Of a DNA stretch of 64,000 nt, positions 1-64,000 are shown piece by piece. The notes beneath the pieces were generated by a model, which saw only the letters and a program-made list of their open reading frames with translations, was not told the origin of the DNA and did no database searches. Source of the DNA: Cupriavidus necator N-1 (GTDB lineage: Bacteria > Pseudomonadota > Gammaproteobacteria > Burkholderiales > Burkholderiaceae); assembly GCF_000219215.1 (NCBI RefSeq), contig NC_015726.1, positions 3,038,001-3,102,000 on the forward strand, in the 5' to 3' direction. The stretch's first letter is position 1. Every line of letters starts with the position of its first letter. Made by a program: the position numbers and the translations under genes.

Positions 1-206
1 CCGCAGGCAAACGCCGCTGCCGCGCGCGGCAGCCGCAGTTCGCGCACGATCGCTGCGGCGGTGCCGGTGTCGGTGCCGCTGAGCGCAAGCCAGAGCTCGC
101 GCGCATCGAGCGGCACGCTGCCCAGCGCCAGCGACAACGCGAACGCCAGCAGCGCCGCGAGCGCCAGCACCAGCCAGATCGCCAGGGCGCGCCGGAACTC
201 AGACAT
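1..206 (-). CDS. FecCD-type ABC permease, N-terminal fragment (probable vitamin B12 permease BtuC)
   Basis: Partial gene: the start codon is at 206 and the gene runs off the left edge of the window, leaving about 68 residues. What is visible is a short cytoplasmic N-terminus (MSEFRRAL), a strongly hydrophobic Ala/Leu-rich first membrane segment at residues 8-31, and a segment ending in RELRLPRAAAA. An R-x-LRLPR motif after the first helix is typical of FecCD/BtuC permeases of metal-chelate importers. It starts 15 bp downstream of the btuB stop codon on the same strand and lies behind a cobalamin riboswitch, so corrinoid import is the likely role. A siderophore permease cannot be excluded from this fragment alone. 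Confidence 0.75.
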   Translation of the reverse strand, partial: MSEFRRALAIWLVLALAALLAFALSLALGSVPLDARELWLALSGTDTGTAAAIVRELRLPRAAAAFAC

Positions 207-221
207 GGCGCGCCCGTGCGC

Positions 222-2138
222 TCATCGCTGGCGCCAGCCCAGCGTGATGAAGCCCGCGCGCCCCTGGGTGTTGTAGGGGTAGGCGAGCTGGTAATCCTTG
301 TCGAACAGGTTTTCGACGCGGGCGGCGATGAACCATTGCTTGTCGATGTTGTAGCGGGCGTTCAGGTTGACGATACCGTATCCGCCCAGCCGGCGCGAGC
401 CGGCATCCATGCGCGACGACGACACCAGCCATTCGCCGCCGAAGCGCCAGTTGCCGAAATCACGGCCAACATCGAGCGCGGCATGGCGGCGCGCGCGGCG
501 CAGCAGCTGGGTGTTGGTCTGCTCGTCGACCGGGTTCTGGAAGGTCACGCTGGCGCCGAAGTCGGTGCCGTAGACGCTGGCGCGCCACGAGGCTTCGATG
601 CCCTGCACCTTGGCCTTGTTGACGTTCTGCGCCAGGAACATGCCGTTGGGCTGCTGCGCCGACACGATCAGGTCGTCGTAGCGCGTCTCGAAGGCGGTCA
701 CGCGCAGCAGGCCGGCGCTGGCGGTGGCGTACTGCACGCCGGCCTCGACCGACTTGGCACGTTCGGGCTGCAGGTTCGGCTGACCGAAGTTGGGGAAGTA
801 CAGCTCGTTGAAAGTCGGCGCGCGGAAGGCATTGCTGACGCTGGCGATCAGCTTGAGCGCATCGGTCACGTAGTAGCCGTAGCCGGCGCGGAAGCTGCCT
901 TGGTTGCCGAAGTCGGAATAGTGGTCGTTGCGCGCGTTGAGCTGCAGCTGGTGCTGGCCGATGCGCCCGTCATAGCCGCCGAACACCGAGAACACATTGC
1001 GCGTGGGCGCGCCGTAGGCGCTGGAGTCCAGCTCCTGCTGCAGGTAGTCGGTGCCGAACAGCAGCGTGTGGTTGGCGGCCAGCGCATACTCGTTCTGCCA
1101 GTTGAACTGGCGGTTGCGGGTATTGAAGGTGCCGTTGGGCCTGCCGTTGAGGAAGGTGTCGCTGCGGTCCTCGCTCTGCGACAGCTTGAAATGGGTGGAC
1201 CAGTCCGCCCCCACCTTGCCGTTGACGAAGGCCGACAGCGTGTACAGCTCGCTGTTGGTCCGGTTGTCGTCGGTCGGGCGGCCGAAGGCGCTGTCGAACG
1301 ACAGCTTGCTCTTCGAGTAGTAGCCGGTGAAGCCCGCGTCCCAGTTCGGCGCGAAGCGGTGCTTGACCTGGCCCGATACGCTCTGGTTCTCGTACGGGTT
1401 GTCGTTGGGATTGGCGCGCGGCGCCTGCTTCGTGTTGATCGACGAAAAGCCGTCGGTCTTGAACGCCGAGCCGGTCAGGTTGAACGAGGTATCGCCGACC
1501 TGGCCGCCATAGCCGACCGTGCCCTGGCGCGTGTTGTTGCTGCCGTATTCCACCTGCGCATTGGCCGCCGGCGCCTGGCCCGCCCCGCTCTTGGTGAAGA
1601 TCTGCACCACGCCGCCGATGGCGTCCGAGCCGTACAGCGCCGACACATTGCCCCGCACAACCTCGATGCGCTCGATCTGGTCGGGCAGGATATTGGCCAG
1701 TTGCGCGGTGCCGCTGCTCACGGACGATACCCGCACGCCGTCGATCAGGATCAGCGTCTGGTTGGAGTTGGCGCCGCGCATGAACAGGGTGGTGTTGCTG
1801 CCCATGCCGCCGTTGGTCGAGAACTCCACGCCGGCCTGGTTGCGCAGCAGCGTGCGCAGGTCGGGCGCCTGCGAGTTGACGATGTCCTGCTGCGTCACCA
1901 CCGTGGTGTGAGGCAGCGCCTCGGTAATGGCTTGCGCGGTACGGGTGGAGGTGACCACCACCGGCGCGAGCTGCGTGGTGTGGCTGTCGGGGCGGCTGCC
2001 AGTGCCGCTGTCGGCCGCTTGCGCGAACGAAGTGGCCGGAACCAGGGTGAACGAGGCGATGGCCGCCAGGATGGCGGGCACGGACGGACGCACCGCCGGG
2101 GTTGCCGGGCGGGTCGACCTGTGGAGCGATGAACGCAT
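222..2138 (-). CDS. btuB: TonB-dependent vitamin B12 receptor BtuB
   Basis: Outer-membrane TonB-dependent receptor of 638 residues, the usual BtuB size. Residues 1-39 form a signal peptide ending in SFA; a TonB-box-like PVVVTSTRT lies at about 59-67. The plug domain follows, with LRTLLRNQAGVEF, the LILIDGVRV motif and the IERIEVVRGNVSALYGSDAIGG signature region. The rest is beta-barrel with alternating aromatic strands, including the typical AFRAPTFNELYFP segment. The start at 2138 was chosen because it begins the signal peptide; earlier in-frame starts lie inside the riboswitch. Cobalamin specificity is inferred from the riboswitch directly upstream and the downstream FecCD permease, and is known biology for this arrangement. 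Confidence 0.9.
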   Translation of the reverse strand: MRSSLHRSTRPATPAVRPSVPAILAAIASFTLVPATSFAQAADSGTGSRPDSHTTQLAPVVVTSTRTAQAITEALPHTTVVTQQDIVNSQAPDLRTLLRNQAGVEFSTNGGMGSNTTLFMRGANSNQTLILIDGVRVSSVSSGTAQLANILPDQIERIEVVRGNVSALYGSDAIGGVVQIFTKSGAGQAPAANAQVEYGSNNTRQGTVGYGGQVGDTSFNLTGSAFKTDGFSSINTKQAPRANPNDNPYENQSVSGQVKHRFAPNWDAGFTGYYSKSKLSFDSAFGRPTDDNRTNSELYTLSAFVNGKVGADWSTHFKLSQSEDRSDTFLNGRPNGTFNTRNRQFNWQNEYALAANHTLLFGTDYLQQELDSSAYGAPTRNVFSVFGGYDGRIGQHQLQLNARNDHYSDFGNQGSFRAGYGYYVTDALKLIASVSNAFRAPTFNELYFPNFGQPNLQPERAKSVEAGVQYATASAGLLRVTAFETRYDDLIVSAQQPNGMFLAQNVNKAKVQGIEASWRASVYGTDFGASVTFQNPVDEQTNTQLLRRARRHAALDVGRDFGNWRFGGEWLVSSSRMDAGSRRLGGYGIVNLNARYNIDKQWFIAARVENLFDKDYQLAYPYNTQGRAGFITLGWRQR

Positions 2139-2224
2139 GATGCAGGACTGGATAGGAACGGCCGGGCCCGTTCCCCCGCGGACCATATGGCGATGAGGCG
2201 TGCCGCGCACGGGCGGCAGCCCGC

Positions 2225-2515
2225 GTTCAGGCCGGTATCCGGGCTGGCGACACTGGACCGGCGCCTTCCCGAACCTGCGGTTCAGTGGCGTGTGGCCGGT
2301 CCTGCGGTGCATGTGGCCGGGAATGGGATCCGGCCTTGCCAGCGGCGTTGCCGGCAGGCTGGCTGTCGGCGATGTCGGAGTCTGGCAGATGCACACCGCG
2401 GTCGCTTACCGTTGCGGGGGCAGCACAGGTTGGCCTGTCCGGCGCGCAGCCGGCCCGGCTCCCTGTTTCCCGTTGAACTGCCCTTTCGCCAGGGACGAAA
2501 AGGGCGAGCACCTGG
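2225..2515 (-). promoter_or_regulatory. Cobalamin riboswitch upstream of btuB
   Basis: Read on the minus strand, this leader holds recognisable conserved cobalamin-riboswitch blocks: GGGAAACAGGGAGCCGGG near 2475-2458, the core GCTGCCCCCGCAACGGTAAG near 2425-2406, GCCACTGAACC near 2289, GGGAAGGCGCCGG near 2269, and a closing GCCCGGATACCGGCC near 2243-2229. It ends about 90 nt before the btuB start, leaving room for an expression platform. Adenosylcobalamin binding would be expected to repress btuB. Exact ends are approximate. Confidence 0.9.
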
Positions 2516-2708
2516 AACGTGCGCGAGTCTAGGGCGTTTCGCCCCCCGCGTCAACGCGGCTGCCAGTAGTGCTTTGTCACAACTCTGGTGGCGTTTTAGG
2601 TGCAGAAGCCTGCAACTTCCACGCGGGTCGCCGGTCACAAACCCTTTCCTCCGCATTGTGCAAGCCGGCGCATCGGCTAGAATCGCGATACCTGACACTA
2701 CTCCCATC

Positions 2709-3041
2709 ATGACAGGCCCTATGCTCACCGAACTCGAACAACTGGCCGCCAAGATCGGGCGCGTGCTGCACCATGCGGACACCCTGGCGGCGGAGAACCA
2801 GCGGCTGCGCGACGAGATCGCCCGGCTGGAGGGCGAAGCCGCGCAGTTGCGCGGCGAGCGCGAGGCCATGGCCGCCGACCGCGAACTGCTCAATATCAAG
2901 ATCGAGGAAGCGCAGCTGCGCATCCAGTCCATCCTTGACAAGCTGCCGACTGCCAGCGACACGCGCCAGCTCGACCTGCTCGGCGAAGAGGCTGCGGCGC
3001 AGGACGCCGAGCCGCACAAGGCCCCCGGAGAACACGCATGA
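2709..3041 (+). CDS. ZapB-like coiled-coil cell-division accessory protein
   Basis: Small (110 aa) almost entirely helical protein. Residues 5-85 have heptad-type spacing (LEQLAAKIGRVLHHADTLAA, then EIARLEGEAAQLRGE), predicting a coiled coil like ZapB. The stop codon overlaps the zapA start (ATGA at 3038-3041), so the two are translationally coupled, which supports a divisome role next to FtsZ and ZapA. Similarity to ZapB is in architecture rather than an obvious sequence signature. A second ATG at 2721 (MLTELEQL) is an equally possible start, since neither has a strong ribosome-binding site. Confidence 0.7.
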   Translation: MTGPMLTELEQLAAKIGRVLHHADTLAAENQRLRDEIARLEGEAAQLRGEREAMAADRELLNIKIEEAQLRIQSILDKLPTASDTRQLDLLGEEAAAQDAEPHKAPGEHA

Positions 3042-3370
3042 GCAACAAGCAAGTCGAAGTCAATATCGCCGGCCAGCCCTACCGCTTCGCCATCGCGCCC
3101 GAGAACGAGGCCGCGCTGCTCGAAGCCGTGGCCTTGGTCGACACGCAAATGAACAAGCTGCGCAACGGCATCGCGGCCAAGGGCGTGGAGCGCGTGGCAG
3201 TCATGGCCGCCATCAGCATCGCCTCGGACCTGCTGTCGATGCAGCGCAAGCAGCAGGCCGAGGGCGCGATCCCGGTCGATGCCATCCGCGCGCGCATCCG
3301 CGAACTCAACGACCGCGCCGACGAGGCCCTGCGGCAATATGCGCACGTGGGCACCGGTACGCGCGGCTGA
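3038..3370 (+). CDS. zapA: Cell division protein ZapA
   Basis: 110 residues, normal ZapA length. The N-terminus KQVEVNIAGQPYRFAIAPENE is the ZapA beta-hairpin head, followed by AALVDTQMNKLR-type helix and a long C-terminal helix (VMAAISIASDLLSMQRK) that dimerises as a coiled coil. ZapA binds FtsZ and promotes protofilament bundling at mid-cell. Translation is coupled to the preceding zapB-like gene through a 4-nt overlap. 6S RNA lies downstream, an arrangement common in gamma- and betaproteobacteria. Confidence 0.93.
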   Translation: MSNKQVEVNIAGQPYRFAIAPENEAALLEAVALVDTQMNKLRNGIAAKGVERVAVMAAISIASDLLSMQRKQQAEGAIPVDAIRARIRELNDRADEALRQYAHVGTGTRG

Positions 3371-3439
3371 GCGATGACGCAGGGATGTGCTGCGGATGCC
3401 GCGCTGTCGCGCAAAATGTAACGATACGCGCGAGTGGAC

Positions 3440-3468
3440 TTGGTATGCCCTGCGACGCGGTGTATAGT
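3440..3468 (+). promoter_or_regulatory. Sigma-70 promoter candidate upstream of the 6S RNA
   Basis: TTGGTA at 3440-3445 and TATAGT at 3463-3468 are separated by exactly 17 bp, close to the sigma-70 consensus. A transcript would start near 3475, about 160 nt upstream of the mature 6S 5' end. It could produce a long 6S precursor that is then processed, as with the distal P2 promoter of E. coli ssrS. Inference from sequence only. Confidence 0.5.
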
Positions 3469-3561
3469 GTAGCCAGACTGCACGAGGCACCATAGATGTG
3501 CAGCGACAGGCCAGGTTATCGCGCCCGGCCGCCGTTCTTATCCCATCCTAGTCAGAAACGG

Positions 3562-3633
3562 CAAACGTCTGACATCCCGCACGCGGATCCGGTTTTCCGG
3601 GCACGATGATGCGCCTGGAAAGTCAGACGTTTG
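3562..3633. repeat. 12-bp inverted repeat flanking the 6S promoter region
   Basis: CAAACGTCTGAC at 3562-3573 is the exact reverse complement of GTCAGACGTTTG at 3622-3633, with a 48-nt spacer. The right arm ends just before the predicted 5' end of 6S RNA. It could be a hairpin in a precursor transcript used in processing, or paired protein-binding sites. Function unknown. Confidence 0.6.
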
Positions 3634-3636
3634 ACA

Positions 3637-3853
3637 GTTTCCCTGCCTGGTTCGTGAGGGTCATAAACTCCTTGAACCGATATGCATTGCATGGTGCGGG
3701 ATCATGTCGCGTGGGCGAGCGCGTCATCGCATTCATAGTCTGGGCCTGGCCTGGACTCCCTGAGTGGATGATGTACCCGAAATGCGACTTCCGCAGCCAC
3801 TCTGAACCTCACTTGGGTTCAGGATGCCGACCCAGCGGCCAAGGCGGGGACCC
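3637..3853 (+). ncRNA. ssrS: 6S RNA
   Basis: About 217 nt. The closing stem is visible: TTTCCCTGCCTGG at the 5' end pairs with CCAAGGCGGGGA at the 3' end with one bulge. The GGTTCGTGAGGGTC...CTCCTTGAACCGATA block matches the conserved 5' region, and TGCGACTTCCGCAGCC...CTTGGGTTCAGG matches the conserved 3' region of proteobacterial 6S RNA. 6S RNA mimics an open promoter and sequesters the sigma-70 RNA polymerase holoenzyme in stationary phase. Location directly after zapA agrees. Ends are approximate. Confidence 0.85.
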
Positions 3854-3856
3854 CTT

Positions 3857-3892
3857 AAAAAGGCGGTGGTTTTCTGAACCATCGCCTTTTTT
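3857..3892 (+). terminator. Intrinsic terminator after 6S RNA
   Basis: AAAAAGGCGGTGG pairs with CCATCGCCTTTTTT (one G-U pair), with a loop of about 11 nt and a T-run. It lies between the 6S 3' end and the EVE-domain gene. Confidence 0.85.
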
Positions 3893-3964
3893 CTTGCCTG
3901 CGCGTCCGCGTGCACACGCTGTGCACGCGGCGCCCTGATCTGCCTTCCATTCCTGAGCTGCGCC

Positions 3965-4447
<483 letters not shown>

Positions 4448-4499
4448 ACCCTGCCCGGCCGGCCCGGGCAAGGCTGATCACAACAACCCTGAAGACACG

Positions 4500-5324
4500 A
4501 TGCAGTTCGACAACCTGCCGGTGCTGGTTCCTGCCCTGCTTGCCCTGGGCGCTTTCACCGGCTTCTGCGCCGGGCTGCTCGGCGTCGGCGGCGGCATGAT
4601 GATGGTGCCCTTCCTGACGCTGCTGTTCACCAGCCTGGGCTTTGCCGACGAGGCCATCGTCCATATGGCGATCGCCACCTCGATGGGCACCATCCTGTTC
4701 ACCTCATTGTCGTCCGTGCGCGCCCACCACCAGCGCGGCGCGGTGCGCTGGCCGATCGTGCTGGCGCTGGCGCCGGGCATCGTGCTCGGCGGCATGATCG
4801 GCGGCGGCAAGGTGTTCGCGGCGCTCAAGACCAGCTGGCTGTCGCTTGCCTTTGCCGGCTTCGTCGGATTTTCCGCGCTGCAGATGCTGCGCAACCGTCG
4901 CCCCAAGCCCGGCCGGCAGCTGCCCGGCTTTGCCGGCATGGCAGGCGCGGGCGGCGTGATCGGCTTCCTGTCCAGCCTGGTGGGCGCGGGCGGCGCCTTT
5001 GTCTCGGTGCCGTTCATGACCTGGTGCAACGTGCCGATCCACAACGCGGTGGCCACCTCAGCCGCGCTCGGCTTCCCGATCGCCGCGGCCAGCGTGGCCG
5101 GCTATGTCTGGAGCGGCTGGCAGATGCCGGGACTGCCGGCGGGATCGCTCGGCTATCTCTACCTGCCGGCCCTGCTGGTGATCGCCGCCGCCAGCGTGAT
5201 GACCGCGCCGCTGGGCGCGCGCACCGCGCACCGGATGGATGTGGGCCAGTTGCGCAAGGTCTTTGCCGTGCTGCTGCTGTGCCTGGCAAGCTATATGTTG
5301 TGGAAGGCCTGGCAGGCATTCTGA
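4500..5324 (+). CDS. TauE/SafE family membrane transporter
   Basis: 274 residues, polytopic inner-membrane protein with about eight hydrophobic segments. Both family half-repeats are visible: GFCAGLLGVGGGMMMVPFL near residue 20-40 and GFLSSLVGAGGAFVSVPFM near 155-175. The family exports sulfite, sulfoacetate or related organosulfur anions, but many members are unassigned. No sulfur-metabolism gene is adjacent here (the cys operon with its own TauE is 26 kb away), so the substrate is open. Confidence 0.85.
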   Translation: MQFDNLPVLVPALLALGAFTGFCAGLLGVGGGMMMVPFLTLLFTSLGFADEAIVHMAIATSMGTILFTSLSSVRAHHQRGAVRWPIVLALAPGIVLGGMIGGGKVFAALKTSWLSLAFAGFVGFSALQMLRNRRPKPGRQLPGFAGMAGAGGVIGFLSSLVGAGGAFVSVPFMTWCNVPIHNAVATSAALGFPIAAASVAGYVWSGWQMPGLPAGSLGYLYLPALLVIAAASVMTAPLGARTAHRMDVGQLRKVFAVLLLCLASYMLWKAWQAF

Positions 5325-5437
5325 CCCGGACGGGGGAGGCGCGCCCGCCCGGCTTCGCAACAATCGTTTGCAATGTCGCGGAACGATCGGGCACCCGGGC
5401 ACGTCTGATACCCATCACGTTCGAACAAGAGAACAAC

Positions 5438-6136
5438 ATGAAACAATGGCTTGCCGCCACCCTGCTGGGCACTACCGCCATCGTCGCCTCGGCGCACGGT
5501 GGCCCCACTGAAACGCCGTCGGGCGTACTGTCGCTGAGCGCGCAGGCAGTCACCGAAGTGCCGACCGATATCGTGCACCTGACGCTTGCCGCGGAGCAGG
5601 AAGGCGCTGAACCGGCCGCGATTTCCTCGGGCCTGTCGGCCCGGACCCAGGCCGTCATCACGCAGGCGCGCCGCGTCCAGGGTGTGACCGCCGAGTCGGG
5701 CGGCTTCACCATTCACCCGAATACCGACCGCAACGGCCGCATCAGCACCTGGCGCGGGCGTTCCGAAGTCATCCTGAAGTCGCGCGATTTCTCGGCCGTG
5801 TCCAAGCTCGCCGGCGAGCTGGCCAGCCAGATGCAGGTGCAGAACATCGCCTTCTCGCTGTCGCGCGAAGCGCGCGAGGCGGCCGAAGCCAAGCTGGCCG
5901 AGCAGGCCATCGCCTCGTTCCGCGGCAAGGCGCAGTCGACCACCAAGCTGTTCGGCTACAACAGCTACACCATCCGCGAAGTCAGCCTGAATGAAACCGG
6001 CGTGGTGCCGCCGATGCCGCGCATGTACGGTGCTGCCAAGGCCATGATGGCCGACGCTGCGGTGCCGGTGCCGGTTGAGGGCGGCAAGACGCAGGTGACG
6101 GTGTCGGTCAACGGCTCCGTGCAGATGCTGAAGTAA
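5438..6136 (+). CDS. SIMPL-domain (DUF541) periplasmic protein
   Basis: 232 residues with a signal peptide at 1-19 (MKQWLAATLLGTTAIVASA), so periplasmic. The mature part begins GVLSLSAQAVTEVPTDIVHLTL, the N-terminal strand pattern of SIMPL/DUF541 proteins, and ends with TQVTVSVNGSVQML, the matching C-terminal strand. Family members form oligomeric periplasmic assemblies (BP26, YggE); YggE is linked to oxidative stress tolerance. The specific role is unknown. The start at 5438 was taken because it opens the signal peptide. Confidence 0.85.
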   Translation: MKQWLAATLLGTTAIVASAHGGPTETPSGVLSLSAQAVTEVPTDIVHLTLAAEQEGAEPAAISSGLSARTQAVITQARRVQGVTAESGGFTIHPNTDRNGRISTWRGRSEVILKSRDFSAVSKLAGELASQMQVQNIAFSLSREAREAAEAKLAEQAIASFRGKAQSTTKLFGYNSYTIREVSLNETGVVPPMPRMYGAAKAMMADAAVPVPVEGGKTQVTVSVNGSVQMLK

Positions 6137-6140
6137 GACA

Positions 6141-6172
6141 GCCGCGCCCTGCGCCATCGCGCAGGGCGCGGC
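6141..6172. terminator. Strong hairpin between convergent genes
   Basis: GCCGCGCCCTGCGC at 6141-6154 and its exact reverse complement at 6159-6172 form a 14-bp stem with a 4-nt loop. It lies between the convergent SIMPL and malonyl-CoA synthetase stop codons. There is no T-run, so it may act as a weak bidirectional terminator or an mRNA 3' end stabiliser. Confidence 0.55.
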
Positions 6173-6186
6173 CATCATCACTGCGC

Positions 6187-7740
6187 TCAGAGCGTCGAGA
6201 ACTGCTCGCGCAGCACGTTCTTCTGCACCTTGCCCATGGTATTGCGCGGCAGCTCGTCCACCACGTGCACGCGCTTGGGCACCTTGAAGTTGGCAATGTG
6301 GCCCTTGAGCGTGCCGATCAGCGCCGCCTCGTCGATTTCCGCACCCGGCTTGCGTACCACCACCGCCACCACCGCCTCGCCGAAATCCGCGTGCGGCACG
6401 CCGATCACGGCGCTCTCGGCCACGCCCGGCATCTCGTCGATAAAGCTCTCGATTTCCTTCGGGTAGACGTTGTAGCCGCCCGAGATGATCAGGTCCTTGC
6501 TGCGTCCGACGATGGTCAGGTAGTTGTCGGGCACCGCGCGCTCGCCGGCCTGGCTGACAATGGCGCCGCCGAAGCGGCCGACGTCGCCGGTCTTGAACCA
6601 GCCGTCCTCCGTGAACTCTTCCCTGGTCTTCTCCGGCATGCGCCAGTAGCCCTTGAACACGTTCGGGCCCTTAACCTCGACATTGCCGATCTCTCCCGGC
6701 GCGCACGGCTGGCCCTCGCCATCGACCACGCGCACCGACACGCCCGGCAGCGGCATGCCGACGGTGCCGCCGATGCGCTCGCCCAGCGCGGCATCGTACG
6801 GGTTGGACACCAGCATCACGGTCTCGCTCATGCCGTAGCGTTCCAGGATGGTATGGCCGGTGCGCTCGCGGAAGGCATCGAAGGTCTCCAGCAGCAGCGG
6901 CGCCGAGCCCGACACGAACAGCCGCATGCGGCGGCAGGTGTCGTCGTCGAAGCGCGGCTCCTGCAGCATGCGCACGTAGTAGGTCGGCACGCCCATCATC
7001 ACCGTGCAGCGCGGCAGGAATTTCAGCACCTGCGCCATGTCCAGCCTGGGTGCCCAGATCATCTTGGCACCGGCCAGCAGCGCGCCGTGCGAGGCCACGA
7101 ACAGGCCGTGCACGTGGAAGATCGGCAGCATGTGCAGCAGCACGTCGTCGCTGCGCCAGCCCCAGAATTCATGCAGCGTCTGCGCATTGGAGGCCAGGTT
7201 GCGGTGCGTCAGCATCGCGCCCTTGCTGCGGCCGGTGGTACCGGAGGTGTAGAGAATGGCGGCAAGGTCGTCATCCTGGCGTGCGACCGTCTCGAAGGCA
7301 TCCGACTTGCCCGCGGCACGCGACAGCAGCGAGCCGCTGCGGTCGTCGTCCAGCGTGAAGACGTGGTTGACGCCGTGGCGGAACGCCACCTTGGACACCC
7401 AGCCGAAATTCTTGCTGCTGCACACCACCACCGACGGCTCGGCATTGCCGACAAAGTAGTCGATCTCTGCCTCCTGGTAGGCGGTGTTCAGCGGCAGGTA
7501 GACGTAGCCGGCGCGCAGCGTGGCCAGGTACAGGAACAGCGCTTCGGGGGACTTCTCCACCTGCACGGCCACGCGAGCGCCTTCGGGCAGTTGCAGCGAG
7601 GCCAGCAGGCTGGCCAGCTTGGCAGTGGCGCGGTCAAGGTCGTCCCAGCTGTAGTACAGCCCGTCATGCGTCTCGATGCAGCAGGCGGTGCGGTCGGCGG
7701 GGAAGCGGGATTCGAACAGGGCGAACAGGTTGGCGTTCAT
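6187..7740 (-). CDS. matB: Malonyl-CoA synthetase (malonate-CoA ligase)
   Basis: 517-residue member of the acyl-adenylate-forming superfamily. The AMP-binding P-loop LYTSGTTGRSKGAM is at about 163-176, followed by LPIFHVHGLF, ERYGMSET and the GWFKTGDVG motif. The C-terminal swivel domain ends with the catalytic lysine segment RNTMGKVQK. Malonate-type specificity (malonate + CoA + ATP to malonyl-CoA) is inferred from overall MatB resemblance, the short length and the malonyl-CoA decarboxylase in the same cluster. It is the promoter-distal gene of the minus-strand malonate cluster. Confidence 0.85.
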   Translation of the reverse strand: MNANLFALFESRFPADRTACCIETHDGLYYSWDDLDRATAKLASLLASLQLPEGARVAVQVEKSPEALFLYLATLRAGYVYLPLNTAYQEAEIDYFVGNAEPSVVVCSSKNFGWVSKVAFRHGVNHVFTLDDDRSGSLLSRAAGKSDAFETVARQDDDLAAILYTSGTTGRSKGAMLTHRNLASNAQTLHEFWGWRSDDVLLHMLPIFHVHGLFVASHGALLAGAKMIWAPRLDMAQVLKFLPRCTVMMGVPTYYVRMLQEPRFDDDTCRRMRLFVSGSAPLLLETFDAFRERTGHTILERYGMSETVMLVSNPYDAALGERIGGTVGMPLPGVSVRVVDGEGQPCAPGEIGNVEVKGPNVFKGYWRMPEKTREEFTEDGWFKTGDVGRFGGAIVSQAGERAVPDNYLTIVGRSKDLIISGGYNVYPKEIESFIDEMPGVAESAVIGVPHADFGEAVVAVVVRKPGAEIDEAALIGTLKGHIANFKVPKRVHVVDELPRNTMGKVQKNVLREQFSTL

Positions 7741-7813
7741 GTCGGGGATCGAACGAAAGGCTAAGGAAAACGAAGAAAACAATCGCGCGTGGAAGCAGTC
7801 ATGGCGGCGTGCC

Positions 7814-8596
7814 CTACTCCCCACGGAACTGCGGTGGCCGGCGCGCGAGGAAGGCGGCCACCCCTTCCGCGTGGTCCGCGCCTGCGGCGTAGGCAAAATG
7901 CGCGTCCAGCTCGGCGGGCGACAGCGGTGCCGGCAGCGGCGCCAGCCGGCGGATGGTGGCCTTGTTGATGCGGGCGGCGACGGGCGCGCCCGCGGCTATG
8001 CGGCGCACCGTGGCATCGACCTCCGCGGCCAGCGCGCCGGGCTCGACCACGCGGGTCAGCAGCCCTTTGTCGCGCGCCTCGGCGGCGTCGAAGACCCGGC
8101 CTTCCAGCAGGATCTCCAGCGCGGCGGCGCGGCCCGCCAGCGCCAGCAGGCCCTGCAGTTCGCCGGGCGCCATCGGGAAGCCCAGGCGGTTGATCGGCAC
8201 GCCGAAGCGGCTGTCCGAGGCGGCGATGCGCAGGTCGCAGTGGCTGGCGATTTCCAGCCCGCCGCCCACGCAGACGCCTTCAATCATCGCCACGGTGGGG
8301 TGCGTGCATTGCGCCACCGCCGCCAGTGCCGGCGCGATGGTAGCCATGTGATAGTGGCGCACCGCGGCCTCGTCGGCGCGCTCTGCCGGGAACTCGGCGA
8401 TGTCGGCGCCGGCGGCAAAGTTGCCGTCGGCACCGCGCACCACCACGCAGCGCAGCGAAGTATCGGCGGACAGGCGCGCAAAGCCCGCGGCCAGCTCGCG
8501 CCACATCTGCGCGGAAATGGCGTTGAGCTTGCCCGCGTGCGACAGCGTCACGGTGGCGGTGGTGCCCTGCGTGGCGAACAATACGGTGCCGCTCAT
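7814..8596 (-). CDS. Enoyl-CoA hydratase/isomerase (crotonase) family protein
   Basis: 260 residues of crotonase fold. The first oxyanion-hole region NFAAGADIAEF is at about 63-73; the second, VCVGGGLEIASHCDLRIA, carries the Glu equivalent to crotonase Glu144. The position of the second catalytic acid (Glu164 in FGQPEI of crotonase) reads FGVPINRLG, so that acid is absent. Classical hydration of enoyl-CoA is therefore doubtful; isomerase, hydrolase or decarboxylase-like chemistry on malonyl- or methylmalonyl-CoA is possible. It sits between matB and the Bug receptor gene. The start at 8596 has GGGGG 8 nt upstream; an earlier ATG at 8614 is less likely. Confidence 0.82.
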   Translation of the reverse strand: MSGTVLFATQGTTATVTLSHAGKLNAISAQMWRELAAGFARLSADTSLRCVVVRGADGNFAAGADIAEFPAERADEAAVRHYHMATIAPALAAVAQCTHPTVAMIEGVCVGGGLEIASHCDLRIAASDSRFGVPINRLGFPMAPGELQGLLALAGRAAALEILLEGRVFDAAEARDKGLLTRVVEPGALAAEVDATVRRIAAGAPVAARINKATIRRLAPLPAPLSPAELDAHFAYAAGADHAEGVAAFLARRPPQFRGE

Positions 8597-8640
8597 CGCC
8601 GCGCCCCCTTGCATCGGATCAGCGTTGACATGGCGCCCCG

Positions 8641-9654
8641 TCAGTCGATCTTGGCGCCGGACTGCTGCACCACCTGCGCCCAGCGGCGAATCTCGGCGTG
8701 CAGGAACTGCGCGAACTGCTCCTGCGTAAACGCCGGCGTCTCGGAGCCGTTGTTAAGCCAGACCTGCTTGAGCTCAGGCGTGTTCAGCGCCTTCTCGATC
8801 TCTGCGTACAGGCGGTCGACGATCTCCCTGGGCGTGCCCTTGGGCACCCACAACGCATACCAGGTCGACACGTCATAGTTGGGCACGCCCGCCTCGGCCG
8901 CGGTCGGCACGTTGGGGAACGCCGCCGAGCGCTTGCTCGAAGCCACCGCCAGCGCCTTGATGCGGCCCGCGCGGATATGCTGCGCCGACGAGCCCAGGCC
9001 GTCGAACATCAGGTCGACCTGGCCCGCGATCAGGTCGGACAGCGCCGGGCCCGCGCCCTTGTAGGGGATGTGGGTGATGAAGGTCTTGGTCTGGAGCTTG
9101 AACAGCTCGCCCGCCAGGTGGTGCGACGAGCCGTTGCCGGCCGAACCGTAGTTCAGCTTGCCGGGATTGGCCTTGGCGTAGGCAATCAGCTCCTGCAGCG
9201 TGTTGGCCTTGACACGGTTGGGATTGACCACCACCACTTGCGGCGGCTGCGCGATCACCGTGACCGGGATGAAGTCCTTCTCGATGTCGTAGTCCAGCTT
9301 CTTGTAGAACGACGGCGCAATCGCGTGGTGCGCGCCGCCGATAAACACCGTGTAGCCGTCCGGCGCGGCCTTGGCCGCAATGCTGGCGCCGACCGTGCCG
9401 CCGGCGCCGCCGCGGTTGTCGATCACGAATTGCTTGCCGAGCTGCTTGGACAACTGCGCGGTCAGCGGGCGCGCAAAGGCGTCGGTGCCGCCGCCGGCGG
9501 GAAACGGCACGATCACGGTGACGGGCTTGGACGGCCAGGTGTCGGCATGCGCGGCGGGCGCGGCGAGCATTGCGCCGGCGCCGAGGCCGGCCAGGCCCAG
9601 GGCCATGCCCGTTGCGCGCGCGCACGCGGCCAGGCTGAACTGACGACGATTCAT
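8641..9654 (-). CDS. Bug/TctC-type periplasmic tricarboxylate-binding receptor
   Basis: 337 residues. The N-terminus MNRRQFSLAACARATGMALG with twin Arg and a hydrophobic stretch to AAHA (about residue 38) is a Sec or Tat signal. The mature protein starts with the Bug hallmark WPSKPVTVIVPFPAGGGTDAFAR, then VIDNRGGAGGTVGA, YGSAGNGSSHHLAGELF, HIPYKGAGPALSDLIAGQVD and the GLGSSA loop. Bug proteins bind carboxylates for TctAB-type carriers, but no tctAB is visible here. It is an orphan receptor inside a malonate cluster, so malonate or another dicarboxylate is the probable ligand (inference). Confidence 0.88.
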   Translation of the reverse strand: MNRRQFSLAACARATGMALGLAGLGAGAMLAAPAAHADTWPSKPVTVIVPFPAGGGTDAFARPLTAQLSKQLGKQFVIDNRGGAGGTVGASIAAKAAPDGYTVFIGGAHHAIAPSFYKKLDYDIEKDFIPVTVIAQPPQVVVVNPNRVKANTLQELIAYAKANPGKLNYGSAGNGSSHHLAGELFKLQTKTFITHIPYKGAGPALSDLIAGQVDLMFDGLGSSAQHIRAGRIKALAVASSKRSAAFPNVPTAAEAGVPNYDVSTWYALWVPKGTPREIVDRLYAEIEKALNTPELKQVWLNNGSETPAFTQEQFAQFLHAEIRRWAQVVQQSGAKID

Positions 9655-9801
9655 GGGTTGTCTCCTCTCTCTTCTGCGGAAAGTCAATCTGATGGCCGCG
9701 CGACACCGCCGCGGCGCGAAGTTACTGCATGGGTCCCGACAAAGAAATGCGGCGCGTCGGGCGCCGCGGGTACCAGGGCCTGTGCCGTGACCGGACCAGG
9801 G

Positions 9802-11277
9802 TCACAGCAGCTTCCCGACGCTACGGCTGATGCGCGGGTTGCCGGCGCCCAGGCGTGCCAGATTGTCGTCCAGCGCCTCGGGCACGTAAAGATAGTTGAC
9901 CATCATGCCGCAGCTCTGGCTGCGGCCTTTGCGCGACAGGTCGGCGCCCCAGTTCAGCCGCTCCACGCAGGCCCCGTTGCCCAGGTGGAAGCGCGCCACC
10001 GGGTCGGCCGGCATCGACTGGTTGCGTTCGCGCACCAGGAAATGCGCGGCCAGGGTCATGGCGGTATCGCGGATCACGGTATCGGCGGCGTCCGGCACCA
10101 GCGCCTCCAGCCACCCGGCGCCGTCCGCGGGCGCCTTGTCGTGGCGCTCGCTCCAGCGCGCCAGGCGCTTGTCGCCCAGCACGCGCGCAATGGCATCGCC
10201 ATCCTGCTTGCGCAGCCAGTCGGCAAACCCGGGGATCGGCGAGAGCGTGGCGAACTGATTCACTTTTGGAAATTCACGCTGGACTTCCTCGATCACGCGC
10301 TTGAGCAGGAAGTTGCCGAAGCTCACGCCGCGCAGGCCCGCCTGCGTATTGCTGATCGAATAGAAGATGGCCCACTTGACGCGGCGCAGGTCTTCCAGCG
10401 GCGCGGCCTCATCCAGCAATGTATGGACATTGGCCGCCATCTCCGGCGCGAATGCCACCTCGACAAAGATCAGCGGCTCGCGCGGGATGCGCGGGTGGAA
10501 GAACGCATAGCAGCGGCGGTCGGAATCGAGGCGGTTGCGCAGGTCGGTCCATGAGGCGATCTCATGCACGGCCTCGTAGCGGATCAGCTTTTCCAGCAGC
10601 GATGCCGGCGAATCCCAGGTGATCGGCTGCAGTTCCAGCAGGCCCACGTCGAACCAGTTGGAGAACAGCGCCTCGAGGTCTTCGTCAAGCGGGCGCAGGC
10701 CCGGCATGCGGCGCTGCCAGCGCAGCATGTCGGCGCGCAGCTGGATCAGGAAGTGCAGGCCGCAGGCGCTGTTGCCGCGCTGGCCATGCAGCGCGGCCAG
10801 CCGCTTGAAGAAACGGATGCGTGCATTGGACAGCGCCTGGGCCAGGCCCGAAGGCCCGGCCTGCGCGCGGGCGGCGCGCGCGCCCTTGTCGCCGTCGGCC
10901 CCGGCGTCTTCACTGCCCTTGCCGCCGCTGCTGCTGGCGACTTCGGCCAGCACCGCCAGCATGCCGCGCCGGGTGGCCTCGCCGGCGGCTTCATACTCGG
11001 CCTGCCACGCCTGCGCGGCAGCATTGGCGGCGCCATCGGTCAGGCGCGCGTCGAAGCAAAGCCGCAGCTGCTCGCGCTGGCGGCGCACCGCGCGCGGCGG
11101 CAGCGGCGCCTCGCCGTCGGCCGGCGTGGCGGCGGCGGCCTTGGCGCTGGCCTTGGCGTCGCCCTCACCCTTGCGTCCCCACCAGCGGCCCAGCCGTGAC
11201 AGGAACTTGGAACCTGCCGGCTCGCTCTCGCCCAGCGGCGCACTGATCTTCTGGTCACCCGTGTCGAAGGAATTCAT
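9802..11277 (-). CDS. Malonyl-CoA decarboxylase
   Basis: 491 residues. The C-terminal GNAT-like catalytic half shows the signature segments HPRIPREPLIFVEVAF, FYSISNTQAGLRGVSFGNFL, FATLSPIPGFADWL and RFHLGNGACVERLNWGADLS. The N-terminal half is helical, after a poorly conserved, Lys/Ala-rich first 60 residues. The enzyme converts malonyl-CoA to acetyl-CoA and CO2, the second step of malonate catabolism after MatB. The ATG at 11277 has GGCAGG upstream; an in-frame ATG at 11298 is an alternative. Orthologous to MatA in rhizobial malonate operons by function and context. Confidence 0.9.
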   Translation of the reverse strand: MNSFDTGDQKISAPLGESEPAGSKFLSRLGRWWGRKGEGDAKASAKAAAATPADGEAPLPPRAVRRQREQLRLCFDARLTDGAANAAAQAWQAEYEAAGEATRRGMLAVLAEVASSSGGKGSEDAGADGDKGARAARAQAGPSGLAQALSNARIRFFKRLAALHGQRGNSACGLHFLIQLRADMLRWQRRMPGLRPLDEDLEALFSNWFDVGLLELQPITWDSPASLLEKLIRYEAVHEIASWTDLRNRLDSDRRCYAFFHPRIPREPLIFVEVAFAPEMAANVHTLLDEAAPLEDLRRVKWAIFYSISNTQAGLRGVSFGNFLLKRVIEEVQREFPKVNQFATLSPIPGFADWLRKQDGDAIARVLGDKRLARWSERHDKAPADGAGWLEALVPDAADTVIRDTAMTLAAHFLVRERNQSMPADPVARFHLGNGACVERLNWGADLSRKGRSQSCGMMVNYLYVPEALDDNLARLGAGNPRISRSVGKLL

Positions 11278-11343
11278 GCGGTACCTGCCTTGATGCATCG
11301 ATCGGAATGTGGGAAAAACATCGGACTGGGGTTGCGGCCGCGG

Positions 11344-12063
11344 CTACTCTTCGCCGCCGGCCACGCGCAGCACCGGCGGCGCGCGCACGGCCTGGGTCTC
11401 TGCCGCCCCGGCGGTGGCACCGGCATCCAGCGTCTTGAGGGCCGCGCGCTGACGCAGCAGGTGGGTCTTCATCATCGCCTCGGCGCCTTCGGGGTCGCGG
11501 GCCTTGAGCGCGGCGAACACGGACAGGTGCTCGGCGCAGGATTCCTGGATCCGGCCCGGCAGCTTCAGGCTTTTGTGGCGCGACAGCCGCAGCACCTTGC
11601 GCAGGTCGCTGATCAGGCCCGACAGCCAGCGGTTGCCGGCCAGCCGCTGGATCGATTCGTGGATCTGGAAGTTGGTTTCGTAATAGGCATCGATGTCGCC
11701 CGCCTGCGCGTAGCGCGCCAGGTCGGCATGCAGGCCGTCCAGCGCGTCCAGGTCGGCGCGGGTGGCGTTGCGCGCGGCCTCATAGGCGCAGCGCCCTTCC
11801 AGCAGTGCCATCAGCGGGAAGATCTCGTCCAGGTCATGCTCGGAAAGTTCATTGACGAAGCAGCCGCGGCGCGGCTCCAACCGCACCAGGCCTTCGGCGG
11901 CCAGCACCTTGAGCGCCTCGCGCAGCGGCGTGCGCGAGATGCCCAGCGTTTCGGCCATCGCGCTCTCGTCGATCCATGCGCCGGGCACCAGCGTATGCGC
12001 GTCGATCATGGCGCGCAGCCGGTCTGCCACTTCCAGGTACAACGCCTGCTGGACGATGCGCAT
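11344..12063 (-). CDS. GntR-family (FadR/FCD) regulator, probable malonate regulator
   Basis: 239 residues. N-terminal winged helix: WIDESAMAETLGISRTPLREALKVLAAEGLVRLEPRRG at about 30-68. The C-terminal helical FCD domain carries metal-ligand-type residues (ETNFQIHESI, and HLSVFAALKARD). The start at 12063 is preceded by GGGGGAAGC. It is the first gene of the malonate cluster and lies about 80 bp from an AT-rich perfect dyad, so autoregulation and malonate- or malonyl-CoA-responsive control of matA/matB is likely, as known for MatR. The 25 C-terminal residues are low-complexity. Confidence 0.85.
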   Translation of the reverse strand: MRIVQQALYLEVADRLRAMIDAHTLVPGAWIDESAMAETLGISRTPLREALKVLAAEGLVRLEPRRGCFVNELSEHDLDEIFPLMALLEGRCAYEAARNATRADLDALDGLHADLARYAQAGDIDAYYETNFQIHESIQRLAGNRWLSGLISDLRKVLRLSRHKSLKLPGRIQESCAEHLSVFAALKARDPEGAEAMMKTHLLRQRAALKTLDAGATAGAAETQAVRAPPVLRVAGGEE

Positions 12064-12143
12064 GCTTCCCCCAGGGTCGGATGGCGTGACCGATGCGTCC
12101 CGGCCACGATCTGGCATCGGTCAGGGTAGATGCGCCCCGTTAG

Positions 12144-12162
12144 CCATAATTTATAATTATGG
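12144..12162. promoter_or_regulatory. Dyad operator candidate for the GntR-family regulator
   Basis: CCATAATT-TAT-AATTATGG is a perfect 8-bp dyad with a 3-bp centre, conspicuously AT-rich in GC-rich surroundings. It lies 81 bp upstream of the regulator gene, where FadR/MatR-type operators are usually found. Function inferred from position and symmetry. Confidence 0.6.
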
Positions 12163-12877
12163 ATTAGGACGCGAACGATACAAGGGATTTCGATGCTGCG
12201 CTGCAAACAAGCCGGAGCGATTGGTGTCTGATGTTGACCGGCGAGGTGCGGTCTGTGAGGTGCGGCGTGGGTACGGTATGAGGTGCGGCGGGCGTTTCCA
12301 TGCCTCCCTGCAAGGAAACGCCCGCGCCTGAAAATACTGCAGCACTGCTTTTCATCGTCGGCGGGTACTTTCAAAAGTATCCACCGCGTGGGTCCATGGA
12401 TTGCCGGCGCTGGCCCTGCGCCCCCCTTTTGAAACGCGCTTGACGCGCGGATTTTCCCGTCGCCCTGGCTGTACGTGAAATGCCGGCAAGTGTGGCCTCT
12501 CAGCCGTCACTCCCTCCCTGGCACTTCCGTTGGCGGCTGTGGCGTGCCGCTCATCTTTGTAACAATCAAGATAGCGATTTACGTGCCAGCGGGACTAAGT
12601 CCCTGATTTCATTGGCAACACGCATTCGGAAGTTGTTACAGAATACGTCTAGTGTAACAGAATGTTTCTAGAGTGTTACGAGGGTTTTCCCACATTTTTT
12701 ATACGCCTGCCCGCCTGGCGGCAATGGCATATGCAGATTGTGCCGTGGTCGCTATTTATCAGTGCGAGAATGTGAGCGCATCGCCGCAAATGCCCGATCT
12801 AAAGTGGTTGCATTCCTGAAACTGCGGTCAAGGCCGCAATCCTGACTGTCGCTTTCCACACACACTGGAGCCCCGCC
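12163..12877. other. 0.7-kb non-coding region with phased TGTTAC/GTAACA half-sites
   Basis: No convincing gene was found. The right part (from about 12,550) is AT-rich and holds GTAACA at 12559-12564, TGTTACA at 12634-12640, TGTAACA at 12653-12659 and TGTTAC at 12674-12679. The last three have centres about 19-20 bp apart, i.e. on one helical face. A short TACTTT-CA-AAAGTA palindrome is at 12366-12379. This looks like a regulatory region for the DUF898 gene or the malonate cluster. Confidence 0.5.
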
Positions 12878-13972
12878 ATGCAAGCTGGCAGCGATTTCAC
12901 CCTGGCCGGCACTCCGGCAAACGAAGCGCCGGTGCCTGCCGAGCCGCGCTACGCCGTGCCGCGCCCGCTGGGCCTGTCCTTTACCGGATCGGGTTCGGAG
13001 TACTTCCGTATCTGGATCGTCAATGCACTGCTGACCATCGTCACCTTCGGCATCTATTCGGCCTGGGCCAAGGTGCGCACGCTGCAGTATTTCTATCGCA
13101 ACACGCGGCTCGACGGCGCGAGTTTTGACTACCACGGCAAGCCGTCCGCGATCCTGAAGGGCCGCGCCATCGTGTTCGCGCTGGTGTTCGCCTTCCAGCT
13201 CGCCTCGACGGTCTCGCCCTTCCTTGCGCTGGCGATGCTGGTGGCGCTGCTGGCGGTGTTCCCCCTGTTGCTGGTGCGCTCGTTGCGTTTCCGCATGGCA
13301 AATTCCAGCTACCGCGGCCTGCGCTTCGCCTTCACCGGCGGCGATGCCGAGGCCTACAAGGTGTTCGTGCTGTGGCCGCTGGCCGCGGTGGCCACGCTGG
13401 GCCTGCTGGGGCCGCTGGCGCACCAGCGCTTCAAGCGCTACCAGCACAACCACACCCGCTTCGGCACCGCACCGTTTGCCTTCCACGCCGGCGCGGGCGA
13501 TTTCTACGGCGTTTACCTGCGTGCCTTCGGCATGATGGTCGCGCTGGTGGCGGCCGCGGCGCTGGCCGGATTCGCGCTGGGCGCGACCGCGTCGGGCAAG
13601 GCGGGCGTGGTGCTGTCGTTCAGCATCGGCGTGGGCGGCTTCTACCTGGCGCTGCTGGCCGTCAGCCCTTACGTGATGGCGCGCTTGCAGAATGTCGTGT
13701 GGAGCCACACCACGCTGGCGCCGCATGCGTTCCGCAGCGAGGTGGGGGCCGGCCGCATGGTCTTTATCTTCGTCACCAACCTGATCGCCATCGCGCTGAC
13801 GCTGGGCCTGTACCTGCCGTTCGCGCGGGTGCGTTCGGCGCGCTACCGGCTCGAATGCGTAACCATGCTGGCGGCGGGCCCGCTCGACACCTTCGTGGCC
13901 GGCGAGGCGCAGCAAGTGGGTGCACTGGGCGATGCGGCGGTAGACTGGTACGACATCGACATCGCGCTCTGA
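12878..13972 (+). CDS. DUF898 (YjgN-type) inner-membrane protein
   Basis: 364 residues. The DUF898 hallmarks are FTGSGSEYFRIWIVNALLTIVTFGIYSAWAKVRTLQYFYRNT at about 35-77 and RMVFIFVTNLIAIALTLGLYLPFARVRSARY near the C-terminus, a repeated 'WAKVR / FARVR' membrane module. About six further hydrophobic segments lie between them. Molecular function is unknown. It is followed 29 bp later by an M48 protease with its own membrane anchor, a pairing seen in other proteobacteria that suggests a shared envelope quality-control role (inference). Confidence 0.85.
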   Translation: MQAGSDFTLAGTPANEAPVPAEPRYAVPRPLGLSFTGSGSEYFRIWIVNALLTIVTFGIYSAWAKVRTLQYFYRNTRLDGASFDYHGKPSAILKGRAIVFALVFAFQLASTVSPFLALAMLVALLAVFPLLLVRSLRFRMANSSYRGLRFAFTGGDAEAYKVFVLWPLAAVATLGLLGPLAHQRFKRYQHNHTRFGTAPFAFHAGAGDFYGVYLRAFGMMVALVAAAALAGFALGATASGKAGVVLSFSIGVGGFYLALLAVSPYVMARLQNVVWSHTTLAPHAFRSEVGAGRMVFIFVTNLIAIALTLGLYLPFARVRSARYRLECVTMLAAGPLDTFVAGEAQQVGALGDAAVDWYDIDIAL

Positions 13973-14001
13973 GCACGCCGTGCGCTGACCCGGCCCGCAC
14001 C

Positions 14002-15021
14002 ATGATCCCTGCCACCTTCTTCGACGGCCGCTCGTCGCGCGCGCATCCGGCCACGCTGGCCGTTGAGGCGCAGCAGGCCGTGCTGCGCGACGACTCCGGC
14101 GCCGAGCTGCGGCGCGCGCCGCTGTCGGACGTGCGCGTGTCCGAGCGCGTGCGTCGCGCGCCGCGGCTGGTCACCTTTGCCGACGGCGCCTTCTGCGAGA
14201 TCACCGACCACGCCGCCTTCGACCACATGCTGGCCGCGACCGGCCATCGCGACAGCCTGGTGGCGCGCGCGCAGAACAGCTGGCGCCTGGCCGGCCTGGC
14301 CGTGGCGGCACTGGTGGCGGTGCTGGTGCTGGGCTATTACGTGCTGCTGCCGTGGGGCGCCGGCATGATGGCGCGCGCGGTGCCGCCCGAGGTGGAGGCC
14401 CATCTCGGCAAGCTGACGCTGGCGAGCCTGGACAACGGCATGGTCAAGCCGACGCAGCTGCCGCCCGCGGAGCAGCAACGCATCCGCTCGGGCTTCGCGG
14501 CGCTGAAGCGGCCGCGCGATGCCGGCCACGATTACCAGATCCTGTTCCGCCAGGGCGGCGAGATCGGCGCCAATGCGCTGGCGCTGCCGGGCGGCACCAT
14601 CGTGGTCACCGACGAGCTGGTCGGCCTTGCCGGCACCGGCCCTGGCATGATGGGCGTTCTGGCCCACGAAGCCGGCCATGTCGCCAACCGGCACGGCTTG
14701 CAGCAGGTGATCCAGGGGTCGGCGCTGGCCGCGCTGTCGGCCTACCTGTTCGGGGATATCTCGACGGTGCTGGCCGGGGTGCCGGCCGCGATCCTGACAC
14801 TGCGCTATTCACGCGACCACGAGCGCGAGGCCGACGCCTTTGCGATCGAGGTCATGCAGCGCAACGGCCTGCCGCCCGCGGCGCTGGCCGATGTGCTGGT
14901 CAGGCTGGACCACCGGCGCGGTGCGGCGTCGGACGCCGAACCGGAACGCGGCCAGGACTTCATGTCGACCCACCCGCAAACGCAGGCGCGCATCGACGCC
15001 TTGCGCCGCGCCGGCAAATAG
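14002..15021 (+). CDS. Membrane-anchored M48 family metallopeptidase
   Basis: 339 residues. An N-terminal soluble region of about 90 residues is followed by a membrane segment (LAGLAVAALVAVLVLGYYVLL) and a peptidase domain. The zinc motif HEAGH is at 222-226, and the third ligand lies in SRDHEREADAFAIEVM downstream. C-terminal STHPQTQARIDALR is the conserved M48 tail. Related to the Oma1/HtpX group of membrane proteases. It is probably cotranscribed with the DUF898 gene 29 bp upstream. The substrate is unknown; the N-terminal region resembles no domain I recognise. Confidence 0.88.
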   Translation: MIPATFFDGRSSRAHPATLAVEAQQAVLRDDSGAELRRAPLSDVRVSERVRRAPRLVTFADGAFCEITDHAAFDHMLAATGHRDSLVARAQNSWRLAGLAVAALVAVLVLGYYVLLPWGAGMMARAVPPEVEAHLGKLTLASLDNGMVKPTQLPPAEQQRIRSGFAALKRPRDAGHDYQILFRQGGEIGANALALPGGTIVVTDELVGLAGTGPGMMGVLAHEAGHVANRHGLQQVIQGSALAALSAYLFGDISTVLAGVPAAILTLRYSRDHEREADAFAIEVMQRNGLPPAALADVLVRLDHRRGAASDAEPERGQDFMSTHPQTQARIDALRRAGK

Positions 15022-15047
15022 CGCGGACCGGAACTTAGAACCCGTTC

Positions 15048-15866
15048 TCAGGCCGCCGGCTGCGATGCGCCGGCGCCGGGCTGGCGCCGGTAGGCCCAGA
15101 CCACCATGGCGATGCCGGCCAGGATCATCGGCAGGCTCAGCCACTGGCCCATCGACAGCTTCAGCGCCAGCAGGCCCAGGAAGTTGTCGGGCTCGCGCGC
15201 GAATTCCGCAGCAAAGCGGAAGGCACCATAGCCGATCAGGAATACCCCCGACACCGCGCCCATCGGCCGCGGCTTGCGCGCGAACAGCCACAGGATGATG
15301 AACAGCGCCACGCCCTCGCCGGCAAACTGGTACAGCTGCGACGGATGGCGCGGGATGTTGTCGCCCGCCTGCGGGAAGATCATGCCCCACGGCAGGTCGG
15401 TGGCGCGGCCCCACAGCTCGCCGTTGATGAAGTTGCCGATGCGCCCGGCGGCCAGCCCGCAGGGGATCATCGGCGCGATGAAGTCGGTCACCTCCATCCA
15501 GTGGCGCCGGCGCAGCTTGCCGAACAGCCACATCGCCACGATCACGCCCAGGAAGCCACCATGGAAGGCCATGCCGCCTTCCCACACCTTGAGGATCTCG
15601 AGCGGATGGGCCAGGTAGTACGACGGCTTGTAGAACAGCACATAGCCCAGCCTCCCGCCCAGGATCACGCCCAGCACGCCGAAGAACAGCATGTCGTCCA
15701 GGTCGCGCGTGGTCCAGCCCTTGGCCGCGATATGCGGCTGGCGGATGCGCAGGCGCCCGAAGCCCAGGAACATGATGAACCCGGCCAGGTACATCAGCCC
15801 GTACCAGCGGATGGCAAGCGGGCCCAGGTGGATGGCAACCGGGTCGAACTGGGGATGAATCAGCAT
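15048..15866 (-). CDS. lgt: Prolipoprotein diacylglyceryl transferase
   Basis: 272 residues, seven hydrophobic segments. Starts [26 protein letters not shown], typical of Lgt. It carries MAFHGGFLG with the essential His at 102 and the Lgt signature [14 protein letters not shown] at 141-154. Transfers diacylglycerol from phosphatidylglycerol to the lipobox cysteine of prelipoproteins in the inner membrane, the first step of lipoprotein maturation. Convergent with the M48 protease gene. Confidence 0.97.
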
Positions 15867-15938
15867 GTTGGCGTGAATGGAGGTTGTAAAGGCCGCGGCC
15901 TGCGTCTTGTCAGTGGCCTCGGTGACATTGGTGACGTG

Positions 15939-16883
15939 TCAGCGAGGGGCGGGCCCGGCTGCGCCCGCTTCTTGCGCGAGCGCGGTCGCAATATCGATGA
16001 ACGAGCGCAGCACCGGCGCCACGCCGGCGGACGCGCCGTCGCGCCAGACCAGCCCGGTCTCGATCTGCGGGCCGGTCTCGCGCAGCGCCAGGTACGACAC
16101 CCCGGTGCGGCGAAGGTTGCACAGCGACGCCGGCACCAGCGCCACGCCCATGCCCGCCGACACCAGGCTGACGATAGTCTGCATCTGGATGGCTTCCTGC
16201 GCGATCACGGGCACCAGGCCCTCGCGCGCATAGTAGCCCGTAATGATGTCATAAAACGCCGGCGCGCTTCGGCGCGGGAAGATGATCAGCGGTTCATGGG
16301 CGGCCTCGCGCAGCGAGACCGTATTGTCGCCCGCCAGCACCCCGCCCGACGGCCGCCAGCCGTCGGGCACGGCCAGCACCAGCGGCTCGCTCACCAGCGG
16401 CATGTAGGCCAGCCCGTGCGGCATGGCCGGCAGCTGCGGCCGGATCACCAGGCCGGCATCGATCGCCCCCTCCATCAACGCTTCGAGCTGCACGTCGCTG
16501 GTGGCTTCGCGCAGCTGCAGCTGCACCTCCGGGTGGCGGGCGCGAAAGCGCCGCAACAGGTCGGGCAGGATGCCGTAGTCGGCGGTGCTGACAAAGGCCA
16601 GCGACAGCGAGCCCAGCTCGCCGCGCGCCAGCCGCTGCGCCAGCCCGGGCAGCGCCGCGGCATCGGCCAGCACGCGCCGCACCTCGGGCAGCCACTGCTG
16701 GCCGGCCGGCGTCAGCGCCACCGAGCGCCGCGTGCGCACGAACAGCTGCACGCCGATTTCCTCTTCCAGCGCCTGGATCTGCTGCGACAAGGGCGGCTGC
16801 GTCATCGACAGGCGCCCTGCCGCGCGGCCGAAATGCAACTCTTCCGCCACTGTGACGAAGTAACGCAGCTGACGCAGGTCCAA
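15939..16883 (-). CDS. LysR-family transcriptional regulator divergent from ilvD
   Basis: 314 residues. The winged-helix N-terminus DLRQLRYFVTVAEELHFGRAAGRLSMTQPPLSQQIQALEEEIG at 2-44 is typical LysR, followed by a two-lobed effector domain. No ATG fits the family N-terminus; a TTG at 16883, four bases after a perfect AGGAGG, is the natural start. It is divergently arranged with ilvD across about 165 bp that holds a LysR-like dyad. Control of ilvD or of itself is a positional inference; the ligand is unknown. Confidence 0.88.
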   Translation of the reverse strand: MDLRQLRYFVTVAEELHFGRAAGRLSMTQPPLSQQIQALEEEIGVQLFVRTRRSVALTPAGQQWLPEVRRVLADAAALPGLAQRLARGELGSLSLAFVSTADYGILPDLLRRFRARHPEVQLQLREATSDVQLEALMEGAIDAGLVIRPQLPAMPHGLAYMPLVSEPLVLAVPDGWRPSGGVLAGDNTVSLREAAHEPLIIFPRRSAPAFYDIITGYYAREGLVPVIAQEAIQMQTIVSLVSAGMGVALVPASLCNLRRTGVSYLALRETGPQIETGLVWRDGASAGVAPVLRSFIDIATALAQEAGAAGPAPR

Positions 16884-16918
16884 ACGCCCTCCTGATATGT
16901 TTTTCGACTCAATAAAGG

Positions 16919-16935
16919 TCAAATAATATATTTGA
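16919..16935. promoter_or_regulatory. LysR-type operator candidate between the lysR gene and ilvD
   Basis: TCAAAT-AATAT-ATTTGA is a 6-bp dyad with a 5-bp AT centre, matching the T-N11-A form of LysR-type binding sites. It lies 36-52 bp upstream of the LysR start codon. TTGACA at 16932-16937 with a weak CATTCT 16 bp later could be the ilvD promoter, so the regulator would overlap its -35 element. Confidence 0.5.
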
Positions 16936-17047
16936 CACTCCAAAACGCAAGCGTCATTCTTTGGCCCACAACATCGCCGCCATGCGTTCGTGCAGCCTTC
17001 GGGCGCGGTGCGGAGCGGCACTGAAGACCCCCCGGAGATTCCCCACC

Positions 17048-18721
17048 ATGGCATTCAACAAACGCTCGCAGAACATCACGCAAGGCGTGGCGCGTTCGCC
17101 CAACCGTTCGATGTACTACGCACTCGGCTACCAGAAGGAAGACTTCGACAAGCCGATGGTGGGCATTGCCAACGGCCACTCGACCATCACCCCCTGCAAC
17201 GCCGGCCTGCAGCGCCTGGCCGATGCCGCCATCGACGCCATCAAGGCGTCCGGCGCCAACCCGCAGGTGTTCGGCACCCCGACCATCTCGGACGGCATGT
17301 CGATGGGCACCGAGGGCATGAAGTACTCGCTGATCTCGCGCGAAGTCATCGCCGACTGCATCGAGACCGCCGCGCAGGGCCAGTGGATGGACGGCGTGGT
17401 CGTGATCGGCGGCTGCGACAAGAACATGCCGGGCGGGATGATCGCACTGGCGCGCACCAACGTGCCGGGCATCTACGTCTACGGCGGCACCATCAAGCCG
17501 GGCAACTGGAAAGGCAAGGACCTGACCATCGTGTCGTCGTTCGAGGCCGTGGGCGAATTCACCGCCGGGCGCATGAGCCAGGAAGACTTCGAAGGCGTGG
17601 AGAAGAACGCCTGCCCGTCGACCGGGTCGTGCGGCGGCATGTACACCGCCAACACCATGAGCTCGTCGTTCGAGGCGCTGGGCATGTCGCTCTTGTATTC
17701 GTCGACCATGGCCAACCCGGACCAGGAAAAGGTCGACAGCGCCGCCGAGTCGGCCCGCGTGCTGGTGGAAGCCGTCAAGCAGGACATCAAGCCGCGCGAC
17801 ATCATCACGCGCAAGTCGATCGAGAACGCCGTGGCGCTGATCATGGCCACCGGCGGCTCGACCAACGCCGTGCTGCACTACCTGGCCATCGCCCACGCCG
17901 CCGAAGTGGAATGGACCATCGACGACTTCGAGCGCATCCGCCGCAAGGTGCCGGTGATCTGCAACCTGAAGCCGTCCGGCCAGTACGTAGCGACCGACCT
18001 GCACAAGGCAGGCGGCATTCCGCAGGTCATGAAGATCCTGCTCAAGGCCGGCATGCTGCACGGCGACTGCCTGACCATCACCGGCCGCACGCTGGCTGAA
18101 GAGCTGGAAAACGTACCCGACACCCCGCGCGCCGACCAGGACGTGATCCTGCCGATCGAGAAGGCGCTGTACAAGGAGGGCCACCTGGCCATCCTGAAGG
18201 GCAACCTGGCCGAAGAAGGCGCGGTCGCCAAAATCACCGGCCTGAAGAACCCGGTCATCACCGGCCCGGCGCGCGTGTTCGAGGACGAGCAAAGCGCGAT
18301 GGAAGCCATCCTGGCCGACAAGATCAACGCCGGCGACATCCTGGTGCTGCGCTATCTCGGCCCCAAGGGCGGCCCCGGCATGCCGGAAATGCTGGCCCCG
18401 ACCTCGGCCATCATCGGCAAGGGCCTGGGCGAGTCGGTCGGCTTTATCACCGACGGGCGCTTCTCGGGCGGTACCTGGGGCATGGTGGTTGGCCACGTGG
18501 CGCCGGAAGCGTATGTGGGCGGCACCATCGCGCTGGTGCAGGAAGGCGACTCGATCACCATCGACGCGCACAAGCTGCTGCTGCAGCTGAACGTGCCGGA
18601 CGAAGAACTGGCCAGGCGCCGTGCCAACTGGAAGCAGCCGGCACCGCGCTATACCCGCGGCGTGCTGGCGAAGTTCTCGAAGCTGGCGTCGACGGCGAGC
18701 AAGGGTGCGGTGACGGATTGA
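17048..18721 (+). CDS. ilvD: Dihydroxy-acid dehydratase
   Basis: 557 residues, the shorter IlvD class (E. coli IlvD is 616). Iron-sulfur ligands appear as Cys50 (TITPCN), Cys123 ([10 protein letters not shown]) and Cys195 ([14 protein letters not shown]). The C-terminal half shows [19 protein letters not shown]. Catalyses dehydration of 2,3-dihydroxy-isovalerate and 2,3-dihydroxy-3-methylvalerate in valine/isoleucine biosynthesis, cytosolic. The start at 17048 matches the family N-terminus [11 protein letters not shown]. Monocistronic: it ends in an intrinsic terminator. Confidence 0.97.
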
Positions 18722-18740
18722 TTTTCAGCCGCGCTGATGC

Positions 18741-18774
18741 AAAAAAGCCTGCGAGCAATCGCAGGTTTTTTTGT
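18741..18774. terminator. Bidirectional intrinsic terminator between ilvD and DUF2486
   Basis: AAAAAAGCCTGCGA-GCAA-TCGCAGGTTTTTTT: a 7-bp GC stem with A-run before and T-run after, so it works on both strands between the convergent ilvD and DUF2486 genes. Confidence 0.9.
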
Positions 18775-18825
18775 TTGCCGACGTCTGTCGAGCCCCGCCG
18801 GTTTTCTCCAGCCCTTCAGCCGCCG

Positions 18826-19311
18826 TTAATCCGCCCCCGGCGTCTTCTCGATCTCCTCCAACGTCGCATCCAGCCATTCCACCAGCCGCGCCTCCAGCGA
18901 CTGCGTCAGCTCGCTGGCCAGTTGCGCCGTCAGCGGCGCCAGCCGCGACTGCAGCGTGGCTTCGGTATGGGCCGCCACGACCTGCGGCCATTCGGTGCGA
19001 AAGCGCATCATCACGCGCGTCAGCAACTCGGTGCGCACGGCGCGCAGGTCGTCCTCGCCCGGGGCGCCGCTATCTGCCGGCATCGCCGATGCCGGCACGG
19101 CGCCCTCGTCCGCCACGGCGTCGCCGGTATCGCCGACATGCATGACCAGGCCCGAATCGGCCATGCCGAAGGTATCGATCACGCCCTCCTGCGCAGCGGC
19201 AGCCGGCGCTGCTGTCCCTGCATCCGGCAGTTCGAACACCTCGGTCAGCAGCGGGATGCTGTCGTTCGGATCGAGCCGCGGGATCACCCGCGAGGTGGTG
19301 CGTTCGCTCAT
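18826..19311 (-). CDS. DUF2486 family protein
   Basis: 161-residue protein of unknown function. The N-terminal segment RVIPRLDPNDSIPLLTEVFEL is the recognisable conserved part. The middle is acidic and Ala/Asp-rich, and the C-terminal half (LRAVRTELLTRVMMRFRTEWPQVV to the end) is amphipathic helix. No signal peptide or membrane segment. The start overlaps the holC stop by 4 nt (19308-19311), so it is translationally coupled to the clamp-loader chi subunit; this pairing is common in Burkholderiales. Confidence 0.75.
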   Translation of the reverse strand: MSERTTSRVIPRLDPNDSIPLLTEVFELPDAGTAAPAAAAQEGVIDTFGMADSGLVMHVGDTGDAVADEGAVPASAMPADSGAPGEDDLRAVRTELLTRVMMRFRTEWPQVVAAHTEATLQSRLAPLTAQLASELTQSLEARLVEWLDATLEEIEKTPGAD

Positions 19312-19742
19312 GCGGCGTCTCCCTTGGGCTGGCCGATGTCGTGGTGCGTCAGCGGATAGCCGCGTTCGCGGTAGAAACGGTAGCGCTGGCGGCCGGCCTC
19401 GCGCGCCGCATCGCCCGCGCCCACCACCTCGATCAGCCGTTCGAAGCTGGCAAACTGCGCCGGGGCCTGGTCGGCCAGGTTGATCAGCAGCTGGTGGTGC
19501 GGCACGCCTTCGGTGGTGGCGGCCAGCAGGATCGGCGTGACCGCCGCATTGGGGCTTTCCAGCCCGCAATGCGGCAGGAAGTCCAGCGCGGAGAAGGTCC
19601 ACAGGCGCGCATCCAGGTCCGCCAGCTGCGCCGGCGCCCCGTGGATCACCACCTTCTGCCCGGCGCCGTAGGCCTTGCGGACCAGCCGGCAGACATAGCC
19701 GAGCACGTCCGGCACGTTGCTGTGGAAATCGATGCGCGTCAT
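19308..19742 (-). CDS. holC: DNA polymerase III chi subunit
   Basis: 144 residues. Family features: MTRIDFHSNVPDVLGYVCRLVRKAY at the start, WTFSALDFLPHC (Trp and Phe pocket) and PILLA...LLINL. Chi links the clamp loader to SSB via psi. It lies directly downstream of pepA on the same strand, the same pepA-holC order as in E. coli. Confidence 0.93.
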   Translation of the reverse strand: MTRIDFHSNVPDVLGYVCRLVRKAYGAGQKVVIHGAPAQLADLDARLWTFSALDFLPHCGLESPNAAVTPILLAATTEGVPHHQLLINLADQAPAQFASFERLIEVVGAGDAAREAGRQRYRFYRERGYPLTHHDIGQPKGDAA

Positions 19743-19779
19743 GAACCCTTGCTGCCTCTGTTGCCTGCCGCCGCTGCCA

Positions 19780-21318
19780 TCAGGCCGCGCGGTCCATCAG
19801 GAACTGCGCCAGGAGCGGCACCGGGCGGCCGGTGGCCCCCTTGGCCGCGCCGCTCTTCCAGGCGGTGCCGGCGATGTCCAGGTGGGCCCAGTCGTACTTC
19901 TCGGCAAAGCGCGACAGGAAGCACGCCGCCGTCACGCTGCCGGCCGGGCGGCCGCCGATATTGCCCATGTCGGCAAAGTTGGACTTGAGCTGGTCCTGGT
20001 ACTCGTCGTCCAGCGGCATGCGCCAGGCGGTGTCCATGGCGCGGCGGCCGGCTTGCAGCAGGGCATCGGCAAGCGCGTCGGAGCGCGCGTACAGGCCGCT
20101 GTTGACATGGCCGAGCGCGATGATGCAGGCACCCGTCAGCGTGGCCACGTCGATCACCGCGGCCGGCTTGAAGCGCTCTACGTAGGTCAGCGCGTCGCAC
20201 AGGATCAGGCGGCCTTCGGCGTCGGTGTTCAGGATCTCGATGGTCTGGCCGGACATGCTGGTGACCACGTCGCCCGGCTTGGTGGCGATGCCGCTGGGCA
20301 TGTTCTCGCAGGTCGGCACCACGGCGATGACGTTGAGCTTCAGGCCCATCTCGGCCACGGCCTGGATCGTGCCCAGCACCGAGGCGGCGCCGCACATGTC
20401 GTACTTCATCTCGTCCATGCCCTCGCCCGGCTTGAGCGAGATGCCGCCGGTATCGAAGGTGATGCCCTTGCCCACCAGCACCACCGGGGCCTGCTTGGCA
20501 CCGGCGCCGTCGTAGCGCAGCACGATGAACTGCGGCGGCTCTTCGCTGCCCTTGGTCACGGCCAGGAAGGCCCCCATGTTCAGGGCCTCGATCTGCTTGC
20601 GGCCCAGCACCTCGGCCTTGAGCTTGTGGCGCTTGGCAATGCCGCGGGCGGTATTGGCCAGGTAGGTCGGCGTGCAGATATTGGACGGCAGGTTGCCCAG
20701 GTCGCGCGTCAGCTCCATGCCGTTGGCGATGGCGGTGCCGCGCACCACGGCCTGGGTGGCGGCGCGGGCATCGCCGCTGTCGACCGCGATCACGACCTTG
20801 CGCAGCGACGACTTGTCGTTGCCGTTGGGCTTGCCGTTGGCATTGGCGCGCTTCAGGCCCGGATGGCGCTCCAGCAGGCGATAGCCGGCTTCGCGCACCA
20901 GCGTGATGGTGGTAATCACGCCCCAGGCGACATCGCGCTGCTGCGGCGCCTGTTGCGCCAGGCACCACAGGGCCGAGGCGGCACGCGTGGACGACAAGGC
21001 ACGCACAGCGGTGCGGACCGCATCGGCAAAGGCCTTGTCGCTGAAATCGGCTTCCTTGCCCAGGCCCACCAGCAGCACGCGCGCGGCGCCCACGCCGGCC
21101 ACCTCATGCAGCATCAGCTGGGTGCCGCGCTTGCCCTCGAAGTCGCCCTGCTTGACCAGCCGCCCCACCAAGCCCTTGGTGGCCACATCCAGTGCCTTGG
21201 CCACTCCGGCCAGGTTCTGGCCTTCGAACAGGCCGACCACCAGGCAGTCGGTCTTGGTCGCCAGGAAACCATTTTGGCCGGCTTTGCTCCAATCCAAGGC
21301 TTTTGTGCTAAATTCCAT
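19780..21318 (-). CDS. pepA: Leucyl aminopeptidase (M17)
   Basis: 512 residues, normal for PepA. The two-metal site is intact: Lys284 and Asp289 in [10 protein letters not shown], Asp307 in [11 protein letters not shown], and NTDAEGRL at 364-371. The N-terminal half is the variable macro-like domain. Cytosolic manganese/zinc aminopeptidase; in E. coli it also serves as a DNA-binding accessory factor in Xer recombination. The start at 21318 has AAGGAAG upstream; an in-frame start at 21360 would add 14 residues. Divergent from lptF, 187 bp apart. Confidence 0.97.
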
Positions 21319-21505
21319 CGCGCTTCCTTCCAGGGGCTCGTTAGACACGAAAGCCTCCATTATCCGCGATTTTTATCCCGCGACCTGCCGCCGCTGATAC
21401 GCCCCGGCCACGCTGACAGCTTGTTGTGCTGCCAGCCAGCTGTTCTGCCAGGCACCTCGCACGGCACATCGCCCGCTCCGGCCGGCAGCCCGGAACCGAA
21501 CCCGC

Positions 21506-22633
21506 ATGATCCTTCAACAAGCCCTGCGACGCGAGCTTGCCTACACCGCCGGGGCGGTGTTCCTGGTGATGCTGACCTTCATGCTCACGTCGCTCGTGAT
21601 CCGCATCCTGGGGATGGCCGCCAACGGCAAGGCCAGCCCCAACGACGTGCTGATGCTGATCGGCCTGGCCACCATCGGCTACCTGTCGATCCTGCTGTCG
21701 GCCACGCTCTTCATTTCCACCCTGATCGTGCTGACGCGCTGGTACAAGGATTCGGAGATGGTGGTGTGGTTCTCGGCCGGCATCTCGCTGCGCGACCTGG
21801 TCAAGCCGGTGCTGCAGTTCGCCGCACCCTTCGTCGTCCTGGCGCTGCTGCTGGGCATGTTTGCCTGGCCCTGGGCCAACCAGCAGAGCGCGCTGTTCCG
21901 CGACCGCTTCGAGCAGCGCGGCGTGATGTCGATGATTGCCGCGGGGCGCTTTATCGAGCCGGCCAAGGCCAACTACGTGCTGTTCATCGAGGGCATGGAT
22001 GCCGACATGAAGTATGCGCGCAATGTCTTTGTCGCCAACTCCGAGGCCGACAAGATCGGCGTGGCGCTGGCGCACCAGGGCAAGTTCGAGACCATGCCCA
22101 ACGGCGACCGCCTGGTGGTGATGGAAAACGGCCGCCGCTACTCGGGCACGCCCGGCCAGATCGACTACCGCATCGTTGAATTTGGACGCTATGCGGTCAA
22201 GGTGGACAACAAGCCGCCCGAGTCCGAGGCCGACCAGCCGCCCAAGAGCCGCGACACCATCGACCTGATCCGCAACCCCACGCGTGAAAACCTGGGCGAG
22301 CTGGTATGGCGCATCTCGCTGCCGATCCTGGCCTTCAACTTCGTCATGATCGCGATCCCGCTGGCCTACGTGAACCCGCGCCTGGGCCGCTACACGCCGC
22401 TGGTGTTCGCGGTGCTGATCTACCTGACCTACAGCAACCTGATCAACCTGTCGCAGTCCTGGGTGCGCTCGGGTGCGATCCCGTTCTGGCTGGCGTGGTG
22501 GCCGATCCACCTGGTGGTGTTCGTGGGGGCGCTACTGCTGTTCCGCTACCGCCAGAACCGCAGCCTGGGCGGCTGGCGCGCCGTGTTCGGCCTGCGCAGG
22601 CGCGATGCCGCGGCCACCGGAGGCCGGGCATGA
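21506..22633 (+). CDS. lptF: LPS export ABC transporter permease LptF
   Basis: 375 residues. Three hydrophobic segments in the N-terminal 120 residues (e.g. VFLVMLTFMLTSLVIRIL), a periplasmic jellyroll-type domain of about 150 residues with FIEPAKANYVLFIEG, and three C-terminal segments (FNFVMIAIPLAYVNPRLGR). Pairs with LptG and LptB to extract LPS from the inner membrane. The stop overlaps the lptG start (ATGA). Confidence 0.95.
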   Translation: MILQQALRRELAYTAGAVFLVMLTFMLTSLVIRILGMAANGKASPNDVLMLIGLATIGYLSILLSATLFISTLIVLTRWYKDSEMVVWFSAGISLRDLVKPVLQFAAPFVVLALLLGMFAWPWANQQSALFRDRFEQRGVMSMIAAGRFIEPAKANYVLFIEGMDADMKYARNVFVANSEADKIGVALAHQGKFETMPNGDRLVVMENGRRYSGTPGQIDYRIVEFGRYAVKVDNKPPESEADQPPKSRDTIDLIRNPTRENLGELVWRISLPILAFNFVMIAIPLAYVNPRLGRYTPLVFAVLIYLTYSNLINLSQSWVRSGAIPFWLAWWPIHLVVFVGALLLFRYRQNRSLGGWRAVFGLRRRDAAATGGRA

Positions 22634-23796
22634 GGATCCTGCGTGTTTATGAACGCTACTTCGGCCGGCTGGTCTATGGTGTGTTCGCCTTTATCCTGTT
22701 CGCGGTGCTGTCGCTGTTCGTGTTCTTCGACATGCTCAACGAGCTGGAGAGCGTCACCAACCAGTACACCTCGCTGATCGCGCTGTTCCACGTCCTGCTG
22801 CAGGCGCCCACGCGGGTGTATGAGGTGCTGCCGATCGCCGTACTGATCAGCGCGATCTACGTGTTCTCGCAGCTGGCCAGCCAGTCCGAGTACACCATCT
22901 TCCGCGTAGCCGGCCTGAACACGCGCCAGGCGCTGTTCTCGCTGTTCAAGCTGGCGGTGCCGCTGGCCATCGTGACCTTTATCTTCGGCGAGTTCATCGG
23001 CCCCCGCGCCGAGCAGTACGCGCAGAAGATTAAGCTCGAGGCAATCGGCGCAACCGTGTCGTCGGGCTTCCGTTCGGGCGTCTGGGTCAAGGACCGCGAC
23101 AAGGATGCCGCCACCGGCGGCGGCGAGATCACCCGCTTCGTCAACGTGGCGGGGTTGCGGCCGGACCAGACCATCACCGGCATTACCATGTACGAGTTCG
23201 ACCCGCAATACCGCCTGCGCGTGATCCGCGTGGCGCAGGAGGGGCGCTACCAGGGTGGCCAGTTGTGGGAACTGCAGGGCGTCAACGAGACCCGCTTCAT
23301 CGAGCTGGCGCCCGCGGCACAGGGGGCGAAGCCGGCACGCGATGCGCTGGCCCCGGACTTCCGCGCCGAGCAGATCAAGTTCCCGCGCGTGACCATGCAT
23401 TCTGAGCTGACGCCGCAGATCCTATCGGTGCTGCTGGTGACGCCGGAGCGGATGTCGACGCTGGACCTGTTCCGCTATATCCGCCACCTGCGCGACAACA
23501 AGCAGGATACGCAGCGCTATGAGATCGCCTTCTGGAAGAAGGTGATTTACCCGCTGACGCTGTTTGTGATGGTGGCGCTGGCCCTGCCCTTCGCCTACCT
23601 GCACGCGCGTGCCGGCGCTGTCGGCGTGAAGGTGTTCGGGGGCATCATGCTGGGGCTGTCGTTCCACTTGTCGAACACGCTGTTCTCGCACGTGGGGCTG
23701 CTGCATACGTGGCCGCCGATTATCTCAGCCCTGGTGCCAGGCACGCTCTACCTGATGGTGGCGCTGCTGGCGCTTCGGTGGGTGGATCGGCACTGA
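22630..23796 (+). CDS. lptG: LPS export ABC transporter permease LptG
   Basis: 388 residues with the same 3 TM - periplasmic domain - 3 TM architecture as LptF. Characteristic segments: VFFDMLNELESV, LPIAVLISAIYVFSQLASQSEYTIFRVAGL (coupling-helix region) and LPFAYLHARAGAVGVKVFGGIMLGLSFHLSN at the end. The ATG at 22630 overlaps the lptF stop by 4 nt, giving coupled translation of the 1:1 partners. Confidence 0.96.
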   Translation: MRILRVYERYFGRLVYGVFAFILFAVLSLFVFFDMLNELESVTNQYTSLIALFHVLLQAPTRVYEVLPIAVLISAIYVFSQLASQSEYTIFRVAGLNTRQALFSLFKLAVPLAIVTFIFGEFIGPRAEQYAQKIKLEAIGATVSSGFRSGVWVKDRDKDAATGGGEITRFVNVAGLRPDQTITGITMYEFDPQYRLRVIRVAQEGRYQGGQLWELQGVNETRFIELAPAAQGAKPARDALAPDFRAEQIKFPRVTMHSELTPQILSVLLVTPERMSTLDLFRYIRHLRDNKQDTQRYEIAFWKKVIYPLTLFVMVALALPFAYLHARAGAVGVKVFGGIMLGLSFHLSNTLFSHVGLLHTWPPIISALVPGTLYLMVALLALRWVDRH

Positions 23797-23809
23797 GGAG
23801 CAGGCTGCC

Positions 23810-24202
23810 ATGACCGCACCCACCCGGGCCTTGGTCCTGTTTGCGCATGGCGCGCGCGATGCACGCTGGCGCGAGCCGTTCGACCGCCTGCAGCAGAAGG
23901 TGGCCGCGGCCCTGCCCGGGTGCGAGGTGCGGCTGGCGTTCCTGGAACTGATGACGCCCGCGCTGCCCGACGCGCTCGCCGACCTGGCAGCGCGCGGCGT
24001 GTCCGACGCCACCGTGGTGCCGGTGTTCCTGGGCCAGGGCGGCCACCTGCGGCGCGACCTGCCGGCCTTGCTCGACCAATGCCGGCAAACGCATCCCGGG
24101 CTGCGTATCCATTGCGCGACGGCAGCAGGCGAGGCCGATGCGGTGCTGGATGCGATGGCGGCGTACTGCGTTGCCTCAATGCCGGCAAGCGGCCAGCCCT
24201 GA
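23810..24202 (+). CDS. cbiX: Small CbiX-type sirohydrochlorin chelatase
   Basis: 130 residues, the single-domain (short) CbiX/SirB size. ALVLFAHGARDARWREPF carries the first active-site His, and VVPVFLGQGGHLRRDLP the second His region. Single-domain chelatases insert cobalt (B12 pathway) or iron (siroheme) into sirohydrochlorin. It lies 13 bp after lptG but is convergent with the cys operon, whose last gene cobA makes its precursor. Iron insertion for the siroheme of sulfite reductase is therefore the likely job, though cobalt cannot be excluded. Confidence 0.88.
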   Translation: MTAPTRALVLFAHGARDARWREPFDRLQQKVAAALPGCEVRLAFLELMTPALPDALADLAARGVSDATVVPVFLGQGGHLRRDLPALLDQCRQTHPGLRIHCATAAGEADAVLDAMAAYCVASMPASGQP

Positions 24203-24222
24203 GCAGAAACGTGGTCCCCGAT

Positions 24223-24264
24223 GAAAAAAGCCCTGTACCGGCATGCCGGTACAGGGCTTTTTTT
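24223..24264. terminator. Bidirectional intrinsic terminator between cbiX and cobA
   Basis: AAAAAAGCCCTGTACCGG-CATG-CCGGTACAGGGCTTTTTTT type structure: a perfect 12-bp stem (AGCCCTGTACCGG side at about 24229) flanked by an A-run and a T-run, serving both convergent transcription units. Confidence 0.95.
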
Positions 24265-24283
24265 CTAGTGGCGCGGAGCGCGG

Positions 24284-25084
24284 TCAGGCAGCGCGCGGCG
24301 CCTGCACGACGGTATCGTCCACGCCTTCGCGCGGCGTTTCGGTAGCCCGCGCAGCCAGCGCCGCCCCGATCATCAGCAGGCTCGGCTGCACCGGATCGAT
24401 CCAGGCCGCGGCCTCGCCCGCTGCCATCCGGCCCAACGTGAACTCACGACTACGCTGCCGCGGCGTGCTGGCGGCTTCCACCACCCACGCCGGCGTGGAC
24501 GCCGGCTTGCCATGCGCGATCAGCTGCGCGGCAATCGACGCCGCCTGGTCGCGGCCCATGTAGTAGACCAGCGTATCGGCCTTGACCGCGGCTTCGATAT
24601 CGGCCGAGCCGTCACCATCCGCAGCCTTCGCCTGCGTGGCAAACGCCACGCTGCGCGACACACCCCGCTTGGTCAGCGGCTTGCCGATCGCCGAAGCGGC
24701 CGCCAGCGCCGCCGTGATGCCCGGCACCACTTCATACTCGATGCCGGCGGCTTCCAGCGCCTGCAGTTCCTCGTCGGCGCGGCCGAACAGCATCGGGTCG
24801 CCGCCCTTCAGGCGCACCACGCGCTCGTACTTGCTGGCCAGGTCGACGATCTGGCGGTTGATGAACAGCTGCGCGGTGGAACGCTGACCGCAGCGCTTGC
24901 CCACCTCGACCAGCTCGGCCTGCGGACACCAGGCCAGCATCTCCGGCGACACCAGTGCATCATGCAGCACCACCTGGGCTTCGCCCAAAAGCCGTGCACC
25001 ACGCACCGTAATGAGGTCTGCTGCACCGGGGCCTGCCCCGATGAGGAACACCTTGCCGTAAGTCTTCTGCGCCTGCTTGTTCAT
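24284..25084 (-). CDS. cobA: Uroporphyrinogen-III C-methyltransferase
   Basis: 266 residues, the monofunctional SUMT. N-terminal KVFLIGAGPGAADLITVRGARLL is the SAM-binding GxGxG signature; VVRLKGGDPMLFGR and EVVPGITAALAAASAIGKPLTKRG are the other diagnostic motifs. Methylates uroporphyrinogen III twice to precorrin-2. No CysG-type dehydrogenase/chelatase domain is fused. As last gene of the cys operon it provides siroheme precursor for CysI. Confidence 0.96.
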   Translation of the reverse strand: MNKQAQKTYGKVFLIGAGPGAADLITVRGARLLGEAQVVLHDALVSPEMLAWCPQAELVEVGKRCGQRSTAQLFINRQIVDLASKYERVVRLKGGDPMLFGRADEELQALEAAGIEYEVVPGITAALAAASAIGKPLTKRGVSRSVAFATQAKAADGDGSADIEAAVKADTLVYYMGRDQAASIAAQLIAHGKPASTPAWVVEAASTPRQRSREFTLGRMAAGEAAAWIDPVQPSLLMIGAALAARATETPREGVDDTVVQAPRAA

Positions 25085-25111
25085 CTCCGGTCCCTTTCCT
25101 GTCGTTACCGA

Positions 25112-26416
25112 TCAGGAGAACGCACGGATCATGCCCGCGGCCACCGTGTGGTTGGTCGCTTCGTCGATCAGCACGAAGGCGCCCGTTGCCGGGTTGTCGC
25201 CATAGGCATCGCACACGATCGGCTTCTGCAGCGAGATCTGCACCGAACCGATATCGTTCAGGCGGATATCGTGGCGGCCGGTCTCGTGCGACAGCGTATG
25301 CACGTCCAGCACGCGGTCCACCGCCGACACGCGCGCGAACACGCTGGCCGTGGTGTGCTTGAGCACGTACTTGCGCGCCGGGTTCAGCGATTCGTCGTCG
25401 AACCAGCACAGGTCGGCTTGCAGCTTCTTGGCCGGCGCGGTGGCGGCATCGGCGGCGACGAACATGTCACCGCGTGATACATCGACGTCCTCGGACAGGC
25501 GCACGGTGACCGTGTCGCCGACATTGGCGGATTCGGCGGCGCCGTTGGGCGTCAGCACTTCGGCCACCACGGCCTCGCGGTTGGCAGGCAGCACGCGCAG
25601 CTTCTGGCCCACGCGCACGGTGCCGGCTTCGATGCGGCCGGCATAGCCGCGAAAGTCGTCCGACTGCGAACCGTCCTGGCGGATCACCAGCTGCACCGGG
25701 AAGCGCAGCGCGGCGTCATCCTCGGGCGCGGCCTCTTCCACCGGCAGTTCTTCCAGCAGCGGCAGCAGCGGCTCGCCCTGGTACCAGGCCATGGCATCGC
25801 TCTCGTGCACGATGTTGTCGCCGCGCAGCGCCGACACCGGCACGTAGCGCACGTCCTTCAGGCCCAGTTGCTCGGCCAGTTCGGTGTAGGCGGTGCGGAT
25901 CTCGTTGAAGCGCTGTTCGCTGTAGTCGACCAGGTCCATCTTGTTGATGGCGACGATCACGTGCCGGATCTCAAGCAGCTTCAGGATCGCCGAGTGGCGC
26001 TTGGTCTGCGCCAGCAGCTCGGCGCGGCCGTTGGTGACGGTGACGCGGGTGGCATCGACCAGCACGATGGCCGCGTCCGCGGTCGAGGCGCCGGTGACCA
26101 TGTTGCGGGTGTACTGCTCGTGGCCCGGGGTATCCGCGATGATGAACTTGCGGCGCGCGGTCGAGAAGTAGCGGTAAGCCACGTCGATGGTGATGCCCTG
26201 CTCGCGCTCGGCTTCCAGGCCGTCGGTCAGCAGCGAGAAGTCGATCTGCTCGCCGGCGGTGCGCTTGTTCTTGGCGTTGGCCAGCGCGGTCAGCTGATCG
26301 GACAGCACGGCCTTGCTGTCATACAGCAGGCGGCCGATCAGCGTGCTCTTGCCGTCGTCGACGGAGCCGGCGGTGATGAAGCGCAGCAGGCCTTGATGAG
26401 TTGCTTGGTGAGTCAT
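25112..26416 (-). CDS. cysN: Sulfate adenylyltransferase subunit 1 (GTPase)
   Basis: 434 residues. The GTPase motifs are complete: GSVDDGKST at 17-25, DTPGHEQY, and NKMDLVDY, followed by EF-Tu-like beta-barrel domains. There is no fused APS kinase, which fits a pathway running directly through APS. With CysD it couples GTP hydrolysis to APS synthesis from sulfate and ATP. The start at 26416 begins MTHQATHQGLLRFITAGS; 26 bp separate it from cysD. Confidence 0.96.
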   Translation of the reverse strand: MTHQATHQGLLRFITAGSVDDGKSTLIGRLLYDSKAVLSDQLTALANAKNKRTAGEQIDFSLLTDGLEAEREQGITIDVAYRYFSTARRKFIIADTPGHEQYTRNMVTGASTADAAIVLVDATRVTVTNGRAELLAQTKRHSAILKLLEIRHVIVAINKMDLVDYSEQRFNEIRTAYTELAEQLGLKDVRYVPVSALRGDNIVHESDAMAWYQGEPLLPLLEELPVEEAAPEDDAALRFPVQLVIRQDGSQSDDFRGYAGRIEAGTVRVGQKLRVLPANREAVVAEVLTPNGAAESANVGDTVTVRLSEDVDVSRGDMFVAADAATAPAKKLQADLCWFDDESLNPARKYVLKHTTASVFARVSAVDRVLDVHTLSHETGRHDIRLNDIGSVQISLQKPIVCDAYGDNPATGAFVLIDEATNHTVAAGMIRAFS

Positions 26417-26442
26417 GTTGAATTCCTTTGCTGCGTCCGGGA

Positions 26443-27408
26443 TCAGAAGTAGCCTTCTTTCTTCCGGCGTTCCATCGAGGCTTCGCTGGTCTGGTCGTCC
26501 ATGCGGGTGGCGCCGCGCTCGGTGATCTCGGTCACCGCAGTCTCGGCGATGATCGCTTCCGGCGAATCGGCAACGCTGGCCACCGGGCAGGTGCAGCTGA
26601 TGTCGCCGACGGTACGGAAGCGCACCGACAGCACTTCGCTGACGTCGCCGTCCTGCTTGGGCGTGATCGGCGTGACCGGCACCAGCAGGCCGTTCTTGCG
26701 CACCACTTCGCGCTGGTGCGAATAGTAGATCGGCGGCAGCGCCAGCTTTTCGCGGGCGATGTACTGCCACACGTCCAGCTCGGTCCAGTTCGAGATCGGG
26801 AACACGCGCATCTGCTCGCCCTGCGCCATGCGGGCGTTGTACAGGCTCCACAGCTCGGGGCGCTGGGCCTTGGGGTCCCACTGGCCGAACTCGTCGCGGA
26901 ACGAGAAGATGCGCTCCTTGGCGCGGGCCTTCTCTTCGTCGCGGCGGGCGCCGCCCATCAGCGCGTCGAACTGGTGCTCGCCGATGGTTTCCAGCAGCGT
27001 CACGGCCTGGGCCGCGTTGCGCGAATCGGTTTCCTTGCGCAGGCGCACGGTTCCGCGCTTGATCGAGTCCTCGACATGGCCCACCACCAGGCGCGCGCCC
27101 AGCTCAGCCACGCGCTGGTCGCGGAAGGCGATCACTTCCGGATAGTTGTGGCCGGTGTCGATATGCACCAGCGGGAACGGCAGCTCGATCTTGCGGTCGC
27201 CCAGGCGGAAGGCCTTCAGCGCCAGGTGCAGCATCACGATCGAGTCCTTGCCGCCCGAGAACAGCAGCGCCGGGTTGCGGCACTCGGCCACCACCTCGCG
27301 GATGATGTAGATCGACTCGGCTTCGAGCCGGTCGAGATGGTCGTTCTGTACCTGCAACAGGTGCGCCACGCTGCTGGTGGCTTCTGCGATGTCGTTCATG
27401 ATGCCCAT
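26443..27408 (-). CDS. cysD: Sulfate adenylyltransferase subunit 2
   Basis: 321 residues. The PP-loop ATP pyrophosphatase motif SGGKDS is at 51-56; further on are LVHIDTGHNYPE, GGARRDEEKARAKERIFSFRDEFGQWDPKAQRPELW and the C-terminal R-rich tail (SMERRKKEGYF). Forms the ATP sulfurylase with CysN. Two closely spaced starts are possible, 27408 (MGIMND) or 27399 (MNDIAE); the first has GGACGAA upstream. Starts 11 bp after cysH. Confidence 0.95.
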   Translation of the reverse strand: MGIMNDIAEATSSVAHLLQVQNDHLDRLEAESIYIIREVVAECRNPALLFSGGKDSIVMLHLALKAFRLGDRKIELPFPLVHIDTGHNYPEVIAFRDQRVAELGARLVVGHVEDSIKRGTVRLRKETDSRNAAQAVTLLETIGEHQFDALMGGARRDEEKARAKERIFSFRDEFGQWDPKAQRPELWSLYNARMAQGEQMRVFPISNWTELDVWQYIAREKLALPPIYYSHQREVVRKNGLLVPVTPITPKQDGDVSEVLSVRFRTVGDISCTCPVASVADSPEAIIAETAVTEITERGATRMDDQTSEASMERRKKEGYF

Positions 27409-27419
27409 TTCGTCCGGCC

Positions 27420-28223
27420 TCAATGCTTGATGTTCTGTTCGTGGAGCCCGCACTCTTTCGAGTCCTTGCTCTCCCACCACCAACGTCCCGCACGGACATC
27501 CTCGCCCGCGCGCACGGCACGCGTACACGGCTCGCAGCCGATGCTCGGGTAGCCCTTGGCGTGCAGGTCGTTGATGGGCACGTTGTGGCGCTTCAGGTAG
27601 GCCCACACTTCGGCCTCGCTCCAGTCCGCCAGCGGGTTGAATTTGGGGATGCCGCGGGCCTCGTCCATTTCCTCGAACGGCAGCTCGGCGCGCGTCACGG
27701 CCTGCTCGCGGCGCTGGCCGGTCATCCAGGCGTCGGCGTGCGACAGCGCGCGGTTGAGCGGCTCAACCTTGCGGATGCCGCAGCATTCCTTGCGCAGGTC
27801 GATGCTGTCGTAGAAGCCGTTCAGGCCATTCTTCTTCAGGTAGTTCTCGACGGCCTCGGCGTCCGGCGTGAACTGCTCGATGCTGTAGCCGTAGTGCGAC
27901 TGCACCTTGTCCAGCACCGCCAGCGTCTCGGCGTGCAGGCGCCCGGTCTGCAGCGTGAACACGCGGATGCCGGCGCGCACGGCTTCGGTGCCGCGCAGGA
28001 TCGCGTCGGTCAGCACCATGTCCTCGGCCGCCAGGCTCGAGGCAAAGCGCGCGCGGAAGAAGCGCGCGGCGATGCCCGCCAGGCGCTCGCCCAGCTCGCG
28101 CTCCTTCTGCTCCAGCGCGGCGATGCTGCCGGTGTATTCCGGCGCAACCCACAGCGCGGGCGGACGCAACGCCGACGCCGCACCGGCGTCGACCACGGCG
28201 ATGTCGCTCAGCACCGTGCTCAT
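27420..28223 (-). CDS. cysH: Assimilatory adenylylsulfate (APS/PAPS) reductase
   Basis: 267 residues. It has the catalytic C-terminal ECGLH at 257-261 and the paired cysteines CC at 147-148 and CxxC at 230/233. These bind the [4Fe-4S] cluster that marks APS-type reductases rather than E. coli-type PAPS reductase. Reduces APS to sulfite with thioredoxin. No cysC gene is visible nearby, consistent with direct APS use. The start overlaps the DUF934 stop by 4 nt. Confidence 0.95.
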   Translation of the reverse strand: MSTVLSDIAVVDAGAASALRPPALWVAPEYTGSIAALEQKERELGERLAGIAARFFRARFASSLAAEDMVLTDAILRGTEAVRAGIRVFTLQTGRLHAETLAVLDKVQSHYGYSIEQFTPDAEAVENYLKKNGLNGFYDSIDLRKECCGIRKVEPLNRALSHADAWMTGQRREQAVTRAELPFEEMDEARGIPKFNPLADWSEAEVWAYLKRHNVPINDLHAKGYPSIGCEPCTRAVRAGEDVRAGRWWWESKDSKECGLHEQNIKH

Positions 28224-28801
28224 GCCGCTTCCTTCGGTTGCGCGCCAACCTCTGCTCGCGCGCGGCGGAACAGCGGCAGCGGCTCATCCACCGAAGCCTG
28301 GTAGGTCACGGTGAACTCGGTGAAGCCCTTGATGGCGTCGTCGATGTTCTTGTCGGCGCGCACCGCGAAGGCATCGAAGCCGCAGCGCTTCATGAAGTTG
28401 AGCTGGTCGCGCAGCACGTCGCCGATGGCGCGCAGCTGGCCCTTCCAGTGGTAGCGGGTGCGCAGCAGGTAGGCCGTGGAAAAGCCGCGGCCATCGCGGA
28501 ACACCGGGAAGTCCACCGCCACCAGCGCCACGCGCGCGAAGTACGCCTCGGCATCGCCCGGCTCGTCTTCCGGGGCCAGCCACACGCCGGTGCGGGCCGC
28601 GTCGCGGCCGGCCAGCAGCGCTTCGTTGGCCTTGAACACTGACAGCGGGAACAGCACCGCGTCCTGGCTTTGCACGGCCGCGGCGATCTGCTCGTCGGTC
28701 AGCGGCTGCTCGGCGGTGCCGCGCAGTACGGTCCAGGCGTCATCGACGATGACGGGGGCGACGGTAGCGCCGTCCTGTTGCAGTTGAATGATCTTTGCCA
28801 T
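28220..28801 (-). CDS. DUF934 family protein of the sulfite reduction operon
   Basis: 193 residues. Family segments: WTVLRG, the DAVLFPLSVFKANEALLAGR stretch, VALVAVDFPVFRDGRGFSTAYLLRTRYHWKGQLRAIGDVLRDQLNFMKRCGFDAF. No signal or membrane segment. DUF934 genes occur almost always beside cysI in proteobacteria lacking cysJ, so it is thought to assist sulfite reductase, perhaps in electron delivery or assembly; the mechanism is not known. Lies between cysI (16 bp) and cysH (4-nt overlap). Confidence 0.88.
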   Translation of the reverse strand: MAKIIQLQQDGATVAPVIVDDAWTVLRGTAEQPLTDEQIAAAVQSQDAVLFPLSVFKANEALLAGRDAARTGVWLAPEDEPGDAEAYFARVALVAVDFPVFRDGRGFSTAYLLRTRYHWKGQLRAIGDVLRDQLNFMKRCGFDAFAVRADKNIDDAIKGFTEFTVTYQASVDEPLPLFRRARAEVGAQPKEAA

Positions 28802-28817
28802 GTTCAGTCTCCGGTCC

Positions 28818-30500
<1,683 letters not shown>

Positions 30501-30528
30501 GGCGGGGTCCGTTCAGTATTCGTTGAAT

Positions 30529-31302
30529 TCAGGAAACGAGCTTGATGGCGACCAGCGTCAGCGTGGTCGCCAGTGCGGCACGCACCAGCCGTTCGGGCAG
30601 CGCCCGCGACAGTTGCGCGCCCAGCCAGATGCCGGGGATCGAACCCACCAGCAGCGCCAGCAGCAAATTCCAGTCGACCGTGCCAAGCCACACATGGCCC
30701 AGCCCGGCAAGCGCCGTCAGCGGGACGGCGTAGGCAATGTCGGTGCCGGCCACTTCAGCCGGCTTCATATGGGGGTACAGCAGCAGGATCAGCGTGGCGC
30801 CAACGGCGCCGGCGCCGATCGACGACACCGTCACCAGCACGCCGATCACGGCGCCGACGGCGATGGTGGCAATGACCTGGGCGCGGCCGTGCAGCTGGAA
30901 GCGCGGATTGCGTTCCAGCCAGGCCAGCATCTGCTTGCGGAACAGCAGCGACAATACGGTCAGCAGCACCGACACGCCGATGGTCAGGCGGATCGCATGT
31001 AGCCACTGGGCGTTGAGCTCGCCGGCGCTCTTCAGCACCAGGATGGCGGCCACTGCCGCCGGCAGGCTGCCGATGCACAAGCGCCGCACCACCTGCCACT
31101 GCACATGGCCGTGGGCGCGGTGCGCGATGGTGCCGAAGCCCTTGGTGATGGCCGCGAAGGCCAGGTCAGTGCCGACCGCGGTGGCCGGCGAGAAGCCGAA
31201 CAGCAGCGTCAGCAGCGGCGTCATCAACGAGCCCCCACCCACCCCGGTCAGACCGACGAGGACGCCTACAAACAGACCGGAAACGGTATAGGCAACAGAC
31301 AT
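30529..31302 (-). CDS. TauE/SafE family transporter of the cys operon
   Basis: 257 residues, about eight hydrophobic segments. Half-repeat signatures: LFVGVLVGLTGVGGGSLMTPLLTLLFG at 9-35 and GVLVTVSSIGAGAVGATLILLLYP near 140. First gene of the sulfur operon, 28 bp before cysI. Likely moves sulfate or sulfite across the inner membrane; some members of this group act as CysZ-like sulfate importers while others export sulfite. Direction cannot be read from sequence. Confidence 0.87.
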   Translation of the reverse strand: MSVAYTVSGLFVGVLVGLTGVGGGSLMTPLLTLLFGFSPATAVGTDLAFAAITKGFGTIAHRAHGHVQWQVVRRLCIGSLPAAVAAILVLKSAGELNAQWLHAIRLTIGVSVLLTVLSLLFRKQMLAWLERNPRFQLHGRAQVIATIAVGAVIGVLVTVSSIGAGAVGATLILLLYPHMKPAEVAGTDIAYAVPLTALAGLGHVWLGTVDWNLLLALLVGSIPGIWLGAQLSRALPERLVRAALATTLTLVAIKLVS

Positions 31303-31467
31303 GGGGGACTCGGTGGGGCCTGGCCCGTGGATCTCGCATCACAAAGTGGCTGCTGCGAGAAGACGCACGGAGGGCTGGCCATTAATTAACAAAGTTCGAG
31401 AATCGTAATAAACTGGCCTCATACCTCAAACTAATAAGAAGTTGTTTGTTTATACGAACCCAGATAT
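31303..31467. promoter_or_regulatory. Divergent cys operon / cysB control region
   Basis: 165 bp between the divergent starts. The cysB-proximal half (31,380-31,467) is strongly AT-rich with TTAATTAACAAAG, TAATAAAC and TAATAAGAAG tracts, as expected for CysB binding sites, which are long, AT-rich and poorly conserved. Probable site for sulfur-starvation activation of the operon and cysB autoregulation. Inference from context. Confidence 0.5.
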
Positions 31468-32409
31468 ATGAACCTGCACCAGTTTCGCTTCGTGCGTGAG
31501 GCCGTCCGGCAGAACTACAACCTGACTGAGGCTGCAAAAGCGCTTTACACGTCACAACCCGGCGTGTCCAAGGCCATCATCGAGCTGGAAGAAGAGCTGG
31601 GCGTGGATATCTTTACCCGCCACGGCAAGCGCATCCGCAGCCTGACCGAGCCGGGCCGCCGCATCCTGAGCTCGGTCGAGAAGATCCTGCAGGAAGTGGA
31701 AAGCCTGAAGCGCGTCGGCATGGACTATGCGGCACAGGACCAGGGCAACTTCACCATCGCCACCACCCACACCCAGGCGCGCTACGCCCTGCCACGGGTG
31801 ATCAGCGAGTTCACCAAGCGCTACCCCAAGGTGCGGCTGTCGATCCAGCAGGGCAACCCGGCGCAGATCGCCGACATGCTGCTGCACGACCAGGCCGATA
31901 TCGGCATCGCGACCGAAGGCATCTCCGCCGACAAGAACCTGGTGTCGCTGCCGGGCTACCAGTGGACCCATATGGTGATTACGACACCCGAGCATCCGCT
32001 GCTGGACAAGAAGCACTTGGCGCTGGAAGACCTGATGGGATACCCGCTGATCACCTACGATGCCAACTTTGCCGGCCGGACCAAGATCGACAAGGCCTTC
32101 GCGCTGCGCCACCTGGAGCCGGACATCGTACTGGAGGCGATCGACGCGGACGTGATCAAGACGTATGTCGAGATCGGGCTGGGCGTGGGTATCGTCGCCG
32201 GCGTCGCCTATGATGCCGAGCGCGACCGCAACCTGCGCGGCATCCCGGCCGGCCACCTGTTCGGCAGCAACGTGACGCACCTGGCCGTCAAACAGGGTGC
32301 CTACCTGCGCAGCTTTGTCTACACCTTCATCGAGCTGTTCTCGCCGACGCTCAACCGCAAGCTGGTTGAGCAGGCCATGTCCGGCGAACACGAAGCCTAC
32401 GAACTCTGA
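31468..32409 (+). CDS. cysB: CysB-type LysR regulator of sulfur assimilation
   Basis: 313 residues. N-terminal MNLHQFRFVREAVRQNYNLTEAAKALYTSQPGVSKAIIELEEELG is the CysB/Cbl helix-turn-helix; TTHTQARYALP and DADVIKTYVEIGLGVGI are the effector-domain motifs shared by CysB and Cbl that bind N-acetylserine or APS. Divergent from the sulfate assimilation operon it presumably activates. CysB versus Cbl cannot be settled from sequence alone, but this is the only one in view. Confidence 0.93.
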   Translation: MNLHQFRFVREAVRQNYNLTEAAKALYTSQPGVSKAIIELEEELGVDIFTRHGKRIRSLTEPGRRILSSVEKILQEVESLKRVGMDYAAQDQGNFTIATTHTQARYALPRVISEFTKRYPKVRLSIQQGNPAQIADMLLHDQADIGIATEGISADKNLVSLPGYQWTHMVITTPEHPLLDKKHLALEDLMGYPLITYDANFAGRTKIDKAFALRHLEPDIVLEAIDADVIKTYVEIGLGVGIVAGVAYDAERDRNLRGIPAGHLFGSNVTHLAVKQGAYLRSFVYTFIELFSPTLNRKLVEQAMSGEHEAYEL

Positions 32410-32499
32410 GGTCGGCCCCCCACCGCCGCCTCTCTCTATATAAGAAGCAAACCCAACCATGCATCTGCTGCCCATCAAGCCCTGCCGGCCGGAGGCCCT

Positions 32500-33663
32500 G
32501 TGAGCGACCTGCCCCGCATTCACTGGACTGAGGACGGCGTCGAGCGCAGCGCCGCCTGGCGCTCTGAAGCCGGCCTGCCGCCGCCGCGCCGCGTGGTCAT
32601 CGCCGACGACACCACCAGCGCCGACACCGCCTACCGCCTGGCCTGCGAAGGCACCGCGCTGCTGTGGCGAGGCGACTTCCAGAACGCGCGCCAGCTGCTG
32701 CACGCGCTGGCCCGCCGCACCGAGCGCAAGCCCAAGAAGGCCAGCCGCCCCGGCCAGAAAGCCAAGGACAAGGCCAAGGGCGGGGCCGCTTCGCCAATCG
32801 AGGCCTTCAACCTGCACCGTCTGGCCCAGTCGCAGCGCGCCCGCACGCTGGGCATGCTGCTGCTGCCGTTCGAGGCCAGCCACGAGGTGCCGCTGCGCCG
32901 CGCGCCGGATGTGCGCGACGCCTGCGATCAGGTCTATGGCCCGGCCAGCGAGCCCTACGTGGCGTCGATGCGCGAGCTGCTGGGCATGATCGGCGCCTAT
33001 GAATGGCGCAAGAAGGGCGTGGAGATCCCGGCGCTGGAAGACCGCATCCACCCCTGGTACGGCGTGTTCTCGCCGGTGCGCGGCGAGTATGTCGACCTGG
33101 TCGCTGCCGAGCCGCTGCCGGCCAAGACCCTCGCCTTCGATATCGGCACCGGCACCGGCGTGCTGGCCGCAGTGCTGGCCCGCCGCGGCGTGCAGCGCGT
33201 GGTCGCCACCGACCAGGACCCGCGCGCGCTGGCTTGCGCGCGAGAGAACATCGCCCAGCTTGGCTACGCCCGGGAGGTCGAGATCGTCCAGGCCGACCTG
33301 TTCCCCGAGGGCCGGGCGCCGCTAGTGGTGTGCAACCCGCCCTGGGTGCCGGCCCGGCCCAGCTCGCCGGTCGAGCGCGCGGTCTACGACCCGGACAGCA
33401 CCATGCTGCGTGGCTTCTTGCAGGGGCTGGCCGACCACCTGGCGCCGGGCGGCGAAGGCTGGCTGCTGCTGTCGGACCTGGCCGAGCATCTCGGCCTGCG
33501 CCCGCGCGAGGAACTGATGGGCTGGATCGACGCCGCCGGGCTGAAGGTGCTGGGCCGCTCCGATATCCGCCCGCGCCACCCGCGTGCGACGGATGCCGCC
33601 GACCCGCTGCACGCGGCGCGCTCCGCCGAGGTAACCACGCTCTGGCGCCTGGGCGTGCGCTGA
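32500..33663 (+). CDS. Class I SAM-dependent methyltransferase (PrmC/HemK-like)
   Basis: 387 residues. The SAM-binding motif FDIGTGTGVLA is at 213-223, VVATDQDPRAL follows, and the catalytic NPPW at 279-282 is the (N/D)PPY/W motif of enzymes that methylate planar nitrogens in Gln, adenine or guanine. The N-terminal 200 residues are extra compared with PrmC and include a Lys-rich linker (78-95). The GTG start at 32500 has GGAGG four bases upstream. The substrate is not identifiable; a ribosomal protein or rRNA is plausible. Confidence 0.83.
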   Translation: MSDLPRIHWTEDGVERSAAWRSEAGLPPPRRVVIADDTTSADTAYRLACEGTALLWRGDFQNARQLLHALARRTERKPKKASRPGQKAKDKAKGGAASPIEAFNLHRLAQSQRARTLGMLLLPFEASHEVPLRRAPDVRDACDQVYGPASEPYVASMRELLGMIGAYEWRKKGVEIPALEDRIHPWYGVFSPVRGEYVDLVAAEPLPAKTLAFDIGTGTGVLAAVLARRGVQRVVATDQDPRALACARENIAQLGYAREVEIVQADLFPEGRAPLVVCNPPWVPARPSSPVERAVYDPDSTMLRGFLQGLADHLAPGGEGWLLLSDLAEHLGLRPREELMGWIDAAGLKVLGRSDIRPRHPRATDAADPLHAARSAEVTTLWRLGVR

Positions 33664-33748
33664 CCAGCACGGCCGCGGCGGGGCGCAGGCGTGCCCCGCC
33701 GGCCGAGTTCGGCTATCCTTCCCGTCACATATAAGAACGGAGGAGACG

Positions 33749-34912
33749 ATGCTGACACTGCCCTTGCGCCCCCTGCTGCTGGCCGGCGCCCTGCTCTTCA
33801 CCAGCGCCGCGCATGCCGACATCCGCGTCGGCATCGATGTGTCCACCACCGGTCCGGCGGCCTCGATCGGCATCCCCTCCAAGAACACCGTGCTGATGTG
33901 GCCGCAGACGCTGGGCGGCCAGAAGGCGCACTACGTGATCCTGGATGACGGCACCGACCCGGCCGCGGCGGTGCGCAACGTGCGCAAGCTGATCTCCGAG
34001 GAAAAGGTCGACGTGATCGTCGGCCCCAACATCACCCCCACCGCCATCGCCGCGCTCGACGCCGTGGCCGAAGGCGAGACCCCGATGGTGGCACTGGCCG
34101 CCTCGGCCTCCATTGTCGAGCCGCAGACCGACGCCAAGCGCCGCTGGGCCTTCAAGATGCCGCAGAACGACTCGCACATGGCGACCGTGCTGACCGAGTA
34201 CATGAGCAACCACGGCGTCAGGACCGTCGGCTTTATCGGCTTTGCCGACGCTTACGGCGAAAGCTGGTGGCGCGAATTCTCGAAGCTGGCCGAGGTGCGC
34301 AAGATCAAGGTGGTCGCCAACGAGCGCTTCTCGCGCAACGACACCTCGGTGACCGGGCAAGTGCTCAAGCTGCTGGCGGCCAACCCGGACGCGATCCTGA
34401 TTGCCGGCGCCGGCACGCCGTCCGTACTGCCGCAGAAAACGCTGGGCGAGCGCGGCTACAAGGGCAAGGTCTACCAGACCCACGGCATCGCCACCTGGGA
34501 CTTCCTACGCATGGGCGGCAAGGATGTGGAAGGCACGCTCTTCCCGACCGGGCCGGTGGTGGTCGCGCGCCAGCTGCCCGAGAGCCACCCAGTGCGCAAG
34601 GTGGCGCTGGACTTCGTCAACCGCTACGAAAGCAAGTACGGCGCCGACAGCGTCACGCAGTTTGCCGGCGACGCCTGGGGCGCGTGGATGCTGCTGGACG
34701 ACGCCGCCCGCCGCGCGCTGAAGAGCGGCGCCCAGCCCGGCACGCGCGAATTCCGCGCCGCCATGCGCGACGCGCTGGAAGCCACCACCAATCTCACCAT
34801 CCCCAACGGCGTGATGAACCTGAACCCGAAAGACCACCAGGGCTTCGACCAGCGTTCGCGCGTGATGGGGGTGATCCGCAACGGCAAGTTCGCCTATGCG
34901 GGCGATAAGTAG
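33749..34912 (+). CDS. Branched-chain amino acid-type ABC transporter substrate-binding protein
   Basis: 387 residues. Signal peptide 1-23 (ending SAAHA); mature part starts DIRVGIDVSTTGPAASIG, the LivJ-type opening, then EKVDVIVGPNITPTAIAALDAVAE and GFIGFADAYGESWW. Periplasmic binding-protein type I fold. No permease or ATPase genes are adjacent, so it is an orphan or part of a dispersed system; the ligand is unknown. GGAGG ribosome-binding site at 33740. Ends 28 bp before the dehydrogenase gene, so cotranscription is likely. Confidence 0.85.
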   Translation: MLTLPLRPLLLAGALLFTSAAHADIRVGIDVSTTGPAASIGIPSKNTVLMWPQTLGGQKAHYVILDDGTDPAAAVRNVRKLISEEKVDVIVGPNITPTAIAALDAVAEGETPMVALAASASIVEPQTDAKRRWAFKMPQNDSHMATVLTEYMSNHGVRTVGFIGFADAYGESWWREFSKLAEVRKIKVVANERFSRNDTSVTGQVLKLLAANPDAILIAGAGTPSVLPQKTLGERGYKGKVYQTHGIATWDFLRMGGKDVEGTLFPTGPVVVARQLPESHPVRKVALDFVNRYESKYGADSVTQFAGDAWGAWMLLDDAARRALKSGAQPGTREFRAAMRDALEATTNLTIPNGVMNLNPKDHQGFDQRSRVMGVIRNGKFAYAGDK

Positions 34913-34940
34913 CCCGCCGTATCAAGAAAGGAAGCATGGC

Positions 34941-35822
34941 ATGAGCACCACTCTCACCCCCACCACCGTCGCCTTCATCGGCCTGGGCGCCATGGGCTCG
35001 CACATGGTCCGCCACCTGCTGGCCGCCGGCCACACCGTGCGCGCCTTCGTGCGCCGCCCGGAAGCGGACGAGGCCGCGCGCGCGCTGGGGGCGGAACCCT
35101 TCTTCACCCCGGCCGAAGCGGCGCGCGGCGCCAGCGTCGTCTTCACCAACGTGACCTCGTCCGAAGACGTGCGCGAAGTGCTGCTGGGCGAGCAGGGCGT
35201 GGTCCACGGCGCGGCGCCGGGCACAATCTGCGTGGACCACAGCACCATCTCGCCGATCGTCACGCGCGAGATCGCCGCGGCGCTGGCCGCGCGCGGCATC
35301 GAAGCGCTGGACTGCCCGGTCTCTGGCGGCACCATGGGCGCCGAGGCGGGCACGCTGACCATCATGGTCGGCGGCAAGCCCGAGATGCTGGAGCGCGTGA
35401 GCCCGCTGCTGCGACTGCTGGGCAAGACCATCACCCATATCGGCGACCACGGCGCGGGCCAGGTTGCCAAGCTGTGCAACCAGATCGCGCAGGTGGTCAA
35501 TATCGAAGGCATTGCCGAGGCCATGCGTTTTGCCGCCGCGCAGAATGTCGACACCGGCCGCGTGTTCGAGGCAATGGCGACCGGCATGGCCGGTAGCCGC
35601 ATGCTCGACCTGATGGGTCCCAAGATGGTGGCGCGCAACTTCGCCGCCGGCATCGAGGCGCGGCTGCACGACAAGGACTTCGGGCTGGCGCGCGATATCG
35701 CCGAAGAAATCGGCCTGGACCTGCCCGCGATGCAGGCCACCTCGGCGCAGCTGCGCACATTGATGGCCAACGGCTGGGGCAAGGACGATACCTCGTCGCT
35801 GCTGCGCGTGCTGGAGGGCTGA
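34941..35822 (+). CDS. NAD(P)-dependent beta-hydroxyacid dehydrogenase (3-hydroxyisobutyrate dehydrogenase family)
   Basis: 293 residues. N-terminal Rossmann motif VAFIGLGAMGSHMVRHLL at 10-27, the substrate-binding CPVSGGTMGAEAGTLTIMVGG, and the catalytic Lys in GHDGAGQVAKLCNQ-type helix. Family members oxidise 3-hydroxyisobutyrate, tartronate semialdehyde, or reduce glyoxylate/succinic semialdehyde; which one applies here is unclear. The start at 34941 follows AAAGGAAG. Adjacent to an orphan binding protein rather than a valine-degradation operon. Confidence 0.87.
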   Translation: MSTTLTPTTVAFIGLGAMGSHMVRHLLAAGHTVRAFVRRPEADEAARALGAEPFFTPAEAARGASVVFTNVTSSEDVREVLLGEQGVVHGAAPGTICVDHSTISPIVTREIAAALAARGIEALDCPVSGGTMGAEAGTLTIMVGGKPEMLERVSPLLRLLGKTITHIGDHGAGQVAKLCNQIAQVVNIEGIAEAMRFAAAQNVDTGRVFEAMATGMAGSRMLDLMGPKMVARNFAAGIEARLHDKDFGLARDIAEEIGLDLPAMQATSAQLRTLMANGWGKDDTSSLLRVLEG

Positions 35823-35844
35823 CGCCCTTGCGCCCGGTGCGCGC

Positions 35845-36765
35845 TCAGCGCTCCATCAGCCGCAGCACCGCGCGCGTCAGGGCACCGTCCGGGCTGGCAA
35901 AGCTGTCCAGCACATTGAAGTGATGGCAGTCCGGCAGCACCAGGTCGCTCGCGGCCGGATGCGCCACCTTGGCCGGCCACGCCGCGCGGATCAGCGCGTG
36001 CTGGCGATGGTATTCGGCGGCCTCGAGTTCCCCCACCGCGATCGCCAGCGGGGCACCGCTGGCCGGCGGCATATACGCGGGTGACAGCCGCGCGACATCG
36101 TCTTCCGAGAACCGCAGGTCGCGCTGCAGGAAGGCCGCACGCCGCAGCGGCTCCATGTCGTATAGCCCGCTGACCGACAGCCCGCCCTTGACCAGGTCGG
36201 CCGGCAGGTCCGCACCCAGCTGCGGCCAGCGTGCGGCCATCAGCATCGCCACCAGGTGGCCGCCGACGGAATGCCCCGCCAGGAAGAGCTTGTCCGGATC
36301 ATGGCCCAGCCGGTCCGCCTGCCGGTACAGCCAGGCGACGCTGCGCAACACCTGCCGCACGATCTCCGGCACCGTCACCGCAGGCACCAGCGTGTAGTTC
36401 ACCACCGCCACCGCCACCCCCAGCGCCGGCAGCGCGCTGGCGGCAAAGCTGTGGTCGTGCTTGTCCAGCGCCCGGTAGTAGCCGCCGTGCACGAAGACCA
36501 GCAGCGGCGGCAGCGCCCCGTTGGCCCGCTGCGCGGGGAAGTAGTCCAGCGTCTCGCCCTGCGCATGGCGCGAGTCCTCGCCGGCATAGCTCAGGTCCGC
36601 CAGATAGGGGCTGCGTGCGCGCACCCCGGCGGACCACTGCGCCCAGCGCGCCATATGCACTGCGTTGTCCGGCACATTGGCGCGGTTGTTGTATTCCCGG
36701 TCATAAAAGCCGGGGTCCTGCGAAGGCAGGCTGGCGAGGCGCGCCAGCGAAGCTTGGTTGGTCAT
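35845..36765 (-). CDS. Alpha/beta hydrolase (kynurenine formamidase/esterase type)
   Basis: 306 residues. Oxyanion motif VFVHGGYYR at 91-98 and nucleophile elbow GHSVGGH at 164-170; Asp and His follow in the C-terminal half (DCHHFNVLD). N-terminal YDREYNNRANVPD is the opening typical of the arylformamidase-like hormone-sensitive lipase branch. No tryptophan-degradation genes are nearby, so the natural substrate is uncertain. Cytosolic; monocistronic and convergent with the dehydrogenase gene. Confidence 0.85.
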   Translation of the reverse strand: MTNQASLARLASLPSQDPGFYDREYNNRANVPDNAVHMARWAQWSAGVRARSPYLADLSYAGEDSRHAQGETLDYFPAQRANGALPPLLVFVHGGYYRALDKHDHSFAASALPALGVAVAVVNYTLVPAVTVPEIVRQVLRSVAWLYRQADRLGHDPDKLFLAGHSVGGHLVAMLMAARWPQLGADLPADLVKGGLSVSGLYDMEPLRRAAFLQRDLRFSEDDVARLSPAYMPPASGAPLAIAVGELEAAEYHRQHALIRAAWPAKVAHPAASDLVLPDCHHFNVLDSFASPDGALTRAVLRLMER

Positions 36766-36925
36766 GGCGGTCGGGGGTGATCGGGACGATGGGCGTGTGA
36801 GAGGCTGGGCGCCATGCTACCGGATTTGCGCGGCCGCTGATGTGCCCGGCGCCGGTTGTCCGACGCCAGGATTTCCGGCATAATTCCCGGCTCAGCACGG
36901 CACCGGTTCCGGCGCCATACACCCT

Positions 36926-37010
36926 GCCCGGGTGGTGAAACAGGTAGACGCAGGGGACTCAAAATCCCCCGCCGCAAGGCGTGTCGGTTCGAGTCCGACC
37001 CCGGGCACCA
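36926..37010 (+). tRNA. tRNA-Leu (anticodon CAA)
   Basis: 85 nt including the encoded CCA. Acceptor GCCCGGG pairs with CCCGGGC; the anticodon stem GGGGA/TCCCC holds loop CTCAAAA, giving anticodon CAA (reads UUG). A long class-II variable arm is present, and the T arm is GTCGGTTCGAGTCCGAC. tRNA-Leu genes are frequent integration sites; the accessory-looking polysaccharide cluster begins about 200 bp downstream. Confidence 0.97.
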
Positions 37011-37071
37011 TCAGCTTAGGCGCAAAGCCTTATCCCATAAGCCTTTCCGGGCAGTTCGGTGGTGTTTCTGT

Positions 37072-37094
37072 GGCAACTTCCGTGGTAAGTTGCC
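37072..37094. repeat. Hairpin downstream of tRNA-Leu
   Basis: GGCAACTT-CCGTGGT-AAGTTGCC: perfect 8-bp inverted repeat with a 7-nt loop. There is no T-run. It might be a remnant of an attachment region or a weak terminator for the tRNA. Confidence 0.5.
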
Positions 37095-37130
37095 CATGTT
37101 AATCAAACGCATCACCTTGAAATGCTGCCA

Positions 37131-37167
37131 CCAGCGCTCAGGGGTCTACCCCCCTCAGGAGCGCTGG
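37131..37167. terminator. Long hairpin between tRNA-Leu and the polysaccharide cluster
   Basis: CCAGCGCTC at 37131-37139 pairs with GAGCGCTGG at 37159-37167, and AGGGG with CCCCT inside, giving about 14 bp with a 3-nt bulge. Lies beyond the 3' end of the last gene of the minus-strand polysaccharide cluster, so it may be its transcription terminator; no T-run is visible. Confidence 0.5.
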
Positions 37168-37222
37168 ACGAGACCGCAGAGGCGGCGCTGTAGCGTCTGC
37201 ATGCCGGCAACCCCCTCTGCTT

Positions 37223-38032
37223 CTAAAGCGCGCTGCGCTCAATCCTCTCCCAACTCATTGCCCACCCATACAAGGCAATACACCCAAATACCAGCATCGT
37301 AGGCCCGAACACAAACGACAGCAGCGGCATCATCAACAGCGAACAGCTCACCATCAGATAAACGTGCAGTGCCAGCTGCATCGGCACCGCGATCATGACA
37401 AACACAAGCGTGAGCAGCGTCAGGAAGATCTTCTTAGGCCACGAGAAGTCAAAGATGTAGTAGACCAGCGCATGCGCCCACGGCAACAGAAACAAAAGGC
37501 TGGCGCAGGTCTTCACGCCGTTGTCCACATATCTGCTGGCCGTGTACGGAAAACTCTGCGGCGCCACCGCGAAGAACAGCAATGCCGTGGCCTCAATGAA
37601 CACGGCGAACAGCAGGAAGTACCGCAGCGGCAGGTACTGGTCCCGTATCCGCAACGCCATCAGGCAGACGGCGAGCGTCGCGATCAGCGTCACGGACCAG
37701 GTCAGTACGTCTGGCACCGGAGCAACGACGTTGGTGTAGGGCAGGTTGAAGTCGAACCATGCCACCCGCGTCAATTGTTCAATGACGACGCCATCCATGC
37801 CGAGCTTGTCGATCCAGAAGCGCAGCACTCCTGCCCATATCCCGCTGATATGGTCGCGCAGCATCCATTCGGCCACATTGAACGCCACGGGCACCAGCAG
37901 GACCCCCGCGAGTGCGGGGACGGACAGGGTCAGGTGGTCCAGCGAACGATGCCTGGCCAGGCACAGGATAGTCAGGCCAAGAGCGTTGCTCTGGTCGCGT
38001 GTGGCTGCGGTGTGCCCGGCAGGGTGCGTCAT
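37223..38032 (-). CDS. Polytopic membrane protein of the exopolysaccharide cluster
   Basis: 269 residues. About seven hydrophobic segments: one near 35-55, three between 125 and 175, and three in the C-terminal third (IFLTLLTLVFVMIAVPM, VSCSLLMMPLLSFVFG, MLVFGCIALYGWAM). No motif that I recognise. It is the last gene of the cluster; the start (38032) is 3 bp from the YaiO-like stop, so it is cotranslated. It could assist export or modify the polymer, but no function can be assigned. Confidence 0.72.
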   Translation of the reverse strand: MTHPAGHTAATRDQSNALGLTILCLARHRSLDHLTLSVPALAGVLLVPVAFNVAEWMLRDHISGIWAGVLRFWIDKLGMDGVVIEQLTRVAWFDFNLPYTNVVAPVPDVLTWSVTLIATLAVCLMALRIRDQYLPLRYFLLFAVFIEATALLFFAVAPQSFPYTASRYVDNGVKTCASLLFLLPWAHALVYYIFDFSWPKKIFLTLLTLVFVMIAVPMQLALHVYLMVSCSLLMMPLLSFVFGPTMLVFGCIALYGWAMSWERIERSAL

Positions 38033-38034
38033 GG

Positions 38035-38874
38035 CTAGAACTCCGCGAAGACCCCCACTTCTGCTTGCTTGCGCGTGTAGGAGGGGTTGTCGTAGTAAAT
38101 GGCGCGCAGGTTTATCCCATAGCGTTTGGTGAACCATTTGCGCCAGGTCAGCGAGACCTCATGGCTGTTGAAGTCGCTCAGCAGGGTCTGCGCGCCGGTG
38201 AGCTGGTAGGCTTCGCTGCCGCCGTCATATTTCAGGGTAATGTACTGGTCCTTGTCGCGGCCGTAGGTGACGGCGACGATGCCGCGATTGGAGCGGATAT
38301 TGCCGGGATCGCTGCGGTTCAGCCGCGCACCCAGCTGGACGATCCAGGGGGCGTCGAAATAGTAGGTCAGGCCGAGCAGCAAGGTCTTGTCGGTATAGAC
38401 CTCTTTGGCGCGGTAGTAGGTGAAGCCGGCGCTCACGACCAGGTTCTTCTTTTCGAGCAGTTTGCGGAACAGCATGCCGTCGGTTCGGAACTGGGGCAGG
38501 AAGAAGCCGCCCGCGCTGGTGCCGGCGCTCAGGAAGCCATACCAGTTCTCGTCAAAGGTGCGCGTGTAGCCCAGGCCGAAGAACGTGCCCTGGTCCCCGA
38601 AGTGGTTCTGGTGGCTGATTTCGCCGGTCACGTAGTCCTTCGGGGTGAAGTTGACCCCGCCTCGCAGGTACTGGTCGTTCCAGCTGGCATTGTCGCCGGT
38701 GAGGTTGGCGTGGCCGAGGCCGCCTTCAATGAAACCGGTGAGCAAGGGAGCGAACGTCCTGGGCGCGGTGGCTTCTGCCTGGGCGCGGACATCGGTGGCG
38801 GCAAGCAGTGCCAGCATGCCCAGAAGGGGCAGGGCCCGAGCGCCGTGGGTTCTGGTATCCGAGAGCTTCGCCAT
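38035..38874 (-). CDS. YaiO-family outer-membrane beta-barrel protein
   Basis: 279 residues. Signal peptide 1-32 ending DVRAQA. The mature protein is a series of amphipathic strands with regularly spaced aromatic residues (e.g. FIEGGLGHANLTGDN, YVTGEISHQNHFGDQGTFFGLGYT) and ends in Phe (VGVFAEF), the C-terminal signal for BAM-inserted barrels. It resembles YaiO-type barrels found next to polysaccharide synthases; a 12-16-strand export pore or anchor is the likely role. Immediately upstream of the membrane protein gene. Confidence 0.78.
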   Translation of the reverse strand: MAKLSDTRTHGARALPLLGMLALLAATDVRAQAEATAPRTFAPLLTGFIEGGLGHANLTGDNASWNDQYLRGGVNFTPKDYVTGEISHQNHFGDQGTFFGLGYTRTFDENWYGFLSAGTSAGGFFLPQFRTDGMLFRKLLEKKNLVVSAGFTYYRAKEVYTDKTLLLGLTYYFDAPWIVQLGARLNRSDPGNIRSNRGIVAVTYGRDKDQYITLKYDGGSEAYQLTGAQTLLSDFNSHEVSLTWRKWFTKRYGINLRAIYYDNPSYTRKQAEVGVFAEF

Positions 38875-39025
38875 GCGTATCCTGTCGATCGTGTCGATGT
38901 CGCACAGAGGGTCCCGCGAGGATCCTCCGGCCCGCAAGCTGCTGTTGAACCATACACTGCTTCGCAGTGAGCAGTCGATAATGCCTCCCTCGGTATTGGC
39001 GCGTTTCGCATGGACGTGATGCAAA

Positions 39026-40030
39026 TCAGCGACACCGCATGCCCGGGGAAGGTGGCGCCAGCGCCTGCTCCGGACTTAGGCGTGCCTCGAACGCCAGGTA
39101 CAGTGCCTCCTCCAAGACATTCCAGTGCTTGCCATGGCGGAACTGGATGGATCGTATGCGCCAGCACGCGATCGCGTCCTTGTCTCCCATCTTGTCGGCT
39201 ACCAGGGCCACCAGCCCCCAGGGGAAATCGACTTCGGACATCTGCAGCCAGGCCATGCGGTTCTCCTTCATCCACAAGTAGTAGGCCGCGGCATGGGGCC
39301 GGCTGGCCGGCTTGATATCGGCCAGGATGGGGAAGATCTGCGCTACGGCGTCGGGATAGAACGCCGCCTGGTCGCGTGGCTGGGTGCTGACCAGGTAGCC
39401 CTGGTTGGGGCGCCAGAACACGCGCAGGATGTCCTTGTCGAGTTGTTCGGCCTTGCGCATCCAGCCGGCGGCACCTACGGCGTCTCCGTGGCGCTGGCGA
39501 TAGTCGCTGGCGGCCTTGAAGGCGCTTGAGACTTCCACGTTGTCCATCAGCAGGGCCACCGGTAGCTTCGCCGAGATCAGGTAGACCCCGGAACCCGGGT
39601 CGCGCAGTGTGTCCAGGTGCCGGCTGGCCTTGTCGAAGCTGGCCTGCCACGCCGGGGGCATGCCCTTGGGCGGCGCGGAACGGACCAGCAGTTCCATCCA
39701 GGCCGCCATCAACGCGTCGTCGGCGTCAGCCTCCTGGCAGGAGACGAAGCGCTGGCCCTTCATGCAGTAGCGGTCGAAGCGGCCGTCGGCGAGCTGGCGC
39801 GGAAGCAGCCATGCGATCCAGCGGGTTGCGGCGGTTTTCGTGGTCATGCCCGCGTCTTGCGCGGCCAGCAGTGCCTTGGCTGCAAAGTAGGGATCGATCG
39901 AGTCGCCATTAAAGTAGGTCGTGATCGCCCCGTCGGGACGCTGGTAGTCAGCCAGCACAAGCTCGGCGGCGCCGGCCGGCTGGTGAACGCATGCGGCAAT
40001 CACGAGGAGCAGCGAAAGCAAGGTTTTCAT
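39026..40030 (-). CDS. Secreted putative (alpha/alpha)-barrel glycosidase of the exopolysaccharide cluster
   Basis: 334 residues. Signal peptide 1-21 (ending PAGAA). The mature part is rich in helices with acidic-aromatic motifs typical of six-hairpin (alpha/alpha)6 carbohydrate enzymes: DGAITTYFNGDSIDPYFAAKALLAA at about 34-58, CQEADADDALMAAWMELL, and LMDNVEVSSAFKAA. Acid pairs that might be catalytic are present, but I cannot place it in a named glycoside hydrolase family. A BcsZ- or PelA-like trimming enzyme acting in the periplasm is the contextual guess. Confidence 0.62.
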   Translation of the reverse strand: MKTLLSLLLVIAACVHQPAGAAELVLADYQRPDGAITTYFNGDSIDPYFAAKALLAAQDAGMTTKTAATRWIAWLLPRQLADGRFDRYCMKGQRFVSCQEADADDALMAAWMELLVRSAPPKGMPPAWQASFDKASRHLDTLRDPGSGVYLISAKLPVALLMDNVEVSSAFKAASDYRQRHGDAVGAAGWMRKAEQLDKDILRVFWRPNQGYLVSTQPRDQAAFYPDAVAQIFPILADIKPASRPHAAAYYLWMKENRMAWLQMSEVDFPWGLVALVADKMGDKDAIACWRIRSIQFRHGKHWNVLEEALYLAFEARLSPEQALAPPSPGMRCR

Positions 40031-40046
40031 GGTGTGCAGGGCTGTG

Positions 40047-41126
40047 TCATGGGCTGGCCACCAGGCCATCGGACACGACCCTTCCTTCCTCCGGGGCGCA
40101 CGCCGCGCCATGAACCACGGTACCGGCGCAGACGTGAAGCACCGGCGCCACCAGGGTAGTGCGCTTGTCCGCAGCGCCGATCGTGCAGCGCGCCCCGACA
40201 TCGATCTCGCGCTCGGCAGCCACCGGGCCGGCGATGACGCATTCACGGGCCACGGAAATGGTGCCCGCCGCAATCAGTGCGCCGTCGATGCGCACCCGCG
40301 CGCCCAGCCAGATGCTGCCACTTGCCTTGACGCTGCCGATAATGCGCGCGCCGGTGCCGAGCCACAGGTCGCCATGCACGACAAGGTCGCCGCGATACAG
40401 GGTGTTAGCGGGAAACGTCAGATCGCGCGTTACCAGCCAGCGGCCGTCAGCGGCTTCGTCGGGAGCCATGACGGCATGTGCCCAGTCTCCCCCCGCCGGG
40501 GCGGTGGCGTCCATGCCGGGCGGCGCGGCAAGGTGACGCGGCCCGAACCCGATCACCGCGGCGCTGACCGAGGTGAACTCGCATTCGTCTTCGAGGCGGA
40601 TCGAATACAGGGCGGAAACCGGTCCGAGCAAGCGGCACTGCGGCTCGACGTGGATGCTGCGCGCGTGTGCCCAGCGCTGCAGCTCGCTGGCGCCGCGCAT
40701 CAGGATCTCGCCTTCGGACAGCAGCACCTGCATGCGATTGAGCCGGCCTGTGGAGATCCCGCGCCGGCCGTAGATGTCGCGGGAGAACGTATAGTTGTCC
40801 GGTAGCACCAGCGATCCGCTGGTGACGATGGTGCGCGCGCAGACGCCGATGAACGCCTCCGCCGCCGTCGGCATGAACGTGCCGGTCACGTGGACGACAG
40901 GCCGCAAGGCGCTGACCGGGTGCGCCAGGCCATGCAGACCTGACGTCTCGTCCTGCCGCTCGACCATCGCGCGAAAGACCGCGGCCACGGCCGCAACGTC
41001 CAGCGTGTGTTCGCCATCGATCGCCAGCGGACGGATGTCGCGCCGGCGCCGCCATTCAAGCACCGCCGGCAGTAGCGGCAATGCGAAAACCAGCATGGTG
41101 AGAGTGCCTAGCAGCAAGGGCCACAC
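40047..41126 (-). CDS. Membrane-anchored bactofilin-like beta-helix protein
   Basis: 359 residues from a GTG at 41126, preceded by AGGAG inside the end of the glycosyltransferase gene; a GTG at 41165 is an alternative that overlaps that gene. A single N-terminal membrane segment (residues 2-20) is followed by a soluble region. The last 110 residues are right-handed beta-helix repeats (DLVVHGDLWLGTGARIIGSVKASGSIWLGARVRIDGAL and so on) resembling polymer-forming bactofilins or hexapeptide proteins. A scaffold that organises the synthase is a possible role. Such proteins are unusual inside polysaccharide operons. Confidence 0.68.
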   Translation of the reverse strand: MWPLLLGTLTMLVFALPLLPAVLEWRRRRDIRPLAIDGEHTLDVAAVAAVFRAMVERQDETSGLHGLAHPVSALRPVVHVTGTFMPTAAEAFIGVCARTIVTSGSLVLPDNYTFSRDIYGRRGISTGRLNRMQVLLSEGEILMRGASELQRWAHARSIHVEPQCRLLGPVSALYSIRLEDECEFTSVSAAVIGFGPRHLAAPPGMDATAPAGGDWAHAVMAPDEAADGRWLVTRDLTFPANTLYRGDLVVHGDLWLGTGARIIGSVKASGSIWLGARVRIDGALIAAGTISVARECVIAGPVAAEREIDVGARCTIGAADKRTTLVAPVLHVCAGTVVHGAACAPEEGRVVSDGLVASP

Positions 41127-41128
41127 GC

Positions 41129-42709
41129 TCAGCTCCTCTGTCGATAACGCGCTGTCTTGTCCCACCGCAGTTCGCGGCGGAGCAGGTAATCGAAAACGAT
41201 CTGGCCGATGATGGCGCGCGACACGGTCAGCATGCTGACCAGGAAGCCGAAATAATTCAGCGGCAGCAGGCGGATGCGTTCGCGGGTGCCATCCAGGTGC
41301 ACGGCCGCAGCGATCTCGAAGAAGGCGGCGAAGTTGCCCAGCGTCCCGTACGACATCAGCGCGAACAGGATCACGGCTTCACCGAACAACGGCAGGCCGC
41401 CGGCATAGAAGAGAAGGATCGCCAGCAGCCAGCCGAACAGCATCAGCGGCGCCATCATGTAGATGCCGAGCAGCGCCACGCCGTCGATCTTCTCGAACAG
41501 CCCGTGGTGCCGGCACGCTGCCATCTTCCAGCCGTGCCGATAGAGCGCCTGGTTGTGGCCCTTGGTCCAGCGCATGATCTGCCGCACCCGCACGGGCCAG
41601 GTCTCGGGCACCTCTTCATAGCACTCCGACCAGTTCTGGTAGACCGTCTTCCAGCTGGCCAGCAGCAGCCGGTAGGTCAGGTCGGTGTCTTCGGCCAGCA
41701 CATCGTCGTGCCAGCCGCCGACGCTGCGCAGCGCCCGCATCCTGACGCCGCCGACGGTGCCGCCATACTGGGGCACCAGGTCCAGGTTCATTCGGGCCTG
41801 CTGATCCACCTGGTAGCCGCCGGAGCGCTCCAGGTCGAGCAGCCGCGTCAGCAGGTTGCTGCCGAGGTTCATCGGCACCACGCGGCCCATGGTCGCGCCG
41901 ACTTCGGGGTCGAAGAACGGTGCCACCAGTTGCTTGAGCAGGCCCACCGGCGGCAGGTAGTCGGCATCGAACACGACAATGATGTCGCTGGCGACAGCGT
42001 CGCTCGCATCCTTGAGCGCGGCGGCCTTGCCGGGCTTGCCGCCGGTGCGGTGAAATGGGGTGATGCGTCCGGGGTACTGCTGCACGAAGTCGTCGATGAT
42101 CTCGCGCGTGCGGTCACAGGAGCGGTCGTTGACGGGCATGATGGTGAGCCGGTCGACGGGATAGTCCGCGTGCAGCAGGCACGTCAGCGAACCGGCGATC
42201 ACCGCCTCTTCGTTGTGCGCCGCGACCAGCACGGTCAGGGTGGGCCAGTCTGCGATATCGATGTCCAGGTACGGGTGGCGTTGCCTGCCGAACAGCCGGT
42301 TCAGCGTGAACAGGTAGTGGCGCACGGCATAGAAGATCACCAGGCCGACGATCAGCAACAGCATGACCGTCAGCGGCGGCACGATCGCCTGCGCGTCCTC
42401 GTGCAACGGCGCTTTCGGCGGCGCGGGCTTGGGCCAGGGGCGCGGGCGCAGCGCCGGCTCCCGCCGGCCATCGTCTTCCAGCGTGTCCGGCCTTGCCATC
42501 GCAACTTCCATCGCAGCGCTGCCGGGGTCGGAGTCAGCAAGCTTTACGGATTTTCTTGGCAGTGGTTTGAGGGCGGCTTCGGGGGCTCCGGATCCGCGGA
42601 CGAAGGCCTCTCCCCTCACGGGAGTTTCCGTGGCCTTCGCATCGGGCGCGGGCATGGTGAAGACCAGCAACCCGCTCAGTGAGAGGAACAGGCGATACGC
42701 CAGGCGCAT
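41129..42709 (-). CDS. GT2-family processive glycosyltransferase (polysaccharide synthase)
   Basis: 526 residues. The catalytic domain shows TLTVLVAAHNEEAVI at 157-171, the D-x-D FDADYLPP at 247-254, the acceptor acid EDTDL at 340-344 and QIMRW at 377-381, the Q-x-x-RW motif of processive cellulose/chitin/PNAG/hyaluronan-type synthases. Membrane segments lie at about 111-130 and as several C-terminal helices. The first 105 residues are unusual: a signal-like hydrophobic start, then a Pro/Arg-rich stretch. No PilZ domain is visible. The ATG at 42709 follows GGAGG by 9 nt; a TTG at 42715 is possible. Synthesises the polymer from a UDP-sugar at the inner membrane. Confidence 0.88.
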   Translation of the reverse strand: MRLAYRLFLSLSGLLVFTMPAPDAKATETPVRGEAFVRGSGAPEAALKPLPRKSVKLADSDPGSAAMEVAMARPDTLEDDGRREPALRPRPWPKPAPPKAPLHEDAQAIVPPLTVMLLLIVGLVIFYAVRHYLFTLNRLFGRQRHPYLDIDIADWPTLTVLVAAHNEEAVIAGSLTCLLHADYPVDRLTIMPVNDRSCDRTREIIDDFVQQYPGRITPFHRTGGKPGKAAALKDASDAVASDIIVVFDADYLPPVGLLKQLVAPFFDPEVGATMGRVVPMNLGSNLLTRLLDLERSGGYQVDQQARMNLDLVPQYGGTVGGVRMRALRSVGGWHDDVLAEDTDLTYRLLLASWKTVYQNWSECYEEVPETWPVRVRQIMRWTKGHNQALYRHGWKMAACRHHGLFEKIDGVALLGIYMMAPLMLFGWLLAILLFYAGGLPLFGEAVILFALMSYGTLGNFAAFFEIAAAVHLDGTRERIRLLPLNYFGFLVSMLTVSRAIIGQIVFDYLLRRELRWDKTARYRQRS

Positions 42710-42777
42710 GCTCAATGACCTCCGTCTATGTTTTCATCTTGGAGGCTGGCCGTGCTCCCCCAGCCAGCCCCTGCGCA

Positions 42778-44610
42778 TTACAGCTTGCCGGCGACGAATG
42801 CCAGCGAGGTGCCTCCTTGCGATGTCACGATCCAGTTGGCCGAATCCCATGTCACCGTGGCGAGTCCCTGCGTCACCACCGGCTGGGCATAGCCGGTGCG
42901 CGGCAGCACCCACGCCATGTCGGTCAGGTCGGTCGGGTGGCTGGCCTGGAACGACCATGCGTTGCCGGTATCGGTGGCCTGCCAGGTGGTCTGCTGGCGC
43001 CGCTGGCTGAACTGCGCCAGCGTATCCATCGTGTACCAGCTGAACAGTCCGCTTGCCTTCACGTTGTCCGCCTTGTTGAAGATGACGTTGAGCGTCTTCG
43101 GGTATTGGATAGCGCCCACCGGGTGCATGTAGATCAGCCGGCTGGTGCGGTTCTTCGCCACGAAATCGATCAGCTGCTTGTACCAGGTGTTGATGTCGGC
43201 CACGGGCACGTTGAATTCCTCGAACTCTTCGAACGTCGCGTACTGGCCGAACGGCATCACCGGGAAGGCGCGGATGGTGTTGTTCGTCAGCACGCCATTG
43301 CGATAGCTGCGCGTCGGCGCCATCCCGGTGTGGCCCAGGAAGTAGTAGCCGGTGTTGCCGTTGGCTTCGAGCCAGTTGAGCGACCACTGCGGCGTATTGC
43401 CTTCCGGCGCGGCGTACTCGACCGCGGCGCGTCCGGTCACGCCTTCGACGCTCTGCTTGTTCATCACCAGGTACTGTTCGAAGGTGGACTGGTTGGTCTC
43501 GCTGGCGTTGGCACCCCAGTAGTCGTGGATCCATCCGCCATGACTGCCGATCTTGTGTCCCTTCGATTGCAGGGACAGCATCAGATTCTTTGCCGCGGTG
43601 TTCTGCGACAGGTTGATGCCCTTGGCGTCGCCGAAGTTGATCTGGTCAGGGCCCGCAGTCACGGAAATGGAGAACGGGCTATTGCTACTGTCGAAGGTGC
43701 CCCAGGTATTCATTTCCGCCGCAGGCGCGATCTGGTCGCCGGCGCAGAAGTGCCAGTTCAGCACCAGCCCGCCGCGCGCCTTGGGCTGCGCCGAAAGCCG
43801 CGCCGTCTTCATCAGGTTGCCGCCGAAGTAGCGCAGGAAGCCGTGCATCAGCATGCCGTCGGTCTGTCCCTTCAGGTAGGCGAGCGGCAGGTTGACGAAC
43901 AGCACGCTGCCTGAGCCGAAGTTGCGCAGCCCTGCCACCAGCCCGAAGTTGGGCGACGTGATCAGCGCGGAGCCTGTATAGGTGCCCTGCGTGACGAAGC
44001 TCGGATAGATCAGGAAGCCATAGACGTAGCCCGAGATGCCTTCGATGGGAGGCGTCGTGCTCGCGTCCCACAACATCGACTTGCCCGGCGGCACCTGCAG
44101 CGTCCTGAGCGTGGTGCCCAGCGCGGTGATTGGCCCGACGCCGATCATGTTGCCGAGCAACTGGTCATAGAGCACGTAGTCGACGCCGGCAAGGTTGCTG
44201 AGCCGGCTCTTCTGCGGCGCGTAGAAGCCGGTAGGGGTCAGCGCGCCGAAGTCGTAGACCAGCATCAGCTTGCCGCCCTGGCTGGTGTAGGTCTCCAGCG
44301 CCGCGATCAGCGCATCGCTGGCCTTCACGTGCACTTGGTCCGGCAGGATCACGCCCGAGAACTGCGCCGGGGTCGTGCCTTGCTGGAACTGGGTGTCCGT
44401 GATGACGGTGATCTTCAGGCCTTCTTCCTGGGCCCCGTCGAGCCAGGCCGACACGCGCGGATCGGGAAGGGAGAAGCCGTCCGGCACCAGCAGTGCGATC
44501 TGATTGGTGGCGGCGTGCGAGATTGCCGGCAAAGCGAGCACCAGTGCCAGGCATAGCTGAAGCACCAGGACGCTGCTTCGCCGCAGCAGTGAATAGGATT
44601 GGTAGAGCAC
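42778..44610 (-). CDS. Secreted polysaccharide deacetylase-like protein
   Basis: 610 residues. Signal peptide 1-33. Residues 34-270 look like a class-I glutamine amidotransferase/ThuA-type alpha-beta domain (IALLVPDGF, KLMLVYDFG). From about 280 a NodB-like barrel begins: NWHFCAGD with His287 and Asp292, then IGSHGGWIHDYW with His357 and His362. The canonical TFDDG and H(S/T)xxHP motifs are degenerate, so metal use needs proof. The architecture recalls PelA, which couples a hydrolase region and a deacetylase domain in exopolysaccharide export. Immediately upstream of the glycosyltransferase. Confidence 0.72.
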   Translation of the reverse strand: MLYQSYSLLRRSSVLVLQLCLALVLALPAISHAATNQIALLVPDGFSLPDPRVSAWLDGAQEEGLKITVITDTQFQQGTTPAQFSGVILPDQVHVKASDALIAALETYTSQGGKLMLVYDFGALTPTGFYAPQKSRLSNLAGVDYVLYDQLLGNMIGVGPITALGTTLRTLQVPPGKSMLWDASTTPPIEGISGYVYGFLIYPSFVTQGTYTGSALITSPNFGLVAGLRNFGSGSVLFVNLPLAYLKGQTDGMLMHGFLRYFGGNLMKTARLSAQPKARGGLVLNWHFCAGDQIAPAAEMNTWGTFDSSNSPFSISVTAGPDQINFGDAKGINLSQNTAAKNLMLSLQSKGHKIGSHGGWIHDYWGANASETNQSTFEQYLVMNKQSVEGVTGRAAVEYAAPEGNTPQWSLNWLEANGNTGYYFLGHTGMAPTRSYRNGVLTNNTIRAFPVMPFGQYATFEEFEEFNVPVADINTWYKQLIDFVAKNRTSRLIYMHPVGAIQYPKTLNVIFNKADNVKASGLFSWYTMDTLAQFSQRRQQTTWQATDTGNAWSFQASHPTDLTDMAWVLPRTGYAQPVVTQGLATVTWDSANWIVTSQGGTSLAFVAGKL

Positions 44611-44695
44611 GGTCTTCTCCCAGCGCGATGACTACAAGTTGCCTCGGCGTGCAAGACGCTGCGGCGCATCGACGTACGCGAGCATGCAGAGCCCG

Positions 44696-45043
44696 TCAGT
44701 CCGGCTCGGCTCCAGGCGCCGGCGCGAGCGTGTATGTGCCCGCCTTCACCTTGGCTCCGGCCTTTAGCTTCTTGGGCTTCTTCGCCTTCAGCTCATCCTT
44801 GAGGGCCTTGAGGGTTGCCTTGCTCTTGCCCTTCTCCGCCTCGTACGCAAAGTCGATCTGGAAGCTGTGGTCATAGCCCAGCAGCCCGCCGGGATCCGCC
44901 GGACTCGCGGGGAGATAGAGCGGGGTCTCGGCCGCGGCCGCAGCGGCGTCCGCGGTCAGGGCGGCATGGGCGGCGGGTGCCGATGCCAGGACACCCGCGA
45001 CAGCAAGCGCGGTTGCCGCTGCTGCAATACGTGAGAGCCTCAT
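44696..45043 (-). CDS. Small secreted Lys-rich protein
   Basis: 115 residues. Signal peptide 1-27 (ending AAHA), then a short Ala-rich region, the segment PASPADPGGLLGYDHSFQIDFAYEAEKGK, and a strongly basic stretch of Lys-Ala-Leu repeats at about 74-103. It has a good ribosome-binding site (CAGGAGC). No family recognised. A polycationic tail next to a deacetylase and synthase suggests binding to an anionic or cell-surface polymer (inference). Confidence 0.65.
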   Translation of the reverse strand: MRLSRIAAAATALAVAGVLASAPAAHAALTADAAAAAAETPLYLPASPADPGGLLGYDHSFQIDFAYEAEKGKSKATLKALKDELKAKKPKKLKAGAKVKAGTYTLAPAPGAEPD

Positions 45044-45122
45044 TGCCTTTGCTCCTGCTTATAGAGCGGCCAGACAGAAGTTGAACTTTTGCGCTGAACC
45101 GCTGGTTTAGCTTGGTGCTGCG

Positions 45123-46307
45123 CTACAGGCTGACGACGCCGGCATCGACCGACGCATCGCCGCACTCCGCATACGTGTCCGGGCGTTCCGCCAGCAAGGC
45201 AACGACAATGCGTTCGCTGGCGTGGCCGTCGCCGAACGGGTTGTGGGCGCGCGACATGCAGGCGTATTCCTCGGGGTCGTTCAGCAGCCGCTCCGCGGCG
45301 GCGATGAGGCGTTCCGGGTCCGTGCCCACCAGGCGCGCGGTGCCGGCGGCCAACGCTTCGGGCCGCTCGGTGGTTTCTCGCGTCACCAGGACCGGCTTGC
45401 CCAGGGCCGGCGCCTCTTCCTGAATGCCGCCGGAATCGGTGACGATCAGGTAGGCGCGCGACATCAGGAACACGAAAGGCAGGTAATCCTGGGGCTCGAT
45501 CAGGTGGATGTTCGGGTGTCCGCTCAGGATCGCGTGCACGGGCTCCTGCACGTGGGGGTTGAGGTGCACCGGATAGATGATCTGGATATCCGCATTGCGG
45601 TCAGCCAGCATGCGCAGCGCCGTGAACAGGCGCTCGAACGGCGGGCCGAAGTTCTCGCGCCGGTGTCCGGTCACCAGCACCAGCCGCCGCGATTCGTCGA
45701 GGAAGGGGTACTGGCCGGCCAGCCGGCACCGCATGTCCGCATCGGCGTCCAGCCAGCCCTTGACCTGGAGCAGGGCATCGATACCGGTGTTACCGGTCAG
45801 GCTGATGCGGACCGGATCGACGCCTTCGCGCAACAGGGTTTCCTGTGCCTGCCGCGTTGGCGCGAAATGCCAGGACGCCATCACGTCGGTCACGCGCCGG
45901 TTCATCTCTTCCGGCCAGGGGGCACTTAGATTGCCGGTGCGCAGTCCCGCTTCGACGTGTCCGATGGCCACATTGCGATAGAACGCGGCGAGCGTGGCGG
46001 CGAGCGTGGTGGTGGTGTCGCCATGGACCAGCATGGCATCGGGCAGGAAGCGATCCAGCACCGAGTGAACGCCCGAAAGCACACGCGTCGTAATGTCGGA
46101 CAGGCTCTGACCCTGGCTGATGACGTTGAGGTCGAAGTCCGGCGCGATCTCGAAGAGCCGCAGTACCTGGTCTAGCATCTGCCGGTGCTGGCCGGTCACG
46201 CAGACCCGCAGGTCGAAACTGCCCGACTCCCTGAGCCGATGAATCAGCGGTGCCATTTTGATGGCCTCAGGGCGGGTCCCGAATACAGCCAGAACTTTCT
46301 TCGGCAT
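45123..46307 (-). CDS. wecB: UDP-N-acetylglucosamine 2-epimerase (non-hydrolysing)
   Basis: 394 residues. [20 protein letters not shown] at 3-22 is the family opening; [38 protein letters not shown] and [30 protein letters not shown] are the other signature blocks with the catalytic acids. Interconverts UDP-GlcNAc and UDP-ManNAc in the cytosol. First gene of the cluster, so it probably provides UDP-ManNAc for the GT2 synthase. The start at 46307 opens the conserved N-terminus; an upstream in-frame start lacks support. Confidence 0.93.
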
Positions 46308-47333
46308 GTGGGTCTCTCTCGGCTCGCAAGGATTCTTGCCGGTGCGTTGGCTGGCGACTGCTTTCGATCGCCTGGTCCTCACGTTCCTGCAGGAATGGCG
46401 CCGTGGCTTGCGTCAGCCAACCTGATCGGCGCTTCGTGATGTCCCGGACGTGCACACCACGACGTAGGAGAGCGACGCCTGTGCCATCGGGCTGTAGCCC
46501 ATTGAATTCATTGGGAATTCTTCGATGTCGACAAGAGCAAGCGCCGACCTCGGACGCTCTTGCGGTTGCAGAGTTGTTACTTATTCCGCCACGCCCGTCG
46601 GGATAACGACCTCAACGCGTGGCCAATGCTGCACCGCACAGGACTTCACCTCCGCGATAAGTGGCATTGGAGGCGGCGGGCGCCATGGACGCTTCGCCAT
46701 GTCGGGTATCGGGTGCCGCGGCTGGGAGTGCACCACGCTTGTTGCGACCTTGCCGGTGTGATAACGGGTCAGGATGAGAGCGGTGGGAAGGGTGGGCGAC
46801 AAATGGAGCGGCTTAATCCGGCGGCCTAGGCCAAAAAGTTGATTGACGCGGGGAAGGCATTATGCAGTAGCCATGAAACTCATTCATTTGGCTCAGGCTG
46901 GTAGGAATGAGCCTGCCCGGCTGAGAGGTTTCAAGAATGAAACATCGCGCAGATCAGTATTAAATTAAATTAATAACATCGTTAACAATGCTGATTTGTG
47001 CTCTTTTATGCGCACGAGATGTTACTGCCATTTCTGTCAGAAATTAGGGAAATGAAAAAGCGGCCGGCAGCCCGATGCCCGGCGGCCCGGCAGGCCGGCA
47101 TCAGAGCCGCCCGCCGGTCGCGGCCTTGCGGCTTCTCCACTCAATCCAGCTTGGCCGCCTTGGCGTCAAATATCACATTAAGGTAGGCGTCCTGCCATAT
47201 TGGCAGGCCCGGTCTTCATCAGGTGTCATACGCGCCACTTTCACGCCAAACCTGTCGGACGGCGCCCACTGGCGCGCCCTCGCCCGGCTTCCTATCCTAT
47301 GGCATTGCCAACCCCCCGTTCCCGGAGCAACCC
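46308..47333. other. 1-kb non-coding control region of the exopolysaccharide cluster
   Basis: No convincing gene on either strand. It holds a near-palindrome CCCATTGAATTCATTGGG at 46498-46515 and a sigma-54-like GG-N10-GC element on the minus strand at 46471-46486. There are GTTTC/GAAAC and GGCTCA/TGAGCC hairpins near 46,880-46,945, and an AT-rich tract with TTAAATTAAATTAATAAC at about 46,960. Separates the divergent wecB operon from the M48 lipoprotein gene. Confidence 0.5.
46471..46486 (-). promoter_or_regulatory. Sigma-54-type promoter candidate for the exopolysaccharide operon
   Basis: On the minus strand, TGGCACAGGCGTCGCT has the invariant GG and GC dinucleotides 10 bp apart and a good TGGCAC -24 box; the -12 box is weaker. 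Transcription would begin about 150 nt before wecB. Unproven; such matches also occur by chance. Confidence 0.3.
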
Positions 47334-48077
47334 ATGAAGCGACTCGCCCTTTCCGCCCTTGCCTGTTCCGCGCTGCTGGCCGGCTGTGCCGGCGCCGATA
47401 TGGAAAGCTTGACGCAGGCCGGCGGCAGCCTCTTTACCGCCGCCACGCTGTCGGACAGCAACGTCAAGACGCTCTCCGACCAGTCCTGCGCGGAAATGGA
47501 CCAGAAGAACACCATCGCGCCGGCGGACAGCACCTACGCCAAGCGCCTCGCCAATGTGATGAGCGGGCTGGGCAACACCGGGCTGCCACTCAATGCCAAG
47601 GTGTATATGACCAAGGACGTCAATGCCTGGGCCATGGCCAACGGTTGCGTGCGGGTCTACAGCGGCCTGATGGACCTGCTCAGCGACGATGAAGTGCGTG
47701 GCGTGGTGGGCCATGAGATCGGCCATGTGTCGCTGGGCCATACCAAGGCCGCGATGCAGGTGGCCTACACCACGGCGGCGGCGCGCGGGCTGCTGGGGTC
47801 GACTGGCGTGGCTTCGCTGACGGCGCTGTCGTCGTCGCAGATCGGCGCGCTCGCCGAGCAGTTCGTCAATGCGCAGTTCTCGCAGCGGCAGGAAACTGCG
47901 GCCGACGACTATTCGTTCGACCTGCTGACCAGGAACGGCGCCAACCGCCAGGCCCTGGCGTCGGCGTTCCGCAAGATGTCGACCCTCGATGGCGGACAGT
48001 CGAGCATGCTCAGCTCGCACCCGGGATCGCTGGAGCGCGCCAAGCATATCGAAGCCCGCCTAGCCGGCGGGCGCTGA
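47334..48077 (+). CDS. M48 family metalloprotease, lipoprotein
   Basis: 247 residues. Lipoprotein signal with lipobox LAGC (Cys18); position +2 is Ala, so outer-membrane sorting is expected. Zinc motif HEIGH at 127-131 with the third ligand Glu187 in QETAADDYS. Overall like the LoiP/YcaL/BepA-type periplasmic M48 lipoproteins that remove misassembled outer-membrane proteins. Start at 47334 opens the lipoprotein signal. Divergent from the polysaccharide cluster. Confidence 0.9.
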   Translation: MKRLALSALACSALLAGCAGADMESLTQAGGSLFTAATLSDSNVKTLSDQSCAEMDQKNTIAPADSTYAKRLANVMSGLGNTGLPLNAKVYMTKDVNAWAMANGCVRVYSGLMDLLSDDEVRGVVGHEIGHVSLGHTKAAMQVAYTTAAARGLLGSTGVASLTALSSSQIGALAEQFVNAQFSQRQETAADDYSFDLLTRNGANRQALASAFRKMSTLDGGQSSMLSSHPGSLERAKHIEARLAGGR

Positions 48078-48096
48078 CAGCGACGCATTTGCCCTT

Positions 48097-48124
48097 GCCG
48101 CCGCACCTGTTCCGGTGAGGCGGC
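48097..48124 (+). terminator. Hairpin after the M48 lipoprotein gene
   Basis: GCCGCC and CACC pair with GGTG and GGCGGC around a 6-nt loop, 20 bp after the stop codon. No clear T-run, so termination strength is uncertain. Confidence 0.45.
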
Positions 48125-48184
48125 ACCTCCCTCCCGACTGCCCCGCTTCACTTCCCTCGCGCACTGCTCACGACACCAGCGGCA

Positions 48185-48496
48185 TTGCGCGACGATGGCC
48201 ATCACCATATCGTCGCCTTCGACGTCGTTGCGGGGCGGGTGCTGGCCAATCCGCGGGTCTTCGCCGTCATCGAGCCCGGACTGCCGGACGGATTCCGCGT
48301 CGACCGGCGCGGCTGGCTCTTTACCAGCAGCGCCAGCGGCGTGCATGTCTTCCATCCGGACGGGGCACGGCTGGCGCATATTCCCGTGCCGGAGAAGGTC
48401 GGCAACCTCGACTTCGGCGGCGCCGAGGGCAATGCGTGGTTCATCGCCGCCAGCACTTCGCTCTACCGCCTGCGGCTTGGTCAGCGCTTGACGTGA
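48185..48496 (+). pseudogene. SMP-30/gluconolactonase-family C-terminal remnant
   Basis: An open frame of about 103 codons matches only the C-terminal third of an SMP-30/gluconolaconase beta-propeller: DGFRVDRRGWLFTSSASGVHVFHPDGARLAHIPVPEKVGNLDFGGAEGNAWFIAASTSLYRLRL. The N-terminal 190 or so residues, including the first metal-binding Glu, are absent; upstream sequence has no matching frame. A decayed or truncated gene is the simplest reading. Lies between the M48 lipoprotein gene and hutG. Confidence 0.7.
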
Positions 48497-48538
48497 GCTT
48501 GTCGCGCCGCGCGGCAGCCGTCGTGCCGCGCCAGCGCC

Positions 48539-49351
48539 CTAGCGCGTTTCGACGAACTCCAGCACCGTCGCCAGCATCCCTCGCAAAGCCGGCTGCAATG
48601 CCGCCGCACGCGCCTCGTCGTAGGCGAACGGATACGTCTCGCTCATGTAGGCGACCTGCGACAGCTCGAGCTGCACCGCATGCACGCCGTCCTGCGGCTT
48701 GCCGTATTGACGCGTGATATAGCCGCCCTTGAAGCGCCCGTTGAGCACCGCGGTATGACCGGCCACCGCGCCCGCCTGCTCGAGCAACTGATCCGCAAGC
48801 GACGCGTCGCAGCTCTCGCCGTTGGCCGTGCCGAGGTTGAAGTCAGGCAGCCTGCCTTCGAAGAAGCGCGGCAGCACCGAGCGGATCGAATGCGCATCCC
48901 ACAGCGCGACGGTGCCGTGCTCCGCCTTCAGGCGGGCCAGTTCCGCGGCCAGCGCCTCGTGGTACGGGCGCCAGATCGCATCGCGGCGCGCGGCGATTTC
49001 CGCATCGTCGGGGCCGTTGCCGTCGGCGTACAGCGGCGTCTTGTCGAAGGTGTCGACCGGGCACAGGCCCGTGGTGTCCTGGCCGGGATACAGGTTGGCG
49101 TTGTCGGGCGGGCGGTTCAGGTCGACCACATAGCGCGAATGCGTGGCCACCAGCACCGACGCGCCCAGCTCGCGGGCGAAGCTGTAAAGGCGTTCCAGGT
49201 GCCAGTCGGTGTCGGGCACGGTGCGCGCTTCGGCCGTCAGGCGCTGCGAGACCGAAGCCGGCAAGTGCGTGCCGACGTGCGGCATCGATACCAGCAACGG
49301 GCGCGTGCCGCGATGCAGGGTGAAGGCGGGGGTGTCGGTGGAGAAGGACAT
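48539..49351 (-). CDS. hutG: N-formylglutamate deformylase
   Basis: 270 residues. Family segments: VSMPHVGTHLP with a zinc-ligand His, DTDWHLERLY, ATHSRYVVDLNRPP, ALWDAHSIRS and GGYITRQYG. Hydrolyses N-formyl-L-glutamate to glutamate and formate, the last step of the HutF branch of histidine degradation. Last gene of the hut operon; 33 bp separate it from hutF. Confidence 0.95.
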   Translation of the reverse strand: MSFSTDTPAFTLHRGTRPLLVSMPHVGTHLPASVSQRLTAEARTVPDTDWHLERLYSFARELGASVLVATHSRYVVDLNRPPDNANLYPGQDTTGLCPVDTFDKTPLYADGNGPDDAEIAARRDAIWRPYHEALAAELARLKAEHGTVALWDAHSIRSVLPRFFEGRLPDFNLGTANGESCDASLADQLLEQAGAVAGHTAVLNGRFKGGYITRQYGKPQDGVHAVQLELSQVAYMSETYPFAYDEARAAALQPALRGMLATVLEFVETR

Positions 49352-49384
49352 TGTCTTTGCGATGCAGTGGGCGTGCGCCCGGTT

Positions 49385-50791
49385 TCAGTCGGCCAGCAGG
49401 CTGGCGCGCGCCGCGATGAACAGGCGCCCCGCATCCGCCTGCAGCGGATGCGCGCCATGCTGCACGCGGCTGCGTCCGGCGGTGCGGACATCTGCTAGTG
49501 TCTCATGACCATGGCAGGCAAACACATGCGTCGCCAGCGCCTGCGGCCCATCGAGGCCCGCCAGCGTCGGATGCGCGCCATCCAGCACCACGAAATCGGC
49601 CTGCTGCCCCGGCACAAGCCCCGCCACGGCACGGCCGCTGGCACGCGTGCCACCAGCCACGGCTTCGAGATACAGCCGGTCAGCCACCTGCGCATGCGTG
49701 TCGGACGCCAGCACGTTGCGCCGCTGCAGGCCGAGCCGCTGGCCATATTCGAACAAGCGCAGCTCCTCGGCCACGCTGACGCTGGCATGGCTGTCGGAGC
49801 CGATGCCCCATGCGCCTTGCTGCGCCAGGTAGGGCGCAGCCTCGAACACGCCGTCGCCCAGGTTGGCCTCGGTGGTCGGGCAAATGCCGGCCACCGCGCC
49901 GCTGTGCGCCAGGCGCCGGCGCTCGTCCCAGTCCATATGGGTGGCGTGCACCAGGCACCAGCGCGCGTCGACCTGTACATGGTCGAACAGCCACGTCACC
50001 GGGCGCGTGCCCGACCACGCGATGCAGTCGTCGACCTCTTTCTGCTGCTCGGCGATATGGATATGGATGGGCGCCTGTGGGTCGATCGCCTGCAGTCCCG
50101 CCAGTGCATGCGCGAGGCTTTCCTCCGGCACCGCGCGCAGCGAGTGCGGTGCCAGCCCCAGCCGCGCGCCGGACTGCGCGCACGCGGAGGCCAGCCGTTC
50201 CAGCAGCCGGAGCATGGCGTCGGTGTCGTGCAGGAAGCGGCGCTGCTCGGCCAGCGGCGGCTTGCCGCCAAAGCCGGCGGTCTGGTACAGCACCGGCAGC
50301 AGCGTCATGCCGATGCCGGTGCGCTGGGCCGCGCGCAGCAGCCGCAGCGACATCTCGGCGGCATCGGCATAGGGCGTGCCGCCCGCATCGTGATGGACGT
50401 AGTGGAACTCGCACACGCTGGTGTAGCCCGCACGCAGCATCTCGATATAAAGCTGGGTGGCGATGGCCTCCAGCGTGTCGGGCGAGAGCCGCTGCGCGAA
50501 GCGGTACATCAGCGTGCGCCAGCTCCAGAACGAATCGGCACCAGCCGGATCGTCGCCCTGCGGGCGGCTGCGGAATTCCGTCAGGCCGGCGAAGCCGCGC
50601 TGGAACGCATGCGAGTGCAGGTTGGGCATGCCGGGCAGCACGGGGCCGGCCGCATGCGGCACGCCTGCGGCCGGCTGTACACCGGTCTGCACGGTGGTGA
50701 AGCGGCCCTGCTCATCCCAGGCCAGCAGCACATCGCGCACCCAGCCGGTCGGCAGCAGCGCAAACGGAGCAAAGAGTTGCGTGCCGCTCAT
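49385..50791 (-). CDS. hutF: Formimidoylglutamate deiminase
   Basis: 468 residues, amidohydrolase superfamily. [16 protein letters not shown] with metal ligands HSH at 59-61, a later [12 protein letters not shown] with His, HATH, and GSDSHAS with the metal-binding Asp. Deiminates N-formimino-glutamate to N-formylglutamate and ammonia, so this organism uses the five-enzyme pathway rather than formiminoglutamase. Its start overlaps the hutI stop by 4 nt. Confidence 0.95.
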
Positions 50792-52050
50792 GCCGAGGCT
50801 CCTTCGTGCGCATGCACTCGCCCTTGCCGCACCACCGTCGCGACCGGGTTGCGGCCGAACCAGTACGCCAGCTCAGCGGGCGAATCGATGCGCCACAGCG
50901 CGAAGTCGGCCACGCGCCCCGCTTCCAGCCGCCCGTGGCGATCCGATGCACCCAGCGCACGCGCGGCGTGCAGGGTCACGCCGGCAAGCGCTTCCGGCAC
51001 GGTCAGGCGGAACAGGGTGCAGGCCATATTCATCATCAGCAGCAGCGAAGTGACCGGCGACGTACCCGGATTGTGATCGGTCGAGATTGCCATCGGCACG
51101 CCGTACTGGCGCAGCAGCGCGATCGGCGGCAGGTTGGTGTCACGCAGGAAATAGTAGGCGCCGGGCAGCAGCACCGCCACCGTGCCGGCCTCTGCCATGG
51201 CCGCGACGCCGGCCTCGTCGAGATGCTCGAGGTGATCGGCGGACAAGGCGCGGTGGCGAGCGGCGAGCGCGGCGCCGCCGAGGTTGCTCAGTTGCTCGGC
51301 ATGCAGCTTGACGCGCAGGCCATGGCGCGCCGCCGCCTCGAACACGCGCTCGGTCTGTGCAATCGAAAAACCGATTGATTCGCAGAAGGCATCGACGGTG
51401 TCGACCAGCCCTTCCCCGGCCAGTGCCGGTAGCATGGTGTTGCAGACCAGGTCGATATAGTCGTCGGCACGGCCCGCGTATTCCGGCGGCAACGCGTGCG
51501 CGCCCAGGAAGGTCGTGTAGACCGAAATCCCGAAGTGCTCGCCAAGCCGGCGCGCCACGCGCAGCTGCTTGCGCTCGGCTTCAAGGTTCAGCCCGTAGCC
51601 CGACTTGATCTCGATGGCCGTGACGCCCTCGGCCAGCAGCGGCTGCAGGCGCGCGGCGGCCTGGGCAAACAGCGTGTCTTCATCCGCGGCACGCGTGGCG
51701 CGCACGGTCGAGACGATGCCGCCGCCGGCGCGCGCAATCTCTTCGTAGCCGGCGCCGGCCAGCCGCATCGCGAACTCGTCTGCGCGCTGGCCGCCGTAGA
51801 CCAGGTGCGTATGGCAGTCGACCAGCCCGGGCGTGATCCATGCCCCATGGGAATCATGGCGCGCCGCGCCGCGATAGGCATCCGGCAGGTCCGCGGCGGC
51901 GCCCAGCCAGGCGATACGCCCATGCTCCACCACCAGCGCGGCGTCGCGGATCGCATTCGCCGGATCGGCATCGGGCAGCAGGTGGCAGTTGTGCCAGACG
52001 CCGTCCGCGCTGGGCGCGGACAAGGTTGAGGATCGAGAGGTCAGCGTCAT
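50788..52050 (-). CDS. hutI: Imidazolonepropionase
   Basis: 420 residues. Metal site [17 protein letters not shown] at 78-94, [19 protein letters not shown] and [10 protein letters not shown] carry the remaining ligands. Hydrolyses 4-imidazolone-5-propanoate to N-formimino-glutamate. Overlaps both neighbours by 4 nt, so hutD-hutI-hutF are translationally coupled. Confidence 0.96.
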
Positions 52051-52649
52051 TGACCGGGCTCCGTCTCAAGGGTGACGCACAGGCACAGGGCCGCGTCACC
52101 CACAGGTTCAAACGATGGCGTGGATGAGGGTTCGGCAGCGCCGTACAGCGCCCCTTCTCCCGCTTGCAGCAGCAGGCCGGCATCCTGCGCCTGCCATGCG
52201 CCGCTGACGGCCAGCAGGCAGACGGCATGGCCGCCGGTGCCAGGCGCAAACCCCTGCCGGAACACCTCGACGCGCGCGCGGCAGTGGCCGCGCCGCGTCA
52301 TCACGTTGAAGTCGCGCGTGATGCCGTCGATCAGCGTCGCCTGCAGGCTGGTATCGCCGGAGAAGGCGAACGGCTCGCCGATATGTTCAAGGCGGTGGCT
52401 GAAGCTGGCGTCGTCCGCACGCAGCGTGACGCCGGCGCCCTCCAGCAGCACGATCTGGCGATCAATGCCGGGAAACGCCGAGAACGGCCCGTCCTGCCCG
52501 ACATCGGCCACGCTCAGCCGCCACACGAAGTCATCCATGCCGGCGCCGGCCGGCCACACCGCGATCTCGCGCGTGTTGCCGCCGCCGTTCTTCCAGCGCG
52601 TGGGCGCGATGTCGGCCAGCGCGAACCGTTGAAATAGCGTCAGGCTCAT
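52047..52649 (-). CDS. hutD: HutD family protein
   Basis: 200 residues of cupin-like (double beta-helix) fold. The family opening [19 protein letters not shown] at about 18-36 and [29 protein letters not shown] are clear. HutD is widely conserved in hut operons; it has been proposed to limit the upper activity of the pathway, possibly by binding formyl-glutamate, but the mechanism is unsettled. The start at 52649 overlaps the hutU stop. Confidence 0.92.
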
Positions 52650-54346
52650 GCGCCCTTCACCATCGGCAGGTTCAGGCCCTTCTCGTGCGCGCATTCGATG
52701 GCAATCTCATAGCCCGCGTCAGCATGGCGCATCACGCCGGTCGCCGGGTCGTTCCACAGCACGCGCTCGATGCGCCTGGCCGCGGCATCGGTGCCGTCGC
52801 ACACGATCACCACGCCCGAATGCTGCGAGAAGCCCATGCCGACGCCGCCGCCGTGGTGCAGGCTGACCCAGGTCGCGCCGCCCGCGGTGTTCAGCAGCGC
52901 GTTGAGCAGCGGCCAGTCCGACACCGCATCCGAGCCGTCGCGCATGGCCTCGGTCTCGCGGTTGGGCGAGGCCACCGAGCCGCAATCCAGGTGATCGCGC
53001 CCGATCACCACCGGCGCCTTCAGCTCGCCCGACTTGACCATCTCGTTGAAGGCCAGGCCGGCGCGGTGGCGTTCATCCAGACCCACCCAGCAGATGCGCG
53101 CCGGCAGGCCCTGGAAGGCGATGCGGTCGTGCGCCATGTCGAGCCAGCGGTGCAGGTGCTTGTCCTCGGGGAACAGCTCCTTCATCTTGGCATCGGTCTT
53201 GTAGATATCCTCCGGATCGCCCGACAGCGCGACCCAGCGGAACGGGCCCTTGCCGCGGCAGAACAGCGGGCGGATATAGGCCGGCACGAAGCCCGGGAAA
53301 TCAAAGGCGTTCTTCACACCCTCGTCGAACGCGACCTGGCGGATATTGTTGCCGTAGTCGACCGTCGGCACGCCCATCTTCTGGAAGTCGAGCATGGCCT
53401 GCACGTGCTTCACGATGGACGGACGCGCGGCGGCTTCCACCGACTTGGGATCCTGCGTACGCGCCGCTTCCCATTGGTCGACGGTCCAACCGGCCGGCAG
53501 GTAGCCGTTGACCAGGTCGTGCGCCGAGGTCTGGTCGGTGACGATGTCCGGGCGCATGCCGCCGGCCTGAGCGCGCTTGACCAGTTCCGGCAGGATCTCG
53601 GCGGCGTTGCCGAGCAGGCCGACCGAGATCGCCTGCTTGTTCTGCGTGGCCTCGGCGATCATCGCCAGCGCCTCGTCGAGCGTGGTGGCCTTCTTATCGA
53701 CATAGCGCGTGCGCAGGCGGAAATCGATGCGCGACTCCTGGCACTCGATCGCCAGCACGCAGGCGCCGGCCAGCACGCCCGCCAGCGGCTGCGCGCCGCC
53801 CATGCCCCCCAGGCCCGCGGTCAGGATCCACTTGCCCGACAGGTCGCCGTTGTAGTGCTGGCGGCCGGCCTCGACAAAGGTCTCGTAGGTGCCCTGCACG
53901 ATGCCCTGCGTGCCAATGTAGATCCAAGAGCCCGCCGTCATCTGGCCGTACATCATCAGGCCGGCGCGGTCCAGTTCGTTGAACTTGTCCCAGTTGGCCC
54001 AGTGCGGCACCAGGTTGGAGTTGGCGATCAGCACGCGCGGCGCATCGGCATGGGTGCGGAACACCCCCACCGGCTTGCCCGACTGCACCAGCAGCGACTC
54101 GTCCTCACCCAGGCGGCGCAGGCTGTCCAGGATGGCGTCGAAGCACTCCCAGTTGCGCGCCGCCTTGCCAATGCCGCCGTAGACCACCAGGTCCTGCGGG
54201 CGCTCGGCCACATCCGGGTCGAGGTTGTTCTGGATCATGCGGTAGGCGGCTTCGATCAGCCAGTTCTTGCAGTGCAGCTGGCTGCCGCGCGGCGCGCGGA
54301 TTTCGCGCTGGCCGCGCTGGATGAATTGGTTTTCGTTGGCGTTCAT
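52646..54346 (-). CDS. hutU: Urocanate hydratase
   Basis: 566 residues, typical. The NAD-binding glycine motif [10 protein letters not shown] is at 177-186; [27 protein letters not shown] and [17 protein letters not shown] are conserved family blocks. Converts urocanate to imidazolonepropionate using tightly bound NAD+. Separated by 51 bp from hutH; overlaps hutD by 4 nt. Confidence 0.98.
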
Positions 54347-54397
54347 GTCTTGTTCTCCTGCTGCGGGTCTGGTCTGGCAGTGTCGGCGCGGGGCGCG

Positions 54398-55975
54398 TTA
54401 CGACAGGTTGGTCGGCAGGATCGCGCGCACGGCGTCGGGCCAGCCCGCGCCGGCATCGCCCTGCACCACCCATTGCTTCATCGCTTCGATATCCGGCGCC
54501 AGGTAGCGATCTTCTTCGACAAAGGCCACGCGCGCACGGATGCGGGCCAGTTCCTGCTCCACCAGCGGCGACGACTTCAGCGGGCGGTGGAACTCGATGC
54601 CCTGCGCCGCGGCCATGGCCTCGATGCCGACCACCACCGCGGTGTTGGCGGCCATCTCGCCCAGGCGGCGCGCACCGTAGGTGGCCATCGACACATGGTC
54701 TTCCTGGTTGGCCGAGGTCGGCAGGCTGTCGACGCTGGACGGATGCGCCAGCGCCTTGTTCTCGGAGGCCAGCGCGGCCGCGGTCACCTGCGCGATCATG
54801 AAGCCCGAGTTCAGGCCGCCGTCGCGCACCAGGAACGGCGGCAGGCCCGACAGCCCGGTGTCGAGCAGCAGCGCGAGCCGGCGTTCGGAAATCGCGCCGA
54901 TCTCGGCAATCGCCAGCGCGATGATGTCGGCGGCAAAGGCCACCGGCTCGGCGTGGAAGTTGCCGCCCGAGACCACGTCGCCCTGCGCGGAGAACACCAG
55001 CGGGTTGTCCGAGGCGGCATTAGACTCGATCTGCAGGATGCGCGCGGCGTGCTGCAGGTTGTCCAGGCACGCGCCCATCACCTGCGGCTGGCAGCGGATC
55101 GAGTACGGGTCCTGCACGCGGCCGCAGGCCTTGTGCGAATCGACGATCTCGCTGCCGTCCAGCATCGCGCGCACGGCGCCGGCCACGGCGATCTGGCCGG
55201 CCTGGCCGCGCGCCTCATGGATGCGGGCGTCGAAGGGCTTGACCGAGCCCTTGATCGCTTCCAGCGACAGCGCGCCCGCCACCAGGCCGGCGGCAAAGGC
55301 ATCTTCGGCGGCGAACAGGCCGGCCAGCGCCAGCGCGGTCGACACCTGGGTGCCGTTGAGCAGCGCCAGGCCTTCCTTGGGGCCAAGCTCGAAGGCCTGC
55401 AGGCCGGCGTGCGCGAGGCCCTCGGTGGCGGGCACGCGCTTGCCGTCGACCAGCACGTCGCCCACGCCGATCAGCGTGCACGACATATGCGCCAGCGGCG
55501 CCAGGTCGCCCGAGGCGCCCACCGACCCCTTGGCCGGGATGCACGGCGTCACGCCGCGGTTGGCCAGCGCCAGCAGCGCCTCGATCAGTTCCGGGCGCAC
55601 GCCCGAATGGCCGCGCGCCAGGCTCACGGCCTTGATCGCCAGGATCAGGCGCACCGTGTCTTCGGCCAGGTCGGGGCCGGTGCCGACACTGTGCGACAGC
55701 ACCAGGTTGCGCTGCAGCTGGGCCAGCTTGTCGTGCGGGATGCGGCTTTGCGCCAGCTTGCCAAAGCCGGTGTTGATGCCGTAGACCACGGCGTCGGCGT
55801 CGATGATGTCCTGCACCGTGGCCTGCGCGGCGCGCACGCCGGCCCAGGCCGATTCGGCCATGGCCAGGCGCACTTCGCCGCGGTAGATGCGGCGCAGGTC
55901 GGCCAGGGTGACTTGGCCCGGCTGCAGGGTCAGCAGCGGGCGGGAGGCTTGGTCGTCGTGTTGGCTGGCGCTCAT
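54398..55975 (-). CDS. hutH: Histidine ammonia-lyase
   Basis: 525 residues. The MIO prosthetic group forms from Ala154-Ser155-Gly156 in [22 protein letters not shown] near 68-75 and [12 protein letters not shown] are further signature blocks. Deaminates L-histidine to urocanate. The start at 55975 lies 10 bp from a HutC-type palindrome, so repressor binding would block the ribosome-binding site region or the promoter of hutHUDIFG. Confidence 0.98.
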
Positions 55976-55985
55976 TTGTATGTTC

Positions 55986-55997
55986 CTGTCTATACAG
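55986..55997. promoter_or_regulatory. HutC operator candidate upstream of hutH
   Basis: CTGTCTATACAG, one base off a perfect palindrome of the HutC type (CTTGTATATACAAG in other proteobacteria). Lies between hutC and hutH, 11 bp upstream of the hutH start. Confidence 0.75.
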
Positions 55998-56037
55998 CTT
56001 AGAGTAAAAGTTGAACCGTGGGCCGGATCCTGTGGAT

Positions 56038-56799
56038 TCAGCCGAAAGCGGGGTTGCCATCGGCGCGGAAGCGGCTGCCGAGGCGATAGCGGTTGCCCGG
56101 ATGCAGGCAGCGCACGAAGGTCACCGGCACGCCGTTGGTCCAGGTGCGGCGCGTCAGCATCAGGCAAGGTTGCGTGGCCGGCATTTCCAGCTGCGCGGCC
56201 TGCTCCGGCGTGGCGGCAATGGCATCGACCACGTGCTCTACCTGATCGTAGGGCACATGGCGCAGCAGGTATTCGCCGGGCTGGGTCTCGCTGAAATCCT
56301 GGCTGATGAAGTCCGGCGCCACGCGCGGGTTGACGTAGCGGTCCTCCAGCTGCACCGGCACGCCGTCCTCGCGATGCACGCAGACCGAGTGGAACACCGA
56401 TTCGCCGGTGCGCAGCTCCAGCGCGGCGGCCACCTCGATCGAGGCCGACACGCGCTCCACCAGGATCACGTCGCAGGCATAGTCATGCCCGCGCATGCGG
56501 ATCTCGTCCTGCAGGTTGACCACGGACAGCAGCGTCGACTGCGGCTTGTGCTCCGCCACGAAGGTGCCCACGCCGGCCACCCGCACCACCCGGCCCTGCT
56601 CCTGCAGCTCGCGCAGCGCCCGGTTGACGGTCATGCGCGAGACGCCGAAGCGGTTCACCAGTTCCTGCTCCGACGGCACCCGGTCGCCCGGCTGCCACGC
56701 GCCGCTCTGGATCTGGCGGGCGATGTACTCCTTCACCTGCTGGTAGAGCGCGGTGGGAGAGGCAGAAGCGGAGGATGCGGTGCCGGCGGCGTGGTTCAT
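56038..56799 (-). CDS. hutC: Histidine utilisation repressor HutC
   Basis: 253 residues. GntR winged helix at about 15-85 ([57 protein letters not shown]) followed by a UTRA effector domain ([38 protein letters not shown]). Binds urocanate and releases hut operators. Positioned between the transporter genes and hutH, with three candidate operators at 55,986, 59,535 and 59,689. Confidence 0.94.
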
Positions 56800-56815
56800 G
56801 GCGTTGGTTGGATGC

Positions 56816-57595
56816 CTAGTGCTCGGCCGAGGCCATGGCCTCGGCGCGAATCTCCTCGGTCAGCCGCGCCTTGAGCGCGGAGAACTCCGGAGTGGTCTTG
56901 ACGGTGTAATGGCGCGGATGCGGGAAATCCACCGCGATCTCGCTCTTGATCCGACCCGGCCTGGCAGAAAACACCGCCACCCGGTTGGCCATGAAAATGG
57001 CCTCGTCGATATCGTGGGTCACGAATAATACCGTCTTGCGCGACGCCTCCCATATACCCAGCAGCAACTCCTGCATCAGCACGCGGGTCTGGTTGTCGAG
57101 CGCACCGAAGGGCTCGTCGAGCAGCAGGATCTTGGGATCGTTGGCCAGCGCGCGCGCAATCGCGGTGCGCTGCTGCATGCCGCCCGACAGCTGCTTGGGG
57201 TAATGGTGCTCGAAGCCGCACAGCCCCACCCGCTGGATAAAGAAGTCGCTGCGCTCCTTCTGCTCGGCGGCGCTCATGCCGCGCTCACGCAAGCCGAAAC
57301 GCACGTTCTGCTCGATCGTCAGCCACGGGAACAGCGTGTACGACTGGAACACCATGCCGCGGTCCGCGCCGGGGGCGGACACTGGCTGGCCGTCCAGCAG
57401 CACGCGGCCGCTGGTAGGCGTATCCAGCCCTGCGACGATGCGCAGCAGCGTGGACTTGCCGCAGCCCGACGGCCCGAGGATGGTGACGAAGTCATTGTCG
57501 CGGACCTCGAAGTCGACCGGCTGCAGCGCCAGGGTCTGGCCGCCGCGCGGGTTGGAGAAGGTGCGCGAGACCTGCTGGATGGACAGTGCGCTCAT
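56816..57595 (-). CDS. ABC transporter ATP-binding protein (NitT/TauT type) of the hut locus
   Basis: 259 residues. Walker A GPSGCGKST at 41-49, Q-loop FQSYTLFPW, signature LSGGMQQR, Walker B LLLDEPFGALD and the switch His in VTHDIDEA. Closest in style to SsuB/TauB/NrtD ATPases. The start overlaps the permease stop (ATGA). Placed inside the hut locus, it presumably energises uptake of histidine, urocanate or a related imidazole compound. Confidence 0.9.
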   Translation of the reverse strand: MSALSIQQVSRTFSNPRGGQTLALQPVDFEVRDNDFVTILGPSGCGKSTLLRIVAGLDTPTSGRVLLDGQPVSAPGADRGMVFQSYTLFPWLTIEQNVRFGLRERGMSAAEQKERSDFFIQRVGLCGFEHHYPKQLSGGMQQRTAIARALANDPKILLLDEPFGALDNQTRVLMQELLLGIWEASRKTVLFVTHDIDEAIFMANRVAVFSARPGRIKSEIAVDFPHPRHYTVKTTPEFSALKARLTEEIRAEAMASAEH

Positions 57596-58461
57596 TGGAT
57601 CGAACTCCACGGGAACAGGCGCTGGTTGGCGCGCTTGAAGACAAGGTCCGAGACCAGGCCGATGCAGCCGATCACGATGATGCCGAAGATGATCTGCCCG
57701 GTGTTGAGCAACGCCTGGCTGTCGGTGATCATGTGGCCGATGCCCGACGACGAGCCGATCAGCTCGGCCACGATCACGTAGGTCCAGGCCCAGCCCAGCA
57801 CCAGCCGCAGGATCTCCGCGATCTCCGGCGCGGCGCCGGGAATCAGCACGCGCCGCACGATGCCGGCGCTGTTGGAGCCCAGCGTGTAGGCCGCCTCCAC
57901 CAGGTCCTTGCGCGCGCCGCCGACGGCCACCGCCACCATCAGCACGATCTGGAAGAACGAGCCGATGAAGATCACCAGCAGCTTCTGCGTCTCGCCGATG
58001 CCGGCCCACAGGATCAGCAGCGGGATAAAGGCCGACGCGGGCAGGTAGCGGCAGAACGACACAAAGGGCTCGAAGAACGCCTCGGCCGCCTTGTAGGCGC
58101 CCATGAAAATGCCCAGCGGCACCGCCAGCACCGCAGCCAGCACGAAGCCGCCGACCACGCGCCACACGGTCATGCCGATGTCGCCGATGAAGTTGTACTC
58201 CGTGAACAGCAGCACGCCTTCCCTGGCCATCGTCATCGGATCGGCCAGGAACGTGCGCGGCACGAAGCCGCCCAGCGTCACCACGGCCCAGATGCCGAAG
58301 AACAGCACAAAGAAGGACAGGCCCAGCATCCAGCGCGTGTTGGGTGCCACCGGCACCAGCGGGGCCAGCCACGGGTGGCGCCGGCGCACCGGCGCCGCCG
58401 CTGCGGCAGGGGCCGCCGCGGCAGCGGCCGGGGCGGGTGTTCCAAGTCTGGCTTGCGTCAT
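57592..58461 (-). CDS. ABC transporter permease (NitT/TauT type) of the hut locus
   Basis: 289 residues. An N-terminal Ala/Pro-rich cytoplasmic tail (1-25) precedes about six membrane helices. The EAA loop region is seen in EAAYTLGSNSAGIVRRVLIPGAAPEIAEILRLVLGWAWTYVIVAELIG, typical of SsuC/TauC permeases. Operon with the substrate-binding protein (27 bp upstream) and the ATPase (4-nt overlap). Confidence 0.9.
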   Translation of the reverse strand: MTQARLGTPAPAAAAAAPAAAAAPVRRRHPWLAPLVPVAPNTRWMLGLSFFVLFFGIWAVVTLGGFVPRTFLADPMTMAREGVLLFTEYNFIGDIGMTVWRVVGGFVLAAVLAVPLGIFMGAYKAAEAFFEPFVSFCRYLPASAFIPLLILWAGIGETQKLLVIFIGSFFQIVLMVAVAVGGARKDLVEAAYTLGSNSAGIVRRVLIPGAAPEIAEILRLVLGWAWTYVIVAELIGSSSGIGHMITDSQALLNTGQIIFGIIVIGCIGLVSDLVFKRANQRLFPWSSIQ

Positions 58462-58488
58462 GACGTCACGCCTCCTGAAGACTGTCGG

Positions 58489-59457
58489 TTACTTGAGGAA
58501 ACGCGCGTCATACAGCGCCGTCACGTCCGGCACCTGGCGGATCACGCCGATATCCAGCAGCACCGCTGCCGCTTCCTTGCTGAAGCTGGCGAGCTCGCCG
58601 GCAAAGAACTTGCGGTTGGCCTCGCGGTCCTGCCAGCGCAGGTAGGCGGAGGACTTGGCGAACTGCTCGCCGGTCTGCTTGACCGCCGCGCCCATGATGT
58701 CGTTGGCCTTGGCCGGCTCCTTCTGGATCATCTCCAGCGCCTCGAAGTAGCTGTCGACCAGCGCCTGCGCGGCCTTGGGATTCTCTTTAAGCCACTTCGG
58801 CGCGCAGCCCAGCGTATCGGTCACCATCGGGTAGTCGAGCGTGGTCGCCAGGATCTTGCCCTTGTCCGGGTTCTGGCGCACCGTCGACAGGTACGGCTCA
58901 TAGGTCATGGCGCCGTCATTCTGGCCGGCCACGAAGGCCTGCGCGGCCGCCTGCGGCGACAGCGTGGTGGTCTTGACGTCCTTGAGCGTCATGCCGTTCT
59001 TCTTCAGCATCCAGGCCAGGCCGAAATACGGCGCGGTGCCCGGCGCATCGACGCCAATGGTCTTGCCCTTCAGGTCGGCGAAGCCCTTGACGTCACTACG
59101 CACGGCCAGGCCGTCGGCGCCGTAGGACTTGTCGAGCTGCACGATCTGGGTGATGGGCACGCCGTTGGCGTTCCAGGCCACATGCGTTTCCACCGTGGTG
59201 GCCGCGCACTGGATCGCACCCGAGGCCAGCGCCAGGTGGCGGTCCTTCTGCGGGATCATCTTGATGTCGACGTCCACGCCGTGCTTCTTGAAGATACCGG
59301 CCTTGTCGGCCAGCGTCAGCGGCGCGAAACCGGTCCAGCCGCTCATGCCCAGCGTGACCTGGGTGTTCTGCGCCTGGGCCGCACCAGCCCCCAATGCCGC
59401 AACCAGCACCACGGCCTGCACTGCCATCCGACCGCGAATCCTGCTGTGATTCCTCAT
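58489..59457 (-). CDS. ABC transporter substrate-binding protein (NitT/TauT type) of the hut locus
   Basis: 322 residues. Signal peptide about 1-30 (ending GAAQA); the mature part starts VTLGMSGWTGFAPLTLADKAGIFKKHGVDVDIKMI, the SsuA/TauA/ThiY-type fold. The motifs KGKTIGVDAPGTAPYFGLAWML and NDGAMTYEPYLS are conserved in the group. First gene of the hut locus, preceded by two HutC-type palindromes, so it is likely derepressed by urocanate; the ligand is probably a histidine-pathway compound. The start at 59457 has AAAGGAG upstream. Confidence 0.9.
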   Translation of the reverse strand: MRNHSRIRGRMAVQAVVLVAALGAGAAQAQNTQVTLGMSGWTGFAPLTLADKAGIFKKHGVDVDIKMIPQKDRHLALASGAIQCAATTVETHVAWNANGVPITQIVQLDKSYGADGLAVRSDVKGFADLKGKTIGVDAPGTAPYFGLAWMLKKNGMTLKDVKTTTLSPQAAAQAFVAGQNDGAMTYEPYLSTVRQNPDKGKILATTLDYPMVTDTLGCAPKWLKENPKAAQALVDSYFEALEMIQKEPAKANDIMGAAVKQTGEQFAKSSAYLRWQDREANRKFFAGELASFSKEAAAVLLDIGVIRQVPDVTALYDARFLK

Positions 59458-59534
59458 CTGTACGCTCCTTTGGTGTGTCCGTCGACGCCAGGCCATGCGT
59501 GCGGCCGCGCTCGTTTTCGGACATTAAACAGTAC

Positions 59535-59547
59535 CTGTATATACAAG
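59535..59547. promoter_or_regulatory. HutC operator candidate upstream of the hut transporter operon (site 1)
   Basis: CTGTATATACAAG with the perfect palindromic core TGTATATACA (59536-59545), nearly identical to known HutC operators. Lies 78 bp upstream of the substrate-binding protein start, in position to cover a promoter. Confidence 0.8.
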
Positions 59548-59688
59548 TCAACGTAGGGCTTCCACCAAGCAACTAGGCGGATAAGCACCTTGAAAGGCGC
59601 TTTCCGGCGGGGATTTCTCAACAGGCCTCGCACCGGTCCGGTTCATGGATTGTGGTGCCGGCACCAGGCCGGGGCGGCGGAAGTGTTG

Positions 59689-59701
59689 TTGTATAGACAG
59701 G
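59689..59701. promoter_or_regulatory. HutC operator candidate (site 2)
   Basis: TTGTATAGACAGG, a degenerate form of the same palindrome (its reverse complement reads CTGTCTATACAA, almost the hutH-proximal site). About 154 bp upstream of site 1; looping between the two is possible. Confidence 0.55.
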
Positions 59702-59765
59702 AGTAAAACGACGCACAGGGGCTGCAAGCCCCGTGCCAGCGTACTGGAGCGCGCCGGCCAGGCGG

Positions 59766-60773
59766 TCAGGCGTCGAAGAAGGAAGTGACGGTCGGATAAC
59801 GCAGCCGCAGGCGCAGTTCGCGTTTCAGGCGGCGGTTGTCGAGGCGGCGCGATTCGCTCATGAAGCTCAGCAGCGTCTTGTCGATCACTTCACGCGCCTC
59901 GCCACGCGTGATCCGCGGCGGGCGCGGCAGACCGCGACGGTCGGCGACCAGGTCGAAGTAATCGGCCATGCGCAGCTCGGTGTCGTCGCTGGCATGGACC
60001 ACGCGCTGCGCGCGGCCGCGGAACAGCGCCGCGACCATGGTGCGCGCCAGGTCGTCGGCGTGGATATGGCTCGTGTAGACATCGTCCTGCGGCACCAGCG
60101 CGGGCGTGCCGCGGTGCAGGCGCGCCAGCGGCAGGCGGTCTTCGGCATAAATGCCGGGGATGCGCACGATGCTGGCACGCCAGCCGGCATCGCGGCCGAA
60201 GCCGCGCACAGCCTGCTCGGCGGCCACGCGGCGGCGCGCGCGGGCGGTCTGGGGCCGAACGGCGTGGAATTCCGAGACCCGGGCCCCCTGCCGGTCGCCA
60301 TACACACCCGACGTGCTGGCGTAGACAAACGCAGCGCGGGGCCTGCCCCGGTCGGGTAGAATGGCGGGCTCGCCGGGAAGCATGCCGGCCGACGTCCTGG
60401 CCTTGCGCCAGGCCGCCCGGCGCAAGGCGGCGAGCAAGGCACGCGTGCGCGGATCGCCTTCGCCCTGCCCGGGCGGCGGCGCCAGGTCCAGCACCTGCGT
60501 GGCCAGCCCGTGCAGCCGTGCCAGCGTGGCCGGCCGGTCCAGGTCCGCCACCAGCGGCACCGCGCCGGCGGCACGCAGTTCAGCGCGGCGCGCCGGCTGT
60601 GAAGTCACGGCAAAGACACGCATGCGCGACGACAGGATTCGCAGGCAGCGCGTCCCCACATCCCCGCAGCCGACGATCAACAGGCGCGGGCGGCCCAGCC
60701 GGCGCGAAGGTGCCGGCAGCCGCGGAGCTTGTGGGAGGCGCGAGGGCTGCAGCTTCGACAGAATTTGGCTCAT
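59766..60773 (-). CDS. NAD-dependent epimerase/dehydratase-family (extended SDR-like) protein
   Basis: 335 residues. The Rossmann motif RLLIVGCGDVGTRCLRIL at about 32-49 lacks the usual TGxxGxxG spacing of typical SDRs; VYASTSGVYGDR carries the Ser and Tyr of the active site without a clear YxxxK, and RIPGIY, DDVYTSHIHADDLARTMV are family segments. Resembles the YeeZ/SDR_a5-like atypical group often called nucleoside-diphosphate-sugar epimerases; the substrate is unknown. The start is only 9 bp from that of the divergent reductase gene. Confidence 0.82.
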   Translation of the reverse strand: MSQILSKLQPSRLPQAPRLPAPSRRLGRPRLLIVGCGDVGTRCLRILSSRMRVFAVTSQPARRAELRAAGAVPLVADLDRPATLARLHGLATQVLDLAPPPGQGEGDPRTRALLAALRRAAWRKARTSAGMLPGEPAILPDRGRPRAAFVYASTSGVYGDRQGARVSEFHAVRPQTARARRRVAAEQAVRGFGRDAGWRASIVRIPGIYAEDRLPLARLHRGTPALVPQDDVYTSHIHADDLARTMVAALFRGRAQRVVHASDDTELRMADYFDLVADRRGLPRPPRITRGEAREVIDKTLLSFMSESRRLDNRRLKRELRLRLRYPTVTSFFDA

Positions 60774-60782
60774 AGACCGATT

Positions 60783-61847
60783 ATGGCTTATCAAGTAACC
60801 GTCATGCCCAGCGGCCACAAGTTTGAAGTGGCCGCGGACGAAACCATCCTCGGCGCAGCCCTGCGCCACAGCATCGGACTGCCCTACGGCTGCAAGAACG
60901 GCGCCTGCGGCTCATGCAAGGGCCGCGTGCTCGAAGGCACCATCGTGCAGGGCGACCACGCCCCGGCGGCACTGACCGCGCAGGAGAAGACCGAGGGCCG
61001 CGCCCTGTTCTGCTGCGCCAACGCCGCCTCGGACGTCACCATCGAGTGCCGCGAAGTCCACGGCGCGGGCGACATCCCGATCAAGAAGGTGCCGTGCCGC
61101 GTGACCGCGATCGAGCGCTTGGCCGACGACGTGATCGCCATCAAGCTGCAGCTGCCGGCGACCGAGCGCATGCAGTACCTGGCCGGCCAGTACGTGGAAT
61201 TCCTGCTGCGCGACGGCAAGCGCCGCAGCTATTCGATCGCCACGCCGCCGCATGAAGACGGCCCGATCGAGCTGCATATCCGCCATATGCCGGGCGGCGC
61301 CTTCACCGACTACGTGTTCGGCGCTAAGGAAGGCCAGCCGGTCATGAAGGAGCGCGACATCCTGCGCTTCGAGGGCCCGCTGGGCAGCTTCTTCCTGCGC
61401 GAGGAATCCGAGGCCCCGATCATCCTGCTGGCTTCCGGCACCGGCTTCGCGCCGATCAAGGCCATCGTCGAGCACGCTGCCTACACCGGCATCGAGCGCC
61501 CGATGACCCTGTACTGGGGCGGCCGCCGGCCCAAGGACCTGTACATGCACGCGCTGTGCGAGCAGTGGGCGCGCGAGCTGCCCAACTTCCAGTACGTGCC
61601 GGTGGTCTCCGACGCGCTGCCTGACGACAACTGGCAAGGCCGCACCGGCTTTGTCCACCAGGCCGTGATCGCCGACCATCCCGACCTGTCGGGCCACGAG
61701 GTCTATGCCTGCGGCGCCCCGGTGATGATCAATGCCGCGCGCGGCGACTTCACCCGCCAGTGCAACCTGCACGAGGACGCGTTCTTCGCCGACTCGTTCA
61801 CTTCCGAGGCCGACATGCACCCGGCCGGCTCGGCCCCGGCGGCCTGA
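60783..61847 (+). CDS. CDP-6-deoxy-delta-3,4-glucoseen reductase-type ferredoxin reductase
   Basis: 354 residues. N-terminal plant-type [2Fe-2S] ferredoxin domain with Cys37, Cys42, Cys45 (GCKNGACGSCKG) and Cys77/78; then an FAD domain (QYVEFLL, KRRSYSIATPP) and an NAD domain (LLASGTGFAPIKAI, CGAPVMI). This three-domain flavoprotein is widely conserved in betaproteobacteria as an annotated AscD homologue, but its real electron acceptor is probably an oxygenase or another partner, since no 3,6-dideoxysugar genes are nearby. Confidence 0.88.
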   Translation: MAYQVTVMPSGHKFEVAADETILGAALRHSIGLPYGCKNGACGSCKGRVLEGTIVQGDHAPAALTAQEKTEGRALFCCANAASDVTIECREVHGAGDIPIKKVPCRVTAIERLADDVIAIKLQLPATERMQYLAGQYVEFLLRDGKRRSYSIATPPHEDGPIELHIRHMPGGAFTDYVFGAKEGQPVMKERDILRFEGPLGSFFLREESEAPIILLASGTGFAPIKAIVEHAAYTGIERPMTLYWGGRRPKDLYMHALCEQWARELPNFQYVPVVSDALPDDNWQGRTGFVHQAVIADHPDLSGHEVYACGAPVMINAARGDFTRQCNLHEDAFFADSFTSEADMHPAGSAPAA

Positions 61848-61909
61848 GGCGCAAGCCGCCGCCAGCCGTTCCGTCAGCGCAACAATGCCCGGGCCTGCCA
61901 AAATTCGTT

Positions 61910-61938
61910 TTGACACCCGGGCGCATGCGCCTTATATT
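61910..61938 (+). promoter_or_regulatory. Consensus sigma-70 promoter of the argD attenuator
   Basis: TTGACA at 61910-61915 and TATATT at 61933-61938, spaced by exactly 17 bp. The predicted start is at about 61945, one base from an ATG at 61946. Confidence 0.85.
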
Positions 61939-61945
61939 TGCCCGC

Positions 61946-62014
61946 ATGCACATGACCTTCAACCGACGCCGCAGCTTCCGTACGTCGCTCCCCACTGGGG
62001 TGCCGCGCGGCTAA
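61946..62014 (+). CDS. Arg-rich putative leader peptide upstream of argD
   Basis: A 22-codon frame, MHMTFNRRRSFRTSLPTGVPRG then TAA, starting at or next to the predicted transcription start, so the mRNA may be leaderless; an internal ATG at 61952 gives 20 residues. Five of 22 residues are Arg, three in a row. The stop is followed 27 nt later by an intrinsic terminator and then an ornithine/arginine-pathway gene, the layout of an amino-acid attenuator. No ribosome-binding site precedes it. Not a family I know; the peptide itself may have no function beyond translation. Confidence 0.55.
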   Translation: MHMTFNRRRSFRTSLPTGVPRG

Positions 62015-62041
62015 CCGTCGACTGCGTCTGTTCATGTCAAC

Positions 62042-62074
62042 GAGCCACGGGCAACCCCCGTGGCTTTTTGTTTT
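62042..62074 (+). terminator. Intrinsic terminator / attenuator before argD
   Basis: AGCCACGGG (62042-62050) pairs with CCCGTGGCT (62056-62064) around CAACC, followed by TTTTTGTTTTT. It lies between the leader ORF and argD, so transcription from the promoter at 61910 would stop here unless antitermination occurs. GGGGTGCC at 61997-62004 inside the leader ORF can pair with GGCAACCCC at 62049-62057, which would break the terminator. Confidence 0.88.
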
Positions 62075-62131
62075 TATCCCGGTTGTTACGCCCGTCCGTC
62101 CATCGTTTAAAGCCGACCCCTGGAGTCCGCC

Positions 62132-63319
<1,188 letters not shown>

Positions 63320-63326
63320 CAAAAAA

Positions 63327-63345
63327 GCCTCGCGGGGGCGAGGCG
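63327..63345 (-). terminator. Hairpin after argD, minus-strand terminator
   Basis: GCCTCGC-GGGGG-GCGAGGC preceded by AAAAAA on the plus strand: on the minus strand the stem is followed by a T-run, so it would stop transcription entering from the right (the transposase side). It may also stabilise the argD mRNA end. Confidence 0.7.
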
Positions 63346-63399
63346 TGAGGGCTACTGTTGAGCACTGCGTGCCGATGCGTCGATGACGCTCGCAGCAGG

Positions 63400-63440
63400 C
63401 TCCCCTCTCCCGCTTGCGGGAGAGGGGTGGGGGTGAGGGC
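63400..63440. repeat. REP-like palindrome with GT-rich tail
   Basis: CCCCTCTCCCGC-TTGC-GCGGGAGAGGGG followed by TGGGGGTGAGGGC. A strong intergenic stem of the dispersed kind found in many Burkholderiales and Xanthomonas genomes. Lies about 85 bp from the IS end. Confidence 0.7.
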
Positions 63441-63525
63441 AGGCGTTTGCCAGCGCTACGAGCTTATAAAAAACCGTTGGCCCTGCTTGATGTGGTTCCT
63501 GGCTAGACCACCCCTCACTCCAACC

Positions 63526-64000
63526 TGTAGTGGTCAAGTTATTTCGGACAGGCAGATAGGTTCTTTTTCTATCGATTTCGCCTCGTAGGCAGCGGGCGAC
63601 AGATACCCCAGGGTTGAGTGCAAGCGCACCGGATTATAGAAACCAACGATGTACTGGGTGATGTCGCGCCGTGCCTCGGCGTGGTTGGCGTATTGACGCT
63701 GCCACACGCGCTCCATCTTCAGGTTCAGGAAGAACCGTTCCGTCACCGCGTTATCCCAGCAATTGCCTTTTCGACTCATGCTGCAAACAATCTGATGGCG
63801 TGCCAGCAAGGTCTGATACTCCGCGCTCGCGTACTGACTGCCCCTATCCGAGTGCAGCACCAGTCCCGGCGCTGGCCTTCGCTGCTGCAGCGCCATGCTC
63901 AGTGCCGACATCACCAGGTCGGCCGGCATGGTCGGCGCCATCGACCAGCCCACGACCTTGCGCGAGTACAAGTCCAGCACGACCGCCAGATACAGCCAGC
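63526..64000 (-). mobile_element. Partial IS3-family insertion sequence
   Basis: The element end appears at about 63526, where TGTAGTGGTCAAGTTATTTCGG begins just before the transposase stop codon; the rest lies beyond the right edge. The proximity of an IS end to the stop codon is usual for IS3-family orfB. The other terminal repeat cannot be seen, so the boundary is tentative. Confidence 0.7.
63534..64000 (-). CDS. IS3-family transposase OrfB, C-terminal part
   Basis: About 155 C-terminal residues; the gene continues past the right edge. The DDE integrase core is recognisable: LDLYSRKVVGW (first Asp), VLHSDRGSQYAS (second Asp) and NCWDNAVTERFF with the catalytic Glu, then IVGFYNPVRLHSTLGYLSPAAYE, the conserved IS3/IS150-type tail. 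The visible part has no frameshift and could be an intact OrfB. Confidence 0.93.
   Translation of the reverse strand, partial: WLYLAVVLDLYSRKVVGWSMAPTMPADLVMSALSMALQQRRPAPGLVLHSDRGSQYASAEYQTLLARHQIVCSMSRKGNCWDNAVTERFFLNLKMERVWQRQYANHAEARRDITQYIVGFYNPVRLHSTLGYLSPAAYEAKSIEKEPICLSEIT

Follow-up and report, generated by a model that had tools for sequence, protein, structure and literature searches.

Which polymer is made by the eight minus-strand genes beside a tRNA-Leu gene in Cupriavidus necator N-1, and do these genes form a system of their own? The window, i.e. the whole 64,000-nucleotide stretch analyzed, contains them at 37223-46307. These coordinates were confirmed, and all eight frames are open. 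The first-pass annotation described a cluster for making and exporting an exopolysaccharide, not recognizable as Pel, PNAG, cellulose, or alginate. Profiles, structural models, and gene neighborhoods support such a cluster, one without the tested features of Pel, PNAG, or cellulose. With a probability of about 0.6, we propose a self-contained system of the synthase-dependent type, acquired horizontally, whose exopolysaccharide would be a partly de-N-acetylated polymer based on N-acetylmannosamine (ManNAc).

Locus organization and insertion at tRNA-Leu

The eight genes are spaced as in an operon, with an overlap between genes 4 and 5 and gaps of 16, 151, and 2 bases before genes 6, 7, and 8, respectively. 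The preferred start codons are at 40030 for gene 6, 38874 for the YaiO gene, and 38032 for gene 8. All eight genes lie in a 10.2-kb inserted stretch (37013-47250), delimited by comparison with empty sites in related genomes. The insertion begins 2 bases past tRNA-Leu(CAA) (36926-37010, plus strand), which forms its boundary; the alignment to two relatives (L073 and L074) breaks off at 37012 and picks up at 47251. Acquisition had been suspected from the tRNA-Leu position, and the empty sites in related genomes bear this out. No exact direct repeat of at least 10 bases was shared by the two junction regions. Occurrence of the cluster is patchy, with 17 of 60 Cupriavidus genomes carrying it. The host is a soil-type bacterium, and there was one plasmid record only. 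No sign of a defence role emerged, PADLOC giving no match for five of the eight proteins.

The polymer synthase and the epimerase

Gene 4 (41129-42715, minus strand) encodes a predicted processive-type polymer synthase. It matches GT2 families only in the Pfam/NCBIfam profiles, and its motifs are intact (D197, DAD at 250-252, ED at 342-343, and QxxRW at 379-383). Among four E. coli glycosyltransferases compared, PgaC was the nearest (E 3e-26, 24% over 406 residues). The best NCBIfam match was PgaC/IcaA, with 110 bits, far below the cut-off of 422; no protein in the whole genome exceeded the cut-off of this PgaC_IcaA profile. The cellulose synthase (CelA) profile TIGR03030 gave 45 bits against a cut-off of 699, and no GT4 glycosyltransferase was found by profile among the eight proteins.

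Gene 1 (45123-46307, minus strand) is wecB, coding for a non-hydrolyzing UDP-GlcNAc 2-epimerase that would supply UDP-ManNAc. It scored 495 bits with the equivalog profile TIGR00236 (cut-off 210.15). The residues matching K15, D95, E117, E131, and H213 of E. coli WecB, which we take to be catalytic, are all intact. A second wecB lies elsewhere in the genome, inside a glycosyltransferase cluster, so the copy studied here is not the sole supply.

Conservation was counted over 40 related synthase-bearing loci, 39 of them distinct. All 40, from several genera, contain wecB, even where gene order or strand differs; in the Burkholderia and Polaromonas loci it is on the opposite strand. The WecB active-site residues are kept in 42 of 42 loci (the His in 41, with one gap), and nearly every locus has undamaged synthase and WecB motifs. 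No WecC-like match was found at E 1e-10 among the ORFs of at least 200 residues in 53 loci. The constant epimerase, its intact residues, the second wecB, and the lack of a WecC match add support to the earlier suggestion of a ManNAc-type polymer. The polymer is probably built from N-acetylmannosamine, an identity that is still a prediction.

The kinship of the synthase with PgaC might also fit a GlcNAc-based (PNAG-like) or a mixed GlcNAc/ManNAc polymer, for which WecB would only adjust the pools or supply a minor residue. The amino-sugar precursor gene glmS fits any amino-sugar polymer; 14 of these loci have it (12 Burkholderia, 1 Cupriavidus, and 1 further relative). However, pool adjustment would need no fixed epimerase, and wecB has stayed with the synthase despite the rearrangements. 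Nor was a second polymer synthase seen in the core set. We consider a GlcNAc-containing product less likely, though it is the strongest of the rival readings.

Accessory proteins and recurrence of the gene set

Gene 5 (40047-41165, minus strand) encodes an N-terminal hydrophobic helix and a bactofilin-like β-helix. Alignment supports this assignment, and the Pfam Bactofilin matches of the protein itself (E 0.002) and of a relative from locus L036 (E 3.2e-6) are both below the cut-off. Gene 6 (39026-40030, minus strand) is predicted to encode a secreted, glycosidase-like (α/α)6-barrel. The predicted structure (mean pLDDT 93) is a helical barrel, and its structural matches are mostly (α/α)6 glycosidases; the model agrees with the fold of the "putative (alpha/alpha) hydrolase" first annotated. 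The protein has no Pfam match, and its profile retrieved only 2okx from the PDB (E 0.5). Foldseek placed PssZ at ranks 23 and 25 and matched the GH126 structures 3ren and 6r2m, but also many other families. Since PssZ and CPF_2247 are both absent among the 50 matches listed in the VIA comparison, the Foldseek rank does not single out either of them. Gene 7 (38035-38874, minus strand) codes for an outer-membrane β-barrel and putative exporter; its 219.8 bits with TIGR04390 (cut-off 32) confirm the YaiO family recognized at first pass. Gene 8 (37223-38032, minus strand) encodes a multi-pass inner-membrane protein. Its family, 39 proteins within a threshold of E 1e-3, has a conserved PWxH...Y motif by alignment; no Pfam match was found for any of 15 members, and there was no PDB match.

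The neighborhoods of related loci showed that the gene set is a recurring module found in other genera. Because the same set recurs there, the grouping is beyond chance. Among the core parts, the synthase is by far the best conserved, with a median of 61% across 13 distant loci against 29-43% for the others. Of the 40 synthase loci, 39 have the bactofilin-like part, and all seven core genes occur together in five Sphaerotilus/Leptothrix loci. A GGDEF motif was found in neighbors of 6 of the 40 loci, five being Sphaerotilus/Leptothrix, and was confirmed by Pfam in both loci checked (L043 and L048). These neighbors are too few for c-di-GMP regulation to be claimed.

The Sphaerotilus/Leptothrix clusters prompted another reading, in which the product would be a cell-bound structural glycan, sheath-like or at the surface, with the bactofilin-like protein as its anchor, and not a released biofilm polymer. 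The near-constant bactofilin-like part would suit such a glycan, although Cupriavidus and Burkholderia are not known to be sheathed. Sphaerotilus and Leptothrix are sheath-forming genera (PMC13386937). Two sheath genes, lthB and sthA, have been published; lthB, the one compared with the cluster, is a GT8 according to a title cited in PMC13386937 and so differs from the GT2 found here. The sheath sugars named in the available portion of another report are glucose, glucuronic/galacturonic acid, galactosamine, glucosamine, and "N-acetylgalactose", with ManNAc not among them (PMC11087309). A structural glycan of this kind is thus quite improbable.

The putative deacetylase and its detached domain

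Gene 3 (42778-44610, minus strand) encodes a putative PelA-like deacetylase, assigned by a weak CE4 match and the predicted fold. The Polysacc_deac_1 match (E 3e-4) is below its cut-off. The model consists of an α/β domain (~31-270), a CE4 domain (~277-540), and a β-rich end (~541-610), and has no hydrolase domain. It aligns to residues 278-847 of PelA (9cgy), which is all of PelA except the hydrolase domain. The annotation as a PelA-style deacetylase was correct in this respect, but the protein appears more PelA-like than the accompanying label "not Pel" suggested. The deacetylase profile reached a probability of only 13% with E. coli ArnD in hhalign and had no PDB sequence match; in Foldseek, the best 47 listed rows for the model held no deacetylase but GH164, GH42, and enzymes related to them.

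H287, H362, and H496 are kept in all 62 deacetylase rows aligned, and H357, which with H362 is a candidate CE4 metal position, in 57. Position 289 is only Asp (26 rows) or Cys (36 rows), and the present enzyme has the Cys. H287 and C289 may correspond to the usual catalytic positions, and position 289 would then be that of the Asp in the CE4 metal triad Asp-His-His. A decayed or unused island without product, having a pseudo-enzyme as deacetylase, might be suspected from the Asp-to-Cys change and the patchy occurrence, but it is highly improbable, and the least favored of the readings, given the open frames, the intact synthase and WecB motifs, and an Asp/Cys-only position that looks like selection.

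Gene 2 (44696-45043, minus strand) is the small secreted Lys-rich protein of the first-pass annotation, and it has no Pfam match. A profile built from 9 such proteins, with the small ORF L011 left out, matched an inserted segment (residues 174-344) in 90 of 95 long deacetylases. It matched none of the 25 short deacetylases, which are without this insert, and none of 600 shuffles. The five long ones unmatched were P0090, P0091, P0102, P0104, and P0114. The profile matches show the small protein to be a part of the deacetylase that has become a separate chain; the secreted Lys-rich ORF is real, and its reading as a separate component was mistaken.

Comparison with known systems

By analogy, the closest functional parallels appear to be the Listeria Pss and E. 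coli NGR systems. According to the accessible parts of the Listeria reports, L. monocytogenes Pss is a poly-β-1,4-ManNAc with galactose, and the system has a deacetylase of its own, PssB, as well as the (α/α)6 hydrolase PssZ (PMC6307706, PMC7479077). An amino-sugar polymer with such a deacetylase and an (α/α)6-barrel protein is also proposed here. Listeria, however, is Gram-positive and hence has no outer-membrane barrel, and YaiO, the bactofilin-like protein, and gene 8 are unmentioned in the available portions of the Pss accounts. E. coli NGR (NfrA/NfrB/WecB) is described in the accessible text as the phage N4 receptor; it needs WecB, has a GT2-like synthase, and is postulated to contain a ManNAc polymer (PMC8669472). 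The likeness here is that wecB is present beside a GT2 synthase, by adjacency only. In E. coli wecB sits in the ECA operon, whereas here the epimerase gene is inside the operon. NfrB is only remotely similar to the cluster synthase (BLAST E 0.064; 15 bits with the family profile versus 14 for ArnC, of unrelated role). It also carries a c-di-GMP MshEN domain, while the Pfam scan of the eight proteins found none. NfrA combines TPRs with a 16-strand porin, whereas gene 7 matches YaiO and no TPR family occurs among the eight. Of the parallel drawn earlier with NfrA/NfrB/WecB, only the use of WecB stands; the synthase has its closer relative in PgaC, not in NfrB, and no TPR porin was found among the eight proteins.

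The Pel locus employs a GT4 synthase, PelF. Gene 3 has the PelA deacetylase architecture, but the N-terminal hydrolase domain is absent; the cluster has a GT2 synthase and a separate glycosidase-like protein of another fold. The synthase is related to PgaC of the PNAG system (PgaABCD), but it scores below the PgaC cut-off, and YaiO takes the place of PgaA. By the features compared, the cluster falls outside Pel, PNAG, and Nfr. The uncharacterized E. coli yaiS-yaiP-yaiX-yaiO operon has the same order of deacetylase, GT2, left-handed β-helix protein, and YaiO. Both YaiO proteins pass TIGR04390, yet BLAST finds no alignment between them (E 0.11). YaiS is of the PIG-L type, YaiX is acetyltransferase-like, and YaiP is only distantly similar to the cluster synthase; no wecB, hydrolase, or gene 8 is annotated in the stretches compared. 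Rubrivivax psc1 showed a keyword resemblance and was rejected, as the accessible text annotates its wecB/deacetylase pair within a PEP-CTERM-type cluster (PMC3684757). Among the open-licence papers listed, judged mostly by titles and abstract beginnings, none was found to describe this gene set.

Proposed pathway and its significance

The pathway is inferred from what the computation shows: the genes present, the folds predicted for them, the residues that are conserved, the recurrence of the set, and its insertion. WecB would convert UDP-GlcNAc to UDP-ManNAc, which the GT2 synthase would polymerize, passing the growing chain across the inner membrane. The bactofilin-like protein and the multi-pass protein may act as scaffold or partners in this step. 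In the periplasm, the PelA-like enzyme and the detached small domain would remove some N-acetyl groups to give a cationic polymer, which the (α/α)6 protein may trim or clear. The YaiO barrel would then export it, outward export, linkage, and a biofilm role being likewise presumptive. The ManNAc-based explanation is favored because wecB accompanies every synthase, the WecB and synthase motifs are intact, no WecC match was found in the 53 loci, the genome has another wecB, the synthase is much better conserved than the rest, the deacetylase fold is PelA-like, glmS lies in part of the loci, and Listeria provides a ManNAc parallel.

More tentatively, the cluster could be an undescribed mobile Gram-negative machine for deacetylated poly-ManNAc. 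It would have its own epimerase, a PgaC-like synthase, TPR-less YaiO export, a deacetylase domain in trans in Cupriavidus, and Cys for Asp at the metal site in part of the family. The proposed system would give a context to the YaiO family and to several proteins of no assigned role, and the short list of biofilm polymers made by synthase-dependent systems would gain a likely cationic one of the ManNAc type. The ManNAc question would become testable, as the epimerase is in the operon here and is shared with ECA in E. coli NGR. With clusters in Burkholderia, Sphaerotilus, and Leptothrix, the system would bear on biofilms and floc formation, and possibly on bacteria with sheaths.

Gene content and relation to known systems

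Synthase-dependent exopolysaccharides follow a standard plan of a GT2 synthase, a periplasmic deacetylase, a hydrolase, and an outer-membrane barrel. The eight-gene minus-strand cluster (window 37223-46307), which the first-pass annotation had taken for an uncharacterised exopolysaccharide locus, is probably a variant of an already known type of exopolysaccharide system. The observation as a whole was confirmed and strengthened, and an ORF check bore out the positions of all eight genes. Pfam and NCBIfam named genes 1 (wecB), 4 (GT2 synthase), and 7 (YaiO barrel) well, matched genes 3 (predicted deacetylase) and 5 (bactofilin-like) only weakly, and gave no useful name for genes 2 (small Lys-rich protein), 6 (hydrolase-like), and 8 (multi-pass membrane protein). 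The closest deacetylase among the matches listed, from C. necator, is 94% identical to gene 3.

The canonical GT2 motifs are kept in 39-40 of the 40 synthase loci compared, the exceptions being gaps. Against E. coli proteins, the gene 4 family profile scored 119 bits for PgaC, 48 for YaiP, 15 for NfrB, and 14 for ArnC; BLAST of the window synthase gave E-values of 3e-26 (PgaC), 7e-7 (YaiP), and 0.064 (NfrB). Its sequence matches in the PDB are GT2 enzymes, cellulose synthases among them. The order deacetylase, GT2, beta-helix, and YaiO is common to E. coli yaiS-P-X-O and the window cluster; however, YaiO alone passes the same family model, and for the beta-helix the link is weak, at 76% hhalign probability over 50 columns.

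Conservation and distribution of the gene set

Related loci numbered 53, with 45 from one pattern scan of an 84,980-genome collection and 8 from a further search. The synthase was present in 40 (39 distinct, L117 being the same contig as L032); the other 13 were lone deacetylases with long flanks (8) or short or edge contigs (5). By tblastn (E 1e-4), wecB and the deacetylase were found in all 40 synthase loci, the bactofilin-like gene and YaiO in 39 each, gene 8 in 38, the hydrolase in 37, and the small gene or an insert match in 14. Core parts were missing only where the contig is short (L011) or the locus is among the most distant (L045 and L050). Gene order varies among Cupriavidus, Burkholderia, Sphaerotilus, and one further genus of the family, and wecB lies on the opposite strand in the Burkholderia loci; the linkage is thus not mere inheritance of a single arrangement. 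Across 13 distant loci (best aligned piece, n=11-13 per part), median identity was 61% for the synthase, 43% for WecB, 40% for the deacetylase, 32% for YaiO, and 29-30% for the others.

The prevalence of the cluster is patchy. Of 60 Cupriavidus genomes, a deacetylase survey was positive in 17, including two that have the 40%-identity type only. At least 32 of 299 genomes of the family and at least 4 of 398 of the phylum (the window's own included) were positive, both counts being lower bounds with 2-3 first-look candidates scored per genome.

In each of five Sphaerotilus/Leptothrix loci (L037, L039, L040, L043, and L044) the deacetylase occurs in two or three copies and the bactofilin-like stretch in two, and GGDEF-motif ORFs adjoin these clusters; Pfam bore out GGDEF and EAL in L043. 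A 432-residue ORF between deacetylase and hydrolase (L030:12172-13467) has no Pfam match, and has BLAST relatives in 7 other loci.

The small gene and the deacetylase

Gene 2 had been read as a separate small Lys-rich secreted protein; sequence comparison instead identifies it as a detached part of the gene 3 deacetylase. In an alignment of 17 deacetylases, the Cupriavidus-type enzymes are without an insert of ~100 residues present in relatives near residue 183. Of 95 long deacetylases (at least 640 residues), 90 were matched at E < 1e-3 by a profile built from nine small proteins (E-values computed for 120 targets), the best-matching stretch of each falling inside residues 174-344; none of 25 short deacetylases and none of 600 shuffled controls matched. 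The small gene adjoins a short deacetylase in 9/9 Cupriavidus loci of the collection pattern scan. In a 20-locus Cupriavidus survey, whose genomes overlap those of the scan, it accompanies all 17 close-type copies and none of the three ~40% identical copies. Short first deacetylase copies of Sphaerotilus also gave no match, so the domain is not universal.

Lone deacetylase copies without a nearby synthase were seen in L021, L026-L029, and L031, with a recognisable small-protein insert in four of the six. Several occur in Burkholderia genomes that also have the full cluster; one B. cenocepacia assembly, for example, contains both L016 and L028.

WecB and the donor sugar

All four other WecB proteins checked passed TIGR00236, and a search of the 53 loci, which include short ones, gave no match to E. 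coli WecC at E 1e-10. Since WecB is fixed in the cluster and no wecC was found with it, gene content points to UDP-ManNAc as the likely donor sugar of the synthase. A ManNAc-based polymer is also postulated for E. coli NGR in the cited account, because WecB is the one ECA-pathway component that it requires (PMC8669472). The same account describes nfrA, nfrB, and wecB clustered with further genes in Achromobacter; the gene set, as described there, differs from that of the window. The Listeria polymer is described as beta-1,4-ManNAc with galactose, with a deacetylase PssB and a hydrolase PssZ (PMC6307706, PMC7479077). The gene glmS occurs in L009 and in 13 loci of Burkholderia type, which in effect represent a single lineage.

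The window spans G000:C3:3038001-3102000 in an 8.48-Mb Cupriavidus-like genome. This genome has a second wecB (L119, G000:C3:2955524-2956636), which is 45% identical, passes TIGR00236, and neighbours glycosyltransferases and a mannose-1-phosphate guanylyltransferase. In L006 (8234-9492), L009, and L013, wecB is broken into two or three fragments that are read in different frames, a frameshift or sequencing error.

Insertion at tRNA-Leu

Similarity to the related genomes L073 and L074, which have no cluster at this site, ends just 2 bases beyond the tRNA-Leu 3' end (37010), at window position 37012, and resumes at 47251; the native stretch at their empty sites is 110 and 130 bases, respectively. 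The L074 genome has the cluster on a different contig. The 10.2-kb insert has a G+C content of 63.9%, compared with 67.6% in one flank and 68.8% in the other (10 kb each). No integrase is found among the eight cluster genes, and no exact direct repeat of 10 or more bases was found between the two junction regions.

In 39 Cupriavidus genomes the two flank genes share a contig; there the gap at this tRNA-Leu(CAA) site (window 37010-47251) spans 0.45-26 kb, with 27 genomes < 3 kb. This set includes 15 of the 17 carrier genomes (all except G042 and G045); the deacetylase lies inside the gap in G000, the window's own genome, and G037, and elsewhere in the other 13. The varying gap and the differing position of the deacetylase among carriers mark the site as a hotspot for insertions. 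Acquisition of the cluster at this site is most likely, and the proposal of acquisition beside tRNA-Leu is supported by the empty sites and the variable gap.

Elsewhere in the window, a 6S RNA lies at 3637-3854 on the plus strand (Rfam RF00013, 49.4 bits).
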